Below are positions 1-64,000 of a DNA stretch of 64,000 nucleotides, piece by piece. The stretch is from Roseicyclus sp. GTDB lineage: Bacteria > Pseudomonadota > Alphaproteobacteria > Rhodobacterales > Rhodobacteraceae. Location of the stretch: NCBI GenBank assembly GCA_018401055.1, contig JAGYLB010000077.1, positions 1 to 64,000 on the forward strand, given 5' to 3'. The notes beneath the pieces are model-generated. The model did not search any database. It was not told the origin of the DNA and worked only from the letters and a program-made list of their open reading frames with translations. A program made the translations under genes and the position numbers. Every line of letters begins with the position of its first letter. Positions within the stretch are counted from its first letter, which is position 1.

Positions 1-1738
1 TAAACGCGTAAGCAATTGTTATTGTTGAAGCGGGATTGCCGCTTTTGCCACAACAAGGCCGTTTCAGACGGGTGTTTTCAGGCTCAAGGCTTCGAAGAGG
101 TCGAGTTGTTCCGGTTGCTGACGTGTGAGGGTGGTTTTGGTCGTCGGGCCGATACGGGCGACGTGCTGTTGAATGCGTTCCAGCAGATCGAGGGCGGTGC
201 GCGGGCTTGCGCTGTGCCCCTTGGCTTTCAGCCGCATGTGCATGACGCGGTAGAGCACGAGCGCCAGGAAGCAGATCATCGCGTGGGCGCGGATGCGATC
301 GGGCAGACGGTGGTGAACCGGCGCGATCTCGATGTCGGATTTCAGCACACGGAAGCCACGCTCGATGTCTGCGAGGCCCTTGTAGCGCGCGACGGCCTCG
401 GCTGGGCTCAGATCCGGCGCGTTGGTGATCAGCGCAAGCTTGCCGTCGAAGAGCTCGGCCTCGGCGATGGCGCCTTCATCGATAGCCCAGCTGAAGCGGT
501 CTGCGTTGAGATCGGCCTTGATGAACCGCGTGAGCTCGGCTTCCGCGACGGCGCGGGTGAAGCGGCTATAGGCCCCGCGGTCAGAGGCGCGACGCCCCTT
601 GGCGGTCTGCCCGGCATCCTGGGCGTCGAGTTTACCAACCATCTTCTCAGCCATGGCGTCGAGCTCAGCGATGCGCGCCCGGCGCCGCTCGCCCTGTTCA
701 GCGGCACGCAGCGGGTCATGGGCAACGATCAGGCGATGGCTTGAGCAAAGCGATCCTCGGTTAGCCCGGCCTCGTCGAAGGCCATGTCCCTGAAGGCCTC
801 GACCAGGTCGCTATAGCGGCGCGCGGGGACGGCCAAAATGAACTCCAGCGTGCGCCCGCCCTGCTCGGCCAGCGATGTCAGAGCGTCGATGTTGTCGGGG
901 CTCAGAAGCCCACGGTCTGCCACCAGGATGATGCGTTCGATAGCGAAGCGCTCAAGGACCGTGGCGAGCATGGCTTGCAGGGTCTTCGTCTCGGCCACGT
1001 TGCCCGGATGCACGGTATGCATGAGCGTCAGGCCCTCGGCGGTCTGCACGACACCGAGGACGAACTGGCGGGCGATGCCGCCCGTTTCCTTGTTCATGCC
1101 ATAGGCGCGGATGTCGTCGTCAACCTCACCTTCGCCATGAATGCGCACGGTGGTCAGGTCGTAGAAGACCACAGTCAGGTCGCGGTCCACGAGGGGGCGG
1201 ATCTGACGGGCCAGCTCGGCCTCCACGCGATCAACATTGTCCATCAGCATGTCCATGGCCCGCAGGAGATGATGGTGTTCGACCTTGGGCGGCATCTCGG
1301 GCATGGCCACGGTATCGAGCCAGCGCAGGCAGCCCAGTTTGCTCGTCGGGTCGCACAGGCGGTTGAAGACCATCGCCCGCACGAGGGCATCCGCTTCGAT
1401 CTTGCGCCGCCCAGATCGCATGGCGCGGCCAAGGGCGCGATCGAAGCCAAGGTCTTTCCACAACTCATGCAGGGCAAAGACGTTGCCGTAGGCCTTGGAG
1501 CTTTCGATCTCGACGGGAAATGCCGTGTTGTCGCTGCGCCCGATGGCGCGGTTCAGACCATTGATCAGGGGATCAAGCTTGGCGGGATTCAGATCTTCAA
1601 GGCGGCCCAGGTTGGCGACGACGCGATGGCGGACCTTGCCCTCTTCGTTGCGAAAGCCCTCGACCAGTTGTAGATACTGGCGCCCGCCAGATCTCGTGAT
1701 CTTCGTATACATGTCGCAACGATATGCACTTATACGCG
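1..1738 (-). mobile_element. IS1634-type insertion sequence, left end at the window edge
   Basis: The element consists of one transposase gene read on the minus strand plus short flanks. The flanks at 5-27 and 1717-1738 look like an imperfect inverted repeat: both carry CGCGTA on the outer side and end in a similar ATTGTTG/ATCGTTG on the inner side. The match is weak, so the true ends are uncertain and the left end may lie outside the window. No target-site duplication can be checked here. The family assignment rests on the transposase. Confidence 0.5.
64..1712 (-). CDS. IS1634-family (IS4-like) DDE transposase, frameshifted
   Basis: Cut-and-paste transposase of about 549 residues. The N-terminal two thirds (start ATG at 1712) carry the first two catalytic aspartates in VVFYDLTT and LVADRGLLS. 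The C-terminal third carries the glutamate in YKGLADIERGFRVLKSDIEI, followed by HHRLPDRIRAHAMICFLALV, typical of this family. The reading frame breaks near 738-741: one missing base turns the expected HRLIVAHDP region into a TGA, and the downstream part resumes in another frame. This may be a sequencing deletion or a genuine inactivation; the family normally has a single uninterrupted frame. All three catalytic acidic residues are present. Confidence 0.85.
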
Positions 1739-2026
1739 ATGATTCAATGCAATATTTATACTAGGCATGCCACAACAGAGATTTCGCCCAAATGCGCCCT
1801 CCCACACACGGGAAGGCCTTATTTCATTGAGCTCGGTATCGCCCAGAAGGGCCTACAATCATCGCGAAGTGTCGAAGTTGGGATGCATGGTCATCAACGA
1901 CCAACAATCGAGACCAACACAAATGGGATGTATCGGGACGCATGGAATCGATCGCCGCTAGCTACCATTGAATTTATTGTATTTTAGGCGTTCTGGGCGG
2001 TCGTAAAATTCATCTGAGGGGAAGTC
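1713..2026. other. intergenic stretch with no recognisable gene
   Basis: About 310 bases between the transposase start and the tRNA. The first 25 bases probably contain the right inverted repeat of the IS element. The rest is less G+C rich than the surroundings, especially around 1738-1765. I see no convincing coding region, hairpin or conserved motif. Confidence 0.5.
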
Positions 2027-2103
2027 TGGTAGGCCCGGAGGGACTCGAACCCCCAACCAAAGCGTTATGAGCGCTCTGCTCTAACCAATTGAGCTACAGG
2101 CCC
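2027..2103 (-). tRNA. tRNA with CAU anticodon, probably tRNA-Ile2
   Basis: A complete 77-base cloverleaf with encoded CCA (2027-2029). Acceptor stem GGGCCTG pairs with CGGGCCT, the D arm has GAGC at 22-25, the anticodon loop reads CTCATAA, and the T arm is GGGGG-TTCGAGT-CCCTC. The CAU anticodon could be elongator Met, or Ile2, which needs lysidine modification by TilS. The sequence resembles the alphaproteobacterial Ile2 type, but that choice is from memory. Confidence 0.9.
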
Positions 2104-2214
2104 CCCGCGCACCCGATTACCAGACGCTTCCCCCGTCAAGCGCCGCTCGCTTGCCCCGACCCCGGTCCTGCCCTATTCCATCCCGCAACGCGCCCCAGAC
2201 GGAGAACCCCGCCG

Positions 2215-2622
2215 ATGCCGCCCCTGTCCCTGCTCGCGCTGCGCTATCTGGCCTGGTTCATCGGTCTGCGCGTGCTCTTCGGCCTCCTCGTTCAGTTCGC
2301 GGGCTTGCCCAATTCGGCGGCGACGGGCGTGATCCTTGCCGCGGCGCCGCTGACGGATGTCGGCATGCAGGCCGTCAGGCGCGCGACGCGGGCGTTGCAT
2401 TTCAAGGACTGGGCAGCGATCTGGGGCCTGTGCCTGTCGATCTTCATCGCCGTGCAAGTTATCTTGCCGGTGATCTTTCTGGCCCCGATGCGGGCGCTGC
2501 TGGCCGATCCCGAGGGGCTGCAGCAGGTGGCCCTCATCCTCGCACCGACGGCGGCGATGATGGCGCTCTTCCTGTGGATCGGGCAACGCACTGCCAAGGG
2601 TCCCGGTCGTGTGGGCAACTGA
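2215..2622 (+). CDS. small integral membrane protein (ABZJ_00895-like)
   Basis: 135-residue protein with about four hydrophobic segments: residues 4-25 (LALRYLAWFIGLRVLFGLL), 31-47, 64-88 and 100-120. No soluble domain, cofactor motif or signal peptide is visible. It resembles the uncharacterised ABZJ_00895 family of short membrane proteins, a comparison made from memory. The start at 2215 was chosen because upstream codons in this frame run into the tRNA. It lies just upstream of purM on the same strand; no functional link is evident. Confidence 0.6.
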   Translation: MPPLSLLALRYLAWFIGLRVLFGLLVQFAGLPNSAATGVILAAAPLTDVGMQAVRRATRALHFKDWAAIWGLCLSIFIAVQVILPVIFLAPMRALLADPEGLQQVALILAPTAAMMALFLWIGQRTAKGPGRVGN

Positions 2623-2690
2623 TACATGGACTGCGCCGCGGCGTCTTGCTAGGGGCAGCGCACGCGCCATGCCTGTGAGGAGTCCTTGAC

Positions 2691-3738
2691 ATGACCCATC
2701 CGCAAAACGGCCTAACCTATGCCCAGGCGGGCGTGGATATCGACGCTGGCAATGCGCTGGTCGACCGGATCAAGCCCGCCGCCGCCGCCGACCGCGCGGC
2801 CGGGCGTGATGAGCGGGCTGGGCGGGTTCGGCGCGCTCTTCGATCTGAAGGCCGCAGGATATGACGACCCGATCCTTGTAGCCGCGACCGACGGGGTGGG
2901 AACCAAGCTCAAGATCGCCATAGACACCGGAGAGTTTGACACGATCGGCATCGACCTTGTCGCGATGTGCGTGAACGATCTGGTGTGTCAGGGCGCGGAG
3001 CCCTTGTTCTTCCTCGATTATTTCGCCACCGGCAAGCTCGAGGTCGATGCGGCCGCCCGCATCGTCGAGGGCATCGCGATGGGCTGCCGCCTGTCGGGTT
3101 GCGCGCTGGTGGGCGGCGAGACGGCGGAAATGCCCGGCATGTATGCGCCCGGCGATTTCGACCTTGCGGGATTTGCCGTGGGCGCGATGAACCGGGGCGC
3201 GGCTTTGCCTGCGGGAGTGGTGGCGGGCGATGTCCTGCTGGGGCTGGCGTCGGACGGGGTCCATTCCAACGGCTACTCGCTGGTGCGCAGGATCGTGGAA
3301 CGGTCCGGGCTGGCCTGGGATGCGCAGGCACCCTTTGCCGCCGGTCCGTTGGGCCGCGCGCTGCTGGCGCCGACGCGGCTTTACGTCAAACCCGCGCTCG
3401 ATGCGATCCGTTCGGGGGGCGTGCATGGTCTGGCGCATATCACCGGCGGCGGGCTGACCGAGAACCTGCCGCGCGTGCTGCCCGAGGGGCTGGGGGCGGA
3501 CGTCGACCTTGGGTCGTGGTCCTTGCCGCCCGTGTTCCGGTGGCTGGCGGCCGAGGGTGGGCTGGATCAGGCCGAGATGCTCAAGACCTTCAATGCCGGG
3601 ATCGGCATGGTGTTGGTCGTGGCCGCCGACCGGGCCGAGGCGCTGGCGGAGCTGCTGTCGGGCGCGGGAGAAAGCGTGCATCGTCTTGGCCTTGTCGTGC
3701 CCGGTGAAGGCGTCAGATATACGGGCGCGCTGGCTTGA
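2691..3738 (+). CDS. purM: phosphoribosylformylglycinamidine cyclo-ligase (AIR synthetase)
   Basis: Catalyses ATP-dependent ring closure of FGAM to aminoimidazole ribonucleotide in de novo purine synthesis, in the cytoplasm. The ATG at 2691 follows a good Shine-Dalgarno (GAGGAG) and gives an N-terminus [18 protein letters not shown] typical of PurM. Within the GCC-rich run near 2785-2795 the frame shifts by one base, after which [30 protein letters not shown] and [11 protein letters not shown] follow uninterrupted. The total of about 348 residues is normal. The shift is most likely a sequencing insertion. The TGA stop overlaps the TTG start of purN, so the two are translationally coupled. Confidence 0.95.
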
Positions 3739-4327
3739 CCAAGCGCGTTGCCATCCTGATCTCGGGCGGTGGCTCGAACATGGTGACGCTGGCACAATCG
3801 ATGACCGGCGATCACCCTGCGCGGCCCTGTCTGGTGCTGGCGAATGAGCCGGCGGCGGGCGGGCTGGCGAAGGCGGCGGCCATGGGCATGCCTCACGGCG
3901 GTCGTGGATCACCGCCCCTATGGCCAGGATCGTGCCGCGTTCGAAGCCGAACTGACCCGTGTGCTGGAGGTCCATGCCCCAGACATCATCTGCCTCGCTG
4001 GCTTCATGCGCGTTCTGACCGAAGGGTTCGTGACCCGATGGCAGGGACGGATGCTGAACATCCACCCCTCGCTTTTGCCCAAGTATCGTGGGTTGCACAC
4101 CCATGCGCGCGCCATCGAGGCGGGCGATGCCGAAGCCGGATGCACCGTGCACGAGGTGACGGCGGAACTCGATGGCGGGCCGATCCTGGGGCAGGCGCGG
4201 GTGCCGGTTCTGGCGCGGAGATACGCCCGAAGCGCTTGCGGCGCGGGTGCTGGTGCAGGAGCACCGGCTGTATCCGATGGTGCTCAGGCGGTTTGTTGAC
4301 GGGGACCGGGCGCGGATCGATCTGTAA
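3735..4327 (+). CDS. purN: phosphoribosylglycinamide formyltransferase 1
   Basis: Transfers the formyl group of 10-formyltetrahydrofolate to GAR in purine synthesis. Starts with TTG at 3735 inside the purM stop (TTGA). The phosphate-binding loop [10 protein letters not shown] is at the N-terminus, and the catalytic Asn and His lie in [13 protein letters not shown] with the Asp in [11 protein letters not shown]. Two one-base insertions break the frame: near 3896 (expected GMPTAVVDH) and near 4212 (expected VLAGDTPEAL). The natural C-terminus [15 protein letters not shown] ends at the TAA at 4325-4327, giving about 197 residues, a normal length. Confidence 0.93.
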
Positions 4328-4353
4328 CGTCAGAGTGCGGCCCGATGACTGGG

Positions 4354-5004
4354 CTACCTAGCTGATGCATGGACATCGAACGGCCCACCCTGTGACAGCG
4401 CATGCGGAAATGCCCAGATCTCGGGCTTGCCCGTGCAGCTGGGGCCGCCGGGCGGCACCTTGACCGCAGCGGCGGCGATGTCGCGCTTGAGCCGGTTCCA
4501 GCGCCGGAGCGTTGCTGGCGGGGCAGGGTGCCCGATGGCGGCTTGCGTGTTGCCGACCCATGACAGGTTGGACAGCCCGCAGGTGCTGCCGGGTTCCGCA
4601 CCCTGCACGCGAACCGACAGGGAAAACAGGTTCTGGCTTGCGTGGAACAAGGGCCGTTCCGTTGCGATCCCGAGCCGGTCGGGATCATCCCGCCAGTCGG
4701 TCGCGCGGCGCTCGGTCGGGGACAGGGGCGGCCCATGGTCGGGGTGGCGCTGCTCCAGCCAGCCTGAAAACGGGTCTGCGACCTCGGCAAAGGGCAGCTT
4801 GCGGTCCGCAGCGATCACCTGCAGAGGCCCGCCGTCGACGTGCCAGAAATACATGAAGAAATGTCTTTGCCGCGGCCTGTCGAGGGTGGCGCGCCAGCGT
4901 CGCTCGCCATCGGGCGCAATGAAGGCCAGATCATCGCCCAAGATGTCATAGAGCAGCGGCAGATCACCGTCGGCACAATAGAGCGGCAGGTTTGGCGGTC
5001 TGCT
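4354..5004 (-). CDS. conserved hypothetical protein of unknown function
   Basis: 216-residue soluble protein that I do not recognise. It has no signal peptide or membrane segment; it is rich in Trp, Arg and Pro, with the stretch RQRHFFMYFWHVDGGPLQ in its first half and a C-terminal SQGGPFDVHASAR. The frame stays open upstream to an ATG at 5085, but that start lies inside a strong hairpin (5066-5087), so the ATG at 5004 (MSRPPNLPLYCADGDLPLLY) is preferred. It converges on purN and lies downstream of tkt on the same strand. Composition matches neighbouring genes. Confidence 0.55.
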   Translation of the reverse strand, partial: SRPPNLPLYCADGDLPLLYDILGDDLAFIAPDGERRWRATLDRPRQRHFFMYFWHVDGGPLQVIAADRKLPFAEVADPFSGWLEQRHPDHGPPLSPTERRATDWRDDPDRLGIATERPLFHASQNLFSLSVRVQGAEPGSTCGLSNLSWVGNTQAAIGHPAPPATLRRWNRLKRDIAAAAVKVPPGGPSCTGKPEIWAFPHALSQGGPFDVHASAR

Positions 5005-5060
5005 CATCTGCGCTGCGTTCTTTTGGCCTGTCTGGAGATGGCGCTGTATGGCTTGCTTGG

Positions 5061-5129
5061 CTGTAGGGTGCGCCTGAAGGCGCACCCACAGCCTTGAGCG
5101 AAACGTCGGGTGCGCCTCTCACGGCGCAC
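5061..5129. repeat. pair of GC-rich hairpins sharing a GTGCGCC core
   Basis: The first hairpin pairs GGGTGCGCC (5066-5074) with GGCGCACCC (5079-5087) around TGAA, and CTGT/ACAG extend it outward. The second pairs GTGCGCC (5110-5116) with GGCGCAC (5123-5129) around TCTCAC. Both lie in the gap downstream of tkt. Neither is followed by a run of T on either strand, so they look more like a short repetitive palindrome than a textbook terminator, although they may still stop transcription or stabilise the tkt mRNA end. Confidence 0.6.
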
Positions 5130-5136
5130 TGCCCAA

Positions 5137-7151
5137 TCACAACAGCGACTTCACCTTGGCCGCCACGGCCTCGGCCGTGATGCCGAAATGCTTGTAGAGA
5201 TCGCCGCGGGCGCGGACGCCCCGAACCCATGCATGCCCACAAAGCCCGATTTCTCGCGGCGTCCCCGCTCGCCGAAGAGCCAACGGTCCCAGCCGAAACG
5301 GATCGCGGCCTCGACCGCCACGCGCACCGGGCCCGCGGGCAGGACGCGGCGGCGTGTGGCCTCGTCTTGCTCCTCGAAAATCTCCCAGCAGGGCATGGAC
5401 ACGACACGGGTGCCGATCCCCTCGGCCTCGAGAAGCGCGCGGGCCTCCATCGCGATGGCAACCTCTGAGCCTGTGGCCAGCAAGATCGCCTGCCGCTTGC
5501 CCGTCGCGTCGGCCAGCACATAGGCGCCTTGTGCAACCATGTTCTTGGCCTTGTGTTCGGTCCTGAGTGTCGGCAGGGCCTGACGGCTTAGCGCCAGTAC
5601 CGATGGCGTCGTTTTCTGCATCAACGCCACTTCCCAAGCCTCGGCAGTCTCAACGGCGTCGGCTGGGCGGATGACATTGAGGTTGGGCGTCGCGCGCATC
5701 ATCGCCAGATGCTCGACCGGTTGGTGGGTCGGGCCATCCTCGCCCAGACCGATGCTGTCATGGGTCATCACATAGGTCACGGGCAGCCCCATCAGAGAGG
5801 ACAGCCGCATCGCGGGCCGTGCGTAATCGGTGAAGACCATGAAGGTGCCGCCATAGGGCCGCACACCGCCATGCAGCGCCATGCCGTTCATCGCCGCCGC
5901 CATGCCGTGTTCGCGGATGCCGTAGTGGATGTGGCGCCCCTTGCGGTCCTCGGGCGTAAAGGTGCCCAGACCCGCAGTGTCGGTGTTGTTCGAGCCGGTC
6001 AGATCGGCCGAACCGCCCAGATGTTCGCCGAGGATCGGGTTGATCACCTCGAGCGCCATCTGGCTGGCCTGCCGCGTGGCCACCTTGGGGGCATTGTCGG
6101 AATGCTGCTTTTTCAGCGCCTTGATCGTGGCCGACAGCTTGTTTGGCAGTTCGCGGGCGAAGGCGCGGGTGAACTCGGCCTTCTTGCCGTCCGACAGCAG
6201 CGCGAATTGGGTTTCCCATTCCTGCCGCGCGGTGCGGCCTTTGGCGCCCACGCCTTCCCACCAGCTTTTCAGATCGGCGGGGATCTCGAACGGGCCGTGC
6301 GGCCAGCCATAGCCGTCTTTCGCGGCCTGCAGCTGCTTGCCATCGGTCAGCGCGCCATGGCCTTTGGCGGTATCCTGCGCGGCATGTCCCAAGGCGATAT
6401 GGGTCTTGCAGGCGATCATCGCGGGGCGGGGCGAGGATTTGGCCGCCGTCAGCGCGGCGTCGATGGCCACGGGGTCATGACCGTCGACCTCGAACACGTC
6501 CCAACCGCTGGCGGCAAAGCGCGCCTTCTGGTCGGTGCGGTCGGCGATGGAGACCTTGCCGTCGATGGTGATGCCATTGTCATCCCACATCACGATCAGA
6601 CGCGACAATTCCTGCCGGCCGGCGAGCGCGATGGCCTCCTGGCTGACGCCTTCCATCAGGCAGCCGTCGCCCGCGATGCAGTAGGTGTAATGGTCGATGA
6701 CCCGCTTTCCCCATTTGGCGCGCAGGAATTCCTCGGCCAAGGCAAAGCCCACGGCATTGGCGATGCCCTGACCCAAGGGGCCGGTCGTGGTCTCGATCCC
6801 CTGCGCGTGGCCGTATTCCGGGTGGCCTGCAGTGATCGCGCCCAGTTGGCGGAAGTTCTTCACCTGCTCCAGCGTCATGTCGGGCGAGCCGGTGAGGTAG
6901 AGCAGGGAATAAAGCAGCATGGACCCATGCCCCGCCGACAGAATCAACCGGTCGCGGTTGGGCCAGTCAGGCGCGGAGGCGTCAAAGCTGAGGTGATTGG
7001 CATAAAGAACGGTCGCCACGTCGGCCATGCCCATCGGCATGCCCGAATGGCCCGAATTTGCAGCCGCCACCGCATCGAGCGTCAGCGTGCGGATGCAGGC
7101 GGCGCGGCGCCAATGGTCGGGGTGGGCAGTGGCAAGCGCGGTCAGATCCAT
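5137..7151 (-). CDS. tkt: transketolase
   Basis: Thiamine-diphosphate enzyme that moves two-carbon ketol units between sugar phosphates in the pentose phosphate and Calvin pathways. Start ATG at 7151 ([18 protein letters not shown]) with AAGGA upstream. ThDP/Mg-binding residues lie in [18 protein letters not shown], the substrate region in [18 protein letters not shown], and the pyrimidine-binding part in [20 protein letters not shown]. About 671 residues, normal for the family. One G is missing near 5213 in a G/C run, so the last 26 codons (from [14 protein letters not shown] to KSLL) are in another frame. No Calvin-cycle neighbours are seen, so a general pentose phosphate role is likely. 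Confidence 0.96.
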
Positions 7152-7414
7152 GGCGCGTCGGTCCTTCGTCAGGCAGCTTTGCAAGGGGTGCGGCAGGCAT
7201 TGCCCGCCCGGCACATATCGCCCGTCTCTTACCAGAGGCGGGGGCGGCGCAACCGAAGGGCGGCGAAAACCGCACGAATGGGGTGCTGCGGGCGCGGGCG
7301 CAGTGCTGCGGGTCTTGCAAATCGGGGGGAATTGCGATTCGCTGTGCAGGCAAAGACGCAGGCTACGATCTCGGGCAGGGACGGGCCGACCAACGACCGG
7401 GGGCGCAGGCACCA

Positions 7415-8177
7415 ATGGGCGACAACGCCGAATTCGAGAAACTGTCGACGCTCGAGGCGCGGCTGGCCGCCGCACTCGACCGCATCGCCGTGGGTCTGGG
7501 CGAGGCGCAGGTGATCGCGCCGGCCGAGGACCCGGGCATGACCTCGGGCGCCTTCGAGGATGCGCTGATCCGCGCCGAGACCGCCGAAGCGCGGTTGGCC
7601 GAGCTTGAGGCCTATCTGGCGGCGCAGTCCGGCAAGGCGGCGATCGGTGATACCATGTCGCTTGTCACGGCGCTCGAGTCCAAGGTGGAACATCTTTCGG
7701 CCCGATTGGCCGACCGCGAGGCGCGTATCGAGGACCTTCACGCCGATCTGGCCGCAACCGCAGCGCAGGCCGCCGACGCCGCCCGCGACGACCAGATCGA
7801 CCGGCTGACCCGCGCAGGTCGCCGATCTGGAGGGCGCGTGGCGCGCCTTCGCGCCGAACGCGCCGAGGCCATCGCCGAGCGCGCGACGAGGCGCGCGACA
7901 TCGCCGAAGAATTGCAGGCGGCGGGCGGCATGGGCCCCGATGACTGCGCCGCGCGCTGCGCGCCGAGGTGCAGGAATTGCGCACCATCAACGAGCGGTTG
8001 ACCAAGAACGTCAATCGCCTGCGCGGCGAGAATGCGAGCGACCCGACGGTGTTGAACAAGGCGCTGGTGGTGGAGCTGGACGCGCTCAAGGCCGCGCGCG
8101 CCTCCGAGGCGGCGGAACTGGAACGCATCCTGGCCGATCTGGATCGCGCCGGGGCAGGGGAGAGCGGACATGCCTGA
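7415..8177 (+). CDS. coiled-coil protein encoded directly upstream of zapA, several frameshifts
   Basis: About 254 residues, almost all charged heptad-like sequence ([20 protein letters not shown], then [16 protein letters not shown]), so a long coiled coil is likely. No membrane segment or signal peptide. The middle (about 7815-7975) is broken by at least three or four indels; in reconstruction AQVADLEG, then [15 protein letters not shown], then [16 protein letters not shown] follow one another. The C-terminal part [20 protein letters not shown] is intact. The stop overlaps the zapA start by eight bases, implying coupled translation and a role connected with ZapA or the divisome. That role is inferred from position only. 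Confidence 0.7.
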
Positions 8178-8584
8178 GGTTCAGATCGAGATCGGGGGGC
8201 GGCAATTCGCCGTCGCCTGTCAGGAGGGGGAAGAACCCTATCTGCATGCAGCCGCCAAGATGCTGGACACCGAGGCTGCGGTGATCCTTGGCCAGATCGG
8301 GCGCATGCCGGCCGACCGGATGTTGCTAATGGCGGGGCTGATGCTGGCCGACAAGACCGCCGCGCTGGAGGATGAGATCAAGACCCTGCAGGGCAGGATC
8401 GCGGCGCAGGAAAAATCGCTGGCCTCGGCCGAGGAACGTCTGGCCGACCGCGCGCGCCGCATCGGCGAATTGCAAGCACGCAGGGCTACGCACCGAATTG
8501 CCCGACCGCTTCACCGATGGTCTGGCCGAACTTGCCGCGCGCGCCGAGGCCATCGCCAACGAACTGGACGCGCGCCGCGCCTAA
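8170..8584 (+). CDS. zapA: cell division protein ZapA-like
   Basis: ZapA binds and bundles FtsZ at the division site. Here about 138 residues: an N-terminal globular part (VQIEIGGRQFAVACQEGEEP, then LHAAAKMLDTEAAVI) matches the ZapA fold, and the C-terminal half is a coiled coil (ALEDEIKTLQGRIAAQEKSL). One extra base near 8478-8488 moves the last 30 codons (ELPDRFTDGLAELAARAEAI) to another frame; the reconstructed end is the TAA at 8582-8584. It overlaps the coiled-coil gene upstream and converges with the GNAT gene, sharing two stop-codon bases. The 6S RNA gene often found after zapA has no room here. Confidence 0.8.
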
Positions 8585-9107
8585 CTTTGGCCGGTGCGGG
8601 CGCCCAACTGCCATCTGACAATGACGTTTTCCGACCGCCAAAGCGGTCCTGCGTCGATGAAGGAACCGGATTCCGTCCCGCCCATGGCGGCGTAAAAGGC
8701 CCGCGCGCGGCATTGGCGGCGACCACCGCAAGGGATGCGTCAAGCAGGCCAAGGCTGCGAAAACGGTCCAAGGCGGTCTGCAGCAGGCGCGTGCCAAGAC
8801 CCGCGCCGCGCGCCTCTGGCAAGACATAAAGGTGCTTGATCTCGATCGCGCCGCGCAGCGCGGGCTGGCTGGGCGGGCCAAAGCTGACAAGGCCGAGGAT
8901 GTCGCCCGACCGTTCAGCGACCATGGCCCCCGTGGTGGGCTCGCCCGAGGCCAAGGTGGCGCGCCAGTAGGGCAGGCGCCGATCCTCGTCGAGCAGGCGG
9001 TACGCCTCGGGCGGGGCGATGTGGCCGTAGGTGTCGCGCCAGACGGCCACGTGAAGCCGCGCCAGTCGCTCTGCATCCATGGCGTGGGCCGAGCGGATGT
9101 GGATCAA
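8581..9107 (-). CDS. GNAT family N-acetyltransferase
   Basis: About 175 residues with the GNAT fold: an N-terminal segment AMDAERLARLHVAVWRDTYG, and the acetyl-CoA-binding motif A in IEIKHLYVLPEARGAGLGTR (pyrophosphate loop RGAGLGTR). The substrate is unknown. The frame breaks near 8700, where the expected AFYAAMGGTESGSFIDAGP continues in another frame to a TAG at 8581-8583. The start is uncertain: TTG at 9107 (LIHIRSAHAMDAE) fits the 18-base gap to the SDR gene upstream, but an internal ATG at 9080 is possible. It probably forms an operon with that SDR gene. Confidence 0.8.
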
Positions 9108-9124
9108 GACACGGGGCTGCCCGG

Positions 9125-9787
9125 TCAGCCCAGCAAAACCGGCAACAACCGCGCCGCCTCGTCGCGCGGATGGCTGAGGTTGTTCCGATCCTCGCCGGGG
9201 TAGAAGCGCCCGCGCACGGCGGTCGGCATCGGGTTTGGCTGCAGCAGATGCACCGCCAGCGGGAATTTCGCCGTCTCGGCCTGCCATGACTGTATCAGGG
9301 CGCGCTGCGCCGCCTTGGACATGCCATAGGCGCCGGCGTATTTCTCATCCCATCGGTCATCGAAGAACACCGCCTGCGGCTTGGCCGAGGGCGCGATCAG
9401 CGGATCGACGAACCCCACCAGCCGCGACAGCGCGCGGATGTTGGTGGCGATGACACGGTCCAGATCCTTGGCCGTGATCTGCGGGGCAGGCGTCAGCGCG
9501 CTGACGTGGATCGCCGTATGGACCCAGATGTCGGCCCGGCCCCAGCGGTCGTGGATGGACCGGCACAGATGGCCCATCGCGGCCTCGTTGGTGATGTCCA
9601 TGGGCGCCAGCGTCGTCTCGCCGCCAAGCGCCTTTATGCGGTCGTCCAGCTCTTCGAGCCCGCCCACAGTGCGCGCAACCGCCACCACATGGGCGCCGCG
9701 TTCCGCCAGCCACTCGGCGCTGGCCGCACCGATCCCGCGTGAAGCGCCGGTGACCAGCGCGATCTGTCCATCGAAAGGCTTTTTCAT
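9125..9787 (-). CDS. short-chain dehydrogenase/reductase family protein
   Basis: 220-residue Rossmann-fold protein. The nucleotide-binding motif GASRGIG lies at residues 14-20, and the catalytic Tyr and Lys lie in YGMSK. The position where classical SDR enzymes have the catalytic Ser reads AVFFDD, so that Ser is missing; the enzyme may use a variant mechanism or have lost oxidoreductase activity. The frame is intact. Start ATG at 9787 is directly ahead of MKKPFDGQIALVTGAS. It lies upstream of the GNAT gene on the same strand and is divergent from bioY. The substrate cannot be inferred. Confidence 0.85.
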   Translation of the reverse strand: MKKPFDGQIALVTGASRGIGAASAEWLAERGAHVVAVARTVGGLEELDDRIKALGGETTLAPMDITNEAAMGHLCRSIHDRWGRADIWVHTAIHVSALTPAPQITAKDLDRVIATNIRALSRLVGFVDPLIAPSAKPQAVFFDDRWDEKYAGAYGMSKAAQRALIQSWQAETAKFPLAVHLLQPNPMPTAVRGRFYPGEDRNNLSHPRDEAARLLPVLLG

Positions 9788-9855
9788 GACGCGCCAGTTG
9801 CCCCGTTCTGCTCCGGAATACAAGGGGGCGCCGGGGCTGCGGCGGTGCGGCGCGC

Positions 9856-9884
9856 TTGACTTGGGCCTGCCGCGCGGGGATACC
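9856..9884 (+). promoter_or_regulatory. candidate sigma-70 type promoter for bioY
   Basis: TTGACT at 9856-9861 and GATACC at 9879-9884 are separated by 17 bases. The bioY ATG lies 40 bases downstream with GGAGG close to it. No biotin-repressor palindrome was recognised nearby. Judged by eye only. Confidence 0.35.
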
Positions 9885-9923
9885 CGGAGGAACGGAATTT
9901 TCGACCCTTGTACGGAGGCGACC

Positions 9924-10526
9924 ATGGGCCGCGACACACTACTTTCCGCCACCATCGGCGATCAGGGCACGCTCAAAAAGGTGGCCTTGGTCTTGTTGGG
10001 TGCGCTCTTCATCGCGGCCGCGGCCAAGGTCACGGTGCCGATGTGGCCGGTGCCGGTGTCGATGCAGACGTTGGCGATATTGCTCGTTGGCTTTGCCATG
10101 GGCAGCCGTCTGGGCGCTGCGACGGTCATCGTCTATCTCGCACAGGGCGCGATCGGCCTGCCGGTCTTTACCCCCACGACGCTGCCGGGGATCGCGGCCC
10201 TGATGGGTCCGACAGGCGGGTTCCTGATCGGCTTCGTCGGTCTGGCATGGCTGGCTGGTTATGCCGCCGAAAAGGGTCTGACGCGCGGCGTGTTGTCGAC
10301 GTCTGCTGTCGCACTGACCGTCTCGGCCCTGCTTTATGTGCCGGGCATCTTGTGGCCGATGGCCGTGGCCAGCGCCGCTGGCCTTGAGGCCGGATGGGTT
10401 GCGCGCGATGCGGCGTTCTACTGGGGGGCCTTTGTCGCCCCCTTCCTGATCGGCGACGCGCTGAAGGCCTTGATTGCCGCTATGGTTGTGACCGGCGCGT
10501 GGTCGGTGCTCAAGCGCCGCGCTTGA
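9924..10526 (+). CDS. bioY: biotin ECF transporter S component BioY
   Basis: 200-residue membrane protein with about six hydrophobic segments. The BioY signature VTVPMWPVPVSMQTLAILL lies at about residues 34-52, followed by GFAMGSRLGAATVIVYLAQG and LMGPTGGFLIGF. It captures biotin for an energy-coupling-factor transporter; no bioM or bioN ATPase/permease genes are adjacent, so it either uses a distant module or works alone, as reported for some alphaproteobacteria. Start ATG at 9924 follows a GGAGG. A rho-independent terminator follows the stop, so it appears to be monocistronic. Confidence 0.93.
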   Translation: MGRDTLLSATIGDQGTLKKVALVLLGALFIAAAAKVTVPMWPVPVSMQTLAILLVGFAMGSRLGAATVIVYLAQGAIGLPVFTPTTLPGIAALMGPTGGFLIGFVGLAWLAGYAAEKGLTRGVLSTSAVALTVSALLYVPGILWPMAVASAAGLEAGWVARDAAFYWGAFVAPFLIGDALKALIAAMVVTGAWSVLKRRA

Positions 10527-10550
10527 TCCGCCCGGAGTGTTCACGGAAAG

Positions 10551-10575
10551 GGCCGCCCGCAGGGGCGGCCTTTTT
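10551..10575 (+). terminator. rho-independent terminator after bioY
   Basis: Perfect eight-base-pair stem GGCCGCCC/GGGCGGCC with loop GCAG (10551-10570), followed by TTTTT. It lies between the convergent bioY and DUF2199 genes. Confidence 0.9.
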
Positions 10576-10586
10576 CATTGCGCGGA

Positions 10587-11198
10587 TCAGGCGCGCAGAT
10601 GCGCCAGCACATCATGCGCCCCCAGATCCTCGTAGAGCGCGACGATGTCCGGCGCACTCATCCCGCCGTCTTGTTGCGCGGGAAAGAGCGGATGTTTTTC
10701 GTCCGTGATCCAGTAGACGGGCATGCCTCCGCCCCCCACGGGCACGATCACGCCCTTGGTCAGCACCGGCCCCGATGACGCCGGGATGCGGCAATAGAGC
10801 CAGCCGAACAGATCGCCCAGACGGTCGCCATCGCCGCGCCCTTGCGCCGAGCGGAAGCGCGCGAAATCTCCGATCGAGAGATTCGCCCAGACCCCCAGAA
10901 AGACATGCTCGTCCGTGCCGCGCACCGGGATCGGCAGATGGGCGCGCACCAACAAGTCGCGGCCGCGCCGCGCATAGCGTTCGGTGATGATGTCGCCCCC
11001 GCCGTCAAAGGCGCTGTCGGGTTGCGGGGCGGGCGGATGGGTCCAGCCGAAGGGGCGCAGCCGCACCGCATGGGCGGCATCCACCACTTCGTTGCAACAC
11101 GCGCAGCGATAGCCGGGCGCGGTCAGCCGCCGGGCCAGCTCATCCTCGGGGATCGGTTTCGGCCCCTTGCCCTTGTTGCGCCGGAACAGCTTGAGCAT
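10587..11198 (-). CDS. DUF2199 domain-containing protein
   Basis: 203-residue cytoplasmic protein with an N-terminal CACC zinc-type motif (YRCACCNE) followed by a region matching the uncharacterised DUF2199 domain (DLLVRAHLPIPVRGTDEHVF, then FLGVWANLSIGDFARF). Its ATG at 11198 overlaps the purF stop (ATGA), so translation is coupled to purF. The frame is intact. Function is unknown; the cysteine pairs suggest a bound metal. Confidence 0.8.
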   Translation of the reverse strand: MLKLFRRNKGKGPKPIPEDELARRLTAPGYRCACCNEVVDAAHAVRLRPFGWTHPPAPQPDSAFDGGGDIITERYARRGRDLLVRAHLPIPVRGTDEHVFLGVWANLSIGDFARFRSAQGRGDGDRLGDLFGWLYCRIPASSGPVLTKGVIVPVGGGGMPVYWITDEKHPLFPAQQDGGMSAPDIVALYEDLGAHDVLAHLRA

Positions 11199-12679
11199 CA
11201 CTCGGCCGGTTCGACGGCATCCGCCAGCTTGAACCCGCGCGCCATCTGATCGGTCGGGCGCACCGGGTAATCGCCCGAGAAACAGGCGTCGCAATAGGCG
11301 GGCTGGCGCGCGTCACGCCCGCCGGGCTGACCGACCGCGCGGTAGAGCCCATCGAGCGAGATGAAGCGCAGCGAGGCCACGCCCAGATGCACGCGCATCT
11401 GATCCTCGGTCATGGTGGCGGCCAGCAGCTTTTCACGCTCGGGCGTGTCGACGCCGTAAAAACAGGGCCATGCGGTCGGCGGAGAGGCGATGCGGAAATG
11501 CACCTCCGCTGCACCGGCATCGAGGATCATTTCCTTGATCTTGCGCGAGGTGGTCCCGCGCACAACGCTGTCGTCGACCAAGATCACCCGCTTGCCGCGA
11601 ATGAGCGCGCGGTTCACGTTCAGCTTCAGCCGCACGCCCATGTTGCGGATCTGCTCGGTCGGCTCGATGAAGGTGCGGCCCATGTACTGGTTGCGGATGA
11701 TCCCCATCGCATAGGGGATGCCGCTTTCCAGCGAATAGCCGATGGCAGCGGGCGTGCCGCTGTCGGGCACGGGGCAGACGAGGTCGGCGTCGACGGGCGC
11801 TTCCTTTGCCAGTTCGCGGCCGATCGCCTCGCGCGTTTCGTAGACCGATTTCGCGCCGATGATGCTGTCGGGACGCGAGAAATAGACATGCTCGAAGATG
11901 CAAAAGCGGGGGCTTTGCCGCTCGAAGGGCTTGAAGCTTTCGACCTTGTCGCCGGTGATCACCACCATCTCGCCCGGTTCGATCTCGCGCAGGTAATCCG
12001 CGCCGATGATGTCGAGCGCGCAGGTCTCCGAAGACAAGGCGTAGCCTTCGCCGACGCGGCCCAGCACGAGCGGCCGAACGCCCAAGGGGTCGCGCACGCC
12101 GATCAGCTTGGTGCGCGTCATCGCCACGATGGAAAATGCGCCTTCGACGCGGCGCAGCGCGTCCTTCATCCGCTCGGGGATCGTGCGTTGCAGCGAGCGG
12201 GCCATCAGGTGGATGATGCATTCGCTGTCGGAGGAGGATTGAAAGATCGAGCCACGCTCGATCAACTCGCGGCGCAGCGCATCGGCGTTCACGATGTTGC
12301 CGTTGTGGGCAATCGCGGCGCCGCCCATGGCGAACTCGCCAAAAAAGGGCTGCACGTCGCGGATCTGGGTCGCGCCCTTTGATCCGGCGGTGGAGTAGCG
12401 CACATGCCCGATGCCGATTTCGCCCGGCAGCGTATCCATGATGCTGGCCGAGGTGAAATTGTCTCGCACTAGGCCAAAGCGGCGCGCCGAGGAAAAGCCG
12501 TGTTCGGGTTCGTGCGTGACGATCCCGCCCGCCTCTTGCCCGCGATGCTGCAGCGCATGCAGACCCAGCGCGATGAAATTGGCCGCATCCGAGACGCCGA
12601 TCACGCCGAAAACGCCGCATTCCTCGCGCAGTTTGTCGTCGTCACTCGGGTCGAAAGGGTGACGGGGGAGGGCATCCAT
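11198..12679 (-). CDS. purF: amidophosphoribosyltransferase
   Basis: First committed enzyme of purine synthesis: it transfers the glutamine amide nitrogen to PRPP. 493 residues and intact. The N-terminal nucleophile Cys lies in REECGVFGVIG after a short propeptide, so maturation by cleavage is expected. The glutaminase part includes HVRYSTAGSKG and AHNGNIVN; the PRPP loop is VILVDDSVVRGTTSRK. The start at 12679 is preferred over several upstream Met codons because it has GGAG upstream and gives the usual propeptide length. The order radA, cvpA, purF on the same strand is usual in this group. Confidence 0.96.
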   Translation of the reverse strand: MDALPRHPFDPSDDDKLREECGVFGVIGVSDAANFIALGLHALQHRGQEAGGIVTHEPEHGFSSARRFGLVRDNFTSASIMDTLPGEIGIGHVRYSTAGSKGATQIRDVQPFFGEFAMGGAAIAHNGNIVNADALRRELIERGSIFQSSSDSECIIHLMARSLQRTIPERMKDALRRVEGAFSIVAMTRTKLIGVRDPLGVRPLVLGRVGEGYALSSETCALDIIGADYLREIEPGEMVVITGDKVESFKPFERQSPRFCIFEHVYFSRPDSIIGAKSVYETREAIGRELAKEAPVDADLVCPVPDSGTPAAIGYSLESGIPYAMGIIRNQYMGRTFIEPTEQIRNMGVRLKLNVNRALIRGKRVILVDDSVVRGTTSRKIKEMILDAGAAEVHFRIASPPTAWPCFYGVDTPEREKLLAATMTEDQMRVHLGVASLRFISLDGLYRAVGQPGGRDARQPAYCDACFSGDYPVRPTDQMARGFKLADAVEPAE

Positions 12680-12840
12680 GTGGGGCGAATCTCCAGGCTG
12701 CGTCGTCATGGGTGACATAGGCCCTCGGGACGGCGCTGTCATCAAACGATCACAGATTTCGGGGTGGCGGCGCAAGCTGGACGGCGGGCTTGTGCCGGCA
12801 TAGCGTGGTGACGCGGCAAAAACGGGCATCGGGGGCACGC

Positions 12841-13297
12841 ATGCGGGCAATCATCCTTCTAGCCGGGGCGGCGATGGCGGCAAGCTGGGGGCTGACATGG
12901 TTTGAGCCGCCCTTCGCCGGGTCCGACATCTCGCCGATGTCGTTGGTCCGCGACGGTGTCATCGCGCTGTCGGCGGATGCCGCATGGCAGACATGGGTCT
13001 TTGTCGGCGGCTTTGCCGCGGCGGGGCTGGCGGCCCTGTCGGCGGTTCCTCGGCCGGGGCTCGGCGATTCTTGCGCTGGCAGCGGGTCTGTCTCCCTTGG
13101 TGGTGTTGGGCGACGCGATCTTGCGCGCCGACGCCACGCGCCGGGATCTTGGACTGCCTGTCCCGGTCGATTTCGGCGACCTCGCCCAAAGTTGGGATAT
13201 CTTGCAGGATTTCGTGCGTGCGGGGCTTTACGCTTACGCCGGGGGCGCGGCGCTCTTGCTGCTGGCCGGGCTCTCGGTCTTCGCGTCGCGGCGCTAG
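12841..13297 (+). CDS. small membrane protein of unknown function, frameshifted
   Basis: About 152 residues with four hydrophobic segments, starting MRAIILLAGAAMAASWGLTW; the region around residues 18-25 (WGLTWFEP) and an internal SLVRDGVIALSAD precede the second helix. One extra base near 13055 shifts the frame; the rest reads AILALAAGLSPLVVLGDAIL and ends VFASRR at 13297. It lies inside the otherwise minus-strand cvpA-purF block and converges on cvpA with a four-base gap. I do not recognise a family. Confidence 0.6.
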
Positions 13298-13301
13298 GGG
13301 C

Positions 13302-13862
13302 TTATTGCGGGGCGGCGCAGGTGGCGGTCAACTGCTCGTAGCGCGCCAAGATCCAGCCCGGCGCGTCCGAGGGTATTTCCGCCTCGACGCGGTCTTGCAG
13401 ATGGGCAAAGACGCTGGCCGATCGGCTGTCGGACACCATCGCCACAGGCTCCGACCCGACGACGCGGTCATAGGCGATGAAGGCCACCACCACGAGCAGC
13501 ACGCCCCGCGCGACACCGAACAAGAACCCCAGCCCCGCATCCACGCCGCCGATGACCGAACGCTGCACGGCAGTCGAAAACAGCGGTGTGAAGAGCGAGA
13601 TCACCACCAGCGCCACGGCAAAGACACCCGCGAAACTGGCCATCACGCCCAGCTCGCAGCTTTCGCCGATGAAATCGCCCAAGTACGGCACCTCGCGGAT
13701 GAGCGGCATGGCGTTGGGCGCAAAGATGAAGGCGACGACAGCCGCCAGAATCCAACCACCGATCGACAGCGCCTCGCGCACGAAGCCCCGCGCATAGGCC
13801 AAGATCGCCGAAACGACGATCACGCCGGCCACGATGCCGTCGACAAGGGTGAAACCGTCCAT
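13302..13862 (-). CDS. cvpA: CvpA family membrane protein
   Basis: 186 residues with four transmembrane segments: FTLVDGIVAGVIVVSAILAY at the N-terminus, then VREALSIGGWILAAVVAFIF, MASFAGVFAVALVVISLF and GVARGVLLVVVAFIAY. This matches the CvpA family, named for colicin V production; its biochemical role is poorly defined but it is linked to envelope homeostasis. Intact, with start ATG at 13862. It lies between radA and purF as in relatives, apart from the small plus-strand membrane protein. Confidence 0.9.
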   Translation of the reverse strand: MDGFTLVDGIVAGVIVVSAILAYARGFVREALSIGGWILAAVVAFIFAPNAMPLIREVPYLGDFIGESCELGVMASFAGVFAVALVVISLFTPLFSTAVQRSVIGGVDAGLGFLFGVARGVLLVVVAFIAYDRVVGSEPVAMVSDSRSASVFAHLQDRVEAEIPSDAPGWILARYEQLTATCAAPQ

Positions 13863-13906
13863 ACGCCTGCCTTTACCCGTTTTCGCCCCGGTTCGAACCC
13901 GCGGCG

Positions 13907-15273
13907 CTATCCTGCCCCGAAAATCTCGCCCACGAAAGCGGGCAGATCCGCCATCGCCTGCACCTTCACACCGCTGTCGGCGCCGATCTTGCAGCCCGAG
14001 GGCGCAATGGCCGAGGAAAAACCAAGTTTTGCCGCCTCTTTCAACCTGTTTTCCGCTTGGGACACGGGTCTGAGAGCCCCTGACAGCGAAACCTCGCCAA
14101 AGACGACACAATCATGGGGCACCGCCACATCCTCGCGCGCCGACAAAAGCGCTGCTGCCACCGCCAGATCGGCGGCGGGCTCAGAATATCCGCATCCCGC
14201 CCGCGATGTTGAGATAGACGTCGAGCCCCGCGAAACTGATGCCCGCCCGCGCCTCCAGCACGGCCAAAATCATGGCCAGCCGCCCGCCATCCCAGCCCAC
14301 AACCGCCCGGCGGGGCTGGCTGAGTGATGACGGCGCGACAAGCGCCTGAATCTCGACCAGAACGGGGCGCGTGCCTTCGATGCCCGCAAACACGACCGAT
14401 CCGGGCGCAGGCGTCTCACGGTCCGACAGGAACAGGGCCGAGGGGTTCGTGACCTCGGCCAGCCCCATGCCGGTCATCTCGAACACGCCGATCTCATCCG
14501 CTGGCCCAAAGCGGTTCTTGACCGAGCGCAGGATGCGGAACTGGTGCCCGCGCTCGCCCTCGAAATAAAGCACCGTGTCAACCATGTGCTCGACCACGCG
14601 GGGACCTGCGATCTGGCCGTCCTTGGTGACATGGCCAACCAGCATGACGGCCACGCCCCGACGCTTGGCGAAAGTGGTCAGCTCATGGGCACTTGAACGC
14701 ACTTGTGAGACCGAACCGGGGGCGGCCTCGACGGTATCCAGCCACATGGTCTGGATCGAATCGATGATGGCCAGATCGGGGGCCTCGGCCTCCAGCGTGG
14801 TCAGGATGTCGCGCAGGTTGGTCTCGGCGGCCAGCATGACGGAACTGTCGGCAAGGCCGAGGCGTTGGGCGCGCATGCGGACCTGCGCGGTGGCTTCCTC
14901 GCCCGAGACATAGATCACGCGCGCGCCCGACCGCGCGAAACTCGCTGCGGCCTGCAACAGGAGTGTGGATTTGCCGATGCCGGGATCGCCGCCGACCAGC
15001 GTGGCCGAGGCCGGGACGAGGCCTCCGCCCAACACGCGGTCCAGCTCCTGCAGGCCCGAGGTGCGCCGGGGGCGCGTCTTCCTCGGTGCGCAGGTCGGTC
15101 AGGCCGATCCGCTTGCCCTTCATCGCGCCAAGCGCGGTCTTTCCGGGGCCGGAGGACAGCGGCGCCTCTTGGCTGATGGTGTTCCAGTCTCCGCAGGCGT
15201 CGCAGCGGCCCGACCACTTCTTGTGGGTCGCACCGCAGGCGGAACAGACGAAAAGGGTGACGGGTTTGGCCAT
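13907..15273 (-). CDS. radA: DNA repair protein RadA
   Basis: Branch-migration ATPase in homologous recombination. About 455 residues. The N-terminus has a C4 zinc finger (CSACGATHKKWSGRCDAC), then Walker A GGDPGIGKST, Walker B AIIDSIQTMW, the RadA motif KNRFG, and a C-terminal Lon-like part (FGEVSLSGALRPVSQAENRL, then KEAAKLGF). Two frameshifts: near 15065, before the ATPase core, and near 14180, where the text after NIAGGMRI should continue into the Lon-like part. Both look technical because every segment is fully conserved. Confidence 0.95.
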
Positions 15274-15317
15274 GCCAGAGCCTTAGCCGAGCCACGACCC
15301 CGACGCCAGTGCCGGGC

Positions 15318-15683
15318 TCAGATCACGCCGGCTTGCCACAAGGCCGCAAGGCCAAGGCCAAGGGCAAGCAGCACCCGGATGCCGACAAAGCCGCGCATCC
15401 GCCTGCCGCACATCCACCAATCCGCGATGAAACCCGAAGGCAAACCCGCCTGCCGCCAAGCCCACCGAGTGGCAAATGTCCTGCAAGCCGCAGAGCCGCG
15501 CCCGCGGCCAGCACGATCAGCCCGCCCGCCACGGGTGGTCCGGCCCGGCGCAGCAGGTTCAGCGCCATGCCCTGCTTGCGCGCGCCCATCCGCTCGCCGA
15601 TCCAGACGCTGCAGCCAAGCCAGCCCGGCAAGGGCCGCATAGGCCGCCAGCAGGACGGCAAGGATGAGGGCGATCTGGTCCAT
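15318..15683 (-). CDS. small membrane protein, several frameshifts
   Basis: The ATG at 15683 gives MDQIALILAVLLAAYAALAG, a clear first transmembrane helix. The middle is scrambled by at least two or three indels; neighbouring frames supply GMALNLLRRAGPPVAGGLIV, a second helix, and the C-terminal frame reads GFVGIRVLLALGLGLAALWQ, a third. Total about 122 residues. I do not recognise a family. It lies ten bases from the PqiA-like gene upstream and downstream-adjacent to radA's start region, with nothing to suggest a function beyond membrane location. Confidence 0.5.
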   Translation of the reverse strand: MDQIALILAVLLAAYAALAGLAWLQRLDRRADGRAQAGHGAEPAAPGRTTRGGRADRAGRGRGSAACRTFATRWAWRQAGLPSGFIADWWMCGRRMRGFVGIRVLLALGLGLAALWQAGVI

Positions 15684-15692
15684 GGCCCCGCG

Positions 15693-16151
15693 TTACCCCA
15701 AGGTTCCCCGCCGCGCCAGCCGCTTGGTCGCAAGCCCGATGCCGAAAGACATCAAGACGCAAGCAGTGAAGAGCCACAGACCCCATGCGGTTTCGACCCG
15801 CCCGACCGCGATGCCCTTGGCCAGCGTGATGTAGACCGCGATCAGGAAGACATCGGCCATGGCGAGCTTGCCCAAAAGCTGGACGGCGGGCAAAAGCGTA
15901 AGGGGCACCCGGCTCAAGTGCATGAACGCCAACGCGACTGTCTTGGCCATGGGGGCCACCAGCGCGAAGAGGGCCACGAGGGCCGCCAGCAGCGCCTCGC
16001 CCTCGGTCCAGAGGGTGCCGATGCCGGACAGGATCGAGATTTCCGAGAGGCCGAACAGCGGCAGGAGACCCGCGCGCATCAGGGGGGCGGCCCATGCGAC
16101 GGGGAACAGGATCAGGAGGGCGAGGTTCAGCGCGGTCAGAAGGCGGAGCAT
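15693..16151 (-). CDS. PqiA-like (paraquat-inducible protein A family) membrane protein
   Basis: 152 residues with about four transmembrane helices: LLTALNLALLILFPVAWAAP, ALLAALVALFALVAPMAKTV, KLAMADVFLIAVYITLAKGI and LWLFTACVLMSFGIGLA. This matches one repeat of PqiA; the full enterobacterial protein has two such halves and zinc fingers, which are absent here. PqiA proteins work with MCE proteins in lipid traffic between membranes. The nearby mlaE and mlaF genes on the same strand support that, though no MCE-domain gene is visible. Confidence 0.75.
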   Translation of the reverse strand: MLRLLTALNLALLILFPVAWAAPLMRAGLLPLFGLSEISILSGIGTLWTEGEALLAALVALFALVAPMAKTVALAFMHLSRVPLTLLPAVQLLGKLAMADVFLIAVYITLAKGIAVGRVETAWGLWLFTACVLMSFGIGLATKRLARRGTLG

Positions 16152-16193
16152 GCCCCTATGTGAGCGGGCGCAGGGCGCTCGGCAAGGCTAGGG

Positions 16194-16613
16194 TCACGGC
16201 GGCGCGTCCGGGCCGGGGATGGTAAGGCCGGGAAACAACGACGGCACATTGCCCGGATCGGCGGCAATCTCGGCATAGCTGACCAGAAAGGAGAGGGCAG
16301 ACACGATCACCATAAGATCGACCCAGACCGGCCGCGCCCGCGCCACCAGCGCGCCCACGAGCCAGAACAGGCCCGCGCCAAGCCCGGCGACCAGCCCCAG
16401 CACGATCCCCAGACCGGGGTCGATCCCGAGTGCCAGCAGCCCAAGCACCCCAAGGGCGATGGCCCCATTGGCAGCGGTCAGGATATGCACGATCCTGCCG
16501 CGTTCGCGCCGCTGCGCGCGCATCACCCCCGCCAGCGTGGCAGACCCGAAGACGGCAAATGTCGAAGCCGCGAAGACAAGCGCCAGCAGCAAGGGATCGT
16601 AGAGGATCGCCAT
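16194..16613 (-). CDS. four-helix membrane protein of unknown function
   Basis: 139 residues, mostly hydrophobic: LLLALVFAASTFAVFGSATL, then a basic loop MRAQRRERGR, then AIALGVLGLLALGIDPGLG, LVAGLGAGLFWLVGALVARA and VDLMVIVSALSFLVSYAEI. The frame is intact. The start is one base beyond the mlaF stop, so it is almost certainly cotranscribed with mlaE and mlaF. No named family was recognised; a role in the same lipid-transport system is inferred from position. Confidence 0.7.
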   Translation of the reverse strand: MAILYDPLLLALVFAASTFAVFGSATLAGVMRAQRRERGRIVHILTAANGAIALGVLGLLALGIDPGLGIVLGLVAGLGAGLFWLVGALVARARPVWVDLMVIVSALSFLVSYAEIAADPGNVPSLFPGLTIPGPDAPP

Positions 16614-16614
16614 C

Positions 16615-17361
16615 CTATCGCACCGCCGCGATCGGGCCTTCGGCCGATCCGGTTACGAATTGCCGCAGGTAGGGGTCGTCGGCGGTGTCGATCTGACCTA
16701 CCGGGCCATGCCAGCGGATCTTGCCGTCGTGCAGCATCGCGACCTTGTCGGCGATGGCGCGGACGGAAGACATGTCATGGGTGATGGTGACGGCGGTCGC
16801 GCCCATCTCGGTCACGATCTCGCGGATCAACTCGTTGATGACGCCCGACATGATCGGGTCGAGCCCGGTGGTGGGCTCGTCGAAAAAGATGATCTCGGGC
16901 TCTGCCGCAATGGCGCGGGCAAGGCCCACGCGTTTTTGCATGCCGCCCGACAGTTCCGAAGGGTAGAGGTCGGCCACATCGGGTGTCAGGCCCACGCGGC
17001 GGAGTTTTTCGATAGCCGTCTCGCGCGCCTCAAGCTTAGGCCGCTTTTGCGCCCCGCGTTGCAGGCGAAAGGCGACGTTTTGCCAGACCGGCATCGAATC
17101 GAACAGCGCCCCGCCCTGAAACAGCATGCCAAAGCGGGCAAGAAAGGCGTCGCGGTCGCCCGTCGTCACGTCCTGGCCGCCCACGGTGATCTGGCCCTTG
17201 TCGGGGATCACGAGACCGAGGATGCATTTGAGGCAGACCGACTTGCCCGTGCCCGAGCCGCCGATGATGACGCAGCTTTCGCCCTTGGCCACATCGAGCG
17301 TCAGACCGCGAAGGACCTGCTTGGCCCCGAAGGCCTTGTGGACATCGGTGAGCGCGATCAT
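16615..17361 (-). CDS. mlaF: ABC transporter ATP-binding protein, MlaF-type
   Basis: 248-residue ATPase. Walker A GGSGTGKS, Q-loop LFQGGALFDSMPVWQNVAF, signature LSGGMQKRV and Walker B IIFFDEPTTGLDP are complete. The GALFDSM and signature variants are those of the MlaF/Ttg2A group, which powers phospholipid transport that maintains outer-membrane asymmetry. Intact. Its ATG at 17361 overlaps the mlaE stop by four bases. The C-terminus lacks an extra domain. Confidence 0.92.
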   Translation of the reverse strand: MIALTDVHKAFGAKQVLRGLTLDVAKGESCVIIGGSGTGKSVCLKCILGLVIPDKGQITVGGQDVTTGDRDAFLARFGMLFQGGALFDSMPVWQNVAFRLQRGAQKRPKLEARETAIEKLRRVGLTPDVADLYPSELSGGMQKRVGLARAIAAEPEIIFFDEPTTGLDPIMSGVINELIREIVTEMGATAVTITHDMSSVRAIADKVAMLHDGKIRWHGPVGQIDTADDPYLRQFVTGSAEGPIAAVR

Positions 17362-18143
17362 GCGGAAAAGAACAATTCGGTCAGAAGGTAATTGGCGGCG
17401 AGGATCAGGATCGAGGCCGAGACGACGGCATTGGTCGTGGCGCGCCCCACGCCCTGAGCGCCGCGGCCTGAATTCATCCCGTGATAGCAGCCCATCAGTG
17501 CCACGAGAAAGCCGAAGACCGCGCCCTTGATCAGGCCCGAGGTCACATCCCAAGGCTCAAGGAAATCGACGGTGTTGCGCAGATAGGCGGCCTCGTTGAA
17601 GCCCAGCCGCGTGGTGGAGACGAGATAGCCGCCGAAGATGCCGATCGCGTCGCCCACGGCGACGAGCACCGGCAGGCTGATCGTGGCGGCGAGGATGCGG
17701 GGAACGGTCAGGTATTTCAGCGGGTTGGTGGACAGCGTCACCAGTGCGTCGATCTGCTCGGTCACCTTCATCGTGCCGATTTCGGCGGCGATGGCGGCGG
17801 CCACCCTGCCTGCGACCATCAGGCCGCCCAGAACGGGGCCAAGTTCGCGCACGATTCCGATGGCCACGATCTGCGGCACCACGGCCTGCGCATCGAACCG
17901 TGATCCGCCTAGCATAGATCTGCAGCGCCAGCGCGCCGCCGGTGAAAAGCGCGGTCAGGCCCACCACTGGCAGTGACAGCCAGCCGATGTGCAGCAACTG
18001 GTGCAGGAATTCGCGCGGGTAAAAGGGCGGGCGCAGGATGTGGCTGATGGCCTGCGCCGCATAGATCGCCACGCGCCCGATGGCCGATAGCAGCGCCAGC
18101 GTGGAGCGGCCGATGGCAGCGACGGGGAGAGCAAGACCCTCAT
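17358..18143 (-). CDS. mlaE: MlaE-type ABC transporter permease, frameshifted
   Basis: About 261 residues, five or six helices. Family landmarks are [50 protein letters not shown] and [14 protein letters not shown], the conserved MlaE cytoplasmic loop. The ATG at 18143 overlaps the alr stop (ATGA). One base is missing near 18125 (start region) and one extra T lies near 17913 (expected [11 protein letters not shown]). With mlaF it forms the inner-membrane core of a phospholipid or sterol transporter; MCE and periplasmic partners are not in the window. Confidence 0.9.
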
Positions 18144-19176
18144 GCGCCGATATACCGACGCGCGTAGCGCCGCCCCAGAGAGGTCAAAATCTCGTAGCCG
18201 ATGGTGCCTGCGGCTGTGGCCAATTGATCGACACTCTGCTGCGGGCCAAGAATGTCGAGGTGGTCGGGCACTTCGGCCAAATCAGTGACATCGACAGTCA
18301 GAAGGTCCATCGAGACGCGACCCGCGAGGCGACAGACATGTTCTTTTGCAAAGAGTTGTGCGGTGTTGCTCATGTAACGAATGAGGCCGTCAGCGTAACC
18401 CGCGGAAACCGTTGCTATCTTACTCGCCCGCTCTGCGGTGAAGGTCGCGGAATAGCCGACGGTCTCGCCCAAGGCCACATCGCGGACCTGCACCACCGGC
18501 AACGACAGGCGCACCACCGGCTTTGCGTCGACAAAAGGCAGCCCGCCGTAAAGGCCCACGCCGGGTCGGGTGAGGTCGAAGTGGTAATCGGGGCCCAGAA
18601 GAATGCCGCCCGTCGCTGCAAAGCTGCGCGGCGCGCGCACTCCTGCGGTCATCGCGGTGAAGGCCGCGAGTTGCGCGGCATTCATCGGGTGGTCGGGGTC
18701 ATCGGCGCAGGCCAGATGCGACATCACGAGGGTAAGGGGACCGGCCTCCAGATCGGCGCGGGTGGCGGCCCAATCGGGCGCCTCCATCCCCAGCCGGTTC
18801 ATGCCGCTGTCAAGCTGCACGCCATAGGGTGCCTCCGGCAGCGCCGCGCGGTGACGTGCGGCCTGCTCGGGGCTGTTCAGCATCGGCGTCAGCATATGGT
18901 CGCGGATCAGCGCGGTATCGCTGGCCATATGGCCCGAAAAGACATGAATCGCGGGGCCGGGGCCCAGCGCCGCGCGCAGGCGGCCCCTTCCTCGGCCGTG
19001 GCGACGAAGAAGCTGCGCGCCCCTTCGCGGGCGAGCCGCGCCGCCACCTCGGCCGCGCCGCAGCCATAGCCGTTCGCCTTGACCACCGCGCCCGTCTCGC
19101 TCCGCGACAGCCGGGCGAGCGCGCGCCAGTTTGCCGCCAGTGCGCCTAGGTCGATGGTGAGGATGCCGGTGCCCAT
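18140..19176 (-). CDS. alr: alanine racemase
   Basis: PLP enzyme that makes D-alanine for peptidoglycan. About 345 residues. The N-terminus [20 protein letters not shown] is followed by the PLP lysine motif [11 protein letters not shown]. Further landmarks are the substrate-side Tyr-containing [11 protein letters not shown] and the tail [20 protein letters not shown]. One base is missing near 18985, so the first 60 or so residues are in a different frame from the rest. The TGA overlaps the mlaE ATG. The order dnaB then alr is usual in Rhodobacteraceae. Confidence 0.95.
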
Positions 19177-19224
19177 GGCGCTGTGTCCGGGTTCGAGGCC
19201 GCTGGGTCAAGGGGGCGTTGCCCT

Positions 19225-19270
19225 GGTCGCCTTTGGCGACCTCCCCGGGATATTTTCGAAACAGAGAAGC
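19225..19270 (+). repeat. hairpin plus GATATTTT element, copy 1
   Basis: GGTCGCC/GGCGACC stem (19225-19241) followed by CCCCGGGATATTTTCGAAAC and AGAGAAG. It lies between dnaB and alr. The same arrangement recurs at 34533, 44003, 46519 and 51717. Here it is oriented opposite to the flanking genes. Confidence 0.5.
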
Positions 19271-19300
19271 GCGCGCGTTAACCTTGATGAGAGCTGACCG

Positions 19301-20800
19301 TCAGTAGCCCTGATCGGCGCCCTGCTGCCAGGGCTTCACCAGATTGCCGAAGCGGGTGAAGCGACCCTCGAAGCTGAGCTCGATGGTGCCGATGGGTCCG
19401 TGGCGCTGCTTGCCGATGATGACCTCGGCCTTGCCGTGCAGAAGCTCCATCTCTTGCTGCCAGCGCGTCATCGCCTCGAGGTTCTCCTCGCCCGGTTTCT
19501 CGCGTTCCTTGTAGTATTCGCCGCGGTAGACGAACATCACGACGTCCGCGTCCTGTTCGATCGAACCCGATTCCCGCAGGTCGGACAGCTGCGGCCGCTT
19601 GTCCTCGCGGCTTTCGACCTGACGCGACAGCTGCGACAGCGCGATGACGGGGATGCCCAGTTCCTTGGCGATGGCCTTGAGGCCTTGGGTGATCTCGGAG
19701 ATTTCGTTGACGCGGTTTTCCGACCGTCCCGAGCCGCGCAGAAGCTGCAGGTAGTCGACGATCAGCAGATCGAGCCCGCCCGGAGAGCGCTTGAGACGGC
19801 GGGCGCGGGCCGCGACCTGTCCGATGGGCAGGGCGGGCGTGTCGTCGATGTAGAGCGGGCAGCGTTCTAGATCGCGCGCGGCATGCAGGTATCGCTCGAA
19901 CTCGGCCTCGGTCAGGTCACCCTTGCGGATCAGCTCGGATGGGATCTCGGCGGCTTCCGACAAGATGCGCTGCGCGAGTTGGGCCGCCGACATCTCGAGG
20001 CTGAAAAAGCCCACGACGCCGCCATCCACCGTGCCTTCGGTCCCGTCTTCCTTGAGGCCGCGCTTCCATGCCTTGGCGATGTTGAAGGCGATGTTGGTGG
20101 CGAGCGACGTCTTGCCCATGGAGGGGCGACCGGCGAGGATCAGGAGGTCGGATTTGTGCAGGCCGCCCAGCATCCGGTCCATGTCGGTCAGGCCGGTCGA
20201 GATGCCCGCCAGCTTGCCGCCGCGATTGTAGGCGGCGTTGGCCATGTTCACGGCATCATAGAGCGCCGACAGGAATGAGACGAAGCCGCGGTTGGTTGTT
20301 CCGGCGGAGGCGAGGTTGAACAGCTCGGTTTCCGCCTCGACGATCTGGTCGTCGGGGGCGACATCCTCGCGCATGGCCCGCGCCCGGTCGGTGACGCGCT
20401 GGCCCAGCGCGATCAACTCGCGCCGTACGGCAAGGTCGTGGATCAGCTGCGCATAGTCGCGCGCAGCCGAGGTGGCGATGGCCGACAGTTGCAGGCGCAG
20501 CAGGTATTCGGCACCGCCCAGATCCTTGAGGCCGGGAATGTCGGCGACGAAATTCTTGAGCGTGGTGGCATCGGTCGCAAGCCCCTTGGCGATGCGGGCC
20601 TGCGCCATGGCGAAGATCTCGCGGTGGACGGGGTCGTGGAAATGGTCGCGCTTGATCAGGTCGTCGACACGGTCGAGCACGTCATTGGAGGACAGGATCG
20701 CGCCCAGAAGCTGCTGTTCGGCCTCGACGTTATGGGGCAGGGAAGGCGTGTCGTCGGACGTGGCCGATCTGGTTGCGGGTACCGGCACATGCTCATTCAT
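19301..20800 (-). CDS. dnaB: replicative DNA helicase DnaB
   Basis: Hexameric helicase at the replication fork. 499 residues and intact. The N-terminal primase-interacting domain begins with PHNVEAEQQLLGAIL; Walker A is AGRPSMGKTS, Walker B LLIVDYLQLLRG, and motif H4 QLSRQVESREDKRPQLSDLR. No intein is present. The start at 20800 (MNEHVPVPATRS) has AGGA upstream, and the preceding codons in this frame are not DnaB-like. A ferritin-like insertion is not seen; the insert WKRGLKEDGTEGTVDGG after Walker A is usual in alphaproteobacteria. Confidence 0.97.
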   Translation of the reverse strand: MNEHVPVPATRSATSDDTPSLPHNVEAEQQLLGAILSSNDVLDRVDDLIKRDHFHDPVHREIFAMAQARIAKGLATDATTLKNFVADIPGLKDLGGAEYLLRLQLSAIATSAARDYAQLIHDLAVRRELIALGQRVTDRARAMREDVAPDDQIVEAETELFNLASAGTTNRGFVSFLSALYDAVNMANAAYNRGGKLAGISTGLTDMDRMLGGLHKSDLLILAGRPSMGKTSLATNIAFNIAKAWKRGLKEDGTEGTVDGGVVGFFSLEMSAAQLAQRILSEAAEIPSELIRKGDLTEAEFERYLHAARDLERCPLYIDDTPALPIGQVAARARRLKRSPGGLDLLIVDYLQLLRGSGRSENRVNEISEITQGLKAIAKELGIPVIALSQLSRQVESREDKRPQLSDLRESGSIEQDADVVMFVYRGEYYKEREKPGEENLEAMTRWQQEMELLHGKAEVIIGKQRHGPIGTIELSFEGRFTRFGNLVKPWQQGADQGY

Positions 20801-21029
20801 TCCTGACCCCCTGCTGTGTTTTTCCATCCCCGTTGCGGGTGAGGATGTGACGGCCGGTATAGGCTTGGCGCCTGCGGGCGCGTCAATCATTGAAAACTGT
20901 GAGTAAGCTGTGAGCCGTTCTGTTCGCAAGATCTGGAGGGTGTTCGATGCTGCCCTCCCATATCTGGGGGGAATGTAACAGGTCTGTGTCGGATTCGCCA
21001 CGCGCCAAGCGCGATGGTGCCCGGGACGA

Positions 21030-21709
21030 TCAGCTCAACCCGCGTGATGACCGCCAGCCGTCCGGGTCGGCAAGGAATCGTTCGACATCGGCGAGCGTGG
21101 CTTCGGAAAAATCGCCGCCGCGCCGCGCCTCGGCGATCACATCCGCCCAAGTGGCGAGATAGTGCAGCCGCAGCCGTGCGCGGCCAGCCGTTCTTCGGTG
21201 CCGGGCATCACGCCATAGTAGAAGACGACAGCGGTATGGGCGCAGGTCGCACCCGCGGCCCGAATCGCGTCGACGAATTTCAGCTTGGAGCCGCCGTCGG
21301 TTGTCAGGTCCTCGACCAGGAGCACCCGGTCGCCCTCGCGCATCTCACCCTCGATCTGGGCGGTGCGGCCGTAGCCCTTGGGCTGTTTGCGGACATAGGA
21401 CATGGGCAGGCCCATGCGTTCGGCCACAAAGGCGGCGAAGGGGATGCCCGCGGTCTCGCCGCCCGCGATATTGTCGAAGGCCTCCAGCCCTGCGGCCTCC
21501 ATCACGGTGCAGCACAGGAAATCCATGCACGTTGCCCGCACGCGCGGGTAGGAGATGATCTTGCGGCAATCGATGTAGGTAGGCGCCTGTTTGCCGCTGG
21601 CATGGGTGTAGAGTTGGTCGGTGTTGAAATGCACCGCCTTGATGTCGAGAAGCATCCGGGCGGTCAGGCGCGCCATGGTGGCGCGGTCGGGGTAGGCTGT
21701 GGGGATCAT
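21030..21709 (-). CDS. pyrE: orotate phosphoribosyltransferase
   Basis: Forms OMP from orotate and PRPP. About 226 residues. The N-terminus [20 protein letters not shown] leads into [20 protein letters not shown]; the PRPP loop is [14 protein letters not shown]. One base is missing near 21170: the expected [14 protein letters not shown] and the tail [19 protein letters not shown] lie in another frame and end at the TGA at 21030-21032. Start ATG at 21709. Length is normal after correction. Lies in a pyrimidine pair with pyrC, separated by a histidine kinase gene. Confidence 0.94.
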
Positions 21710-21764
21710 GACGGCGCTCCTGACTGACGGTTTCGGCCGGGTCTGCCCGGCCCAAGGCCCGAAT

Positions 21765-22992
21765 TCAAGCCAAGTTTTGGGTGTCGGACGGAAGGTGGAT
21801 GCGGAACGTCGCGCCCCGTCCGGTGCCCTCGCTGTGGACACTGGCGCGGCCACCATGGGCCTCTGCGATCTCGCGCACGTTGGTCAACCCCAGTCCGGTC
21901 GAGCTTTCGCCGGCGGTCGGACGGGCCGACAGGGTCTGGAAGCGCCCAAAGGCACGCCGCATATCCTCTTCGTTGAGGCCCTGACCGTTGTCCTTGACGC
22001 ACAGGACGACTTCACCCGGCCCGGTTTCCACCAGAACCTGCACAGACCCGCCGCACGGCGTGTATTTGACCGCGTTGCTCACGAGATTGTCGATCGCAGC
22101 CACCTCGAGAACTTCGTCGATCATCATCGTGGGGACTCGGCAGGGCTTGATCTCGATCGAGATGGACTTGGCCCGCGCGGCATCCCGGTTGGCTTCCACA
22201 GCGACCTGCAAGAGCTTGGCCAGTCGCGTCGGCTGCTTGTTGAGGGCAATTGAAGCGCCGTCCTGCCGGATCCGTTCCAAAGTGCTCTGGATCATGTCCG
22301 AGATCCGCTCGGCATTGGCGAGGATCCGTTCGAAGGTGGCCGTGTTGCGGCTGCCCGCATCGTCGCGCGCCGCTCCCAGTTCGGCCTGGCACATCAATGC
22401 GCTCAAGGGGCTGCGCAGGTCGTGGGCGATGAGCGACATCAACCGCGATTTCTGCGCGTTCTCGTCGTGGAGCGACATGTAGTTGCGTCGCAATTTGCAG
22501 TTCAGCTCGGTCAGCTCGGACAAAAGCCGATCGCGCTCCGCTTCATGGCTGATGCGCTGCAACTCGGCCTGCGCGCGCTGCGCGAAAATCCGCAACGTTG
22601 CCACGGCGATCGTGGCGTCGGCGAGCGGCGCACGCGACAGGACCATGATGTGCCCGATGACGGCGCCTTCGGGGGCGGCGGAGCGCAGGGGCAGGCCGAT
22701 ATAGCTTTCGAAACCTTCCTCACTGGGAAAGTCTCGTGCCACATCACAGGGGATCACGACTTCCTCGCCCTCGTAGACAATCTGGCAGGGCTCGCCCTCG
22801 AGCGCATAGCACAGTTCGTCAATGACCTTGCCGTCTTCGTTGGCGAAGATCGCGCGAGCGCTGTCGGGCGGGGTGCCCTCGCCGACCGTGATGTCTGTTC
22901 AGCGCGTCGACCAGCCGCATCAGGAACGCATCGCCGAATTCACCGGCGACACTCTCGGAAATCCGGAGAAACCTGTCGTAATTCTCATCCAT
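21765..22992 (-). CDS. GAF-domain sensor histidine kinase
   Basis: About 409 residues and no transmembrane segment, so cytoplasmic. The N-terminal 160 residues form a GAF-like sensor ([20 protein letters not shown]). A coiled linker leads to the H-box [14 protein letters not shown] with the phosphorylated His; the ATPase has N-box [12 protein letters not shown]1 VKDNGQGL and G2 [12 protein letters not shown]. One indel near 22893 separates the first 32 codons ([19 protein letters not shown] onward) from the rest. No response regulator is adjacent. The ligand is unknown; the position between pyrE and pyrC does not by itself imply pyrimidine sensing. Confidence 0.88.
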
Positions 22993-23031
22993 GACCGTTC
23001 CATGATCAACCGCTGGCCATGTCGAAGCAAG

Positions 23032-24084
23032 CTATGACGATGTCGCGACCACGTGCCAGTAAAGGTCATGCCCCGGGTCGAACAGGGTGAGGGTTCCCTC
23101 GTGTGTGTGGTATTTCGAGGGATAGGCGCAAGGCGTGTCGCGCTTGACCAGCGTCAGGGTCGCATCGTTGGGGGCCAGTCCATAGCGCGCAGGTCCGTTG
23201 AGCGAGGCGAAGGCTTCCAGCCGGTCCAGCGCGCCCTCCTCCTCGAAGACATGGGCGAGGCACGACATCGTATTGGGCGCTGTGAAACAGCCCGCGCAGC
23301 CGCAGGCAGTTTCCTTGGCGCCGTCCAGATGCGGCGCGCTGTCGGTGCCGAGGAAGAAGCGCGGGTGGCCGGAGGTCGCCGCAGCGCGGAGCGCTTTTTG
23401 GTGTTCGGCCCGCTTGACGATGGGCAGGCAGTAGTAATGGGGCCGGATGCCGCCCACGAGCATGTGGTTGCGGTTGATCATCAGGTGGTGCGTGGTGATC
23501 GTGCCCGCGATGTCGCCCGATGCCTCGCGCACGTAGTCGATCCCATGCGATGTGGTGATATGTTCGAGCGTCACCCTGAGGTCTGGGATGCGGCGGCGCA
23601 GGGGGTCTAGGACCGACTCCAGAAACACCTGTTCGCGGTCGAAGATATCGACGTGCGAGTCGGTCACTTCGCCGTGGATACAGAGCGGCAAACCGATCTC
23701 GGCCATCTTTTCCAGAACCGCCGTGACGCGGGTCAGGTCGCGCACGCCCGATTGGGAATTGGTCGTGGCACCCGCGGGGTAGAGCTTGACCGCGTGGACG
23801 AGGCCATCGGCGGCGGCGCGGGCGACATCGGCGGGGTCGGTGGTTTCGGTCAGGTAGAGGGTCATCAGCGGCGCGAAATCCATGCCTTCGGGCAGGGCGG
23901 CCATGATCCGCTCTCGGTAGGCCGCCGCGTCGTCGCGCGTGACCACGGGGGGCACGAGGTTGGGCATGACGATGGCGCGGGCGAAATGGCGCGCGGTCTC
24001 TGGCAGGACACCGGCCAGCATCGCGCCGTCGCGCAGGTGCAGGTGCCAGTCGTCGGGGCGGCGGAGGGTGAGGCTCTGGGTCAT
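23032..24084 (-). CDS. pyrC: dihydroorotase (class II, PyrC type)
   Basis: Zinc enzyme that cyclises carbamoyl aspartate to dihydroorotate. 350 residues and intact. The metal ligands are all present: HLHLRD at residues 14-19, the carboxylated Lys in [11 protein letters not shown], His in CIHGEVTD, His in LEHITT, and Asp in LGTDSAPH. Length and the compact N-terminus ([14 protein letters not shown]) are those of the E. coli PyrC type rather than the PyrC' type paired with PyrB. Start ATG at 24084. Confidence 0.97.
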
Positions 24085-24295
24085 GGGGCAATCCGGTACA
24101 GCGTTCGGGGGCGGGCTGCAAAGGGCAATCCGATGTTGGGCGCGCTGCCTTGATGATCCGACACTGGCGGGGTGGCAAGGCCGCTTGCCTCGATGGGGGC
24201 GGGTTCGTAGCGTCCTGCCAAAGCTGCTGCCGCGCAGCCTGTATCCCGCCAGCGCGCACGTTGTGGCGACTATGGCCTAGCGATCGGAGAAAAGA

Positions 24296-24916
24296 ATGAC
24301 CTACGCCATTGCGAAATCATCCAGTCGCCCGCAAGGGGGATTTCTGGAATTCTCGAATGACGAATGGGGGCAGGAGGCTCTCAAGAATGGGTATGGCGCT
24401 GAGTACAACGGCATCTTTCGCGGAGACCCTGGCCCTCCGGTCGATCTGGAGCGGGTTCCCAGCTATGGTGTGGTGCAAAAACCGCGCCCCGAATTACCCG
24501 ACATGTTCTGGGGGCGGTCGGCCCTTCTGGTCGTTTCCGGCGCCTATCACGACATCATCGAGCGTCTGGACCCAGGATTGCATCAGATGTGGCCGATCGA
24601 GATGCGGCGCAACCGCAAAGGCCCCTATCCTGGGCGTTGGTATGGGCTGAACATCCGGCCGAGGGCAAAGGCCATCAGCCCGGCGGAGAGCGATACCAAG
24701 ATCGCAAAGGGCTCGAAGTTTCTGGGATCGCCCGACCGCATACGAGTTCAGAACAGTTTCAAGGTTGCCGTGCGCAAGCACGCGCTGCCGGATGCGAATT
24801 TGTGGTGGGATGACGGTCTCGACGAACCCGTCATCCTGTGCTCAGAGGCCTTGCGCGATGCGGTGCTGGCAGGGGGCTTGAAGTCGATCCCCCTGATCAA
24901 GGCGAAAGAGGTTTGA
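24296..24916 (+). CDS. Imm11-type (DUF1629) protein
   Basis: 206-residue soluble protein. The pattern ALLVVSGAYHDIIERLDPGL, HQMWPIEM, RWYGLNI and a final ILCSEALRDAVLAGGLKSIP follows the Imm11/DUF1629 family, which was defined as putative immunity proteins in polymorphic toxin loci. No toxin, Rhs, VgrG or contact-dependent-inhibition gene is nearby, so it is an orphan. The frame is intact, start ATG at 24296 with GGAGA upstream. Recognition is by pattern only, so moderate certainty. Confidence 0.55.
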   Translation: MTYAIAKSSSRPQGGFLEFSNDEWGQEALKNGYGAEYNGIFRGDPGPPVDLERVPSYGVVQKPRPELPDMFWGRSALLVVSGAYHDIIERLDPGLHQMWPIEMRRNRKGPYPGRWYGLNIRPRAKAISPAESDTKIAKGSKFLGSPDRIRVQNSFKVAVRKHALPDANLWWDDGLDEPVILCSEALRDAVLAGGLKSIPLIKAKEV

Positions 24917-24956
24917 ACAGATCGGGGCGGGCGTGAACCCGGGTTCGGGAGGGAAC

Positions 24957-25512
24957 ATGGAACGCTTTTCATGGCGTCCGGCGCTTGTCGCGCGCTCGCG
25001 GCAGGTGGAGGTTTCGGCCACGGGCTTTGCCGAAGCGGGCGGGCCGGTGCGCGATTGGGCGGATCTGGAGGAGATCGGCTGGAGCTTCTGATCAGATCGC
25101 GTCGACGGTCGTGGTCAGCCTGCGCCTGCGCTGGGGGCGGCGCGAGGTGGTGCTGGGCTATCGCGGGCAGGGACCCTTGCCCGCCGATTGCGCACGGATG
25201 CTGCATGTGGTGCTGACGGCCGTGGCTGGCGCGCGCCCCGATCTGGCGGTCGAGATCGGGCATGGCGGCAGGACGCGGCGGAGCATGTTCGTCATGGGGG
25301 TTGTGATGGCGCTTCTGGGGCAGGCGGCGGTCGTTCTGGGGCTGTGGTGGCTGATCACCCAAGGCTGGAGCGAGGCGCTGGGGCCGGGGATCGCGGGAAC
25401 GGTCGTAACCGCGATGGCGGTGGGGCTGGCGCTGGCGAACCGGCCCTGGGTCGCCTTGCCACGGGTGCCCATCGGGGATTTCGCGGCGGACTTCGGGGTC
25501 AGGCTGGGCTGA
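24957..25512 (+). CDS. small two-helix membrane protein, paralogue of the next gene, frameshifted
   Basis: About 185 residues. The N-terminal half is a soluble domain (MERFSWRPALVARSRQVEVS, then WADLEEIGW, then LRWGRREVVLGYRG) that looks like a small beta-rich domain. Two hydrophobic helices follow: MFVMGVVMALLGQAAVVLGL and PGIAGTVVTAMAVGLAL. One extra T near 25099 breaks the frame at the expected GWSFDQIAS. Overall layout matches the next gene. No family name recognised. Confidence 0.6.
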
Positions 25513-25597
25513 GCCCGGCGGAGGGTTGCCATACTTGCGCCGACCCGGCCCGGTCAGACAGCATTGGGCCAGATGCATCAGCCGCAGGACCGCGATC

Positions 25598-26158
25598 ATG
25601 AGACACACTTGGCGCAGTGCCCTGGTTCTGGAGGCGCCGCAGGCCGTCGGCCTGTCGCAGAACGGGATCGAGTTGGGCGGCGAGGTCAAGGCCTGGGCGG
25701 CGCTGAGCGATGTCGGTTTCGTCCGCTACAAGGCCCGCCGCGGAACCAACGAGGAATTGTGGCTGAGCTTCGGGCCCGGGGATATCCGCAGGCTGCGCTG
25801 GGTGGATCATCATAGCCGCCGGGGGGATTGGAAGGCGATGCTCGTCGATTTCGCGGGCCATGCCGCGCGACACCGGCCTGACCTGACCTTGCGCGACGGA
25901 CCGACGGCCGCTGAGGCGCGGGGCAATGCGCGGATCGGGCTGGGCATCATGGCGATTGCCCTCTTCCTCATGTGCGCCATGCTGTTCTCGGAGCCGACCT
26001 TCCTGATGGGCTTGGTGGCGGTCTGGATCGGTCTGTGCGGGGCGCTGGTCGGCGGTCTTGTCCGGCGGTTCTACATGCGCAAGGGCGACCCGCCGCGGCT
26101 CGATTGGGCGGGTTTCGCGGCGCGCGAGGGGCGGGCGGGGGAATTGCCTGCAAATTAG
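25598..26158 (+). CDS. small two-helix membrane protein, second of a tandem pair
   Basis: 186 residues and intact. The N-terminal domain (MRHTWRSALVLEAPQAVGLS, WAALSDVGFVRYKARRG, LWLSFGPGDIRRLRW) lines up with the first gene of the pair (FSWRPALVARSRQVEVS, WADLEEIGW, LRLRWGRREVVLG). Both then have a His-Ala/Arg-Pro-Asp-Leu region (RHRPDLTL here, GARPDLAV there) and two transmembrane helices, here IGLGIMAIALFLMCAMLF and MGLVAVWIGLCGALVGGLV. A tandem duplication followed by divergence is likely. Function unknown. Confidence 0.6.
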   Translation: MRHTWRSALVLEAPQAVGLSQNGIELGGEVKAWAALSDVGFVRYKARRGTNEELWLSFGPGDIRRLRWVDHHSRRGDWKAMLVDFAGHAARHRPDLTLRDGPTAAEARGNARIGLGIMAIALFLMCAMLFSEPTFLMGLVAVWIGLCGALVGGLVRRFYMRKGDPPRLDWAGFAAREGRAGELPAN

Positions 26159-26237
26159 GCAGCGGCCACCGGGCACGGCAGTCTTGCCGCAAGGATGCTT
26201 GCCTCGGTGTCATTGGCTTGCCTAGGCTTTGGTCAAG

Positions 26238-27055
26238 ATGTTCGACGAAATGCCCAGCCAAGCGCAGATGCAGCGCGTCGCGGGCCGCGCCGGGGCCGTG
26301 ATCGGGCCGGGCGGGCGGCTGGAACGGCTGTGGCAACAGGGCTCGGCCAAGGCAATGCTACCCCGCATGCATGGCCGGGCGCCGGAGGTTGTTTTTCTCA
26401 ACACCGCGGGCGGGCTGACCGGGGGCGACCGGCTGGATTACACGCTCGAGGTGGGCGCGGGTGCCGTCGTGGTCGGTACGACGCAGACGGCCGAACGCGC
26501 CTATCGCAGCAGCGGCGGCGCGGCGCGGGTCGAGACGCGGCTTATGGTAGGGCCGGGGCAAAGCTGCACTGGTTGCCGCAAGAGGTGATCGTGTTCGAGG
26601 GCGCGGCGCTGGACCGTCGCCTGAGCGTCGAGATGGCCGAGGATGCCGAACTGGTGGTGCTGGAGACGCTTGTTCTGGGCCGCGCGGCGATGGGCGAGCG
26701 GCTGGCGGATATCGCGCTGACCGACCGGCGCGAGGTGGTCCGGGGCGGGCGGCTCGCCATGCTGGAGGCGATCCGGCTGGGGCCTGATGACCTGACGCGC
26801 GGGGGCGCTGCGGGCCTGTCGGGGGCTGTCGCGGTGGCGACGCTGACGCTCTTTGCGCCGGATGCCGTCGACAGGCTGGCGCGGTTGCGCGCGGTGCTGC
26901 CCGAAGGTGGCGCTGTGCGCGCGGCGGCATCAAGCTGGGACGGGCGGATCGTCGCGCGCTTCATGGCGCATGAGGCGTGGCCCCTGCGCCGGGCGGTCGC
27001 CCGCGCGGTTGAAACGCTTACGAACGGCCCGCTGCCGCGGGTCTGGCAAATCTGA
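26238..27055 (+). CDS. ureD: urease accessory protein UreD
   Basis: Scaffold that binds apo-urease with UreF and UreG during nickel insertion. About 272 residues. Family landmarks: FLNTAGGLTGGDRLDYTLEV, TTQTAERAYRSSGG and LPQEVIVFEGAALDRRL. One base is lost near 26565, within GPG-AKLHWLPQE. ATG at 26238 was chosen; an in-frame TTG at 26229 is also possible. First gene of the urease cluster, 15 bases ahead of ureA. The frame break is probably technical. Confidence 0.93.
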
Positions 27056-27070
27056 CGGACGAGGACGGAC

Positions 27071-27373
27071 ATGAACCTTTCCCCAAGGGAAAAAGACAAG
27101 CTTCTGATTAGTGTGGCGGCCATGGTGGCGCGCGGGCGGCTGGCGCGCGGCGTCAAGCTCAACCACCCCGAGGCGATTGCGCTGATCACCGATTTCGTGG
27201 TCGAAGGCGCGCGCGACGGGCGCAGTGTCGCCGATCTGATGGAGGCGGGCGCACATGTGATCACAGCCGAACAATGCATGGAGGGCGTACCTTCGATGAT
27301 CCACGATGTGCAGGTCGAGGCGACATTCCCCGATGGCACGAAGCTCGTGACCGTCCACCACCCGATCCGTTGA
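27071..27373 (+). CDS. ureA: urease subunit gamma
   Basis: Smallest structural subunit of the nickel urease that hydrolyses urea to ammonia and carbamate. Exactly 100 residues, intact, with the family landmarks [50 protein letters not shown] and VTVHHPIR. Start ATG at 27071 after GAGGACGG. Tightly followed by ureB (12 bases). Confidence 0.97.
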
Positions 27374-27385
27374 GGGGGCAAGGCA

Positions 27386-27692
27386 ATGATTCCAGGCGAG
27401 ATTTTTGCGGTTCCGGGCGATATCGAGCTGAACGCCGGGCGCGAGGCCATCGTGCTGACCGTGGCCAATACCGGCGACCTGGCCGGTGCAGGTCGGCAGC
27501 CATTACCATTTCGCGGAAACGAACGCCGCGCTCGACTTCGACCGGGCGCTCGCGCGCGGCATGCGGCTTGACATAGCGGCGGGCACTGCGGTGAGGTTCG
27601 AACCGGGCCAGACGCGTGAGGTGCAGCTTGTCCCCTTTGGCGGGGACCGCGCGGTCTGGGGGTTCAACAAGGCGGTGATGGGAACGCTCTAG
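27386..27692 (+). CDS. ureB: urease subunit beta
   Basis: Beta subunit of urease. About 102 residues. [20 protein letters not shown] is the standard N-terminus; the expected [18 protein letters not shown] is split by one extra T near 27480-27486, after which [20 protein letters not shown] and the C-terminal [12 protein letters not shown] follow. GGGGGCAAGG precedes the ATG. In most relatives ureC comes next; here a 3.1 kb interruption separates them. Confidence 0.94.
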
Positions 27693-27769
27693 GCGACCCA
27701 CACCCCACGAGGCGACACAGGCAAGACGGCGTCGGGCGGCACAACATCCTTGCAGGGAAGGACAAGACT

Positions 27770-28590
27770 ATGTGTGGCCATTGCGTAATGGAAAACGTGA
27801 AGGAGCGGATGCTGTCGCGGCGGAATTTCTTCCGCGGAACGGTCGCGGCGGCGGGGGCGGCGGCGCTGGAGTGGTGGGGGCGCCGCGTCCGGCCGTCGCG
27901 CAGGCGGCGCGGCGGGTCGGTCGACATGACCCACGAGCTGTCCGAGGAGTTTCCGACCTTCGGCGGCGTGCCGGGTATCCGCTATGACAAGCAGTTCGAT
28001 TTCGCGGCCGACGGTTACAACCTCTACACGTTGTCGATCGACGAACATACCGGCACCCATATCGACGCGCCGCTGCATTTCTCGCCCGACGGGCAATCGG
28101 TGGCCGAGATCCCGGTCGAAAGCCTTGCCTGTCCACTGTGCGTCATCGACATCCGCGCACGCGCCGCCGAGGCAGCAGATGCACAGGTGACGCCTGACGA
28201 TCTGACCGCCTGGATCGCGGCGCATGGCGACATTCCGGATGGCGCTTGCGTGGCGATGAATTCGGGCTGGGCGGACAAGGTGGGCACCGACGCCTTCCGC
28301 GGGGCGGACGGGCGGGTGGCCTGCATTTCCCGGGCTTCCACATCGAGGCCACACAGATGCTGCTGGAACAGACCCGCGCCGTGGCCATCGCCGTCGATAC
28401 CTTGTCGCTCGATCATGGCCCGTCGCCCGATTTCGCCACCCACTATGCCTGGCTGCCTGCCGGGCGCTACGGGATCGAATGTCTGGCAGGCCTTGATGCG
28501 ATGCCCGCATCCGGGGCGACACTGATGGTGGGCGCGCCCAAAGTGCGCGGCGGCACCGGCGGGCCGGCTCGGGTCATGGCTTTGGTCTGA
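27770..28590 (+). CDS. Tat-exported cyclase family (kynurenine formamidase-like) protein, frameshifted
   Basis: About 273 residues. Starts MCGHCVMENVKERMLSRRNF; the twin-arginine motif SRRNFFRG and the hydrophobic AAAGAAALGVV segment ending AVAQA form a Tat signal after correction of indels near 27868 and 27918. The mature domain has the metal-binding signature HTGTHIDAPLHF of the cyclase/polyketide-hydrolase family (PF04199) and a second motif GFHIEATQMLLEQTRAVAIA after another frameshift near 28320. Members hydrolyse N-formylkynurenine or related amides; the substrate here is unknown. Lies between ureB and the AhpD-like gene, so periplasmic amide hydrolysis feeding urease is conceivable but unproven. 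Confidence 0.85.
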
Positions 28591-28601
28591 AGGGCGGTCT
28601 G

Positions 28602-28997
28602 ATGGGAACCGTGCCCTTGCTGAAGGACGAAGACCTGTCGCCCGAGGCGCAAGCGGTCTTTGCCGAGATCCGTGCCCTGAGGGGCACGGATTACGTCAAC
28701 AATTTCTGGCGCGCGATGGCGCATGATCCGGTCGGCCTGCGCGCGCTGTGGGATCGGCTCAAACTCGTGATGGCGCCGGGCGCGCTTGACCCGCTGGTCA
28801 AGGAGATGATCTATGTCGCGGTGTCCACGGCCAACGGTTGCGACTACTGCATCCACAGCCATACGGCGGCCGCCAAGGGCAAGGGCATGACGCCAACCCA
28901 GCACGCGGAACTGATGGCCGTGATCGGCATGGCGATGCAGACCAATGGTCTGGTGCAGGGCTTGGGCGTCGAGGTGGACGAGGTGTTCAAGGCGTGA
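28602..28997 (+). CDS. carboxymuconolactone decarboxylase family (AhpD-like) protein
   Basis: 131-residue, intact, all-helical protein. The redox motif NGCDYCIHSHTAAAK contains the CxxC-xxxH arrangement of AhpD-like peroxidase reductases in the carboxymuconolactone decarboxylase family. MGTVPLLKDEDLSPEAQAVF is the usual N-terminus of this subgroup. Eleven bases after the cyclase gene and overlapping the next gene's GTG start, so an operon of three. A diverged copy of its last 78 bases lies at 29710-29787. Confidence 0.88.
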   Translation: MGTVPLLKDEDLSPEAQAVFAEIRALRGTDYVNNFWRAMAHDPVGLRALWDRLKLVMAPGALDPLVKEMIYVAVSTANGCDYCIHSHTAAAKGKGMTPTQHAELMAVIGMAMQTNGLVQGLGVEVDEVFKA

Positions 28998-29530
28998 GCG
29001 GGTCCCGAGCCAAGACAGTCGATATCGTGCCCATCCGAAGCCCGGAGGATGTCGAGGCCGCCAAGGTGATGGTCATGGAACTGTTCGACGTCTTCTTCGA
29101 GCGGTATCCGGAAGAGATCCCGATGATCCGGAAATATATGGAAGATCAGGATATTGCCGGTCAACTGGACCGTTTTGTGGAGACGTTTGGCCCGCCGTTG
29201 GGCGAAGCCTTGATCGCGCGGGTCGATGGCGGTGCGGTGGGCATCGTCATGCTGACCGACAAGGGCGACGGCGTGACCGGGCGCCAATGCGAAATGAACA
29301 GGATGTATGTGCGCGCGTCGGCGCGTGGTCTGGGTGTCGGGCGCAAGCTTGGCCTCGCGATCCTGCAAGAGGCCCGCGAGTTGGGGTTTGCCGAGATGCG
29401 GCTGGACGGTGCCAAACGTCACGTCGAGGCGATCCCGCTCTATCAAAGCCTCGGCTTCGGTCCGGACCCGGCGCCCTCCATACATGCTGCGTCCGATCCG
29501 ATGATGTTTTCGATGCGGATCGCTCTGTGA
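28994..29530 (+). CDS. GNAT family N-acetyltransferase
   Basis: 178 residues. GTG start at 28994 overlaps the TGA of the AhpD-like gene. The acetyl-CoA site is in EMNRMYVRASARGLGVGRKL (pyrophosphate loop RGLGVGRK), with the beta-bulge region ALIARVDGGAVGIVML before it and the C-terminal LYQSLGF typical of GNAT motif B. Intact. The substrate is unknown. Last gene of the three-gene insert between ureB and ureC on the plus strand. Confidence 0.85.
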   Translation: MSGSRAKTVDIVPIRSPEDVEAAKVMVMELFDVFFERYPEEIPMIRKYMEDQDIAGQLDRFVETFGPPLGEALIARVDGGAVGIVMLTDKGDGVTGRQCEMNRMYVRASARGLGVGRKLGLAILQEARELGFAEMRLDGAKRHVEAIPLYQSLGFGPDPAPSIHAASDPMMFSMRIAL

Positions 29531-29634
29531 CCCATCCGCCTCGCAGATCCGAGACCTGGCTCGATCCGATCCGGCCTGCGCCTTCAAGGGCCGTTCTCCC
29601 GATGCTACGCGCATGACAGGAGACCGATTGCCAA

Positions 29635-29787
29635 ATGCCCACCCGCTTTCCCCGAAGCACCCATGCCGAAAGGTAGGGCGCCATCACCGGTGACCGCGTG
29701 CGGCTGGCCGTGATCGGCATTGCGATCCGGACCAACGGTCTGGTGCAGGGCTTGGGCGTCGAGGTGGACGAGGTGTTCCGCGCCTGA
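29635..29787 (+). pseudogene. chimeric scar: ureC 5' remnant joined to AhpD-like 3' copy
   Basis: Bases 29635-29709 match the start of ureC (30813 onward): ATGCCCACCCGC, then ACCxATGCCGA, then CACCGGxGACCGCGT and GGCTGGCC, but with substitutions and an in-frame TAG after 13 codons. Bases 29710-29787 match the last 78 bases of the AhpD-like gene (28920-28997) with about eight differences and the same TGA. The junction falls in TGGCCG, present in both parents. It cannot encode a functional product. This is the footprint of an old rearrangement in the urease region. Confidence 0.85.
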
Positions 29788-29789
29788 AT

Positions 29790-30569
29790 TCAGGCGGCGG
29801 CCTCGGCCTCGGGCAGGGTCAGGCGGTAGCCCGTGCCGTAGAGCGTTTCGATGGCGTCGAAGTCGGGGTCGATGTCGCGCATCTTGCGGCGCAGGCGCTT
29901 GACGTGGCTGTCGACGGTGCGGTCGAGCACGAAAATGTCAGTGCCGTAAAGCCGGTCCATCAGGAAATCGCGCGTCCTGACATAGCCGGGCCGTTCGGCC
30001 AGCGTCTGCAGCAACCGGAACTCGGTCGCGGTCAGGTGCAGCGCCTCGCCCCGCCAGCTTGCCACCATGCGGTTGGTGTCAATCTCCAGCGGCGGGCAGG
30101 AGATCACGCTGTTACTCTTGTCGCTCTGCCCGGGGCCCGAGGCCCGCGCGCGCCGCGACAGCGCCCGGATGCGTTCCGCCAAAAGCTGCGGCGACCAGGG
30201 GCGGCGCACCACGGCATCGGCGCCCATGCGCAGACCGACGATTTCCTCGACCTCATCCTCGCTGTCGGTCAAGATCACCACCGGCAGGCTGCTGTGCTCG
30301 CGCAACCGGCGCAGCACGGCATAGGCATCCAAATCGTCCGTGCGCATGTCGAGCAGCGCGACCTCGGCCTTGCCGGCCATCAGGCCCGGCAAGGCGCTGT
30401 CCGGGCGCAGGTGCGAGGAGACGTCAAAGCCCCTGCGGCGCAGGTCGCGGTCGAGCGCCGACAGCGCGCGCGGATCGGAGTTGACGATGGCGATCTGCAC
30501 GCGCTGGGCATCGGGTGCGGCAGCAGGCCCGACAGGTTGTGCGACAGGATGGATTGTATCGATCTTCAC
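29790..30569 (-). CDS. OmpR/PhoB-type response regulator with an atypical receiver
   Basis: 259 residues. The receiver domain (about 25-140) has a phosphorylatable Asp in VALLDMRTDD and Thr in VVILTDSEDE, but the acidic pair near the N-terminus is replaced by the sequence AIVNSDPRAL and the conserved Lys before Pro is Arg (VVRRPWS). The C-terminal winged helix is standard (ALHLTATEFRLLQTLAERPG, then TVDSHVKRLRRKMRD, then ETLYGTGYRL). The GTG at 30569 is the likely start. It is the only minus-strand gene inside the urease cluster, divergent from ureC, with a 243-base shared promoter region. No kinase is adjacent. A role in urease control is possible from position only. Confidence 0.85.
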   Translation of the reverse strand: MKIDTIHPVAQPVGPAAAPDAQRVQIAIVNSDPRALSALDRDLRRRGFDVSSHLRPDSALPGLMAGKAEVALLDMRTDDLDAYAVLRRLREHSSLPVVILTDSEDEVEEIVGLRMGADAVVRRPWSPQLLAERIRALSRRARASGPGQSDKSNSVISCPPLEIDTNRMVASWRGEALHLTATEFRLLQTLAERPGYVRTRDFLMDRLYGTDIFVLDRTVDSHVKRLRRKMRDIDPDFDAIETLYGTGYRLTLPEAEAAA

Positions 30570-30812
30570 GGCGTGTAACCCCCACGGTTTCAAATGTGGG
30601 TAACGGCCGGGGTTGCGGGATTTTAGGCCGCGTGGCGAAAAATCGGCCGCAGGCATGGGCTGGCCAGTTTTGAAATCTGCCCGGAATTTGGGCATCTGCG
30701 CTGTGCCTCTGTGCGTTTTTCGGCCGGAACAGGGGGCGCGCGGCAATCTTGCATCGTCCCCGGCGGTCGGCCCGGCCAGCGTCAGGTCAAGTTCGCCAGC
30801 CAAGGACAAAGC

Positions 30813-32576
<1,764 letters not shown>

Positions 32577-32620
32577 CGTGCCACAGGCCGGTCCCTGTGG
32601 CCGAGCTTCGGGAGGGTGAG

Positions 32621-33307
32621 ATGGTTCGGATCATGGCGTTTGCGGCGGGCGCGCTGCTGGCTGGAACGGTTGGCGCTGTGGCTCAGGGCAGCTGCCCCTC
32701 GGGCCTCGCCCGCGACGGGGTCTGGGTCGATTTTCCGGACCGGTCGGTGCTCACGCGGGTGCTGTCGGATGGGCGCATCCACGAGATGGAATTCGCCCGC
32801 GACGGCACTTACCTGAACATCTACATCACCAGCGCCCTCGGCCTGGTGGAGCAAAGCTGGGCGCTGAACAACGGACAGGCTGCCCCCGACGAGGTCGAGC
32901 GGATGACCTATGCCGGAACACCACCGACCATGCCTGCGCCTGTGGCCGGGGCGCGGTTCGACGGTATCGTGACCTCGGTTTTCGGCTCCGAGGCGCCGGT
33001 GCGGTCTTCGATCAACCTTGTGGTGGGTCAGCCGCAGCCGGTCGTGATCGGCGCCTGCAGCTACACCGGTCTGCCGGTCGACGTGATCCGGATCGAGATG
33101 GGGGGCGGAACCCCCGAGCGTGACAGCATGCTGCACCTGACCGAGCTTGGCTTGACCATCTATCTCGGGTTCGCCGAAGGCGATGCCCCCGCTCAAGATG
33201 CGCTGCCCCTTTCTATTTCCCTCGATCCACCAGCCCCGGCAGGCGCGACATCCGGCTTTTTGCCGCCACCGCTGCCGGGCGCGCCCGATCCGGATGCCGG
33301 GAAATAG
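32621..33307 (+). CDS. secreted protein of unknown function in the urease cluster
   Basis: 228 residues. A signal peptide is clear: MVRIMAFAAGALLAGTVGAV ending AQG, so the mature protein starts near residue 22. The rest is beta-rich with two cysteines (GSCPSGLA near the mature N-terminus and GACSYTGLPVDVI), probably forming a disulfide, and a proline-rich tail (SLDPPAPAGATSGFLPPPLP). No family recognised. Intact. GGGAGGG precedes the ATG at 32621. It lies between ureC and ureE, 27 bases before the ureE start, so probably cotranscribed. Confidence 0.65.
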   Translation: MVRIMAFAAGALLAGTVGAVAQGSCPSGLARDGVWVDFPDRSVLTRVLSDGRIHEMEFARDGTYLNIYITSALGLVEQSWALNNGQAAPDEVERMTYAGTPPTMPAPVAGARFDGIVTSVFGSEAPVRSSINLVVGQPQPVVIGACSYTGLPVDVIRIEMGGGTPERDSMLHLTELGLTIYLGFAEGDAPAQDALPLSISLDPPAPAGATSGFLPPPLPGAPDPDAGK

Positions 33308-33334
33308 ATGGACGCGATCAACGAAGGACAGCCA

Positions 33335-33877
33335 ATGGGACAAGATGCGACCGTCGGGCAGATCCACCGGGCGGGTGCCTGGTCGGGCCCTGCCAACGAC
33401 AAGGTGGTGCTGGATTACGAGGGGCGGTTTCTCAGGCGCAAACGTCTGAGCCTCGCCTCTGGCGCAGCGGTGCTGGTCGACTTGCCCGAGACGGTGTCGC
33501 TTGATGCCGGGGATGCACTGGAAACCGGCGATGGAAAGCTGATCGAGATCGTGGCCGCACCCGAGCCCTTGCTGAAGGTGACGGGCGATCTGACGCGGCT
33601 GGCCTGGCACATCGGCAACCGGCACACGCCGTGCCAGATCGCGGGCGATCACCTCTTGATCCGGGCCGATCATGTGCTGGCCGACATGCTTGTCCGTTTG
33701 GGCGCGCGGGTCGAGGCTGTGAGTGGCCCCTTCACGCCAGAAGGAGGGGCCTATGGTCACGGGCGGACCCATGGTCATGACCATGGACCGGCGCGAGATC
33801 ACGGCCACAGCCACGGTCATGACCACAGCCACAGTCATGACCACGGCCATCACCACGATCCCGCGACCGGGCGCTGA
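33335..33877 (+). CDS. ureE: urease accessory protein UreE with histidine-rich tail
   Basis: Nickel metallochaperone. 180 residues. The N-terminal peptide-binding domain (VVLDYEGRFLRRKRLSLASG) and the metal-binding domain (AWHIGNRHTPCQI, with the conserved His) are complete. The C-terminal 36 residues hold fifteen histidines in HGH, HDH and HSH repeats, a nickel-storage tail as in Klebsiella UreE. The ATG at 33335 has GAAGGA eight bases upstream; an ATG at 33308 directly after the preceding stop is less well placed. The TGA overlaps the ureF ATG by one base. Confidence 0.93.
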   Translation: MGQDATVGQIHRAGAWSGPANDKVVLDYEGRFLRRKRLSLASGAAVLVDLPETVSLDAGDALETGDGKLIEIVAAPEPLLKVTGDLTRLAWHIGNRHTPCQIAGDHLLIRADHVLADMLVRLGARVEAVSGPFTPEGGAYGHGRTHGHDHGPARDHGHSHGHDHSHSHDHGHHHDPATGR

Positions 33878-34513
33878 TGCACGAGGCCGATCTGCTCAAG
33901 CTGACGCAGTGGCTGTCGCCGGGCTTTCCGGTGTCGTCCTACGCCTATTCGCATGGCCTTGAGGCCGAGATCGATGCGGGTCGCGTGCGCAGCGCGCGCG
34001 ACCTGGAGGATTGGGTGACGGCAGTTCTGGCGGCAGGCGCAGGGCGCAACGATACGATCGTGATGCTGGCCGCCCGGCGCGGCACGCAGGGCCCGGAGGC
34101 CTTGAGCGATCTTGCCTGCGCGCTGGCCGGGTCGCGCGAACGGCTGGAGGAGAACGCAGGCGCAGGGTCGCGCGCTGGCCGAGACGCTGGCGGCACTGGG
34201 CGTGGGGGACGGCATGCGCGCCCCTATCCGGTGGCGCTGGGCTGGCCGCGCGCGGCCTTGATCTGCCCGACGGTCTTGTAGCGCGGCTCTATCTGCAGGC
34301 TTTCGCGGGCACGCTGGTCTCGGCCGCGGTGCGCTTCGTGCCGCTGGGGCAGGCCGAGGGGCAGCGCGTTCTGGCGGCGCTTCATCCGGTGATCGAGCGG
34401 GTGGCTGCGGAGGCGGTCGCGGCGGGGCTGGAGGGATCGGATCGGCCGTTTTCGGCGCGGATATCGCGGCGATGGAGCATGAAGGGCTGGAGGTACGGAT
34501 CTTCCGCACCTGA
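33877..34513 (+). CDS. ureF: urease accessory protein UreF, several frameshifts
   Basis: Activates UreG GTPase and gates nickel delivery to urease. About 212 residues. MHEADLLKLTQWLSPGFPVS and SYAYSHGLEAEIDAGRV are the hallmark N-terminus. At least three indels follow (near 34155, 34245 and 34445); the reconstructed segments are GRALAETLAALGVGDG, then LDLPDGLVARLYLQAFAGTL and VSAAVRFVPLGQAEGQR, and the C-terminal MEHEGLEVRIFRT ending at 34513. All parts are conserved, so the breaks look technical. Confidence 0.9.
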
Positions 34514-34532
34514 GGGCTGCGCCGGTTGGATC

Positions 34533-34592
34533 AGGGGGCTCTGCCCCTCGTCGCGCGCCGCGCCCCCCCGGAGTATTTGGAACGCAAAGAGG
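34533..34592 (+). repeat. hairpin plus GTATTT element, copy 2 (ureF-ureG gap)
   Basis: GGGGCTCTGCCCC palindrome, then CCCCCCGGAGTATTTGGAAC and GCAAAGAGG. The copy lies in the 128-base gap between ureF and ureG, ending about 50 bases before the ureG start. Compare the copies at 19225, 44003, 46519 and 51717. Confidence 0.55.
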
Positions 34593-34641
34593 GGCGCGGA
34601 GGCCCGTGTGACCCTGAACGGAACGTGAAGGAGGCGACAGG

Positions 34642-35258
34642 ATGGGCAGTGCGAACGGACCCTTGCGGGTGGGCATCGGCGGGCCGGTGGGGGCAGGCAA
34701 GACCACCCTGACCGAAAAACTGTGCCGCGCGATGGCGGCCGAGTTCTCGGTCGCGGTCATCACCAACGACATCTACACCTCCGAGGATGCGGAGTTCTTG
34801 CTGCGCGCGCAGGTCCTGCCCGCCGAGCGCATCATGGGGGTCGAGACGGGCGGCTGCCCCCACACCGCGATCCGCGAGGATGCCTCGATCAACCTGGCCG
34901 CCGTGGCCGAGTTTCGCGCCCGTATTCCCGACCTCGACGTGATCTTCATCGAATCCGGCGGCGACAATCTGGCCGCGACCTTTCGCCGGAACTGGCCGAT
35001 CTGACGCTTTACGTCATCGACACGGCGGCGGGGCAGGACATTCCGCGCAAGAAGGGACCGGGGGTGACGCGGTCCGATTTCCTGATCGTCAACAAGATAG
35101 ATCTGGCGCCCCATGTGGGCGTCGATCCGGTGCTGCTGGAAAGTGACGCGCGGGCGGCGCGCGGCGAACGGCCTTTCGTCATGGCCTCGCTCAGGCAAGG
35201 ACATGGCGTGACCGAGGTCGTGGCCTTTCTCAAGCAGGCGGGTGGCTTGGCGAGGTGA
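34642..35258 (+). CDS. ureG: urease accessory GTPase UreG
   Basis: GTPase that powers nickel insertion into urease. About 205 residues. P-loop [16 protein letters not shown], the metal-binding CPH in [17 protein letters not shown], switch region [15 protein letters not shown] and the guanine motif IVNKIDLAP are present. One base is missing near 34983 (expected [12 protein letters not shown]). AAGGAGG precedes the ATG at 34642. Last gene of the cluster; it converges with the next gene. Confidence 0.95.
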
Positions 35259-35267
35259 GCGTCGCGG

Positions 35268-36173
35268 CTAGATCGGCAGCCGCGCCTGCCGGGTGACATC
35301 GGCGGCATAGTCTGGCGATGCGGCGGGCGCGGTCGAACTGGCCTTGGCTTTGGGCTATCTGTGCCAGACGCCACAGATACGCGGGATCGGCGCGGCGCAC
35401 CGGGCGGATCAGTTCGGCGACGCGCGCACGCGTCAACCGCCCGTTGGCCAGCGCCCTGAGCAGCGGCACCAACAGTCCGCCCGTGGCCACCAGATGATGC
35501 GGCGCGGGACCGGTGAAGCGCAGGGGAGCACGGGTGACCTGCGCGCCCCGGAACTGGGCCGCATGGGCCGCGGAGGCGGGATCGGTCGGATCGAACAAGA
35601 TCACCACATCGCGCGCGGCCGCGACAAGGGTCGGCGCATCGCCATAACGGCTGAAATCGCGGATGCGGTCGCGGCGGAAGCGTCGGTCAAAGCCCGCGCG
35701 CTCGGCGTCGAGTGTGGCCACCGGGGCCGAGACCAGAACTCGAAGCGCCCGGCGCGGGCCGAGGCATAGGCGCAGGCGGCATGCCCGTTGGCGGGGCCGA
35801 AGCCCAGAAAGATCACTTGCGCGAAACTGTCGAAGAAACCGCTCTCGGCCAGCGTGTCGAAAAACGCCATCACATCTTGCGACCGGAACCAGCTGTCGCC
35901 CGTCGACAGGATCGACAGAAGCGACCATTCGCGTTTCTGCACCGCCTCGAAGCCCGGCGGCAGCCCGTCGCGTTCCTCGGAACAGACCCGGGTGGCGCGG
36001 TCGAAGCTGACCACAAGCGTGTCGCCCTCCTGCACGAAAAGCGCCAGCGCCTCGCTGCCCACGCGTTCGAAGAACCCGTGGTTGCGCCCGATGTCGGACA
36101 GCCGCGACAGCCAGTCTGCCCGGCTGCGGTCGGCACCAGCGGAGGTCCGGTTTGGGGAAGGGGCAAGGGTCAT
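35268..36173 (-). CDS. conserved protein of unknown function, two compensating frameshifts
   Basis: About 301 residues. The N-terminus MTLAPSPNRTSAGADRSRAD leads into DIGRNHGFFERVGSEALALF and a central FAQVIFLGFGPANGHAACAY that resembles the nucleophile elbow region of an alpha/beta-hydrolase-like fold. Homologues in Rhodobacter are sometimes labelled phosphoadenosine phosphosulfate reductase, for which I see no motif. Indels lie near 35740 (expected GRVLVSAPVATLDAERAG) and probably near 35318, where DYAADVTRQARLPI would end at the TAG at 35268. Without the second shift the frame would end at 35230, overlapping ureG. Confidence 0.6.
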
Positions 36174-36383
36174 CTGGCACTCGATGCGTCGAAAGGGTGA
36201 CTGTGCAGGACATATCGCGGCCCACTGTGTCAAAGAAGGGAAATTGTGGCGGCGTTTCAAGGGGATTTGGTTGCCGATCCGTAAACGAACTGATGCCGCA
36301 TCCGTGGCTCGGCCCTTGACCGCCGTCACCCCGGCGGGGTTCATGAAGCGGATCAGACGACAGCAGACGGAGGCGATGGCGCG

Positions 36384-37280
36384 ATGAATTCGATCGACGA
36401 GGTGCAGGCGGGCCTTGCCGCACAGGGCTATGTCTGCGGCCGGGCGCTAGCCACGGTGGTGTTCTTGTCGCTGCGCCTTGGCCGCCCGCTGTTTTTGGAA
36501 GGCGAGGCGGGCACCGGCAAGACCGAGATCGCCAAGGCGATTGCAGCGGCACTGGGGCGGCGGCTGATCCGGTTGCAATGCTACGAGGGGCTGGATGCCT
36601 CGAGCGCCGTCTACGAATGGAATTTCGCGGCCCAGATGGTGGCGATCCGGGCCGCCGAGGCGGATGGATCGGCCGACAAGGATGTGCTCAGGCGCGATCT
36701 CTTTTCGGGCGATTACCTGATCGAGCGGCCGCTTTTGCAGGCCATGCGCCCCGATGCCGGGGGTGCGCCGGTTCTGCTGATCGACGAGATCGACCGCACG
36801 GATGAGCCCTTCGAGGCCTACTTGCTCGAGGCGTTGAGCGATTATCAGGTCACCATCCCCGAACTGGGCACGATCCGCGCGCCCGAGCCGCCGATCGTGA
36901 TCCTGACCTCGAACCGCACGCGTGAGGTTCATGACGCGCTGAAACGGCGCTGCCTCTACCACTGGGTCGATTACCCCGATCTGGAGCGCGAGCTGGCCAT
37001 CCTCAAGGCGCGCGTGCCCGAGGCCGCGGACGCCCTGAGCCGTGCCGTGGTGGGCTTTGTCCAGCAGCTCCGGACCGAGGACCTTTTCAAGCGTCCGGGG
37101 GTGGCCGAGACGATCGACTGGGCCAAGTGCCTGCTGGCGCTCGATGTGCTGGAATTGTCGCCCGAGGTCATCGCCGACACGCTGGGCGCAATCCTCAAGT
37201 ATCAAGACGATATCCAGCGTCTGCAGGGCTCGGAGGCCAAGCGTATCCTCGACCGGCTGGCGGCCGAGGTGCCGACCTGA
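36384..37280 (+). CDS. coxD: MoxR-family AAA ATPase, CoxD type
   Basis: 298 residues, intact. Walker A EGEAGTGKTEIAKAIA, Walker B VLLIDEIDRTDEPFEAYLLE, sensor VILTSNRTREVHDALKRRCL (includes the arginine finger region). This subgroup accompanies CO-dehydrogenase-type molybdenum hydroxylases, where CoxD with the VWA protein CoxE helps assemble the unusual metal centre of the large subunit. First gene of the cluster; 210 bases upstream separate it from the divergent gene. Start ATG at 36384. Confidence 0.9.
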   Translation: MNSIDEVQAGLAAQGYVCGRALATVVFLSLRLGRPLFLEGEAGTGKTEIAKAIAAALGRRLIRLQCYEGLDASSAVYEWNFAAQMVAIRAAEADGSADKDVLRRDLFSGDYLIERPLLQAMRPDAGGAPVLLIDEIDRTDEPFEAYLLEALSDYQVTIPELGTIRAPEPPIVILTSNRTREVHDALKRRCLYHWVDYPDLERELAILKARVPEAADALSRAVVGFVQQLRTEDLFKRPGVAETIDWAKCLLALDVLELSPEVIADTLGAILKYQDDIQRLQGSEAKRILDRLAAEVPT

Positions 37281-37385
37281 CACGCCATGGTAGGGTTTTC
37301 CCGCCACCGTGCGTCTTTTCTTTGACAGGTCGCCGCCCGCAGGAGTTAACCTTTGCGCCATGGAACCTAGTCCATTTGGGGATTG

Positions 37386-37889
37386 ATGATGGCACGTCTG
37401 AAGCTTGTTCTCGCCGCGCTGTTTGCGGCGATTGTGTTCACAGGGGCGCAAACCGGCGGTGCTTTTGCGCAGGGCTGCCCGTCGTGGAACAACCCGACCG
37501 TGTTCGGCTCGGCCACGCTCAACGGGGGGTTCTTGCCTGACCCCTATGTGCGCAACCTCACCGCGGGCGGCACTGTAAACCTCGCGTCCTGCACCAATGG
37601 CCAGTGGAGCGGCTGGGTCGTGACTCGCCCCGATTTCCGCCTGTTCTACAACGGCGGCTCGCCGACGGGGCGGCTGACCTTCGCGCTCGAGGCGCGCTCG
37701 AACGTCGACACGATCTTGCTGGTCAATGCGCCTGACGGGTCGTGGCACTACAACGATGATTACCGCGGCTTCAACTCGGCGGTGGTGTTCAGCAACCCCA
37801 TGTCGGGCCAGTATGACGTCTGGACCGGCAGCTACAATCGGTCGTCGAACAACCCGGCGCAGCTGATCGTGACCGAATACAACTACTGA
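37386..37889 (+). CDS. secreted beta-sandwich (PPC-like) protein in the cox cluster
   Basis: About 167 residues. The signal peptide reads LKLVLAALFAAIVFTGAQTG ending AFAQG. The mature part (PDPYVRNLTAGGTVNLASC, GWVVTRPDFRLFYNGGSPTG, DTILLVNAPDGSWHYNDDYR, then MSGQYDVWTGSY) resembles the periplasmic pre-peptidase-C-terminal-like beta domain found in many Rhodobacteraceae secreted proteins. Intact. TTG at 37383, ATG at 37386 and ATG at 37389 are alternative starts behind GGGGA. It sits between coxD and coxE; the link to CO dehydrogenase is unknown. Confidence 0.65.
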   Translation: MMARLKLVLAALFAAIVFTGAQTGGAFAQGCPSWNNPTVFGSATLNGGFLPDPYVRNLTAGGTVNLASCTNGQWSGWVVTRPDFRLFYNGGSPTGRLTFALEARSNVDTILLVNAPDGSWHYNDDYRGFNSAVVFSNPMSGQYDVWTGSYNRSSNNPAQLIVTEYNY

Positions 37890-37997
37890 TCGCGTCAAGT
37901 CCTTGTTGCACGGCGCCCGGATGCGTGTCGCACCGGGGGCAGGCAGCGGCCAGCGGCGCGGCTTGACCGGCGCGGGCTTCGGTTGTCTTGATGGGGC

Positions 37998-39256
37998 ATG
38001 GCCGAACATGCCCCGCTCAGCTTGCCCGACGACCCGCAACTGGTGACCAACATCACCCATTTTGCCCGTGCGCTGCGGGTGGCGGGCCTGCCCTGCGGGG
38101 CCGGGGCGGGTGGCCGATGCCGTCCGCGCGGTCGAGGCGGCGGGGTTCACCAACCGGGCCGACTTCTATCACACGCTGATGGCCTGTTTCGTCTCGCGGC
38201 CAGAGCATCGGGCGCTCTATGACCAGCTCTTTCGGCTTTACTGGCGCGATCCGCGCTATCTCGAACACATGATGTCGCTCTTGACGCCGCAGGTGCGCGG
38301 CGTGGCCGAGGAACGGCAGCTGCGCGCTCTGCCGACCAGCGCGCCGCCGAAGCGCTGCTCCATGGCGTCGACCGCGACCTGCCCGACATGCCCGAGCCCG
38401 AGGATCAGGGCACCGAGATCGAGATCGACGCAAGCCTGACCATGAGCCGCGAGGAACGGCTCAAGACGCTGGATTTCGAACAGATGTCGCTGGCCGAGAT
38501 GGCCGAGGCGAAACGCATCATCGCCCGCCTGTCGCTGGCCGTGCCGCCGCTGAAAAGCCGCCGTACCATGGCCGCGCCAAGGGGCACCCAGCCCGATTGG
38601 CGGCGCACGATGCGGGCGGGTCTCGCACAAGGCGGCGAGATCACCGAATTCGCCCGCAAGACGCGGCGCACCCGCTGGCCCGCGCTGGTGGCGCTTTGCG
38701 ACATCTCGGGGTCCATGTCGTCCTATTCGCGCGCGGTACTGCATTTCCTGCACGCGGTCGCCAATGAAAAAGGGGCGGGCTGGGCGCGGGTGCATGCCTT
38801 CACCTTTGGCACGCGGCTGACCAACATCACCCGGCATTTGGCGCAAAAGGATGTGGACGCAAGCCTGAAGGCCGCAGGCGCCGAGGCGCAGGATTGGGAG
38901 GGCGGCACGCGCATCGCCAGTTGCCTCGAGACCTTCAACCGCGACTGGTCGCGGCGCGTGCTGGGCAGGGCGCGGTCGTCTTGATCATCACCGACGGGCT
39001 GGACCGCGACGCGCCGGAAAGGCTGGAGCGCGCCATGGAACGGCTGCACCTGTCTGCGCGCCGGGTGATCTGGGTCAATCCGCTTTTGCGTTGGGAAGGC
39101 TTCGCGCCCAAGGCGGCGGGCATCCGCGCCATGCTGCCCCATGTCGACACGTTCCGCGCGGGCCACAACATCGCCGCCCTCGAGGGTCTGGCCGAGGCGC
39201 TGTCGCGGCCCGGTGACGTCGGCGAAAAGGCGCGGCTCTTGGCAATGTTGCGCTGA
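37998..39256 (+). CDS. coxE: VWA-domain protein CoxE, frameshifted
   Basis: About 419 residues. The N-terminal helical part (MAEHAPLSLPDDPQLVTNIT; HFARALRVAGLP; FTNRADFYHTLMACFVSRPE) and C-terminal von Willebrand A domain are typical of CoxE. The MIDAS motif is ALCDISGSMSSYSRAVLHFL, with the later Thr/Asp in EGGTRIASCL and ITDGLDRDAPERL. Indels lie near 38095, 38335 and 38970. Partner of the CoxD ATPase in maturation of the CoxL active site. Start ATG at 37998. Confidence 0.88.
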
Positions 39257-39355
39257 TTTCGCCGATTGCGGTGCGATGTAGTTGGTTAACATCGCGGTTC
39301 CGATCATAGGTGAGGCAACCATTCATGGTCCTGTCCAACAGATCGAGTCTCCCAA

Positions 39356-41364
39356 ATGCGCCGAACCTTCCGCACCACCACCGCCCTTGTCGCCAGCCTG
39401 TCCATCGCCGCAAGCCATCTGCCCTTGGCCGCGATGGCACAGGATTTCGACGCCAGCCAATGTGTCGCCGGAGAGACCCCTGAATCCTGCCTCGCCCGAC
39501 TGATCGAAGAGGGTGCGGTTGCCGCACCGGGCGCGCCCGTTCAAGACCCTGAAGCCGAGGCCGCCCGTCAGGCCGAGGAAGCGGCGGCAGCAGAGGCCGT
39601 GCGTCAGGCCGAGGAGGCGGCGGCGGCGGAAGCTGCGCGTCAGGCCGAGGAAGCGGCGGCGGTAGGGGCCGCGCGTTTGGCTGAGGAGGCTGGCGGCGGA
39701 AGCTGCGCGTCAGGCCGAGGCGGCGGCGGCGGAAGCTGCGCGTCAGGCCGAAGAAGCGGCAGCGGCTGAAGCCGCGCGTCTGGCGCGGAGGAGGCGGCGG
39801 CGGCGGAGAGCTGCGCGTCAGGCCGAGGAAGCGGCAGCGGTGGAAGCTGCGCGTCAGGCCGAAGAAGCGGCAGCGGCTGAAGCCGCGCCGTCAGGCCGAA
39901 GCGGCGGCAATAGAGGCCGCGCGTTTGGCTGAGAGGCTGCAGCGGCGGCTGCAGCCGCTTCGGCAGCACAGGGAGGTCATGCCAGTGCCGCGCCGGTCCG
40001 AAGAAACCCTGGCCGAAGATCCTGCGCCCGTCGCGCCCGAGGCCACTGTTCCACAGGCCACGGCAGAGGCGCCTGTCTCTGAGACCGCCCCGCTTTCGGA
40101 AGCGGATGCGCTTGCTGCAGCCCTTGCGGCAGCAGCGGTGGCGGCAGGGCTCGGTCCCGATGCGATTTCGCCCGAGGATCAGGCCGAACTGGCCGCCGCG
40201 CAGGAAGCCGCCGCCGCCGCCGAACTGAGCGTTGCCGATCCAGTGGACCCCATCGCCGAGGTCGAGGCGCAGATCGCCGCCGAAGCCGAGGCCAGCGAAG
40301 ACGCGCTGCAATCGCTGGCGCTGATGCCCGGCGCGGCACCCTCCAGCGAGGTCGTGACCGAAGTCATAACCGAAGAGACCGCCCGCCAGTCCGACGAGGA
40401 TTTCGGGGCCATCGTCACCTCGGAACCGGCTGCACCTGCCAACACCGCCGCCGCTGAAGATTCGCGGGATCGCGGCCGGATCGAGGGCGCGATTTTGGGC
40501 GGTATCGCCGGGCTTGTCGTGGGCTCCATCCTGTCGGGCAACCGGCAGGTGGTGAACCGCGCCGATGACCGGGTCGTGGTGCTGCGCCCGCAAGGCGATT
40601 ATCAGGTGATCCGCGACGATGACGCGCTGATGCACGCCGTCAGCAATGCGGTCGTCACCGAAAGTTTTGCCGACGGATCGTCGCGCAACATCATCACCCA
40701 GCCCGACGGCACGCAGGTCATCACCGTGCGCGGCCCTGATCTGCAGATCCTGCGCCGCACCGTGGTTGCCCCCGATGGCACCCGCACCGTGCTGATCGAC
40801 GACACCCGCCGGTTCGATCCAGTTCAGGTCTCGCAACTGCCGCAGATCCGCCCCGGCGCGGGGTTGGCTGCCGTGGGCACCTCCTCCGATCAGGCGGCGC
40901 TGGCGCGCGCGCTGGCGGCGCAAGGCGCCTCTGACCGGGGCTTTTCGCTGGCGCAGGTGCGCGGCATCCGGGCTGTGCGCGATCTGGCGCCAGCGGTGAA
41001 CCTCGAGAATGTCACCTTCGCCACCGGGTCGGCGGCGATCACCCCCGATCAGGCGGCGCAGCTGCTCTCGCTTGGCCGCTTCATGGCCGATGCCATCGCG
41101 CGCAATCCCGGCGAGATCTTCTTGATCGAGGGGCATACCGACGCCACGGGCGGGGCGGCGATGAACCTTGCGCTGTCCGACCGGCGGGCGGAAACCGTGG
41201 CGTTGGCCCTGACCGAGTTCTTCGGCGTGCCACCGCAAAACATGGTGATCCAGGGCTATGGCGAAGAGTTTCTGCTGATCCCAACGCTCGACAATGAACG
41301 GCTGAATCGCCGTGTCGCCGTGCGGCGCATCACCGACCTGCTGCGGGTCGCTGCCGCCAACTGA
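39356..41364 (+). CDS. OmpA-family outer-membrane protein with coiled-coil repeats, frameshifted
   Basis: About 669 residues. Signal peptide TTALVASLSIAASHLPLAAM ending AMAQ. Next comes a short Cys-containing region (ASQCVAGETPESCLARLIEE), then about eleven Ala/Glu repeats (39566-39950), an acidic linker, a glycine-zipper membrane segment (RGRIEGAILGGIAGLVVGSI), and a C-terminal OmpA domain (LENVTFATGSAAITPDQAAQ; LIEGHTDATGGAAMNLALSD; ERLNRRVAVR) that binds peptidoglycan. Several indels occur in the repeats. It lies inside the cox cluster but has its own signal and probably serves the envelope generally. Confidence 0.82.
39566..39950 (+). repeat. about eleven tandem copies of a 33-36 base coding repeat
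   Basis: The unit begins CGTCAGGCCGAGGA and encodes RQAEEAAAAEA. Copies begin near 39566, 39602, 39635, 39668, 39705, 39738, 39776, 39814, 39850, 39888 and 39920. Spacing varies between 32 and 38 bases, which breaks the frame repeatedly; some variation is probably base-calling error. The encoded peptide is a charged coiled coil as in TolA-like linkers. Confidence 0.85.
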
Positions 41365-41434
41365 CGGGCTGCCTTTGACAAGCCGCGCCCCCTTCGCCAT
41401 CGTCGCTTCAGGCAGGGACGGGGAGGGGGCGCGG

Positions 41435-42409
41435 ATGTCGGAGGTATCGCTGGAACGCATGCCGGAACTGGCACTCGACTGGCACCGGGCCGGGCGCGGG
41501 GCCGTGATCGCCACCGTGGTCGAGACCTGGGGATCGGCGCCGCGCGCGGTCGGATCGCAGATGGTCGTGTCGGGCGCGGGCGAGATGGAAGGCTCGGTCT
41601 CGGGCGGCTGTGTCGAGGGCGCGGTTGTGGTTGAGGCGATGGAGCTTGTCGGCTCGGGCGCGGCCAAGCTGCTGGAGTTTGGCGTCAGCGATGACGAGGC
41701 CTTTGCCGTGGGTCTGGCCTGCGGCGGGCGCATCAGGGTGCTGGTGGAACCCGTGGGCGGGGCGCTGCCCGTGGATCTGCTGGAGGAGTTGGTGGCAGCC
41801 CGCGCGGCCCGCCGTCAGGTCGCCTATGTCGCCGATCTTGAAGGCGCTGCGCGGTGGCTGGCGGGGTTTTCGGAGTTTGCCGACCGTTTTCGCACGGACC
41901 GCCCGGGTGTGGAGGAGGACGGGCGCACCTTCGTCCATGTCCACAACCCGCCGCTCCGAATGCTGGTGGTGGGCGCGGTCCATATCGCGCAGGCGCTGGT
42001 GCCGATGGCGCGGATCGCGGGGCATGACGTGAGCGTCATCGACCCGCGCCCGGCCTTTGGCGCAGAGGCGCGCTTTCCGGGTGTGGATATTGTAGAAGAA
42101 TGGCCCGACGAGGCGCTGGCGGCCCTTGGCCTTGATGCGCGCACGGCAGTGGTCACGCTGACCCATGACCCCAAGCTCGACGATCCGGCAATCCGCGCGG
42201 CGCTGGCCTCGGATGTCTATTACCTTGGCTGTCTAGGCTCTGGCCGCACCCATGCCAAGCGCGTCGCGCGCTTGACCGAAGCCGGCTTCACCGACGACCA
42301 GATCGCGCGCATTCATGCGCCCGTCGGCCTTGATATCGGGGCGCGGGGACCGGGCGAGATCGCCGTTTCGGTACTGGCGCAGGTCACACAAAGGCTGCGC
42401 CGGGGATGA
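41435..42409 (+). CDS. coxF: XdhC/CoxF family protein
   Basis: 324 residues, intact. The N-terminal XdhC_CoxI motif is TWGSAPRAVGSQMVVSGAGE followed by GSVSGGCVEGAVVVEAMEL; the C-terminal Rossmann-like domain has PLRMLVVGAVHIAQALVPMA, VIDPRPAFGAEARFP and YYLGCLGSGRTHAKRV. XdhC proteins bind and sulfurate molybdenum cofactor before insertion into xanthine-dehydrogenase-family enzymes, and CoxF is the counterpart in cox clusters. The ATG at 41435 was chosen over upstream codons that overlap the OmpA-family gene. Overlaps the next gene by four bases. Confidence 0.88.
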   Translation: MSEVSLERMPELALDWHRAGRGAVIATVVETWGSAPRAVGSQMVVSGAGEMEGSVSGGCVEGAVVVEAMELVGSGAAKLLEFGVSDDEAFAVGLACGGRIRVLVEPVGGALPVDLLEELVAARAARRQVAYVADLEGAARWLAGFSEFADRFRTDRPGVEEDGRTFVHVHNPPLRMLVVGAVHIAQALVPMARIAGHDVSVIDPRPAFGAEARFPGVDIVEEWPDEALAALGLDARTAVVTLTHDPKLDDPAIRAALASDVYYLGCLGSGRTHAKRVARLTEAGFTDDQIARIHAPVGLDIGARGPGEIAVSVLAQVTQRLRRG

Positions 42410-43420
42410 GGTTCGGGCCGGTTGCGGTGGGTGATGCCGAGGGCGCGGTGCTGGCCCATGCCGTGCCCGTGCCGGGTGGCAAGCTGAAAAAGGGCCGCGT
42501 GCTGTCCGGGGCCGATCTGGCGGCCTTGCGCGCGGCGGGGCTGGCGCAGGTGATCGTCGCACGGCTGGACCCTAGCGATGTGCCCGAGGATGCGGCGGCC
42601 GCCAAGGCTTGCGGCGGCGCTGGTGCCAGACCCTGCGGCGGCGGGCCTACGGCTGGAGGTGCCCTTTACCGGCCGGGTCAACATCCGCGCGACCGGGCCG
42701 GGGTGGTGGCGCTGGACGCGGGCGCGATTGCCCGCCTGAACGATGTCGATCCGATGATCACGCTTGCGACCGTGCCGCAATGGCAGCGGGTCGAGGCGGG
42801 CATGATGGTCGGCACGGTCAAGATCATCGCCTATGCCGTGCCCGAGGTTGCACTTTCGGAGGCTTGTGTCGCGGGGGCAGGGGCCATGCGGCGGCTGGCA
42901 CCTGTGCTCGCCTCGGCCGATCTGATCGTGACGGAGACAGCGCCGGGTGCCGCCGCCGAGGAGGACAAGGGCGTGCGCGCTGTCTGGGCGCGCGTCGCGC
43001 GGCTCGGTCTGGCGCAGGGGATGACGCGGATCGTGGCGCATGAGACGGGCGCGGTGGCGCAAGCCATCGCGGGATCCCGGGCCGACATGGTGCTGATCCT
43101 GACCGGATCGGCCACCTCGGACATCGCCGATGTGGTGCCGAGCGGTCTGGTGGCGGCGGGCGGCACGGTGGTCCGCTTCGGCATGCCGGTCGATCCGGGC
43201 AATCTGCTGGTGCTGGGCCGGATCGGGGCGCGGCCTGTCATCGGCCTGCCCGGTTGCGCGCCGGTCGCCCGCGCTGAACGGGGCCGATTGGGTGCTGGAA
43301 CGGCTGGCCTGCGGGGTCGCGGTCACTGGGGCGGATATCGCGGCGATGGGGGTGGGCGGCTTGCTCAAGGAAATCCCCACGCGCCCGCAACCGCGCGAGC
43401 GCAAGATTACGCCGCCGTGA
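42406..43420 (+). CDS. molybdopterin-binding domain protein (MoeA/MocA-N type), frameshifted
   Basis: About 338 residues. N-terminal LAHAVPVPGGKLKKGRVLSG and DLAALRAAGLAQVIVARLDP form the first domain seen in MoeA/MocA-like fusions. The C-terminal MoCF-type molybdopterin-binding domain includes HETGAVAQAIAGSRADMVLI, LTGSATSDIADVVPSGLVAA and PVDPGNLLVLGRIGARPVIG. No nucleotidyltransferase domain follows. Indels near 42607 and 42700 (compensating) and near 43263 (expected GCARSPALNGADWVLERLA). ATGA overlap with coxF. Probably prepares the CMP-type molybdenum cofactor used by CoxL. Confidence 0.8.
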
Positions 43421-43508
43421 TCCCTCCAACCATCGGCTGGGACAAATTTACCGTTTGCCTTTTGCCTGTTTGGTGATTGGATGTGCCCATAACCGAGGGA
43501 GGAACTGA

Positions 43509-43994
43509 ATGACCCAGGTGACGATGACCGTGAACGGCAAAGCCGTTTCCGGCGACGTTGAAGGCCGCACCCTGCTGGCCGAATTTCTACGCGAAAAGCT
43601 GCGCCTGACGGGCACCCATATCGGCTGCGACACCAGCCAGTGCGGCGCTTGCGTGGTGCATGTGAACGGCAATGCGATCAAGAGCTGCACAGCCTTGGCC
43701 GCCGATCTGGACGGCGCGAGCGTCGTGACGATCGAGGGTATGGCGAATCCCGATGGGTCGCTGTCGGTGATCCAGCAGGCGTTTCAGGATCATCACGGGC
43801 TTCAGTGCGGATTCTGCACGCCCGGCATGGTGATGTCGGCGGCGGCGCTTCTCAAGGAAAACCCCAAGCCCACCGAGACCGAGGTGCGCGCCTATCTGGA
43901 AGGCAACATCTGCCGCTGCACGGGCTATCACAACATCGTCAAGGCGATCCTGGCCGCCAGCGGGCAGGATGTGAGCGCCATCGCCGCGGAATGA
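43509..43994 (+). CDS. coxS: CO dehydrogenase-like small (2Fe-2S) subunit
   Basis: 161 residues, intact. The plant-type cluster motif is [18 protein letters not shown] and the second cluster is in [18 protein letters not shown] with [12 protein letters not shown]. It passes electrons from the molybdenum centre to the flavin subunit. Start ATG at 43509 after GAGGGAGG. Order S-L-M is that of form II enzymes. The encoded N-terminus ([13 protein letters not shown]) lacks an export signal, so cytoplasmic. Confidence 0.94.
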
Positions 43995-44002
43995 CCCTGC
44001 CC

Positions 44003-44062
44003 GGCCCGCGGAGGAGGCGGGCCGAGCTTGCGTACTTCGGGAAAGGTGAAGGGGCGGCCAAA
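44003..44062 (+). repeat. hairpin plus GTACTT element, copy 3 (coxS-coxL gap)
   Basis: GGCCCGC/GCGGGCC stem (44003-44023) followed by GCGTACTTCGGGAAAGGTGA and AGGGG. It ends about 65 bases before the coxL start. A variant of the element at 34533 and 46519; ATTT is here ACTT. Confidence 0.45.
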
Positions 44063-44125
44063 CGCTCCTATCCCCAATGCCCCCTATGGTGGTGGGCTGG
44101 GGAGGTGACTTTAGGGAGGAAGACC

Positions 44126-46505
44126 ATGCCCAAGGATCATGGCATAGGCGCCAGCAGCAAGCGGCGCGAAGATGTTCGGTTTCTGACCGGAAAGGGGGCC
44201 TATACCGACGATCTGTCGATGCAGGGCCAGGTGCACGCGGTGATGGTGCGCTCGACCGTGGCGCATGGGCGGATCGTGGCGATCGACACCAGTGCCGCCG
44301 AGGCGATGCCGGGTGTGCTGGCCGTGTTCACAGGCGCGGATTTCGTCGAGGTGGGCGGCAACCCCGCCGGCTGGCTGATCCACTCGCGCAACGGCGAGCC
44401 GATGCGCGAGCCAAAGCGCCCGGTTCTGGCTCATGGCAAGGTGCGCCACGTGGGCGACGCCTATGGCGCCGTGATTGCCGAGACTTATGCGCAGGCGAAA
44501 GATGCCGCCGAGGCCTTGGCCGCGGGCACCGAGATCGAGGAACTGCCCGCGGTGATCGACATGGCGGCCGCCGTCGCCAATGCCGACAACCGCGTGCATG
44601 ACGAGATCCCCGACAACCTGTGCTTTGACTGGGGCTGGATCGAGGACAACCGCGAGGCGGTCGATGCCGCGATGAAATCGGCCGAGCATGTCACAACGCT
44701 GGAACTGGTGAACAACCGGCTGGTGCCCAACGCGATGGAGCCGCGCGCCTCGATCGGGGAATACAACCCCGGCACCGGCGACTACAAGCTGACCACCACC
44801 AGCCAGAACCCGCATCTGACGAGGCTTCTGGTCTGTGCGTTCGTCCTTGGCATCCCCGAGCACAAGCTGACGGTCGTGGCGCCCGATGTGGGCGGCGGCT
44901 TTGGCTCGAAGATCTACCACTACGGCGAAGAGGCGCTGGTGCTGGCGGCGGCGAAAAAGCTGGGTCGCCCGGTGCGCTGGACGGCGGAACGCTCGGAAAG
45001 CTTCTTGTCGGATGCGCATGGCCGCGATCACGTGACGACCATCGAGATCGGCGCCAAGAAGGATGGTGAGATCGTCGCGATCCGGACCAACACGTTGGCC
45101 AATGTGGGCGCCTACCTGTCGAATTTCTCGACCGCCACGCCGACCTTCCTGCACGGTACGCTGATGGCGGGCCCCTACAAGGTGCCGCATGTTTACGTGA
45201 ACCTGAAGACGGTCTTCACCAACACCGCGCCGGTCGATGCCTATCGCGGCGCGGGCCGGCCCGAGGCGACCTATTCCATCGAACGTGCCGTCGACAAGAT
45301 GGCGCGTGAGCTTGGGCTCGACCCCGTGGAGGTGCGGCGCAAGAACCTGATCACGCCCGACATGTTCCCCTACACCACCCCCGTCGCGCTTGTGTATGAT
45401 ACTGGCAACTACCAGGCGACGCTCGACAAGGCGTTGCAGCTGTCGGATTACGCGGGCTTCGAGGCGCGGGCTGCCGAAAGTGCCAAGCGTGGCAAGATGC
45501 GCGGCATGGGCCTGTCTACCTGGATCGAAGCCTGCGGTATCGCGCCCTCGCATCTGGTGGGCCAGTTGGGCGCCCGCGTTGGTCTTTACGATGCGGCCAC
45601 GGTGCGGGTCAGTGCGACCGGAACCATTCAGGTCATGGTCGGCGCGCATTCCCACGGGCAGGGCCATGAGACGGTCTTTGCGCAGGTCGTGGCCGAGAAG
45701 CTGGGCATACCGGAGGATGCGATCGAGATCGTCCATGGCGACACGTCGAAGATCCCGTTCGGCATGGGCAGCTACGGCTCGCGGAGCCTTGCGGTCTGTG
45801 GCTCGGCGATGTCCAACGCGGTCGACAAGGTGATCGCCAAGGGCAAGAAGATCGCGGCCCACATGCTCGAGGCCTCGGAGGGTGACATCACCTTCGAGAA
45901 CGGAAGCTTCACCGTGGCCGGCACCGACAAGGCCAAGACCTTCGGCGAGATCGCCTTTTCGGCCTATGTGCCGCACAACTACCCGCTGACCGAGCTGGAG
46001 CCGGGGCTGGAGGAAACCGCTTTCTACGACCCCAACAACTTCACCTATCCCGCCGGAGCCTATCTTTGCGAGGTCGAGGTCGATCCCGATACCGGTGTCG
46101 TCGATATCATGCGTTTCACCTGCGCCGACGATTTCGGCAACGTGATGAATCCCATGATTGTCGAAGGGCAGGTGCATGGCGGGGTGGTGCAAGGCATCGG
46201 TCAGGCGATGATCGAGCATACCGCCTATGACAGCCATGGCCAGTTGCTGAGCGCATCCTACATGGATTACGCAATGCCGCGGGCTGATGACGTGCCGATG
46301 ATCACGGTCGATCATTCCTGCGCCACGCCGTGCACCCACAATCCGCTTGGCGTGAAGGGCTGCGGCGAGGCAGGGGCGATCGGATCGCCGCCTGCCGTGG
46401 TCAACGCGGTGATCGACGCGCTGCACCGGGGTGGCATGACTCATGTGGACCATATCAACATGCCGCTGACGCCCGCACGCGTCTGGGCCGGCGATGCAGG
46501 GTTGA
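44126..46505 (+). CDS. coxL: form II CO dehydrogenase-like large subunit
   Basis: About 793 residues; molybdenum hydroxylase of the xanthine oxidase family. The active-site loop reads [13 protein letters not shown], the form II (BMS) signature, not the AYxCSFR of proven CO oxidisers. Other sites: [51 protein letters not shown] and the catalytic Glu in [22 protein letters not shown] precedes the ATG at 44126. One extra base near 46488 hides the natural end VWAAMQG, TGA at 46503-46505; without it the frame would run through the intergenic element into coxM. Substrate is uncertain. Confidence 0.94.
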
Positions 46506-46518
46506 GGGCGGAGGGAAG

Positions 46519-46570
46519 CGGGGGCCAGCCCCGCGCGCCCCGACCGTATTTCAGGAAAGATGAAGGGTCA
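46519..46570 (+). repeat. hairpin plus GTATTT element, copy 4 (coxL-coxM gap)
   Basis: GGGGGCCAGCCCC palindrome, then CGCGCCCCGACCGTATTTCA and GGAAAGATGAAGGG. It ends about 25 bases before the coxM start. Compare 34533 and 51717. Confidence 0.55.
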
Positions 46571-46592
46571 GGGCCCTTCGGGAGGATGACAG

Positions 46593-47385
46593 ATGTACAA
46601 CTTCGAATTCGCCAAACCAAAGACCATTGCTGATGCAGTGGCAGCACTGTCCGCAGACGAGGCGCAGGCCCTCGGCGGTGGCCAGACGCTGTTGCCCACA
46701 ATGAAGCAGCGGCTGGCATCGCCCGGCACGCTGGTCAGCCTCAACTCCATCCCCGAGATGATCGGCGTCTGCGTCAATGATGCGGGCGAGGTCTGCATCG
46801 GCGGGGCCACGACCCATGCGACGGTGGCCGCGCGAGGCGGCGGCCAGTTACCCGGCGCTCGCGGCGCTCGCCAGCCATATCGGCGATCCGGCGGTGCGCA
46901 ACCGCGGCACCATCGGCGGCTCGCTTGCCAACAACGACCCCTCAGCCTGTTATCCGGCGGCAGCCCTTGGGTCGGGGGCCACGATCAAGACCAACCAGCG
47001 CGACATCGCGGCGGATGACTATTTCCATGGCATGTTCGAGACCGCGCTGGAGGATGGCGAGATCATCACCGAGGTGCGCTTCCCTGTGCCGCACAAGGCG
47101 AACTACCAGAAATTCGTGCAGCCTGCCTCGCGCTTTGCCTTGGTAGGGGTCTTCGTGGCGAAATACGCGGACGGGGTGCGCGTGGCGGTGACCGGTGCGT
47201 CCTCGGAGGGCGTTTTCCGCTGGGCCGAGGCAGAAGCCGCGCTGAGCGCGGATTTCTCGAAAGCGGCCCTCGAGTCGCTGTCGTCGCCCGAAGGCGCCAT
47301 GATTTCGGACCTGCATGGCACAGGTGAGTACCGCGCCCATCTGGTCAAGGTGATGACAGGGCGCGCGGTTGCCGCAGCGGGCTGA
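46593..47385 (+). CDS. coxM: CO dehydrogenase-like medium (FAD) subunit
   Basis: About 264 residues. The FAD-binding motifs are ALGGGQTLLPTMKQRLASPG and DPAVRNRGTIGGSLANNDPS (the TIGGS loop). C-terminal PASRFALVGVFVAKYADGVR fits the family. One indel near 46833 (expected REAAASYPAL) breaks the frame. GGGAGGATGA precedes the ATG at 46593. Last gene of the cluster, followed by a strong terminator. Confidence 0.93.
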
Positions 47386-47406
47386 TCCATAGGTCACGCA
47401 GAACAG

Positions 47407-47433
47407 AAAACGCCGGGCCTGCCCGGCGTTTTT
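47407..47433 (+). terminator. rho-independent terminator after coxM
   Basis: CGCCGGGC/GCCCGGCG stem with a two-base loop (47411-47428), preceded by AAAA and followed by TTTTT, so it can serve both coxM and the convergent regulator gene. Confidence 0.92.
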
Positions 47434-47445
47434 CGTCGAAAGACG

Positions 47446-48402
47446 TCAGGCGTATTTCTGAACCATCCGTGCGGCCCGCGCCATCTTGCGCATGGCTGAC
47501 GGGCTGACGCCCAGCGTGTTGCGCACGGAGCGCGAAAAGCCTGCTAGCGTCTCGAACCCGCTGGCGCGCGCGATCTCGGACACGGGCATGGCGGTGTGGC
47601 GCAGCAACTCCGCGCCATGTTTCAGGCGCAGCGCAAGGTAGTGGTCCGAGGGCTTTACCCCAAGTGCTCGCACACAGCGCCCGCGCAGCGCCTTGCGGCT
47701 CAGGCCCAAACTGTCGGCCAGATCGGCAAGCGACAGCGGATCGGCCAGATGGGCGCGCATCTCGGCCTCCATCTGCGCGATCACCGGATCGTCGGTTTCG
47801 GGCCCGTCCTCGGCCATCGGGCGCGGGTCGCGCAGACGCCCGGTGCTGAGCGCGCGCGCGACTTCATCTGCCAGTGCAGGCGTCGTCGTCTCGGCGATCC
47901 AGGCGCACAGCGCATCGCCTGCGGCGACGCCCCCCGCGATGGTCAGGCGGCGGTCGTCAAGGACATGCGGTCTTTCGCTCATCTCGACCGTGGGGAAGGT
48001 CTCGTCGATTGCCAGCGCGTCGCGCTGAACAACCGCCTTGCGGCCATCCAGATGCCCAAGCCGCGCAAGGATCGTGGTGCCTGTGGCGATGCCGCCCAAG
48101 CGCCCCCCCGCTACGTCCACCTGCGCGAGATAGGCTTGGAACCCGTTCGGAATGCGCTTGGGCAGGCTGTCGCCCGCCATCACCAGCACAAGGTCCACCG
48201 TCTCGGCGCCGTCCCAATCGGGTCGGTCCGGTGCCATCACAGCACCATTCGAGGCGCTGGTCTGGGCATGGCCCGGAATGCGCGTGTCACAGGAGACAAT
48301 GGGCTGCCCGGACAGGCGGTTGGCGATGTCGATCGCCTCGCGCGCAAGGGCATAGGCCAACATCGGGAAACCGGGGAAAAGGACAAAGCTCACATGTGCC
48401 AT
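47446..48402 (-). CDS. GlxA-family transcriptional regulator (DJ-1/PfpI plus AraC HTH)
   Basis: 318 residues, intact. The N-terminal class I glutamine-amidotransferase-like domain (VSFVLFPGFPMLAYALAREA, GGIATGTTILARLGHLDGRK) lacks a usable nucleophile Cys: the position reads IATGT. The C-terminal AraC domain has two helix-turn-helix units (LSLADLADSLGLSRKALRGR and MPVSEIARASGFETLAGFSR). Start ATG at 48402 (MAHVSFVLF). It converges on coxM across a shared terminator, so it may or may not control the cox genes. The inducer is unknown. Confidence 0.87.
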   Translation of the reverse strand: MAHVSFVLFPGFPMLAYALAREAIDIANRLSGQPIVSCDTRIPGHAQTSASNGAVMAPDRPDWDGAETVDLVLVMAGDSLPKRIPNGFQAYLAQVDVAGGRLGGIATGTTILARLGHLDGRKAVVQRDALAIDETFPTVEMSERPHVLDDRRLTIAGGVAAGDALCAWIAETTTPALADEVARALSTGRLRDPRPMAEDGPETDDPVIAQMEAEMRAHLADPLSLADLADSLGLSRKALRGRCVRALGVKPSDHYLALRLKHGAELLRHTAMPVSEIARASGFETLAGFSRSVRNTLGVSPSAMRKMARAARMVQKYA

Positions 48403-48493
48403 GCGTCGGAGGATGCCGCAGCATCCCGGTCGGTTCAAGACAAGTCACACTCAGGCCGCGAAATCTGCGCAACCGCGGCAGCGCGGCCACAAA

Positions 48494-48784
48494 TCACCGA
48501 CGCCGGGGGATGGCGGATGAGGTCTGCGGCGGCGATGCGGCCTCCAGAGTGTCGAGGTCGATCTCGAAGGCAAAGGTCAGACCGCCGTCCGTGGTGTGGC
48601 TCAGGCGCATCTGCAGATCCAGATCGGTGATCAATCGCACCGTGCCGGGGGCGGGCCCATCCGATCCACCGGTCAACCCCATCGAAGCCGTGCCGGATAT
48701 CTCGATTCCGTCCGCCGGCGCAGCGCCAGCGGCGCAAGACAGCGTCACGGCAAGGGTAAGGCGGGCAAGGGATCGAGCAGGCAT
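48494..48784 (-). CDS. short secreted porin-like protein
   Basis: 96 residues. Signal peptide SLARLTLAVTLSCAAGAAPA, then ISGTASMGLTGGSDGPAPG, LITDLDLQMRLSHTTDGGLT and FAFEIDLDTLEAA, which look like the first two or three strands of an alphaproteobacterial porin. Full porins have over 300 residues, so this is a truncated relative or a fragment. The tail TSSAIPRRR is not porin-like. Reads away from infC on the same strand, behind its terminator. Confidence 0.5.
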   Translation of the reverse strand: MPARSLARLTLAVTLSCAAGAAPADGIEISGTASMGLTGGSDGPAPGTVRLITDLDLQMRLSHTTDGGLTFAFEIDLDTLEAASPPQTSSAIPRRR

Positions 48785-48823
48785 GCTGCATCCTATCTGC
48801 AATCGCATCTTGCACCAACCGAC

Positions 48824-48850
48824 AAAAAAAGGCGCGCCAAGCGGCGCGCC
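48824..48850 (-). terminator. rho-independent terminator after infC
   Basis: GGCGCGCC at 48843-48850 pairs with GGCGCGCC at 48831-48838 (self-complementary arms) around a four-base loop, followed on the minus strand by seven T (48824-48830). Confidence 0.92.
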
Positions 48851-48871
48851 CCGGGTCGGATCAGGCCAGTG

Positions 48872-49414
48872 TCACTTGGACGGGCCGATCATCATGACCA
48901 TCTGGCGGCCTTCCATCTTCGGCATGTTCTCGATCTTGCCCAGCCCCTCGACATCGGCTGCAACCCGTTCCAGCAGGTCGCGGCCAAGGTTCTGGTGCGC
49001 CATCTCGCGCCCACGGAAGCGCAGGGTGACCTTCACCTTGTCGCCGTTTTCGAGGAACTTGGTGACGCTGCGCATCTTGACCTCGTAGTCATGCGTGTCG
49101 GTGTTCGGACGGAACTTGACCTCCTTGACCTCGATGATCTTCTGCTTCTTGCGGGCCTCGGCCTCGCGCTTCTGGGTCTCGTACTTGTACTTGCCGAAAT
49201 CCATGATCTTGCACACGGGCGGTTCGGCGTTGGGCGAAATCTCGACAAGGTCAAGCCCGGCCTCCTCGGCCATGGCCATGGCGCGTGCCGGGGTCACGAC
49301 CCCGACGTTTTCGCCCTCGGCGCCGATCAGGCGGATCTCGGGGGAACGGATACGGTCGTTGATGCGCGGGCCGGTTTCGCGTTGCGGCGGCGCATTGTGG
49401 GGTCTGCGGGCTAT
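48872..49414 (-). CDS. infC: translation initiation factor IF-3, ATA start codon
   Basis: Keeps ribosomal subunits apart and checks start codons. 180 residues. Reading from ATA at 49414 gives the standard alphaproteobacterial N-terminus (I/M)[20 protein letters not shown], then [19 protein letters not shown]; the rest includes [27 protein letters not shown] and [16 protein letters not shown]. Choosing the GTG at 49297 would remove 39 conserved residues. A rare start codon is expected because IF-3 represses its own AUU/AUA-type start in other bacteria. Intact. Confidence 0.95.
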
Positions 49415-49427
49415 GGGGGGCCTCCTG
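49412..49427 (-). promoter_or_regulatory. infC: ribosome binding site and rare ATA start of infC
   Basis: On the minus strand CAGGAGG (49421-49427) is followed by six C and then ATA. A near-perfect Shine-Dalgarno with a non-standard start is the arrangement used for autogenous control of IF-3 synthesis. Confidence 0.8.
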
Positions 49428-49592
49428 AAGTTGCCGGGTATCGAGGCGGCAAGTTACGCGCAAGGCCTGCGTCTTTCAAGGCGATTTGGGCAGGAGGCCG
49501 CCGGTTTCCACCGGACGCTGCAGCGCAGCATTGTGCTTGCGTCCGGACAGGGGTATGCGCCGCGTTCCAACAGTCATCCGAAGGGGGACATC

Positions 49593-50292
49593 ATGAACCG
49601 GGCCTTGATCATCGTCATCATCCTGGCTGCGGTCGGCGCAGGAGGGTATTTCCTGATCCAGTCGAACGCGAACCAGGCTGCGGAACAGGCCGCCGCGGAG
49701 GCTCGCCGAAGCTGCTGCTGCTGCCGAGCAAGCCGCCGCCGCCGAGGCTGCCGCCGCCGCCAGCGCCGGCCGCCGCCGAAGAGGCTGCTGCCGCCGAAGC
49801 CGCCGCCGCGCAGGATCCGCCGAAGCCGCCGCCGCCGAAGCTGCGGCCGCTGCTGAAGCTGCCGCCGCAGAGGCCGCCGCCGCCGCCGAGGCTGCTGCCG
49901 CGGAAGCTGCCGCCACCGCCACTGAAGCCGTGGACGCCGCCGCTGCCGCTGCATCCGACGCCGCCACCGGGGCTGCCGACGCCGCCGCCGCCGCAACCGA
50001 GGCCGTGACCGAAGCCGCCACCGAGGCCGCCGAAGCGGTCGAGGGCGTGGTCGATGCCGCCACCGCCGAAACCGCCGTCGCGGCGGAAGAAGCAGGCGAT
50101 GCCGCGCTGGCGCAGATCTTCACCGCCGAAGGCTTTGATTACGACCAGGCCATCGCCGCGCTGGAGGCCGCCGACATCTCGCCGGTTACCCGCACCGCTG
50201 TGACCACCGCGCTGGAAGGCGCGCGCGACAACCCCGCGCTGCTTGAGGCGGCGCTGGTGCAGGCGCGCCAGGCGCTCGGCATCGCCAACTGA
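49593..50292 (+). CDS. membrane-anchored Ala/Glu-rich coiled-coil protein, frameshifted
   Basis: About 233 residues. N-terminal single helix MNRALIIVIILAAVGAGGYF then a very long Ala/Glu/Thr-rich segment (for example TEAVTEAATEAAEAVEGVVD), then a compact C-terminal domain (IFTAEGFDYDQAIAALEAAD; TALEGARDNPALLEAALVQA; RQALGIAN). Topology suggests an inner-membrane anchor with a periplasmic rod and end domain. The GCC/GCA-rich DNA at 49680-49930 contains several indels. AAGGGGG precedes the ATG at 49593. No family name recognised. Divergent from infC. Confidence 0.7.
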
Positions 50293-50313
50293 ATCATCAC
50301 GACGCAGAAAAAA

Positions 50314-50345
50314 GCCCCCCGCGGATCATTCGCGGGGGGCTTTTT
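50314..50345. terminator. bidirectional rho-independent terminator
   Basis: GCCCCCCGCG/CGCGGGGGGC stem of ten pairs around GATCATT, with AAAAAA before and TTTTT after, between two convergent genes. Confidence 0.93.
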
Positions 50346-50367
50346 CATGTCCGGAGGTGATTGGCGT

Positions 50368-51234
50368 TCAGTCGAGAAAGGCCTTTTCGACAACATATTC
50401 CGCAGGCTTGGAATTCGCCCCTTCGGTCAGACCATAGCCTTCGAGCATCTCCTTGATCTCGAGGTTGAAGGCAAGGTTGCCGCAGACCATCGCGCGGTCG
50501 CTCTCAGGGCAGAGCGGGGCCACCTCCAGATCGGCAAAGACCTCGCCCGAGCGCATCAGGTCGGTGATCCGGCCCATCTTGGGGCTCTCTTCGCGCGTCG
50601 TCGTGGGGTAGTAGCGCAGCTTGTCGGCGAACCCCTCGCCTATCAGCTCGGCCAGCAATTCATCGCTGCGAATGTCCTCGATCAGCTTGGCACCATAGGT
50701 CAGCTCGCCCAGCTCGCGGCAGGTGTGGGTCAAGATGACCTCGTCGAAATCGGCATAGGTCTGCGGATCGCGCAACAGGCTGGCAAAGGGCGCGATGCCG
50801 GTTCCGGTGGCAAAGAACCAGATCCGCTTGCCCGGGATCAGCGCATCATGGACCAGCGTGCCCACGGGCTTGGGGCGCAAGATGATCTGGTCGCCCGGCA
50901 CGATATGCTGCAGCCGTGAGGTCAGCGCGCCATCGGGCACCTTGATCGAATAGAATTCCAGCTCGTCATCCCAGGACGGCGAGGCGATGGAATACGCGCG
51001 CAAAAGCGGCTTTTGCTTGCCCGTCTCGGGGTCGGCATCACCCATCAGACCGATCATCACGAACTCGCCCGACCGGAACCGCAGGGTCGGCGGCCGCGTG
51101 CAGCGGAACCGGAACAGTCGGTCGGTGTAATGCTCGACCTCGGTCACGGTCTGCGCGTCGGGCAGGGTGGGGGTCGCCTTGGGGATGTTCGGTGCGTCGA
51201 TATCTTTCACGGGTCTGTGCTCGCTCATGTCCAT
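50368..51234 (-). CDS. fpr: ferredoxin-NADP(+) reductase
   Basis: 288 residues, intact. FAD motif RAYSIASPSW (RxYS), NADP-binding GTGIAPFASLLRDP and TREESPKMGRITDL, and C-terminal MVCGNLAFNLEIKEMLEGYG then KPAEYVVEKAFLD of the bacterial Fpr type. It exchanges electrons between NADPH and ferredoxin or flavodoxin. The location beside sulfite reduction genes suggests it supplies electrons to the ferredoxin-type sulfite reductase. Start ATG at 51234 with GAGAGG upstream; a second ATG at 51228 is also possible. Confidence 0.93.
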   Translation of the reverse strand: MDMSEHRPVKDIDAPNIPKATPTLPDAQTVTEVEHYTDRLFRFRCTRPPTLRFRSGEFVMIGLMGDADPETGKQKPLLRAYSIASPSWDDELEFYSIKVPDGALTSRLQHIVPGDQIILRPKPVGTLVHDALIPGKRIWFFATGTGIAPFASLLRDPQTYADFDEVILTHTCRELGELTYGAKLIEDIRSDELLAELIGEGFADKLRYYPTTTREESPKMGRITDLMRSGEVFADLEVAPLCPESDRAMVCGNLAFNLEIKEMLEGYGLTEGANSKPAEYVVEKAFLD

Positions 51235-51298
51235 CTGGGCACCTCTCTAACGCTCGGTGCCTGTCTAAGCCTTGATCTGGGTCAGGGAAACCCCGGGT

Positions 51299-51708
51299 TC
51301 AGCCCCTCAGCCGCGCCTGATGGTCGCCCGCGCGCCAGTCTGCGCGCGCCAGCCACTGTTCCTCGGGCTGGCGGGCCGCGACCTTGGGGTCCACCTCGAC
51401 CTCGTCAAAGCCCGCGCGCCGTGCCATCGCATATTGATCGGCGAGGATCGGCCCCGCCGCGCGCAGGCGCCGGTGTAGCCCATGGCGCGCAGGCGCCGCG
51501 CCACGGTAAAGCCGCGCCCGTCCGCAAAACCGCCAAAGCGCACCCGGATCAGCGCGATCCGTCCCAGATACGGGGCCAGCGCTGTCAGATCCTCACCGGG
51601 GTCCAGATCGATGCCCAGAACACCGGCCGCCCCCGCCTCGGCCAATGGTACGACCCCACCAGCCCAATCATCGCCGCGAAAGCCGTCGTCTTGCATCAGG
51701 ATTGCCAT
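51299..51708 (-). CDS. DUF934 protein of the cysteine biosynthesis operon, frameshifted
   Basis: About 136 residues. The DUF934 family is found almost only in operons with sulfite reductase and APS reductase. Landmarks: GIDLDPGEDLTALAPYLGRI, ALIRVRFGGFADGRGFTVAR and RLRAMGYTG. One indel near 51470 shifts the C-terminus, which after correction reads DQYAMARRAGFDEVEVD and ends ARLRG at 51299. Biochemical role unknown; an oxidoreductase accessory is suggested for the family. Start ATG at 51708. Confidence 0.82.
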
Positions 51709-51716
51709 CTGCCTGT

Positions 51717-51740
51717 CCCTTCATCTTCCCCAAAATACGG
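51717..51740 (-). repeat. GTATTTTG element, copy 5 (cysH-DUF934 gap)
   Basis: On the minus strand CCGTATTTTGGGGAAGATGA followed by AGGG, about ten bases ahead of the DUF934 start. It matches the element at 46519 but has no obvious hairpin before it. Confidence 0.5.
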
Positions 51741-51761
51741 ATGGCAGAACGCCGCCACCCG

Positions 51762-52495
51762 TCACGACGCCGCCTTGAGCGGGCCGCGCACCATGCGGCC
51801 ATCCACGAAATGGATGCCGCATTCCTCCTTGTCTGTCCCACGCCAGCGCCCGGCGCGCGCCGTCCTCGTAAACTGCCACGGGCGTGGTGCAGGGCGCGCA
51901 GCCGATGGAGGGATAGCCGCGCGCCACCAGCGGATGGCGGGGCAGGCGGTTGTTGACCATGTAATCGGCCACATCTTGCGGCGCCCAATGGGCGAGCGGG
52001 TTGATCTTGATCCGGCCGGTGCCCGCCTCGGCCTCGAAAAAGGCCAGCTCTGCCCGGGTGCCGGACTGAAAGCGCTTGCGTCCGGTGATCCAGGCATCAA
52101 AGGGCGCCAGCGCGCGCTCCAGGGGCTCGGTCTTGCGCAAGCGGCAGCAAGCGTCGGGGTCGGTCCGGTGCAGGTTCCCCTCCGGGTCATGGGCGGCGAC
52201 ACGCACGGAGGTGGCGCGGATGATCCGCAAATCCTCAAGGCCCAGCCGCGCGGCCACCTCGCCTTGATACTCCAGCGTCTCGGGAAACAGCATCTGCGTG
52301 TCGACGAACAGGACCGGTGTGGCCGGGTCCACCACCGCCACCATATGCAGCAGCACGACCGATTCCGCCCCGAAGGACGAGACCAGCGCCACCGCCCCGA
52401 TATCGCCGTCGCGCAAGGCATGCTCGACCACCGAGGTGGCCGCGCGGTGCTTGTAGCGCGCGTTCAGCCCCGCGATCTTGTCCGCAAGCCCCGCG

Positions 52496-52506
<11 letters not shown>
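51762..52506 (-). CDS. cysH: adenylyl-sulfate (APS) reductase
   Basis: Reduces activated sulfate to sulfite. About 248 residues. VALVSSFGAESVVLLHMVAV is the nucleotide-binding P-loop-like motif; the Fe-S ligands of the APS type are present as DACCRLRKTEP and GCAPCTTPV, so APS rather than PAPS is the likely substrate. The C-terminal Cys lies in KEECGIHFVDGRMVRGP, reached after one indel near 51835. Start ATG at 52506, overlapping the cysI end by 11 bases. Confidence 0.92.
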
Positions 52507-54167
<1,661 letters not shown>

Positions 54168-54168
<1 letters not shown>

Positions 54169-54467
54169 CACTGCGCCCCCTGCTTGCCGTGCGGGTAGTT
54201 GGACGGGCCGCGCGTGCGGAAGGCCTCGCGGAAATGGGTGGGTTCGGGGCCTTGCGGGCCGGGGCGCGCGTCGACCAGATAGGCGCCGACGACCTCATGC
54301 CCGCGGGCATGGGCGTCAAGCAGATGCAGATCAGCGGTCGCCTCATCCTCGATCAGGGCGGCCTGATCCATCCGCCGTGTCCACTGGCCGTTTTGGTCCA
54401 GCCAGACCACATCGCCTTCCAAAAGCGCGTTGGCGGTCAGCACCTTGGGGGTGAATTGGCGCGACAT
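54168..54467 (-). CDS. DUF2849 protein of the sulfite reduction operon
   Basis: 99 residues, intact. MSRQFTPKVLTANALLEGDV, then VVWLDQNGQWTRRMDQAALI and RGHEVVGAYLVDARPG are the pattern of DUF2849, a short family found between siroheme synthase and sulfite reductase genes in alphaproteobacteria. Function unknown. Both ends overlap neighbours: ATG at 54467 with the cysG stop, and its own stop with the cysI start. Such tight coupling suggests stoichiometric expression with CysI. Confidence 0.85.
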
Positions 54468-55872
54468 CAGGCGAATTCCTCTTTCAGATCGGCGCTCAGC
54501 CGGGGCAGGGCGGCCTCGGCCCCGCGGGGGGCAAGACCGTAGAGCAACATGACCGGGCCGGTCGGCGCGGCCTCCTCCAGATCGGCGGCAAGGCGCCCCA
54601 AGGTCGTCGCGATGGTCCGCACCTCGGGTCGCGCGGCGTTTTCCACCGCCGTTACGGGCGTGTCGGGGGGTGCGCCGTGCATCATCAGGCGCCCTTGGAT
54701 GAAGCGCGCGCCGCGCCCGCCCATGTAGATCGCGGCGACCGTGCCGGGTCGGGCCAGCCCGCGCCAATCGTGATCGGCAAAGCCCTTCATGTCGTGGCCG
54801 GTCAGGATGCGCAGCGCGGAATTGCGGTCACGCTTGGTCAGGCTTTGGCCGATCTGGGCGCGGCAGCACTTGCCGCCGTGATGCCGGGCACCACCGACCA
54901 GTCCAGCCCCGCCGCATCCAGCGCCGCGATTTCCTCGTCCAGCCGGCCGAACACCGAAGGATCACCCCCTTTCAGGCGGACCACATGCGCGCCCTTTGCC
55001 GCGTGCTCCACCATCAGTGCGCAGATCCGGTCTTGCGCCATGGCGGGGCCGAAGCCCTGTTTTCCGGCGTCGATCAACAGCGCCTCGCGCCGGGCCAGTT
55101 CAAGGATCGCAGGCGCGACAAGCCGGTCGTGGATCACCACATCGGCCCGGTCGAGCAGCTTGCGTGCCTTCAGCGTCAGCAATTCCGGGTCGCCGGGGCC
55201 TGCGCCGACAAGGTCCACGCGGCCCTGCGTCGGCCCCTGCGCCAGATGCCTTTCCAGCAAATCCGACAGAGCTGGTTCCAGCCCGGCTTCGCCTTGTTTC
55301 TCCATCGCCTGAGGGGCGGTGCTGAAGTAATACTCCCCCCAGAACTCCCGCCGCTTGCGCCCCATCGGCAGGGCATCGGCGGCCTTGCGGAACGCCTTGC
55401 CGACACGCGCGGCCAGCCCCAGCGATACCGGCAGCCGCTCCTCCAGATCGGCCTTGATCGCGCGGGCCAGAACCGGGGCCGCGCCTTCGGTGCCGATGGC
55501 GATGGTGACGGGATCGCGGTCGACGATGGCGGGGGTGATGAACTGGCTGTCCTCGAGATTGTCGACGATGTTGACCAGCGCCCCGTCCGCGCGGGCCAGC
55601 CCTGCCACGCGCCGATCCTCGGCCGCGTCATCGTTGGCGGCATAGACTAGCGCGGCACAGAGCGCGTCACCGGGGCTAAAGGCGCGGGCGACGAGCCGGA
55701 TGCGCCCCCCGGCGGCCAGTGCGCGCAAGCCTTCCTCGGGCGTCTCTGCCAGAACGGTGATGCGCGCCGTGGTCTTGAGCAGCAGGCGCAGCTTGGCCAG
55801 CGCCGTCTCACCCCCGCCCGACACCACGATGCGGCGGCCGGAAACTGCAAGGAAGATCGGGAAATGGTCCAT
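54467..55872 (-). CDS. cysG: siroheme synthase (precorrin-2 dehydrogenase/ferrochelatase plus uroporphyrinogen-III methyltransferase)
   Basis: About 468 residues, bifunctional, supplies siroheme to CysI. N-terminal NAD domain: FLAVSGRRIVVSGGGETALA, and VNIVDNLEDSQFITPAIVDR. C-terminal SAM domain: VDLVGAGPGDPELLTLKARK, VVRLKGGDPSVFGRLDEEIA and VPGITAASAA. One indel near 54862 shifts the rest (expected ALAQIGQSLTKRDRNSALRI), ending at 54467. First gene of the operon; promoter in the 147-base gap to the divergent Lrp-type regulator. Confidence 0.94.
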
Positions 55873-56019
55873 GGCGTGCCGCCGTCCTGTTCTGGAAACT
55901 TGCCCTAGATGTAGAACAATTTCCCTCTGAATGGCAGATATGCCTTGTCAAAAGGAACGCACGTTTGCATCTTGCGGCCCAGCCGATGTCGGCGTTCCTC
56001 CATGGCAAGGGCCTGCAAG

Positions 56020-56493
56020 ATGACTGACCAGATCGACGCCCTAGACCGGAAAATCCTCGCGGCATTGCAAGACGATGCCTCGCGTTCGCTCGACGAGATC
56101 GCGCGCGTCGTGGGGTCCTCCAAGACCCCGGTCTGGTCGCGGATTCGCAAGATGAAGGAGGCGGGGATCATCGGGCGGCAGACCGTCCTGCTCGATGCCG
56201 AAAAACTGGGGTTCGAGGCCTGTTTCTTCGTTCTCATCCGCACCTCGGAACACGAGGCGGATTGGCAGAAGAAATTCCTCGCTGCCCTCAAGGCCCGTCC
56301 CGAGGTGCAGGAGGCGCACAGGCTTGCGGGCGAGATCGACTATATCCTCAAGGTCCGAGTGCCCAACGCACGCGCCTATGACGCCTTTTATCAGGCGCTG
56401 ATCTCGGAGGTGAAGATCTACAACGTCACGGCGCTCTTGAGCATGGAAGAGATCAAGGCGTCACCGCTTCTGCCACTGGGGCCAGCTTCGTGA
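56020..56493 (+). CDS. Lrp/AsnC family transcriptional regulator
   Basis: 157 residues, intact. The N-terminal helix-turn-helix (IDALDRKILAALQDDASRSL; EIARVVGSSKTPVWSRIRKM) and C-terminal RAM ligand domain (CFFVLIRTSEHEADWQKKFL; HRLAGEIDYILKVRVPNARA) are typical. Divergent from the cysG operon, so it probably controls it in response to a sulfur amino acid or related ligand; this is inferred from position. The intergenic region at 55910-55960 is A+T rich (GAACAATTT, then GAATGG) and could hold its operator. The 3' end overlaps the convergent hydrolase gene by 41 bases. Confidence 0.9.
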   Translation: MTDQIDALDRKILAALQDDASRSLDEIARVVGSSKTPVWSRIRKMKEAGIIGRQTVLLDAEKLGFEACFFVLIRTSEHEADWQKKFLAALKARPEVQEAHRLAGEIDYILKVRVPNARAYDAFYQALISEVKIYNVTALLSMEEIKASPLLPLGPAS

Positions 56494-57684
56494 CGATCTC
56501 GGCGCTGCTTTCCAGCGTCTTGTGAACCGGGCATTTGTTGGCGATTTCCAGCAGCTTGGCGCGGTCTTCGGGCGAAAGATCGCCCTCCAGCCGGATCAGC
56601 CGGGTGAAGCGGTCCAGCGTCACGGTCGGCGCGCGCGCGTCTTGCGCATGGACCCGGTCATGGGTGACATCGACCGCGACATGGGACAGCGCCACGCCCT
56701 TGCGCCGCGCATACATGCGGATCGTCATCGAGGTGCAGGCGCCAAGGCCCGCCGCGACCAGCTGATAGGGGGTCAGGCCGCGGTCTGTTCCGCCATATCC
56801 CACAGGCTCGTCGGCGCGGATATGGTGGCGTTGGCCGACATGGATGTCTTGCAAGAAGCCGTCGGGGTCTGCCTCGGTCACGCGGGTCACGCCCTCCGGC
56901 GCACCGGGCGGCGGCGCGGGCGCGCGCAGGTCAAGGTATCGCCCCGCCCATGCGGCGATGACGGCGGCGGCGTAATCGGCATCTTCGGGCCGCGTGATCA
57001 GGTGATCGGCATCGTCGAGTGTGACGAAACTCTTGGGATGATGCGCGGCGGTGAAGATGCGGGTGGCATTGTCGATGCCCACGACGTCATCCCGGGGGCC
57101 ATGCAAGATCAAAAGCGCCTGTTTCATCTGCGCCAGCGCCGGTTCCAGCCGGGCCGCCTTCACATCCTCAAGGAAAGCGCGACCTATGTTGACCTTGTGC
57201 TGGCCGAGCGTCACCTCGGCCACGCCATTATAGGCGATCCGCCCCAGCGCGCCGCCGAAGTTCTTGGTGACATGGCCCGGATCGAAGGGCGCGCCGATGG
57301 TGACCACCGCCTTGACGCTGTCCAGTTGCGGCGCAGCCCGCAGCGCGGCCGCGCCCCCCAGCGAGTGACCGATCAACAGGCCGGGGGCCATGCCGCGTTC
57401 GCTCAGCGCGCGTGCGGCCGCCAGAAGATCCTCGACATTCGAGGTGAAGGACGTGTTGGCAAACTCGCCTTCGGAATGCCCCAGACCCGTGAAATCGAAA
57501 CGCAGCACCGCGATCCCCATTCCCGCCAGCCGCGCCGAGATGCGGCGCGCGGCGGCGATATCCTTGCCGCAGGTGAAGCAATGCGCCATCAGCGCGGTCG
57601 CCAGATGCGGCCCCTCGGGCAGGTCGAGGCGCGCGGCCAGCGCGTGGCCGTCATGGCCGGAAAGGTGAAGCGGTCGGTGGTCAT
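56453..57684 (-). CDS. alpha/beta hydrolase fused to an OsmC/Ohr domain
   Basis: About 410 residues. N-terminal serine hydrolase: nucleophile elbow LLIGHSLGGAAALRAA, Asp in LILHGPRDDVVGIDN and His in LDDADHLITRP. C-terminal OsmC-like domain (residues about 265-405): the two redox cysteines are in GLGACTSMTIRMYARRKG and NKCPVHKTLE. OsmC-type proteins reduce organic hydroperoxides; the fused hydrolase may release peroxidised acyl groups. One base missing near 57662 (expected FTFSGHDGHAL). Start ATG at 57684 (MTTDRFTF). Confidence 0.9.
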
Positions 57685-57861
57685 GGGCACGGTCTTTCTC
57701 TGCGGACACTCCGAGGATGGGCGCGCGACCCGGCGAGGGCAAGCGGACCCGGGGCTGTCTCACGCCCTCGTGCGGCGCGGTGTCCGCTGCGTGAGCGGCG
57801 ATCTTGCGCTTAGGGGCGCGATGGGCTTTGGTCTGGCGGTTCCAGCCCCAAGAAGGCCCCG

Positions 57862-58653
57862 ATGGACCCGATCTGCCAGACCAAGCTGCCCCATCTACCC
57901 TGGATGGACCCGGCCACCGCGCGGCTTCCGGGCGTCCAGCCGCTGGCGGCGGAAGACGGCTGGCTGATGCGCGATGATGCCTTTGCCGGGCAGATGGCGC
58001 TGCGCGACCGGCTGGTGGCCGAGCGGCGCGGCGCGGTTATCGCTGCCCTGCCGGGGTCGGAGGGGGCGGTCGAGGCGCTTTACGTCGAGGTGCTGTACCG
58101 GCTGGCCGCCGATCCGGGCTATAAATGGGGCGATGGGGCGGTGAAGCGCCCTGATGGTGTCGTTGTGCCGCTCGACCCTGCCGACCGGCTTGGCACGCTT
58201 GCAAGGCTGGTGCAGGAGGATCTGTGCCTGATGGAGCCGCGCGGCGGGGAACATGTGATGACGGCAGCGATCTTGTGCTTTCCGGCCAGCTGGACCCTTG
58301 CCGAAAAGATCGGCCGCCCGCTGACCGGCATCCATACCCCCGTCGCCGTCTATGACGCGGGCATGGCCGCGCGCGTCCAGCGCCTGTTCGACATGGTCCG
58401 CCCGGACCGTCCGCTTTGGCGGCAAAACGCGCTGGTCTATGCCGATGCCGCCCTTCACCAGCCCCGCCCCGAGGCTGCGCCGCGCCGCGAGAAAGCCGCC
58501 GAGGGCCGCTACCTCAGGTCTGAAAAACAATGCCTTGCGCGGCTGTCTTCATCTGACGCTGTGGTGTTTTCCATCCACACCTTCGTCGTGCCGCTCAGTG
58601 CCATTCCGCCCGAGGCTTTGGCTCGCATTCCACCAAGGGACACCGTGATTTGA
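57862..58653 (+). CDS. DUF3445 (heme-dependent oxidative N-demethylase family) protein
   Basis: 263 residues, intact. The pattern GYKWGDGAVKRPDGVVVPLD, VQEDLCLMEPRG and CFPASWTLAEKIGRPLTGIH then PVAVYD is that of DUF3445, whose characterised member is the alpha subunit of a heme-dependent oxidative demethylase; the final SIHTFVVPLSAIPPEALARI also fits. No beta or flavin subunit gene is beside it; instead a methyltransferase follows, whose TTG start overlaps the TGA stop (TTGA). Substrate unknown. Confidence 0.85.
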   Translation: MDPICQTKLPHLPWMDPATARLPGVQPLAAEDGWLMRDDAFAGQMALRDRLVAERRGAVIAALPGSEGAVEALYVEVLYRLAADPGYKWGDGAVKRPDGVVVPLDPADRLGTLARLVQEDLCLMEPRGGEHVMTAAILCFPASWTLAEKIGRPLTGIHTPVAVYDAGMAARVQRLFDMVRPDRPLWRQNALVYADAALHQPRPEAAPRREKAAEGRYLRSEKQCLARLSSSDAVVFSIHTFVVPLSAIPPEALARIPPRDTVI

Positions 58654-59852
58654 ACCGCGTCACCGACCAATACGAGGCCTTTCCCTACCCGGAACGCGAC
58701 CCGGATGATGAGGCCAAGCGCCTGATCACCGGCTCGCCCAGCCATCCGCTGGAGATCGACCATTTCCTGTTTTCGGGCACGCGTGATTGGTCGCAGCCAT
58801 TGCGCGCGTTGGTGGCAGGCGGCGGCACGGGCGATGCGCTGATCCAACTTGCGCAGGTGCTGACCAGCGCGGGCAAGCCCTATGACATCACCTATGTCGA
58901 CCTGTCCACCGCCGCGCGCAAGATCGCCGAGGGGCGGGCCAAGGCGCGCAGCCTGACCGGCATCCGATTTGTCACCGGCTCCTTGCTGGACGCGCCTGCA
59001 ATGGGCCCCTTCGATTACATCGACTGCTGTGGTGTTTTGCACCATTTGTCCGATCCGCAGGCGGGATTTGACGCGCTTGCGGCCGCTCTTGCGCCCGAAG
59101 GAGGCATGGGCCTGATGGTCTACGCCCCCTTTGGCCGTTCGGGCGTTTATCCGTTGCAAGAGGCCTTTGGCAAAGTGCTGGAGGGAACCCCGCGCGACCG
59201 GCTGCGCCGCGCCAAGGCGATATTCGAGCGCATCCCCGATGGCCACCCGTTCAAGCGCAACGCCCAGCTTGGCGACCACAAGGCAAGCGATGCGGGGTTT
59301 TACGACCTGCTGTTGCACAGTCAGGACCGACCGTTCCGCATCGGCGAACTGCTTGATGTTCTGGACCGCGCCGGGCTCTCGATGACCGGCAGCCCGCAGG
59401 CGCATCTTTACGACCCGCTGCCCATTCTGGGCGACAAGGGGCTGCTCGCGGGACTGGACGCGGCCGCGCGCATGGATCTGGCCGAGGCGTTGCGCGGCAC
59501 GATCCGCACCCATGTGCTCTATGCCGCGCCCAAGGCCGGGGCCGAAGAGCGCGTCGCGCAACCCGGGCCGCAGGCGGTGCCGCATCTCAAAGGCGTGGCG
59601 GGCGGACCCTTGGCGCAGCATGTGATGAAACATGGCGTGATCCCCGTGACCCATGAGGGCGAGCGCTTCGAGATCCCGGTGCCCGCCACGGCCGCGCGCG
59701 CGCTGGCCCAGATCGACGGGCGACGCACGCTCGACGAGATCGCCAAGGGCATGCGCACCGATTGGCTGGCCTTTGCGCCGATCTGGTCGGGCGTGTCGCG
59801 CGCCATGACCGGCCACGGTTTGCTCTACTACTCACGGCTGCTGCGCGGGTAG
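58650..59852 (+). CDS. class I SAM-dependent methyltransferase with C-terminal winged-helix-like domain
   Basis: 400 residues, intact, TTG start at 58650. SAM-binding motif I is RALVAGGGTGDALIQLAQVL, motif II YDITYVDLSTAA and motif IV FDYIDCCGVLHHLSDPQ. The N-terminus NRVTDQYEAFPYPERDPDDE is the YEAFPYP signature of a known protein/amine methyltransferase subgroup. The last 80 residues (AARALAQIDGRRTLDEIAKG, then MRTDWLAFAPIWSG) look like a small winged-helix recognition domain. Coupled to the DUF3445 gene, suggesting that methylation and oxidative demethylation of the same molecule may be linked. Confidence 0.85.
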   Translation: MNRVTDQYEAFPYPERDPDDEAKRLITGSPSHPLEIDHFLFSGTRDWSQPLRALVAGGGTGDALIQLAQVLTSAGKPYDITYVDLSTAARKIAEGRAKARSLTGIRFVTGSLLDAPAMGPFDYIDCCGVLHHLSDPQAGFDALAAALAPEGGMGLMVYAPFGRSGVYPLQEAFGKVLEGTPRDRLRRAKAIFERIPDGHPFKRNAQLGDHKASDAGFYDLLLHSQDRPFRIGELLDVLDRAGLSMTGSPQAHLYDPLPILGDKGLLAGLDAAARMDLAEALRGTIRTHVLYAAPKAGAEERVAQPGPQAVPHLKGVAGGPLAQHVMKHGVIPVTHEGERFEIPVPATAARALAQIDGRRTLDEIAKGMRTDWLAFAPIWSGVSRAMTGHGLLYYSRLLRG

Positions 59853-59860
59853 GGCGCGGC

Positions 59861-60931
59861 TTACGGCTTGAAATGTTTCGACAGCTTCAGGCCTTGACCC
59901 TGATAGTTGGACGCGATGCCAGAACCATACAGCCGGGCGGGCAGGGCGGCCATGCGCTCGTAGACCAGCCGCCCCACGACCTGCCCGTGTTCCAGCACAA
60001 AGGGTGCCTCGTGGCAGCGCACCTCCAGCACGCCGCGTGCGGGAATGCCGTGGCCGAAGCCGGGATCGAAAAAGCCCGCGTAATGCACCCGGAACTCGCC
60101 GACCATGGCCAGATAGGGCGACATCTCGGCCGCGCAATCGGGGGGGATCGTCACCGCCTCGCGGCTGACAAGGATGTAGAAGGCGCCGGGGTCCAAGATG
60201 ATGCGCCCATCTTCGCTGCGGACCTCTTCCCAGAAATCGGGGATGGTGTGGGCCGCGATCTTGGTCAGATCGATCACGCCGGTATGCGGCTTGGCGCGGT
60301 AGCCGACGATGCCTGTGGCCGTCGGCGTCAGATCGACAGAAAAGCCAAGGCCTTCGTCGATCACCGGCACGCCGTCGACCAGCGGGCTGTCAGCGTGGCG
60401 GGCGGCAAGCTCCGCGTCGCTCAGCACGGCCTGCCCACGGCGGAACCGGATCTGGTTCAGTCGCAAGCCCGGCGTGACCTTGACCGAAAAGGACCTTGGG
60501 CAGATCTCGGCATAAAGCGGGCCTGTGTAGCCTGCGGGGATGCGGTCGAATTCCGTGCCGCCATCGGCGATGACGCGGGTCAGGCAATCGACGCGGCCGG
60601 TAGAGCTTTTGGCGTTGCACACGGCGGTGACATCTTGCGGCAGGGCCAGATCCTCGCGCAGCGGCACGACATAGACGCAGCCCTTTTCCAGCACCGCGCC
60701 ACCGGTCAGATCCATCCGGTGCATCTCGAATTCCGCGATGCGGTCGGCAACGCGGCGGCCGTGCCCGGCCAAGAAGGACGCGCGCACCCGGTAGGCCACA
60801 TCGCCCAGCCGCAGATCGAGGCTGGCAGGCTGCACCTGATCGGCATCCGGGCTGTCACAGGTGATCTGGCCGCCTGCGATCATCGCCTCGAGCGCGTGAT
60901 CGGGCAGCACGCCCTGAGTTTGATCGTTCAT
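59861..60931 (-). CDS. dcd: 2'-deoxycytidine 5'-triphosphate deaminase, long two-domain form
   Basis: 356 residues, about twice the E. coli Dcd length. Both halves have the dUTPase/Dcd beta fold: the first has QPASLDLRLGDVAYRVRASF and NAKSSTGRVDCLTRVIADGG, the second YILVSREAVTIPPDCAAEMS, VGEFRVHYAGFFDPGFGHG and LEVRCHEAPFVLEHGQVVG. Deaminates dCTP to dUTP for dTMP synthesis. The long form is known in alphaproteobacteria. Intact; start ATG at 60931. Converges with the methyltransferase gene. Confidence 0.92.
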   Translation of the reverse strand: MNDQTQGVLPDHALEAMIAGGQITCDSPDADQVQPASLDLRLGDVAYRVRASFLAGHGRRVADRIAEFEMHRMDLTGGAVLEKGCVYVVPLREDLALPQDVTAVCNAKSSTGRVDCLTRVIADGGTEFDRIPAGYTGPLYAEICPRSFSVKVTPGLRLNQIRFRRGQAVLSDAELAARHADSPLVDGVPVIDEGLGFSVDLTPTATGIVGYRAKPHTGVIDLTKIAAHTIPDFWEEVRSEDGRIILDPGAFYILVSREAVTIPPDCAAEMSPYLAMVGEFRVHYAGFFDPGFGHGIPARGVLEVRCHEAPFVLEHGQVVGRLVYERMAALPARLYGSGIASNYQGQGLKLSKHFKP

Positions 60932-60956
60932 CCGGGCATCCCCCCTGTTTCGCCCA

Positions 60957-60994
60957 AGAAAAAACCGCCCGCGCCGGGGGCGCAAGGCGGTTTT
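60957..60994 (-). terminator. rho-independent terminator after tRNA-Pro
   Basis: On the minus strand AACCGCC pairs with GGCGGTT across a 17-base loop containing its own GC-rich pairing, followed by six T. It lies 30 bases beyond the tRNA-Pro 3' end and ahead of dcd. Confidence 0.8.
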
Positions 60995-61024
60995 CGCGGG
61001 GTCCCGCAGGATGCGGGAATATTT

Positions 61025-61100
61025 TGGTCGGGCTAGCAGGACTTGAACCTGCGACCTTCCGTCCCCAGACGGACGCGCTACCAGGCTGCGCTATAGCCCG
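61025..61100 (-). tRNA. tRNA-Pro(GGG), one base missing in the anticodon loop
   Basis: 76 bases with encoded CCA. Acceptor CGGGCTA pairs with TAGCCCG, D arm AGCGCAGCCTGGTAGCGC, T arm GCAGG-TTCAAGT-CCTGC. The anticodon stem TCCGT/ACGGA encloses only six bases, CTGGGG, where seven are needed; one G of a run of five is evidently missing. With the G restored the anticodon is GGG. Confidence 0.92.
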
Positions 61101-61165
61101 ACGTGTCGCCCTTCTACCCATTTTGCCGGGGGGCGCAAGGGGCAGGCTTGGGCTTCTGGCTGCGA

Positions 61166-61928
61166 TCAGGCGGTCGGGCCCGGCGGGTCGCGGCGCATGC
61201 GGTCGCGCAGGGCCACAAGCGCGGGACGCAAGGCCGCGATGTTGCCATCGCGCAAGGAGTCAAGGGCTGCGACACGCGCCGCCAGCCGGTCCATCAGCTC
61301 CACGCTGTCGTGGGTTGTCTCGTCGGTCTCGGCGGTCTCGTCGGGCGAAGCTTCGGGCGCGAGGTGGGTGGCAGGCGCCGTGGCCTGATCTGGGGCCTCT
61401 CCCTCAGGCTCACGCACTGGCCTGCATCGGCCATGGCCGCTGGCTGCCTTTGAGCGCCCCCGTCGCCGTTCCCGTCCCCGTCGAACGGTTCGGGTTCGGG
61501 TTCTGGCTCGTCGAAGGCAAGGCTTGCTTGCCGCGTGCCGCCCTCCGCCAGTTCGGGCAGAGCGCCCACCTCAAGCTGATCGGCCAGCGCGTCTTCGGTC
61601 CAGGCTTCGACGTCTCCGGCGGTCTCCCCCTCGATCACGAGCCCTTCGGGCAGGTCTACGGGGGGTGACAGGGCGGCGACCGCGGCCACGCCTTCTTCGC
61701 TGATCATTTCTGCACGCCCCGGATCGTCAGGCCGCGGTCATGCAACAAGACCTTGATTCCGCCCACAAGTTCCATGTCAGCGGGGCGGTAGTAGCGCCGT
61801 CCGCCCGCGCGCTTCACCGGCCTGATCTGTGGAAACTTCGATTCCCAAAAGCGCAACACATGAGCGGCAACATCCAGCCAATCCGCGACTTCACGGATGG
61901 TGCGAAAGGCTTGCGACGATTTCGACAT
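61166..61928 (-). CDS. MerR-family transcriptional regulator, frameshifted
   Basis: About 254 residues. The N-terminal winged helix reads [60 protein letters not shown]. One base is missing near 61706, which creates a TGA after GVQK; the expected [14 protein letters not shown] continues in the next frame, so what looks like a second gene starting MISEEGVAA is the C-terminal half. A second indel lies near 61420, after which [28 protein letters not shown] and [12 protein letters not shown] follow. The acidic Pro/Glu linker ([12 protein letters not shown]) is normal here. Target genes unknown. Confidence 0.85.
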
Positions 61929-62002
61929 GGCCGGTTTGCCCGCCTCTGCTCTAGCCTGCTGTCGTCTGGTGCCGCGCCTAGCCCCTCAGCCGCGCGGCGC
62001 CG

Positions 62003-62305
62003 TCAGTCGCGGTTGCCCGCCGCGACCCTGTCCTTCATCAGGTGCGAGGGCCGGAAGGTCAGCACACGGCGCGGGCTGATCGGCACCTCTTCCCCTGTCT
62101 TCGGGTTGCGCCCCACCCGGGCGGTCTTGGACCGCACCGAAAAGGTACCGAAAGACGAAATCTTGACCTGTTCGCCCTCAACGAGCGCATCGGACATCAA
62201 TTCAAGCACCCGTTCCACGAGCTGCGCGCTTTCATTGCGCGACAGGCCTACTTCGCGAAACACCGCTTCGGATAGGTCCATCCGTGTCAGCGTCTTGCCA
62301 GCCAT
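62003..62305 (-). CDS. ihfA: integration host factor subunit alpha
   Basis: 100 residues, intact. DNA-bending protein, works as heterodimer with IhfB. The N-terminus [20 protein letters not shown], the body [20 protein letters not shown] with the DNA-intercalating Pro in [17 protein letters not shown], and the end [17 protein letters not shown] are typical. Start ATG at 62305; upstream in-frame codons are not conserved. Order plsX-fabH-ihfA-merR is usual in alphaproteobacteria. Confidence 0.95.
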
Positions 62306-62402
62306 CTGTCTGTGTCCCCCAAATGTATCGCCAAGATGGGCGAAGGGATTTCTCAAGTCAATCTAGAGACTTGGGCGCTGGCGTTTATCTGCCGTCCCAA
62401 CC

Positions 62403-63388
62403 CTACCATCGGATCACCACCGCGCCCCAGGCAAGGCCCCCGCCGATGGCCTCGCACACCAGCAGATCGCCACGTTTGATCTGGCCTCGCGCCACCCCCA
62501 CCGACAAAGCCAGCGGGATCGAGGCGGCCGAGGTATTGCCATGGTCTTGCACCGTCACCACGACGCGGTCCATGCCCACACCCATCTTCTGGGCGGTCCG
62601 CGTGATGATGCGCAGATTGGCCTGATGGGGCACGATCCAGTCGATCTGTTCGGGCTGAATGCCGGCCTTGGCTAGCGCGGCCTCGGCAGTTTCTGCCAGC
62701 TTTTCAACGGCATGACGGAACACCTCGCGGCCTTCCATGCGCAGGACCCCGGTGGTCTGCGACGACGACACACCGCCATCGACATAAAGCAGGTCGCGGA
62801 AGCTGGCCGTCGGAATGCAGGTCGGTGGCCAGGATCCCGCGATCGGCGGGCGTGCCGGCACCGATCCTGCGCCTCGAGGATCAGCGCCCCCGCCCCATCG
62901 CCGAACAGGACACAAGTGCCGCGGTCGGTCCAGTCCATGATCCGGCTGAAGGTCTCGGCCCCGATCACCAGCGATGCGGTCGGCCTGACCGGCCAGGATG
63001 AAGCGCATTGGCGGTCGAGCCAGCGCATAGACGAATCCCGCGCAGACGGCCTGCACGTCGAAGGCGAATCCCCTGGCCATGCCCAGGCCCGCCTGCACCA
63101 TTGTGGCGCAGGACGGAAAGGTCAGGTCCGGGGTCGAGGTCGCCACGATCACCGCATCGATATCGTCGGGGTCCAGCCCGGCATGGGTAGAGGCGCCTGC
63201 GCGCCGCCGCGCATCGCCATCTGGCGTGGTGGTCTCGCCCTCGGCGGCGAAATGGCGCCGCTCGATGCCCGAGCGCGACCGGATCCACTCGTCCGTGGTG
63301 TCGATGCGCGACTCGAACTCGGCATTGGTCGACGATGCGGGCGGGCAGGTAATGCCCGATCCCGACGGGAACGGCGCGTCAGTGTCAT
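62403..63388 (-). CDS. fabH: 3-oxoacyl-ACP synthase III, several frameshifts
   Basis: Starts fatty acid elongation from acetyl-CoA and malonyl-ACP. About 328 residues. Active-site Cys in [14 protein letters not shown], His in [10 protein letters not shown] and Asn in [17 protein letters not shown]. Indels near 63375, 63330, 63225, 62975 and 62830 among others; reconstructed N-terminus is [15 protein letters not shown] then [15 protein letters not shown]. The ATG at 63388 overlaps the plsX stop (AATGA). The indel density here is the highest in the window. Confidence 0.9.
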
Positions 63389-64000
63389 TCCTGGTCCTCG
63401 TGGCGGGCTCGGGTCTGGATCGCGGCGGCGGCCGCTTCCTCGGCGGCGGCGATCCGGGCGGCCAGCCGCTCGTTGAAACCCGAGGCCGCAAGGCGCGCCG
63501 CCAAGCTTGATCGCGGCGGCAAACGCCCGTCGCATCCGAGCCGAACCGTGCGATTTCACCACCGTCCCGTTCAGCCCGAGAAAGACACCGCCATTCACCC
63601 GGCGCGGGTCGATCCGCTTCGACAGGCGGCGCAAGGAGGTATAGGCCAGCATCGCCGCGATGCGTGACAGCGGCGAATAGCGGAAGGCATCCCCATGCAA
63701 CTCGCGGATCCAGCCGCGCGGTGCCCTCGCCGGTCTTGAGCGCGACATTGCCCGGTAAACCCGTCGGTCACGATCACATCGACCCGGTCCGAGGGCAGAT
63801 CGCCCCCTTCGACGAAGCCTATGAAATCGAAATCCGCCGCCGGGGCCACCCGTTCGATCAGCTCATGGGCCAGTTTCAGCTCGGCGCGGCCCTTGTGCTC
63901 CTCGGTTCCGACGTTCAGCAGCCCGACCCGCGGGCGCTTGAGGTCCAGCCCGTTGCGGGCATAGCTGACGCCCATCAGCGCATATTGCAACAGATCCTCG
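63385..64000 (-). CDS. plsX: phosphate acyltransferase PlsX, C-terminal part only
   Basis: Makes acyl-phosphate from acyl-ACP for phospholipid synthesis. The gene continues past the right edge; about 205 C-terminal residues are here. ISSUE-free segments: LMGVSYARNGLDLKRPRVGL, LNVGTEEHKG, DFIGFVEGGDLPSDRVDVIV, TDGFTGN, then RIAAMLAYTSLRRLSKRIDP and VNGGVFLGLNGTVVKSHGSA. Indels near 63755, 63705 and 63505 interrupt the frame; the end ARHEDQE stops at 63385-63387 overlapping fabH. Confidence 0.92.

Follow-up and report, generated by a model that had tools for sequence, protein, structure and literature searches.

A urease cluster of Roseicyclus sp. raises a simple question of gene order. An AhpD-like gene lies upstream of ureC, and between the two a short segment carries a ureC start followed by an AhpD-like gene end. 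How did the two ends come to be joined in this order? The DNA analysed, referred to here as the window, is a stretch of 64,000 nucleotides (contig JAGYLB010000077.1) with pieces that carry Pfam domains of ureA, ureB, ureD, ureE, ureF, ureG-type and ureC-type genes. The features are ordered AhpD-GNAT-[ureC 5′]/[AhpD 3′]-RR(-)-ureC, where RR is a response regulator gene. Hence, there are two gap contents in series (Table 1).

Table 1. Features between the AhpD-like gene and ureC in the window, with the evidence for each.
Feature	Position	Strand	Evidence
AhpD-like (carboxymuconolactone decarboxylase family) gene, left flank	28602..28997	+	PF02627, E 1.3e-18; 95% amino acid identity to R. mahoneyensis
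42-bp tract identical to 29737-29778 (putative crossover site)	28947..28988	+	Sequences compared
GNAT acetyltransferase gene, overlaps AhpD stop; proposed inserted content	28994..29530	+	PF00583
Spacer, GNAT to ureC 5′	29531..29634	+	About the first 30 bp and the last 22 bp align with L010
Degraded 76-bp fragment of the ureC start, with a TAG in frame	29635..29710	+	Alignment, shuffle controls
TGGCCG microhomology at joint	29705..29710	+	Alignment, base-composition probability
Displaced AhpD 3′ end, 78 bp	29710..29787	+	Alignment, collinearity, shuffle controls
Response regulator gene (RR), proposed resident slot content	29790..30572	-	PF00072, PF00486; same place in G001, G002, G378, G404
ureC proper, several frames	30813..32576	+	C-terminal part matches PF01979

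Structure and authenticity of the chimeric segment

The first-pass annotation described a chimera of the ureC 5′ end and the AhpD-like 3′ end, joined illegitimately at a microhomology in an event that was not recent. Each of these points was borne out. The first part of the segment corresponds to the opening 76 bp of ureC in degraded form. It matches the ureC of the window (30813-30890) at 60 of 76 bases, with a single short gap, and has a TAG in frame at ureC codon 14. This similarity is far above chance (z 18.2 against 60 shuffles; reverse-strand control maximum z 2.4). The second part is a copy of the final 78 bp of the AhpD-like gene (28920-28997), with 70 of 78 bases identical overall and 65 of the first 69 (z 43 against 80 shuffles; reverse-strand control maximum z 1.4). 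The hexamer at the joint occurs in both parents; at this base composition, a match of at least 6 bp at a random joint has P ~0.0023. Eight changes in the ureC part and three in the AhpD part are found in the scar only, so the event is not recent.

The chimera was not seen at any of the 269 loci compared. Four of 246 BLAST pieces extend ~12 bp beyond the joint. Those from L040 and L054 fall within AhpD matches and, judging by position, those from L248 and L114 (one and the same place) are presumably AhpD matches too.

The genes of the window change frame frequently, as might be seen if the segment were a sequencing or assembly chimera. The frame changes occur throughout and suggest a low-quality assembly. 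Away from the urease region, 31 open reading frames of R. mahoneyensis are well matched in the window (amino acid identity of 85% or more across 60% or more of the frame), and 9 of them are split between frames there; the pieces reach 99% identity to R. mahoneyensis. By reading, 6 of the 11 genes in the urease region are likewise split (ureD, ureB, cyclase, ureC, ureF and ureG); ureA, AhpD, GNAT, RR and ureE each keep to one frame. The automatic choice of open reading frames kept only one from the urease region, and is an unfair basis for comparing frame-break rates there. The urease frame breaks are probably sequence errors, though denser than elsewhere. Decay of the urease operon is a less probable alternative and was not supported as their explanation, since frame breaks also affect the open reading frames elsewhere and so are not urease-specific. 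Such errors do not account for the scar, where the differences are substitutions. Furthermore, both halves have changes seen in none of the compared sequences, the ureC part contains a stop, and similar stubs are present in other assemblies. A 6-bp overlap is also short for an assembly join. An artefact is thus extremely improbable, and the segment is a genuine recombination scar of a known kind. We infer that it has no function of its own and has decayed since its formation.

In a search for plasmid relatives, 83 records matched; the best covers 22% of the query and none covers 80%.

Gene order and gap content among relatives

The usual order in relatives is ureD-ureA-ureB-(cyclase)-AhpD-gap-ureC-ureE-ureF-ureG, with a gap that varies in length and content. 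AhpD was upstream of ureC in 47 of the 47 loci holding both genes (80 loci examined). In a larger set AhpD was seen upstream in 51 of 110 ureC loci, many of these stretches being only ~4.5 kb long. The first-pass annotation had taken the chimera as a sign that an ancestor had ureC upstream of an AhpD-like gene, or had two copies of the urease region, and that a deletion then fused the two genes. Microhomology at the joint is frequent in deletions. However, the gene order needed was found in none of the 47 loci, and the ureC start was found once in 11 of 13 genus genomes, not at all in G406, and twice only in G407 (with at most 30 candidates scored per genome). The second start in G407 is a 50-bp stub, so the genus matches listed include no second full ureC start. 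Neither form of the ancestor was supported, and the deletion is very unlikely. A chimera of this sort is no guide to ancestral gene order.

Alternative contents occupy the gap in different relatives. RR precedes ureC on the minus strand in R. mahoneyensis, R. marinus, G378 and G404; no AhpD match was seen at the RR locus of G404. The R. mahoneyensis locus (L001), which among AhpD loci is the closest relative of the window, reads AhpD-RR(-)-ureC, and R. mahoneyensis lacks a close relative of GNAT. The order at L004 and L010 is AhpD-GNAT-cytochrome(-)-ureC, the third gene being for a cytochrome c (Pfam, on L004). A similar cytochrome c reading frame, with no close GNAT, is found at L005, L006, L007, L008 and L011. 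At L036, from Seohaeicola, GNAT lies between AhpD and ureC with nothing else. The window shows legibly how content between two conserved genes can be swapped and stacked among relatives.

The GNAT protein of the window has 90% amino acid identity to that of L010, 89% to L004 and 94% to P0001. Matches in R. mahoneyensis and R. marinus (G001 and G002) are weak only. A GNAT homologue (E 1e-20 or better) was found in 24 of 394 sampled genomes of the family. At 13 of 110 ureC loci a homologue lies upstream of ureC, and GNAT may therefore be old at this locus. The metagenome protein P0011 begins as GNAT and continues into apparent ureC sequence, partly out of frame; a urease Pfam domain is listed for it. 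This is perhaps a deletion that fused GNAT and ureC.

Origin of the scar

We consider, with moderate confidence, that the scar marks where an earlier insertion was closed by illegitimate joining, a foreign AhpD3′-GNAT-ureC5′ segment having been taken up by an RR-type locus. The donor would have been a GNAT-type relative, its DNA arriving as a linear or circularised piece, and the recipient an AhpD-RR-ureC locus. Homologous recombination in the AhpD 3′ end, within the 42-bp identical tract, would have replaced the end of the resident AhpD with one overlapping GNAT. The other end of the piece would have been joined to AhpD sequence via TGGCCG, leaving the old AhpD 3′ end downstream, and ureC proper would have stayed in place throughout. 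Two routes could lead to the same structure: homology-facilitated illegitimate recombination, and the single-crossover integration of a circle bearing the illegitimate joint. The ureC5′-AhpD3′ order would then arise because an AhpD3′...ureC5′ segment was duplicated or inserted, and no ancestor with ureC before AhpD is required. Gene transfer agent particles carry short linear DNA, and the gene transfer agent family PF13547 was found in five of six genomes tested (it was absent in G004). Hence, a gene transfer agent may have been the delivery route.

Recombination of this type is already known. Homology-facilitated illegitimate recombination, and a single-crossover variant with partial gene duplication, are described for Escherichia coli (PMC3240628). 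Of 60 clones analysed there (56 by PCR; 14 sequenced), most carried a partial duplication of the homologous gene, 109-950 bp long. The proposed likeness is one homologous and one illegitimate end. The E. coli events, however, arose in laboratory plasmid conjugation, whereas that in the window is an old natural event, deduced from sequence, with 78 bp duplicated.

The 42-bp tract and an AhpD end that switches type are consistent with a homologous end. From 29705 to 30900 the window is collinear with R. mahoneyensis (91%); for the GNAT segment, collinearity is with L004 and L010 (86%). R. mahoneyensis aligns with the first 68 bp of the window AhpD end (97%), and also matches the final AhpD bases of the scar, which end in CGCGCC, and the sequence after them. 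Thus, the AhpD of the window is R. mahoneyensis-like up to its last bases and then takes the GNAT-overlapping form. Because R. mahoneyensis shares the last AhpD bases of the scar and the downstream sequence, a switch point lies inside the AhpD end. Loss by the reverse exchange, in R. mahoneyensis a deletion between its AhpD repeats, would be the exact inverse and yields the same pattern. The 6-bp joint marks the illegitimate end.

The main rival to insertion is a tandem duplication. In an AhpD-GNAT-ureC ancestor, the stretch bounded by the AhpD 3′ end and the ureC 5′ end would have been duplicated head to tail, with the scar as the novel joint. RR would later have replaced the second GNAT, and R. 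mahoneyensis and other RR-type loci would have lost the first copy by recombination between AhpD repeats. This makes the joint in one step, without an ancestor with ureC before AhpD, and the starting order does exist, as at L036. The two copies differ in content, one having GNAT and the other RR; later replacement could mask an original identity. The locus tree bears on the number of steps. The window and R. mahoneyensis are sisters (100/99), and both fall within a five-row group (85/94) with RR-type L002 and G378 and cytochrome-type L006, whose inner order is not resolved. GNAT was not seen in the slot of L002 or G378. The placement therefore implies a single gain, by the window lineage, or, for an old scar, two losses or more. 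Tandem duplication needs these losses and, in addition, the RR replacement. It also sits poorly with the ureC part of the scar, which is not nearest to the window's own ureC: differences per 76 bases were 16 from that copy, 13 from R. mahoneyensis and 11-12 from L003, L010, L004 and L005, although the margins in affinity are one or two bases. For the AhpD part, differences per 78 bases were 5 from R. mahoneyensis (the nearest), 8 from the window's own copy and 13-18 from the same four loci. We regard tandem duplication with later replacement as rather unlikely.

For insertion, the inserted DNA should be foreign, and two patterns point modestly in this direction. First, nucleotide identity between the window and L010 is 87.7% for GNAT, compared with 74.0% for AhpD, 82.6% for ureA and 84.9% for ureC. 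For L036, GNAT identity is below that of AhpD (67.7% vs 75.3%), and L004 gives no GNAT excess (GNAT 86.8%, ureC 89.4%). The GNAT tree has weak resolution. Second, among 21 sequences, the ureC part of the scar has 3 sites out of 76, two of them in a single codon, that it shares only with ureC outside RR-type loci, and none shared only with the ureC of RR-type loci. Each pattern would modestly favour gain. A donor with the exact piece was not found among the compared loci. At L004 an AhpD 3′ remnant directly follows GNAT (z 5.8), and a ureC 5′ remnant is borderline (z 3.9). At L010, the other GNAT locus, there was no convincing AhpD remnant after GNAT.

The two halves differ in divergence from their own parents at p 0.077 with all bases; leaving out the last 9 AhpD bases, an exclusion chosen after seeing them, gave p 0.008. 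Against R. mahoneyensis, p is 0.046. Dating does not decide between a gain and an old scar. The three scar-only changes in the AhpD part are below the fourfold-site clock (P 0.048) and consistent with the intergenic rate (P 0.57).

Gene-end stubs and repeats at other urease loci

Short gene-end stubs can mark past insertions. We searched 110 distinct ureC loci for each locus's own ureC start upstream of ureC. Three stubs stood out: exact copies of bases 1-50 in G407 (z 50) and of bases 2-21 in L006 (z 8.5), and the decayed stub of the window (z 18). The stub of L004 (bases 13-48) is the borderline case noted above; the next two loci had z 3.5 and the reverse-strand control a maximum of 2.4. 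Hence, ureC 5′ stubs stand out at 4 of the 13 loci from the genus (the window plus 12 genomes; three stubs clear, L004 borderline) and at 0 of 97 others. Fisher's test gave p 1.2e-4, or 1.3e-3 without L004, with the cut below L004 set after the values were seen and the genus noticed before testing. At G407 and L006 the stub appears to retain the old upstream sequence, and ureC has a new one. In an equivalent search for AhpD 3′ stubs (46 loci) the window and L004 stood out, followed by L249 at z 3.5.

We tentatively suggest that the AhpD-ureC gap of Roseicyclus urease clusters might be a recurrent cargo slot. Gap versions of relatives would enter as cassettes with their own AhpD and ureC ends, and displaced contents would stack in series, bounded by stubs (window, L004), much like type VI secretion system (T6SS) orphan modules. 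In Vibrio cholerae, displacement of T6SS effectors leaves orphan immunity arrays, and the authors suggest that recombination of this kind is responsible (PMC5361080). The systems are alike in having alternative contents in series and old gene ends pushed downstream by a new module. Unlike the V. cholerae arrays, the slot in the window is flanked by AhpD and ureC, no toxin or immunity genes were recognised, and there was no sign that remnants are kept for function. No urease-locus scars of this type were described in the literature searched, by titles and abstract openings; the place and recurrence are, to our knowledge, new.

A fixed insertion site in ureC, as for an integron or other site-specific attachment, was considered and is disfavoured by matched stubs that end at different bases (21, 48, 50 and 76-78), although decay could have shortened them.

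In G407 (L154 turned, 5934-6470) the exact 50-bp repeat of the ureC start flanks an insert of ~486 bp. Target-site duplication was weighed as a reading of this repeat and of the exact 20-bp repeat in L006. A separate repeat, ~135 bp long and bounded by inverted ends (GCGCCATCGACGGGCCGC ... GCGGCCCGTCGATGGCGC), is found in the pre-ureC gap of L004 (~11080-11215), L012, L021 and L154; a query containing it gave a match of some kind in 7 of 13 genus genomes.

A gene for a 28-residue hydrophobic peptide (MSSxAFWLQ...GQxRGWW type) lies upstream of ureC, divergently on the opposite strand, at L006, L009, L024, L039, L061, L154 and L269. The peptide has no NCBIfam match. Of 394 family genomes, 5 were matched by a model built from five rows; among these, G009 and G128 appear to be rows of the model and G023 appears to be L039. 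Four of the matches are directly upstream of ureC by coordinates, and that in G337 by eye.
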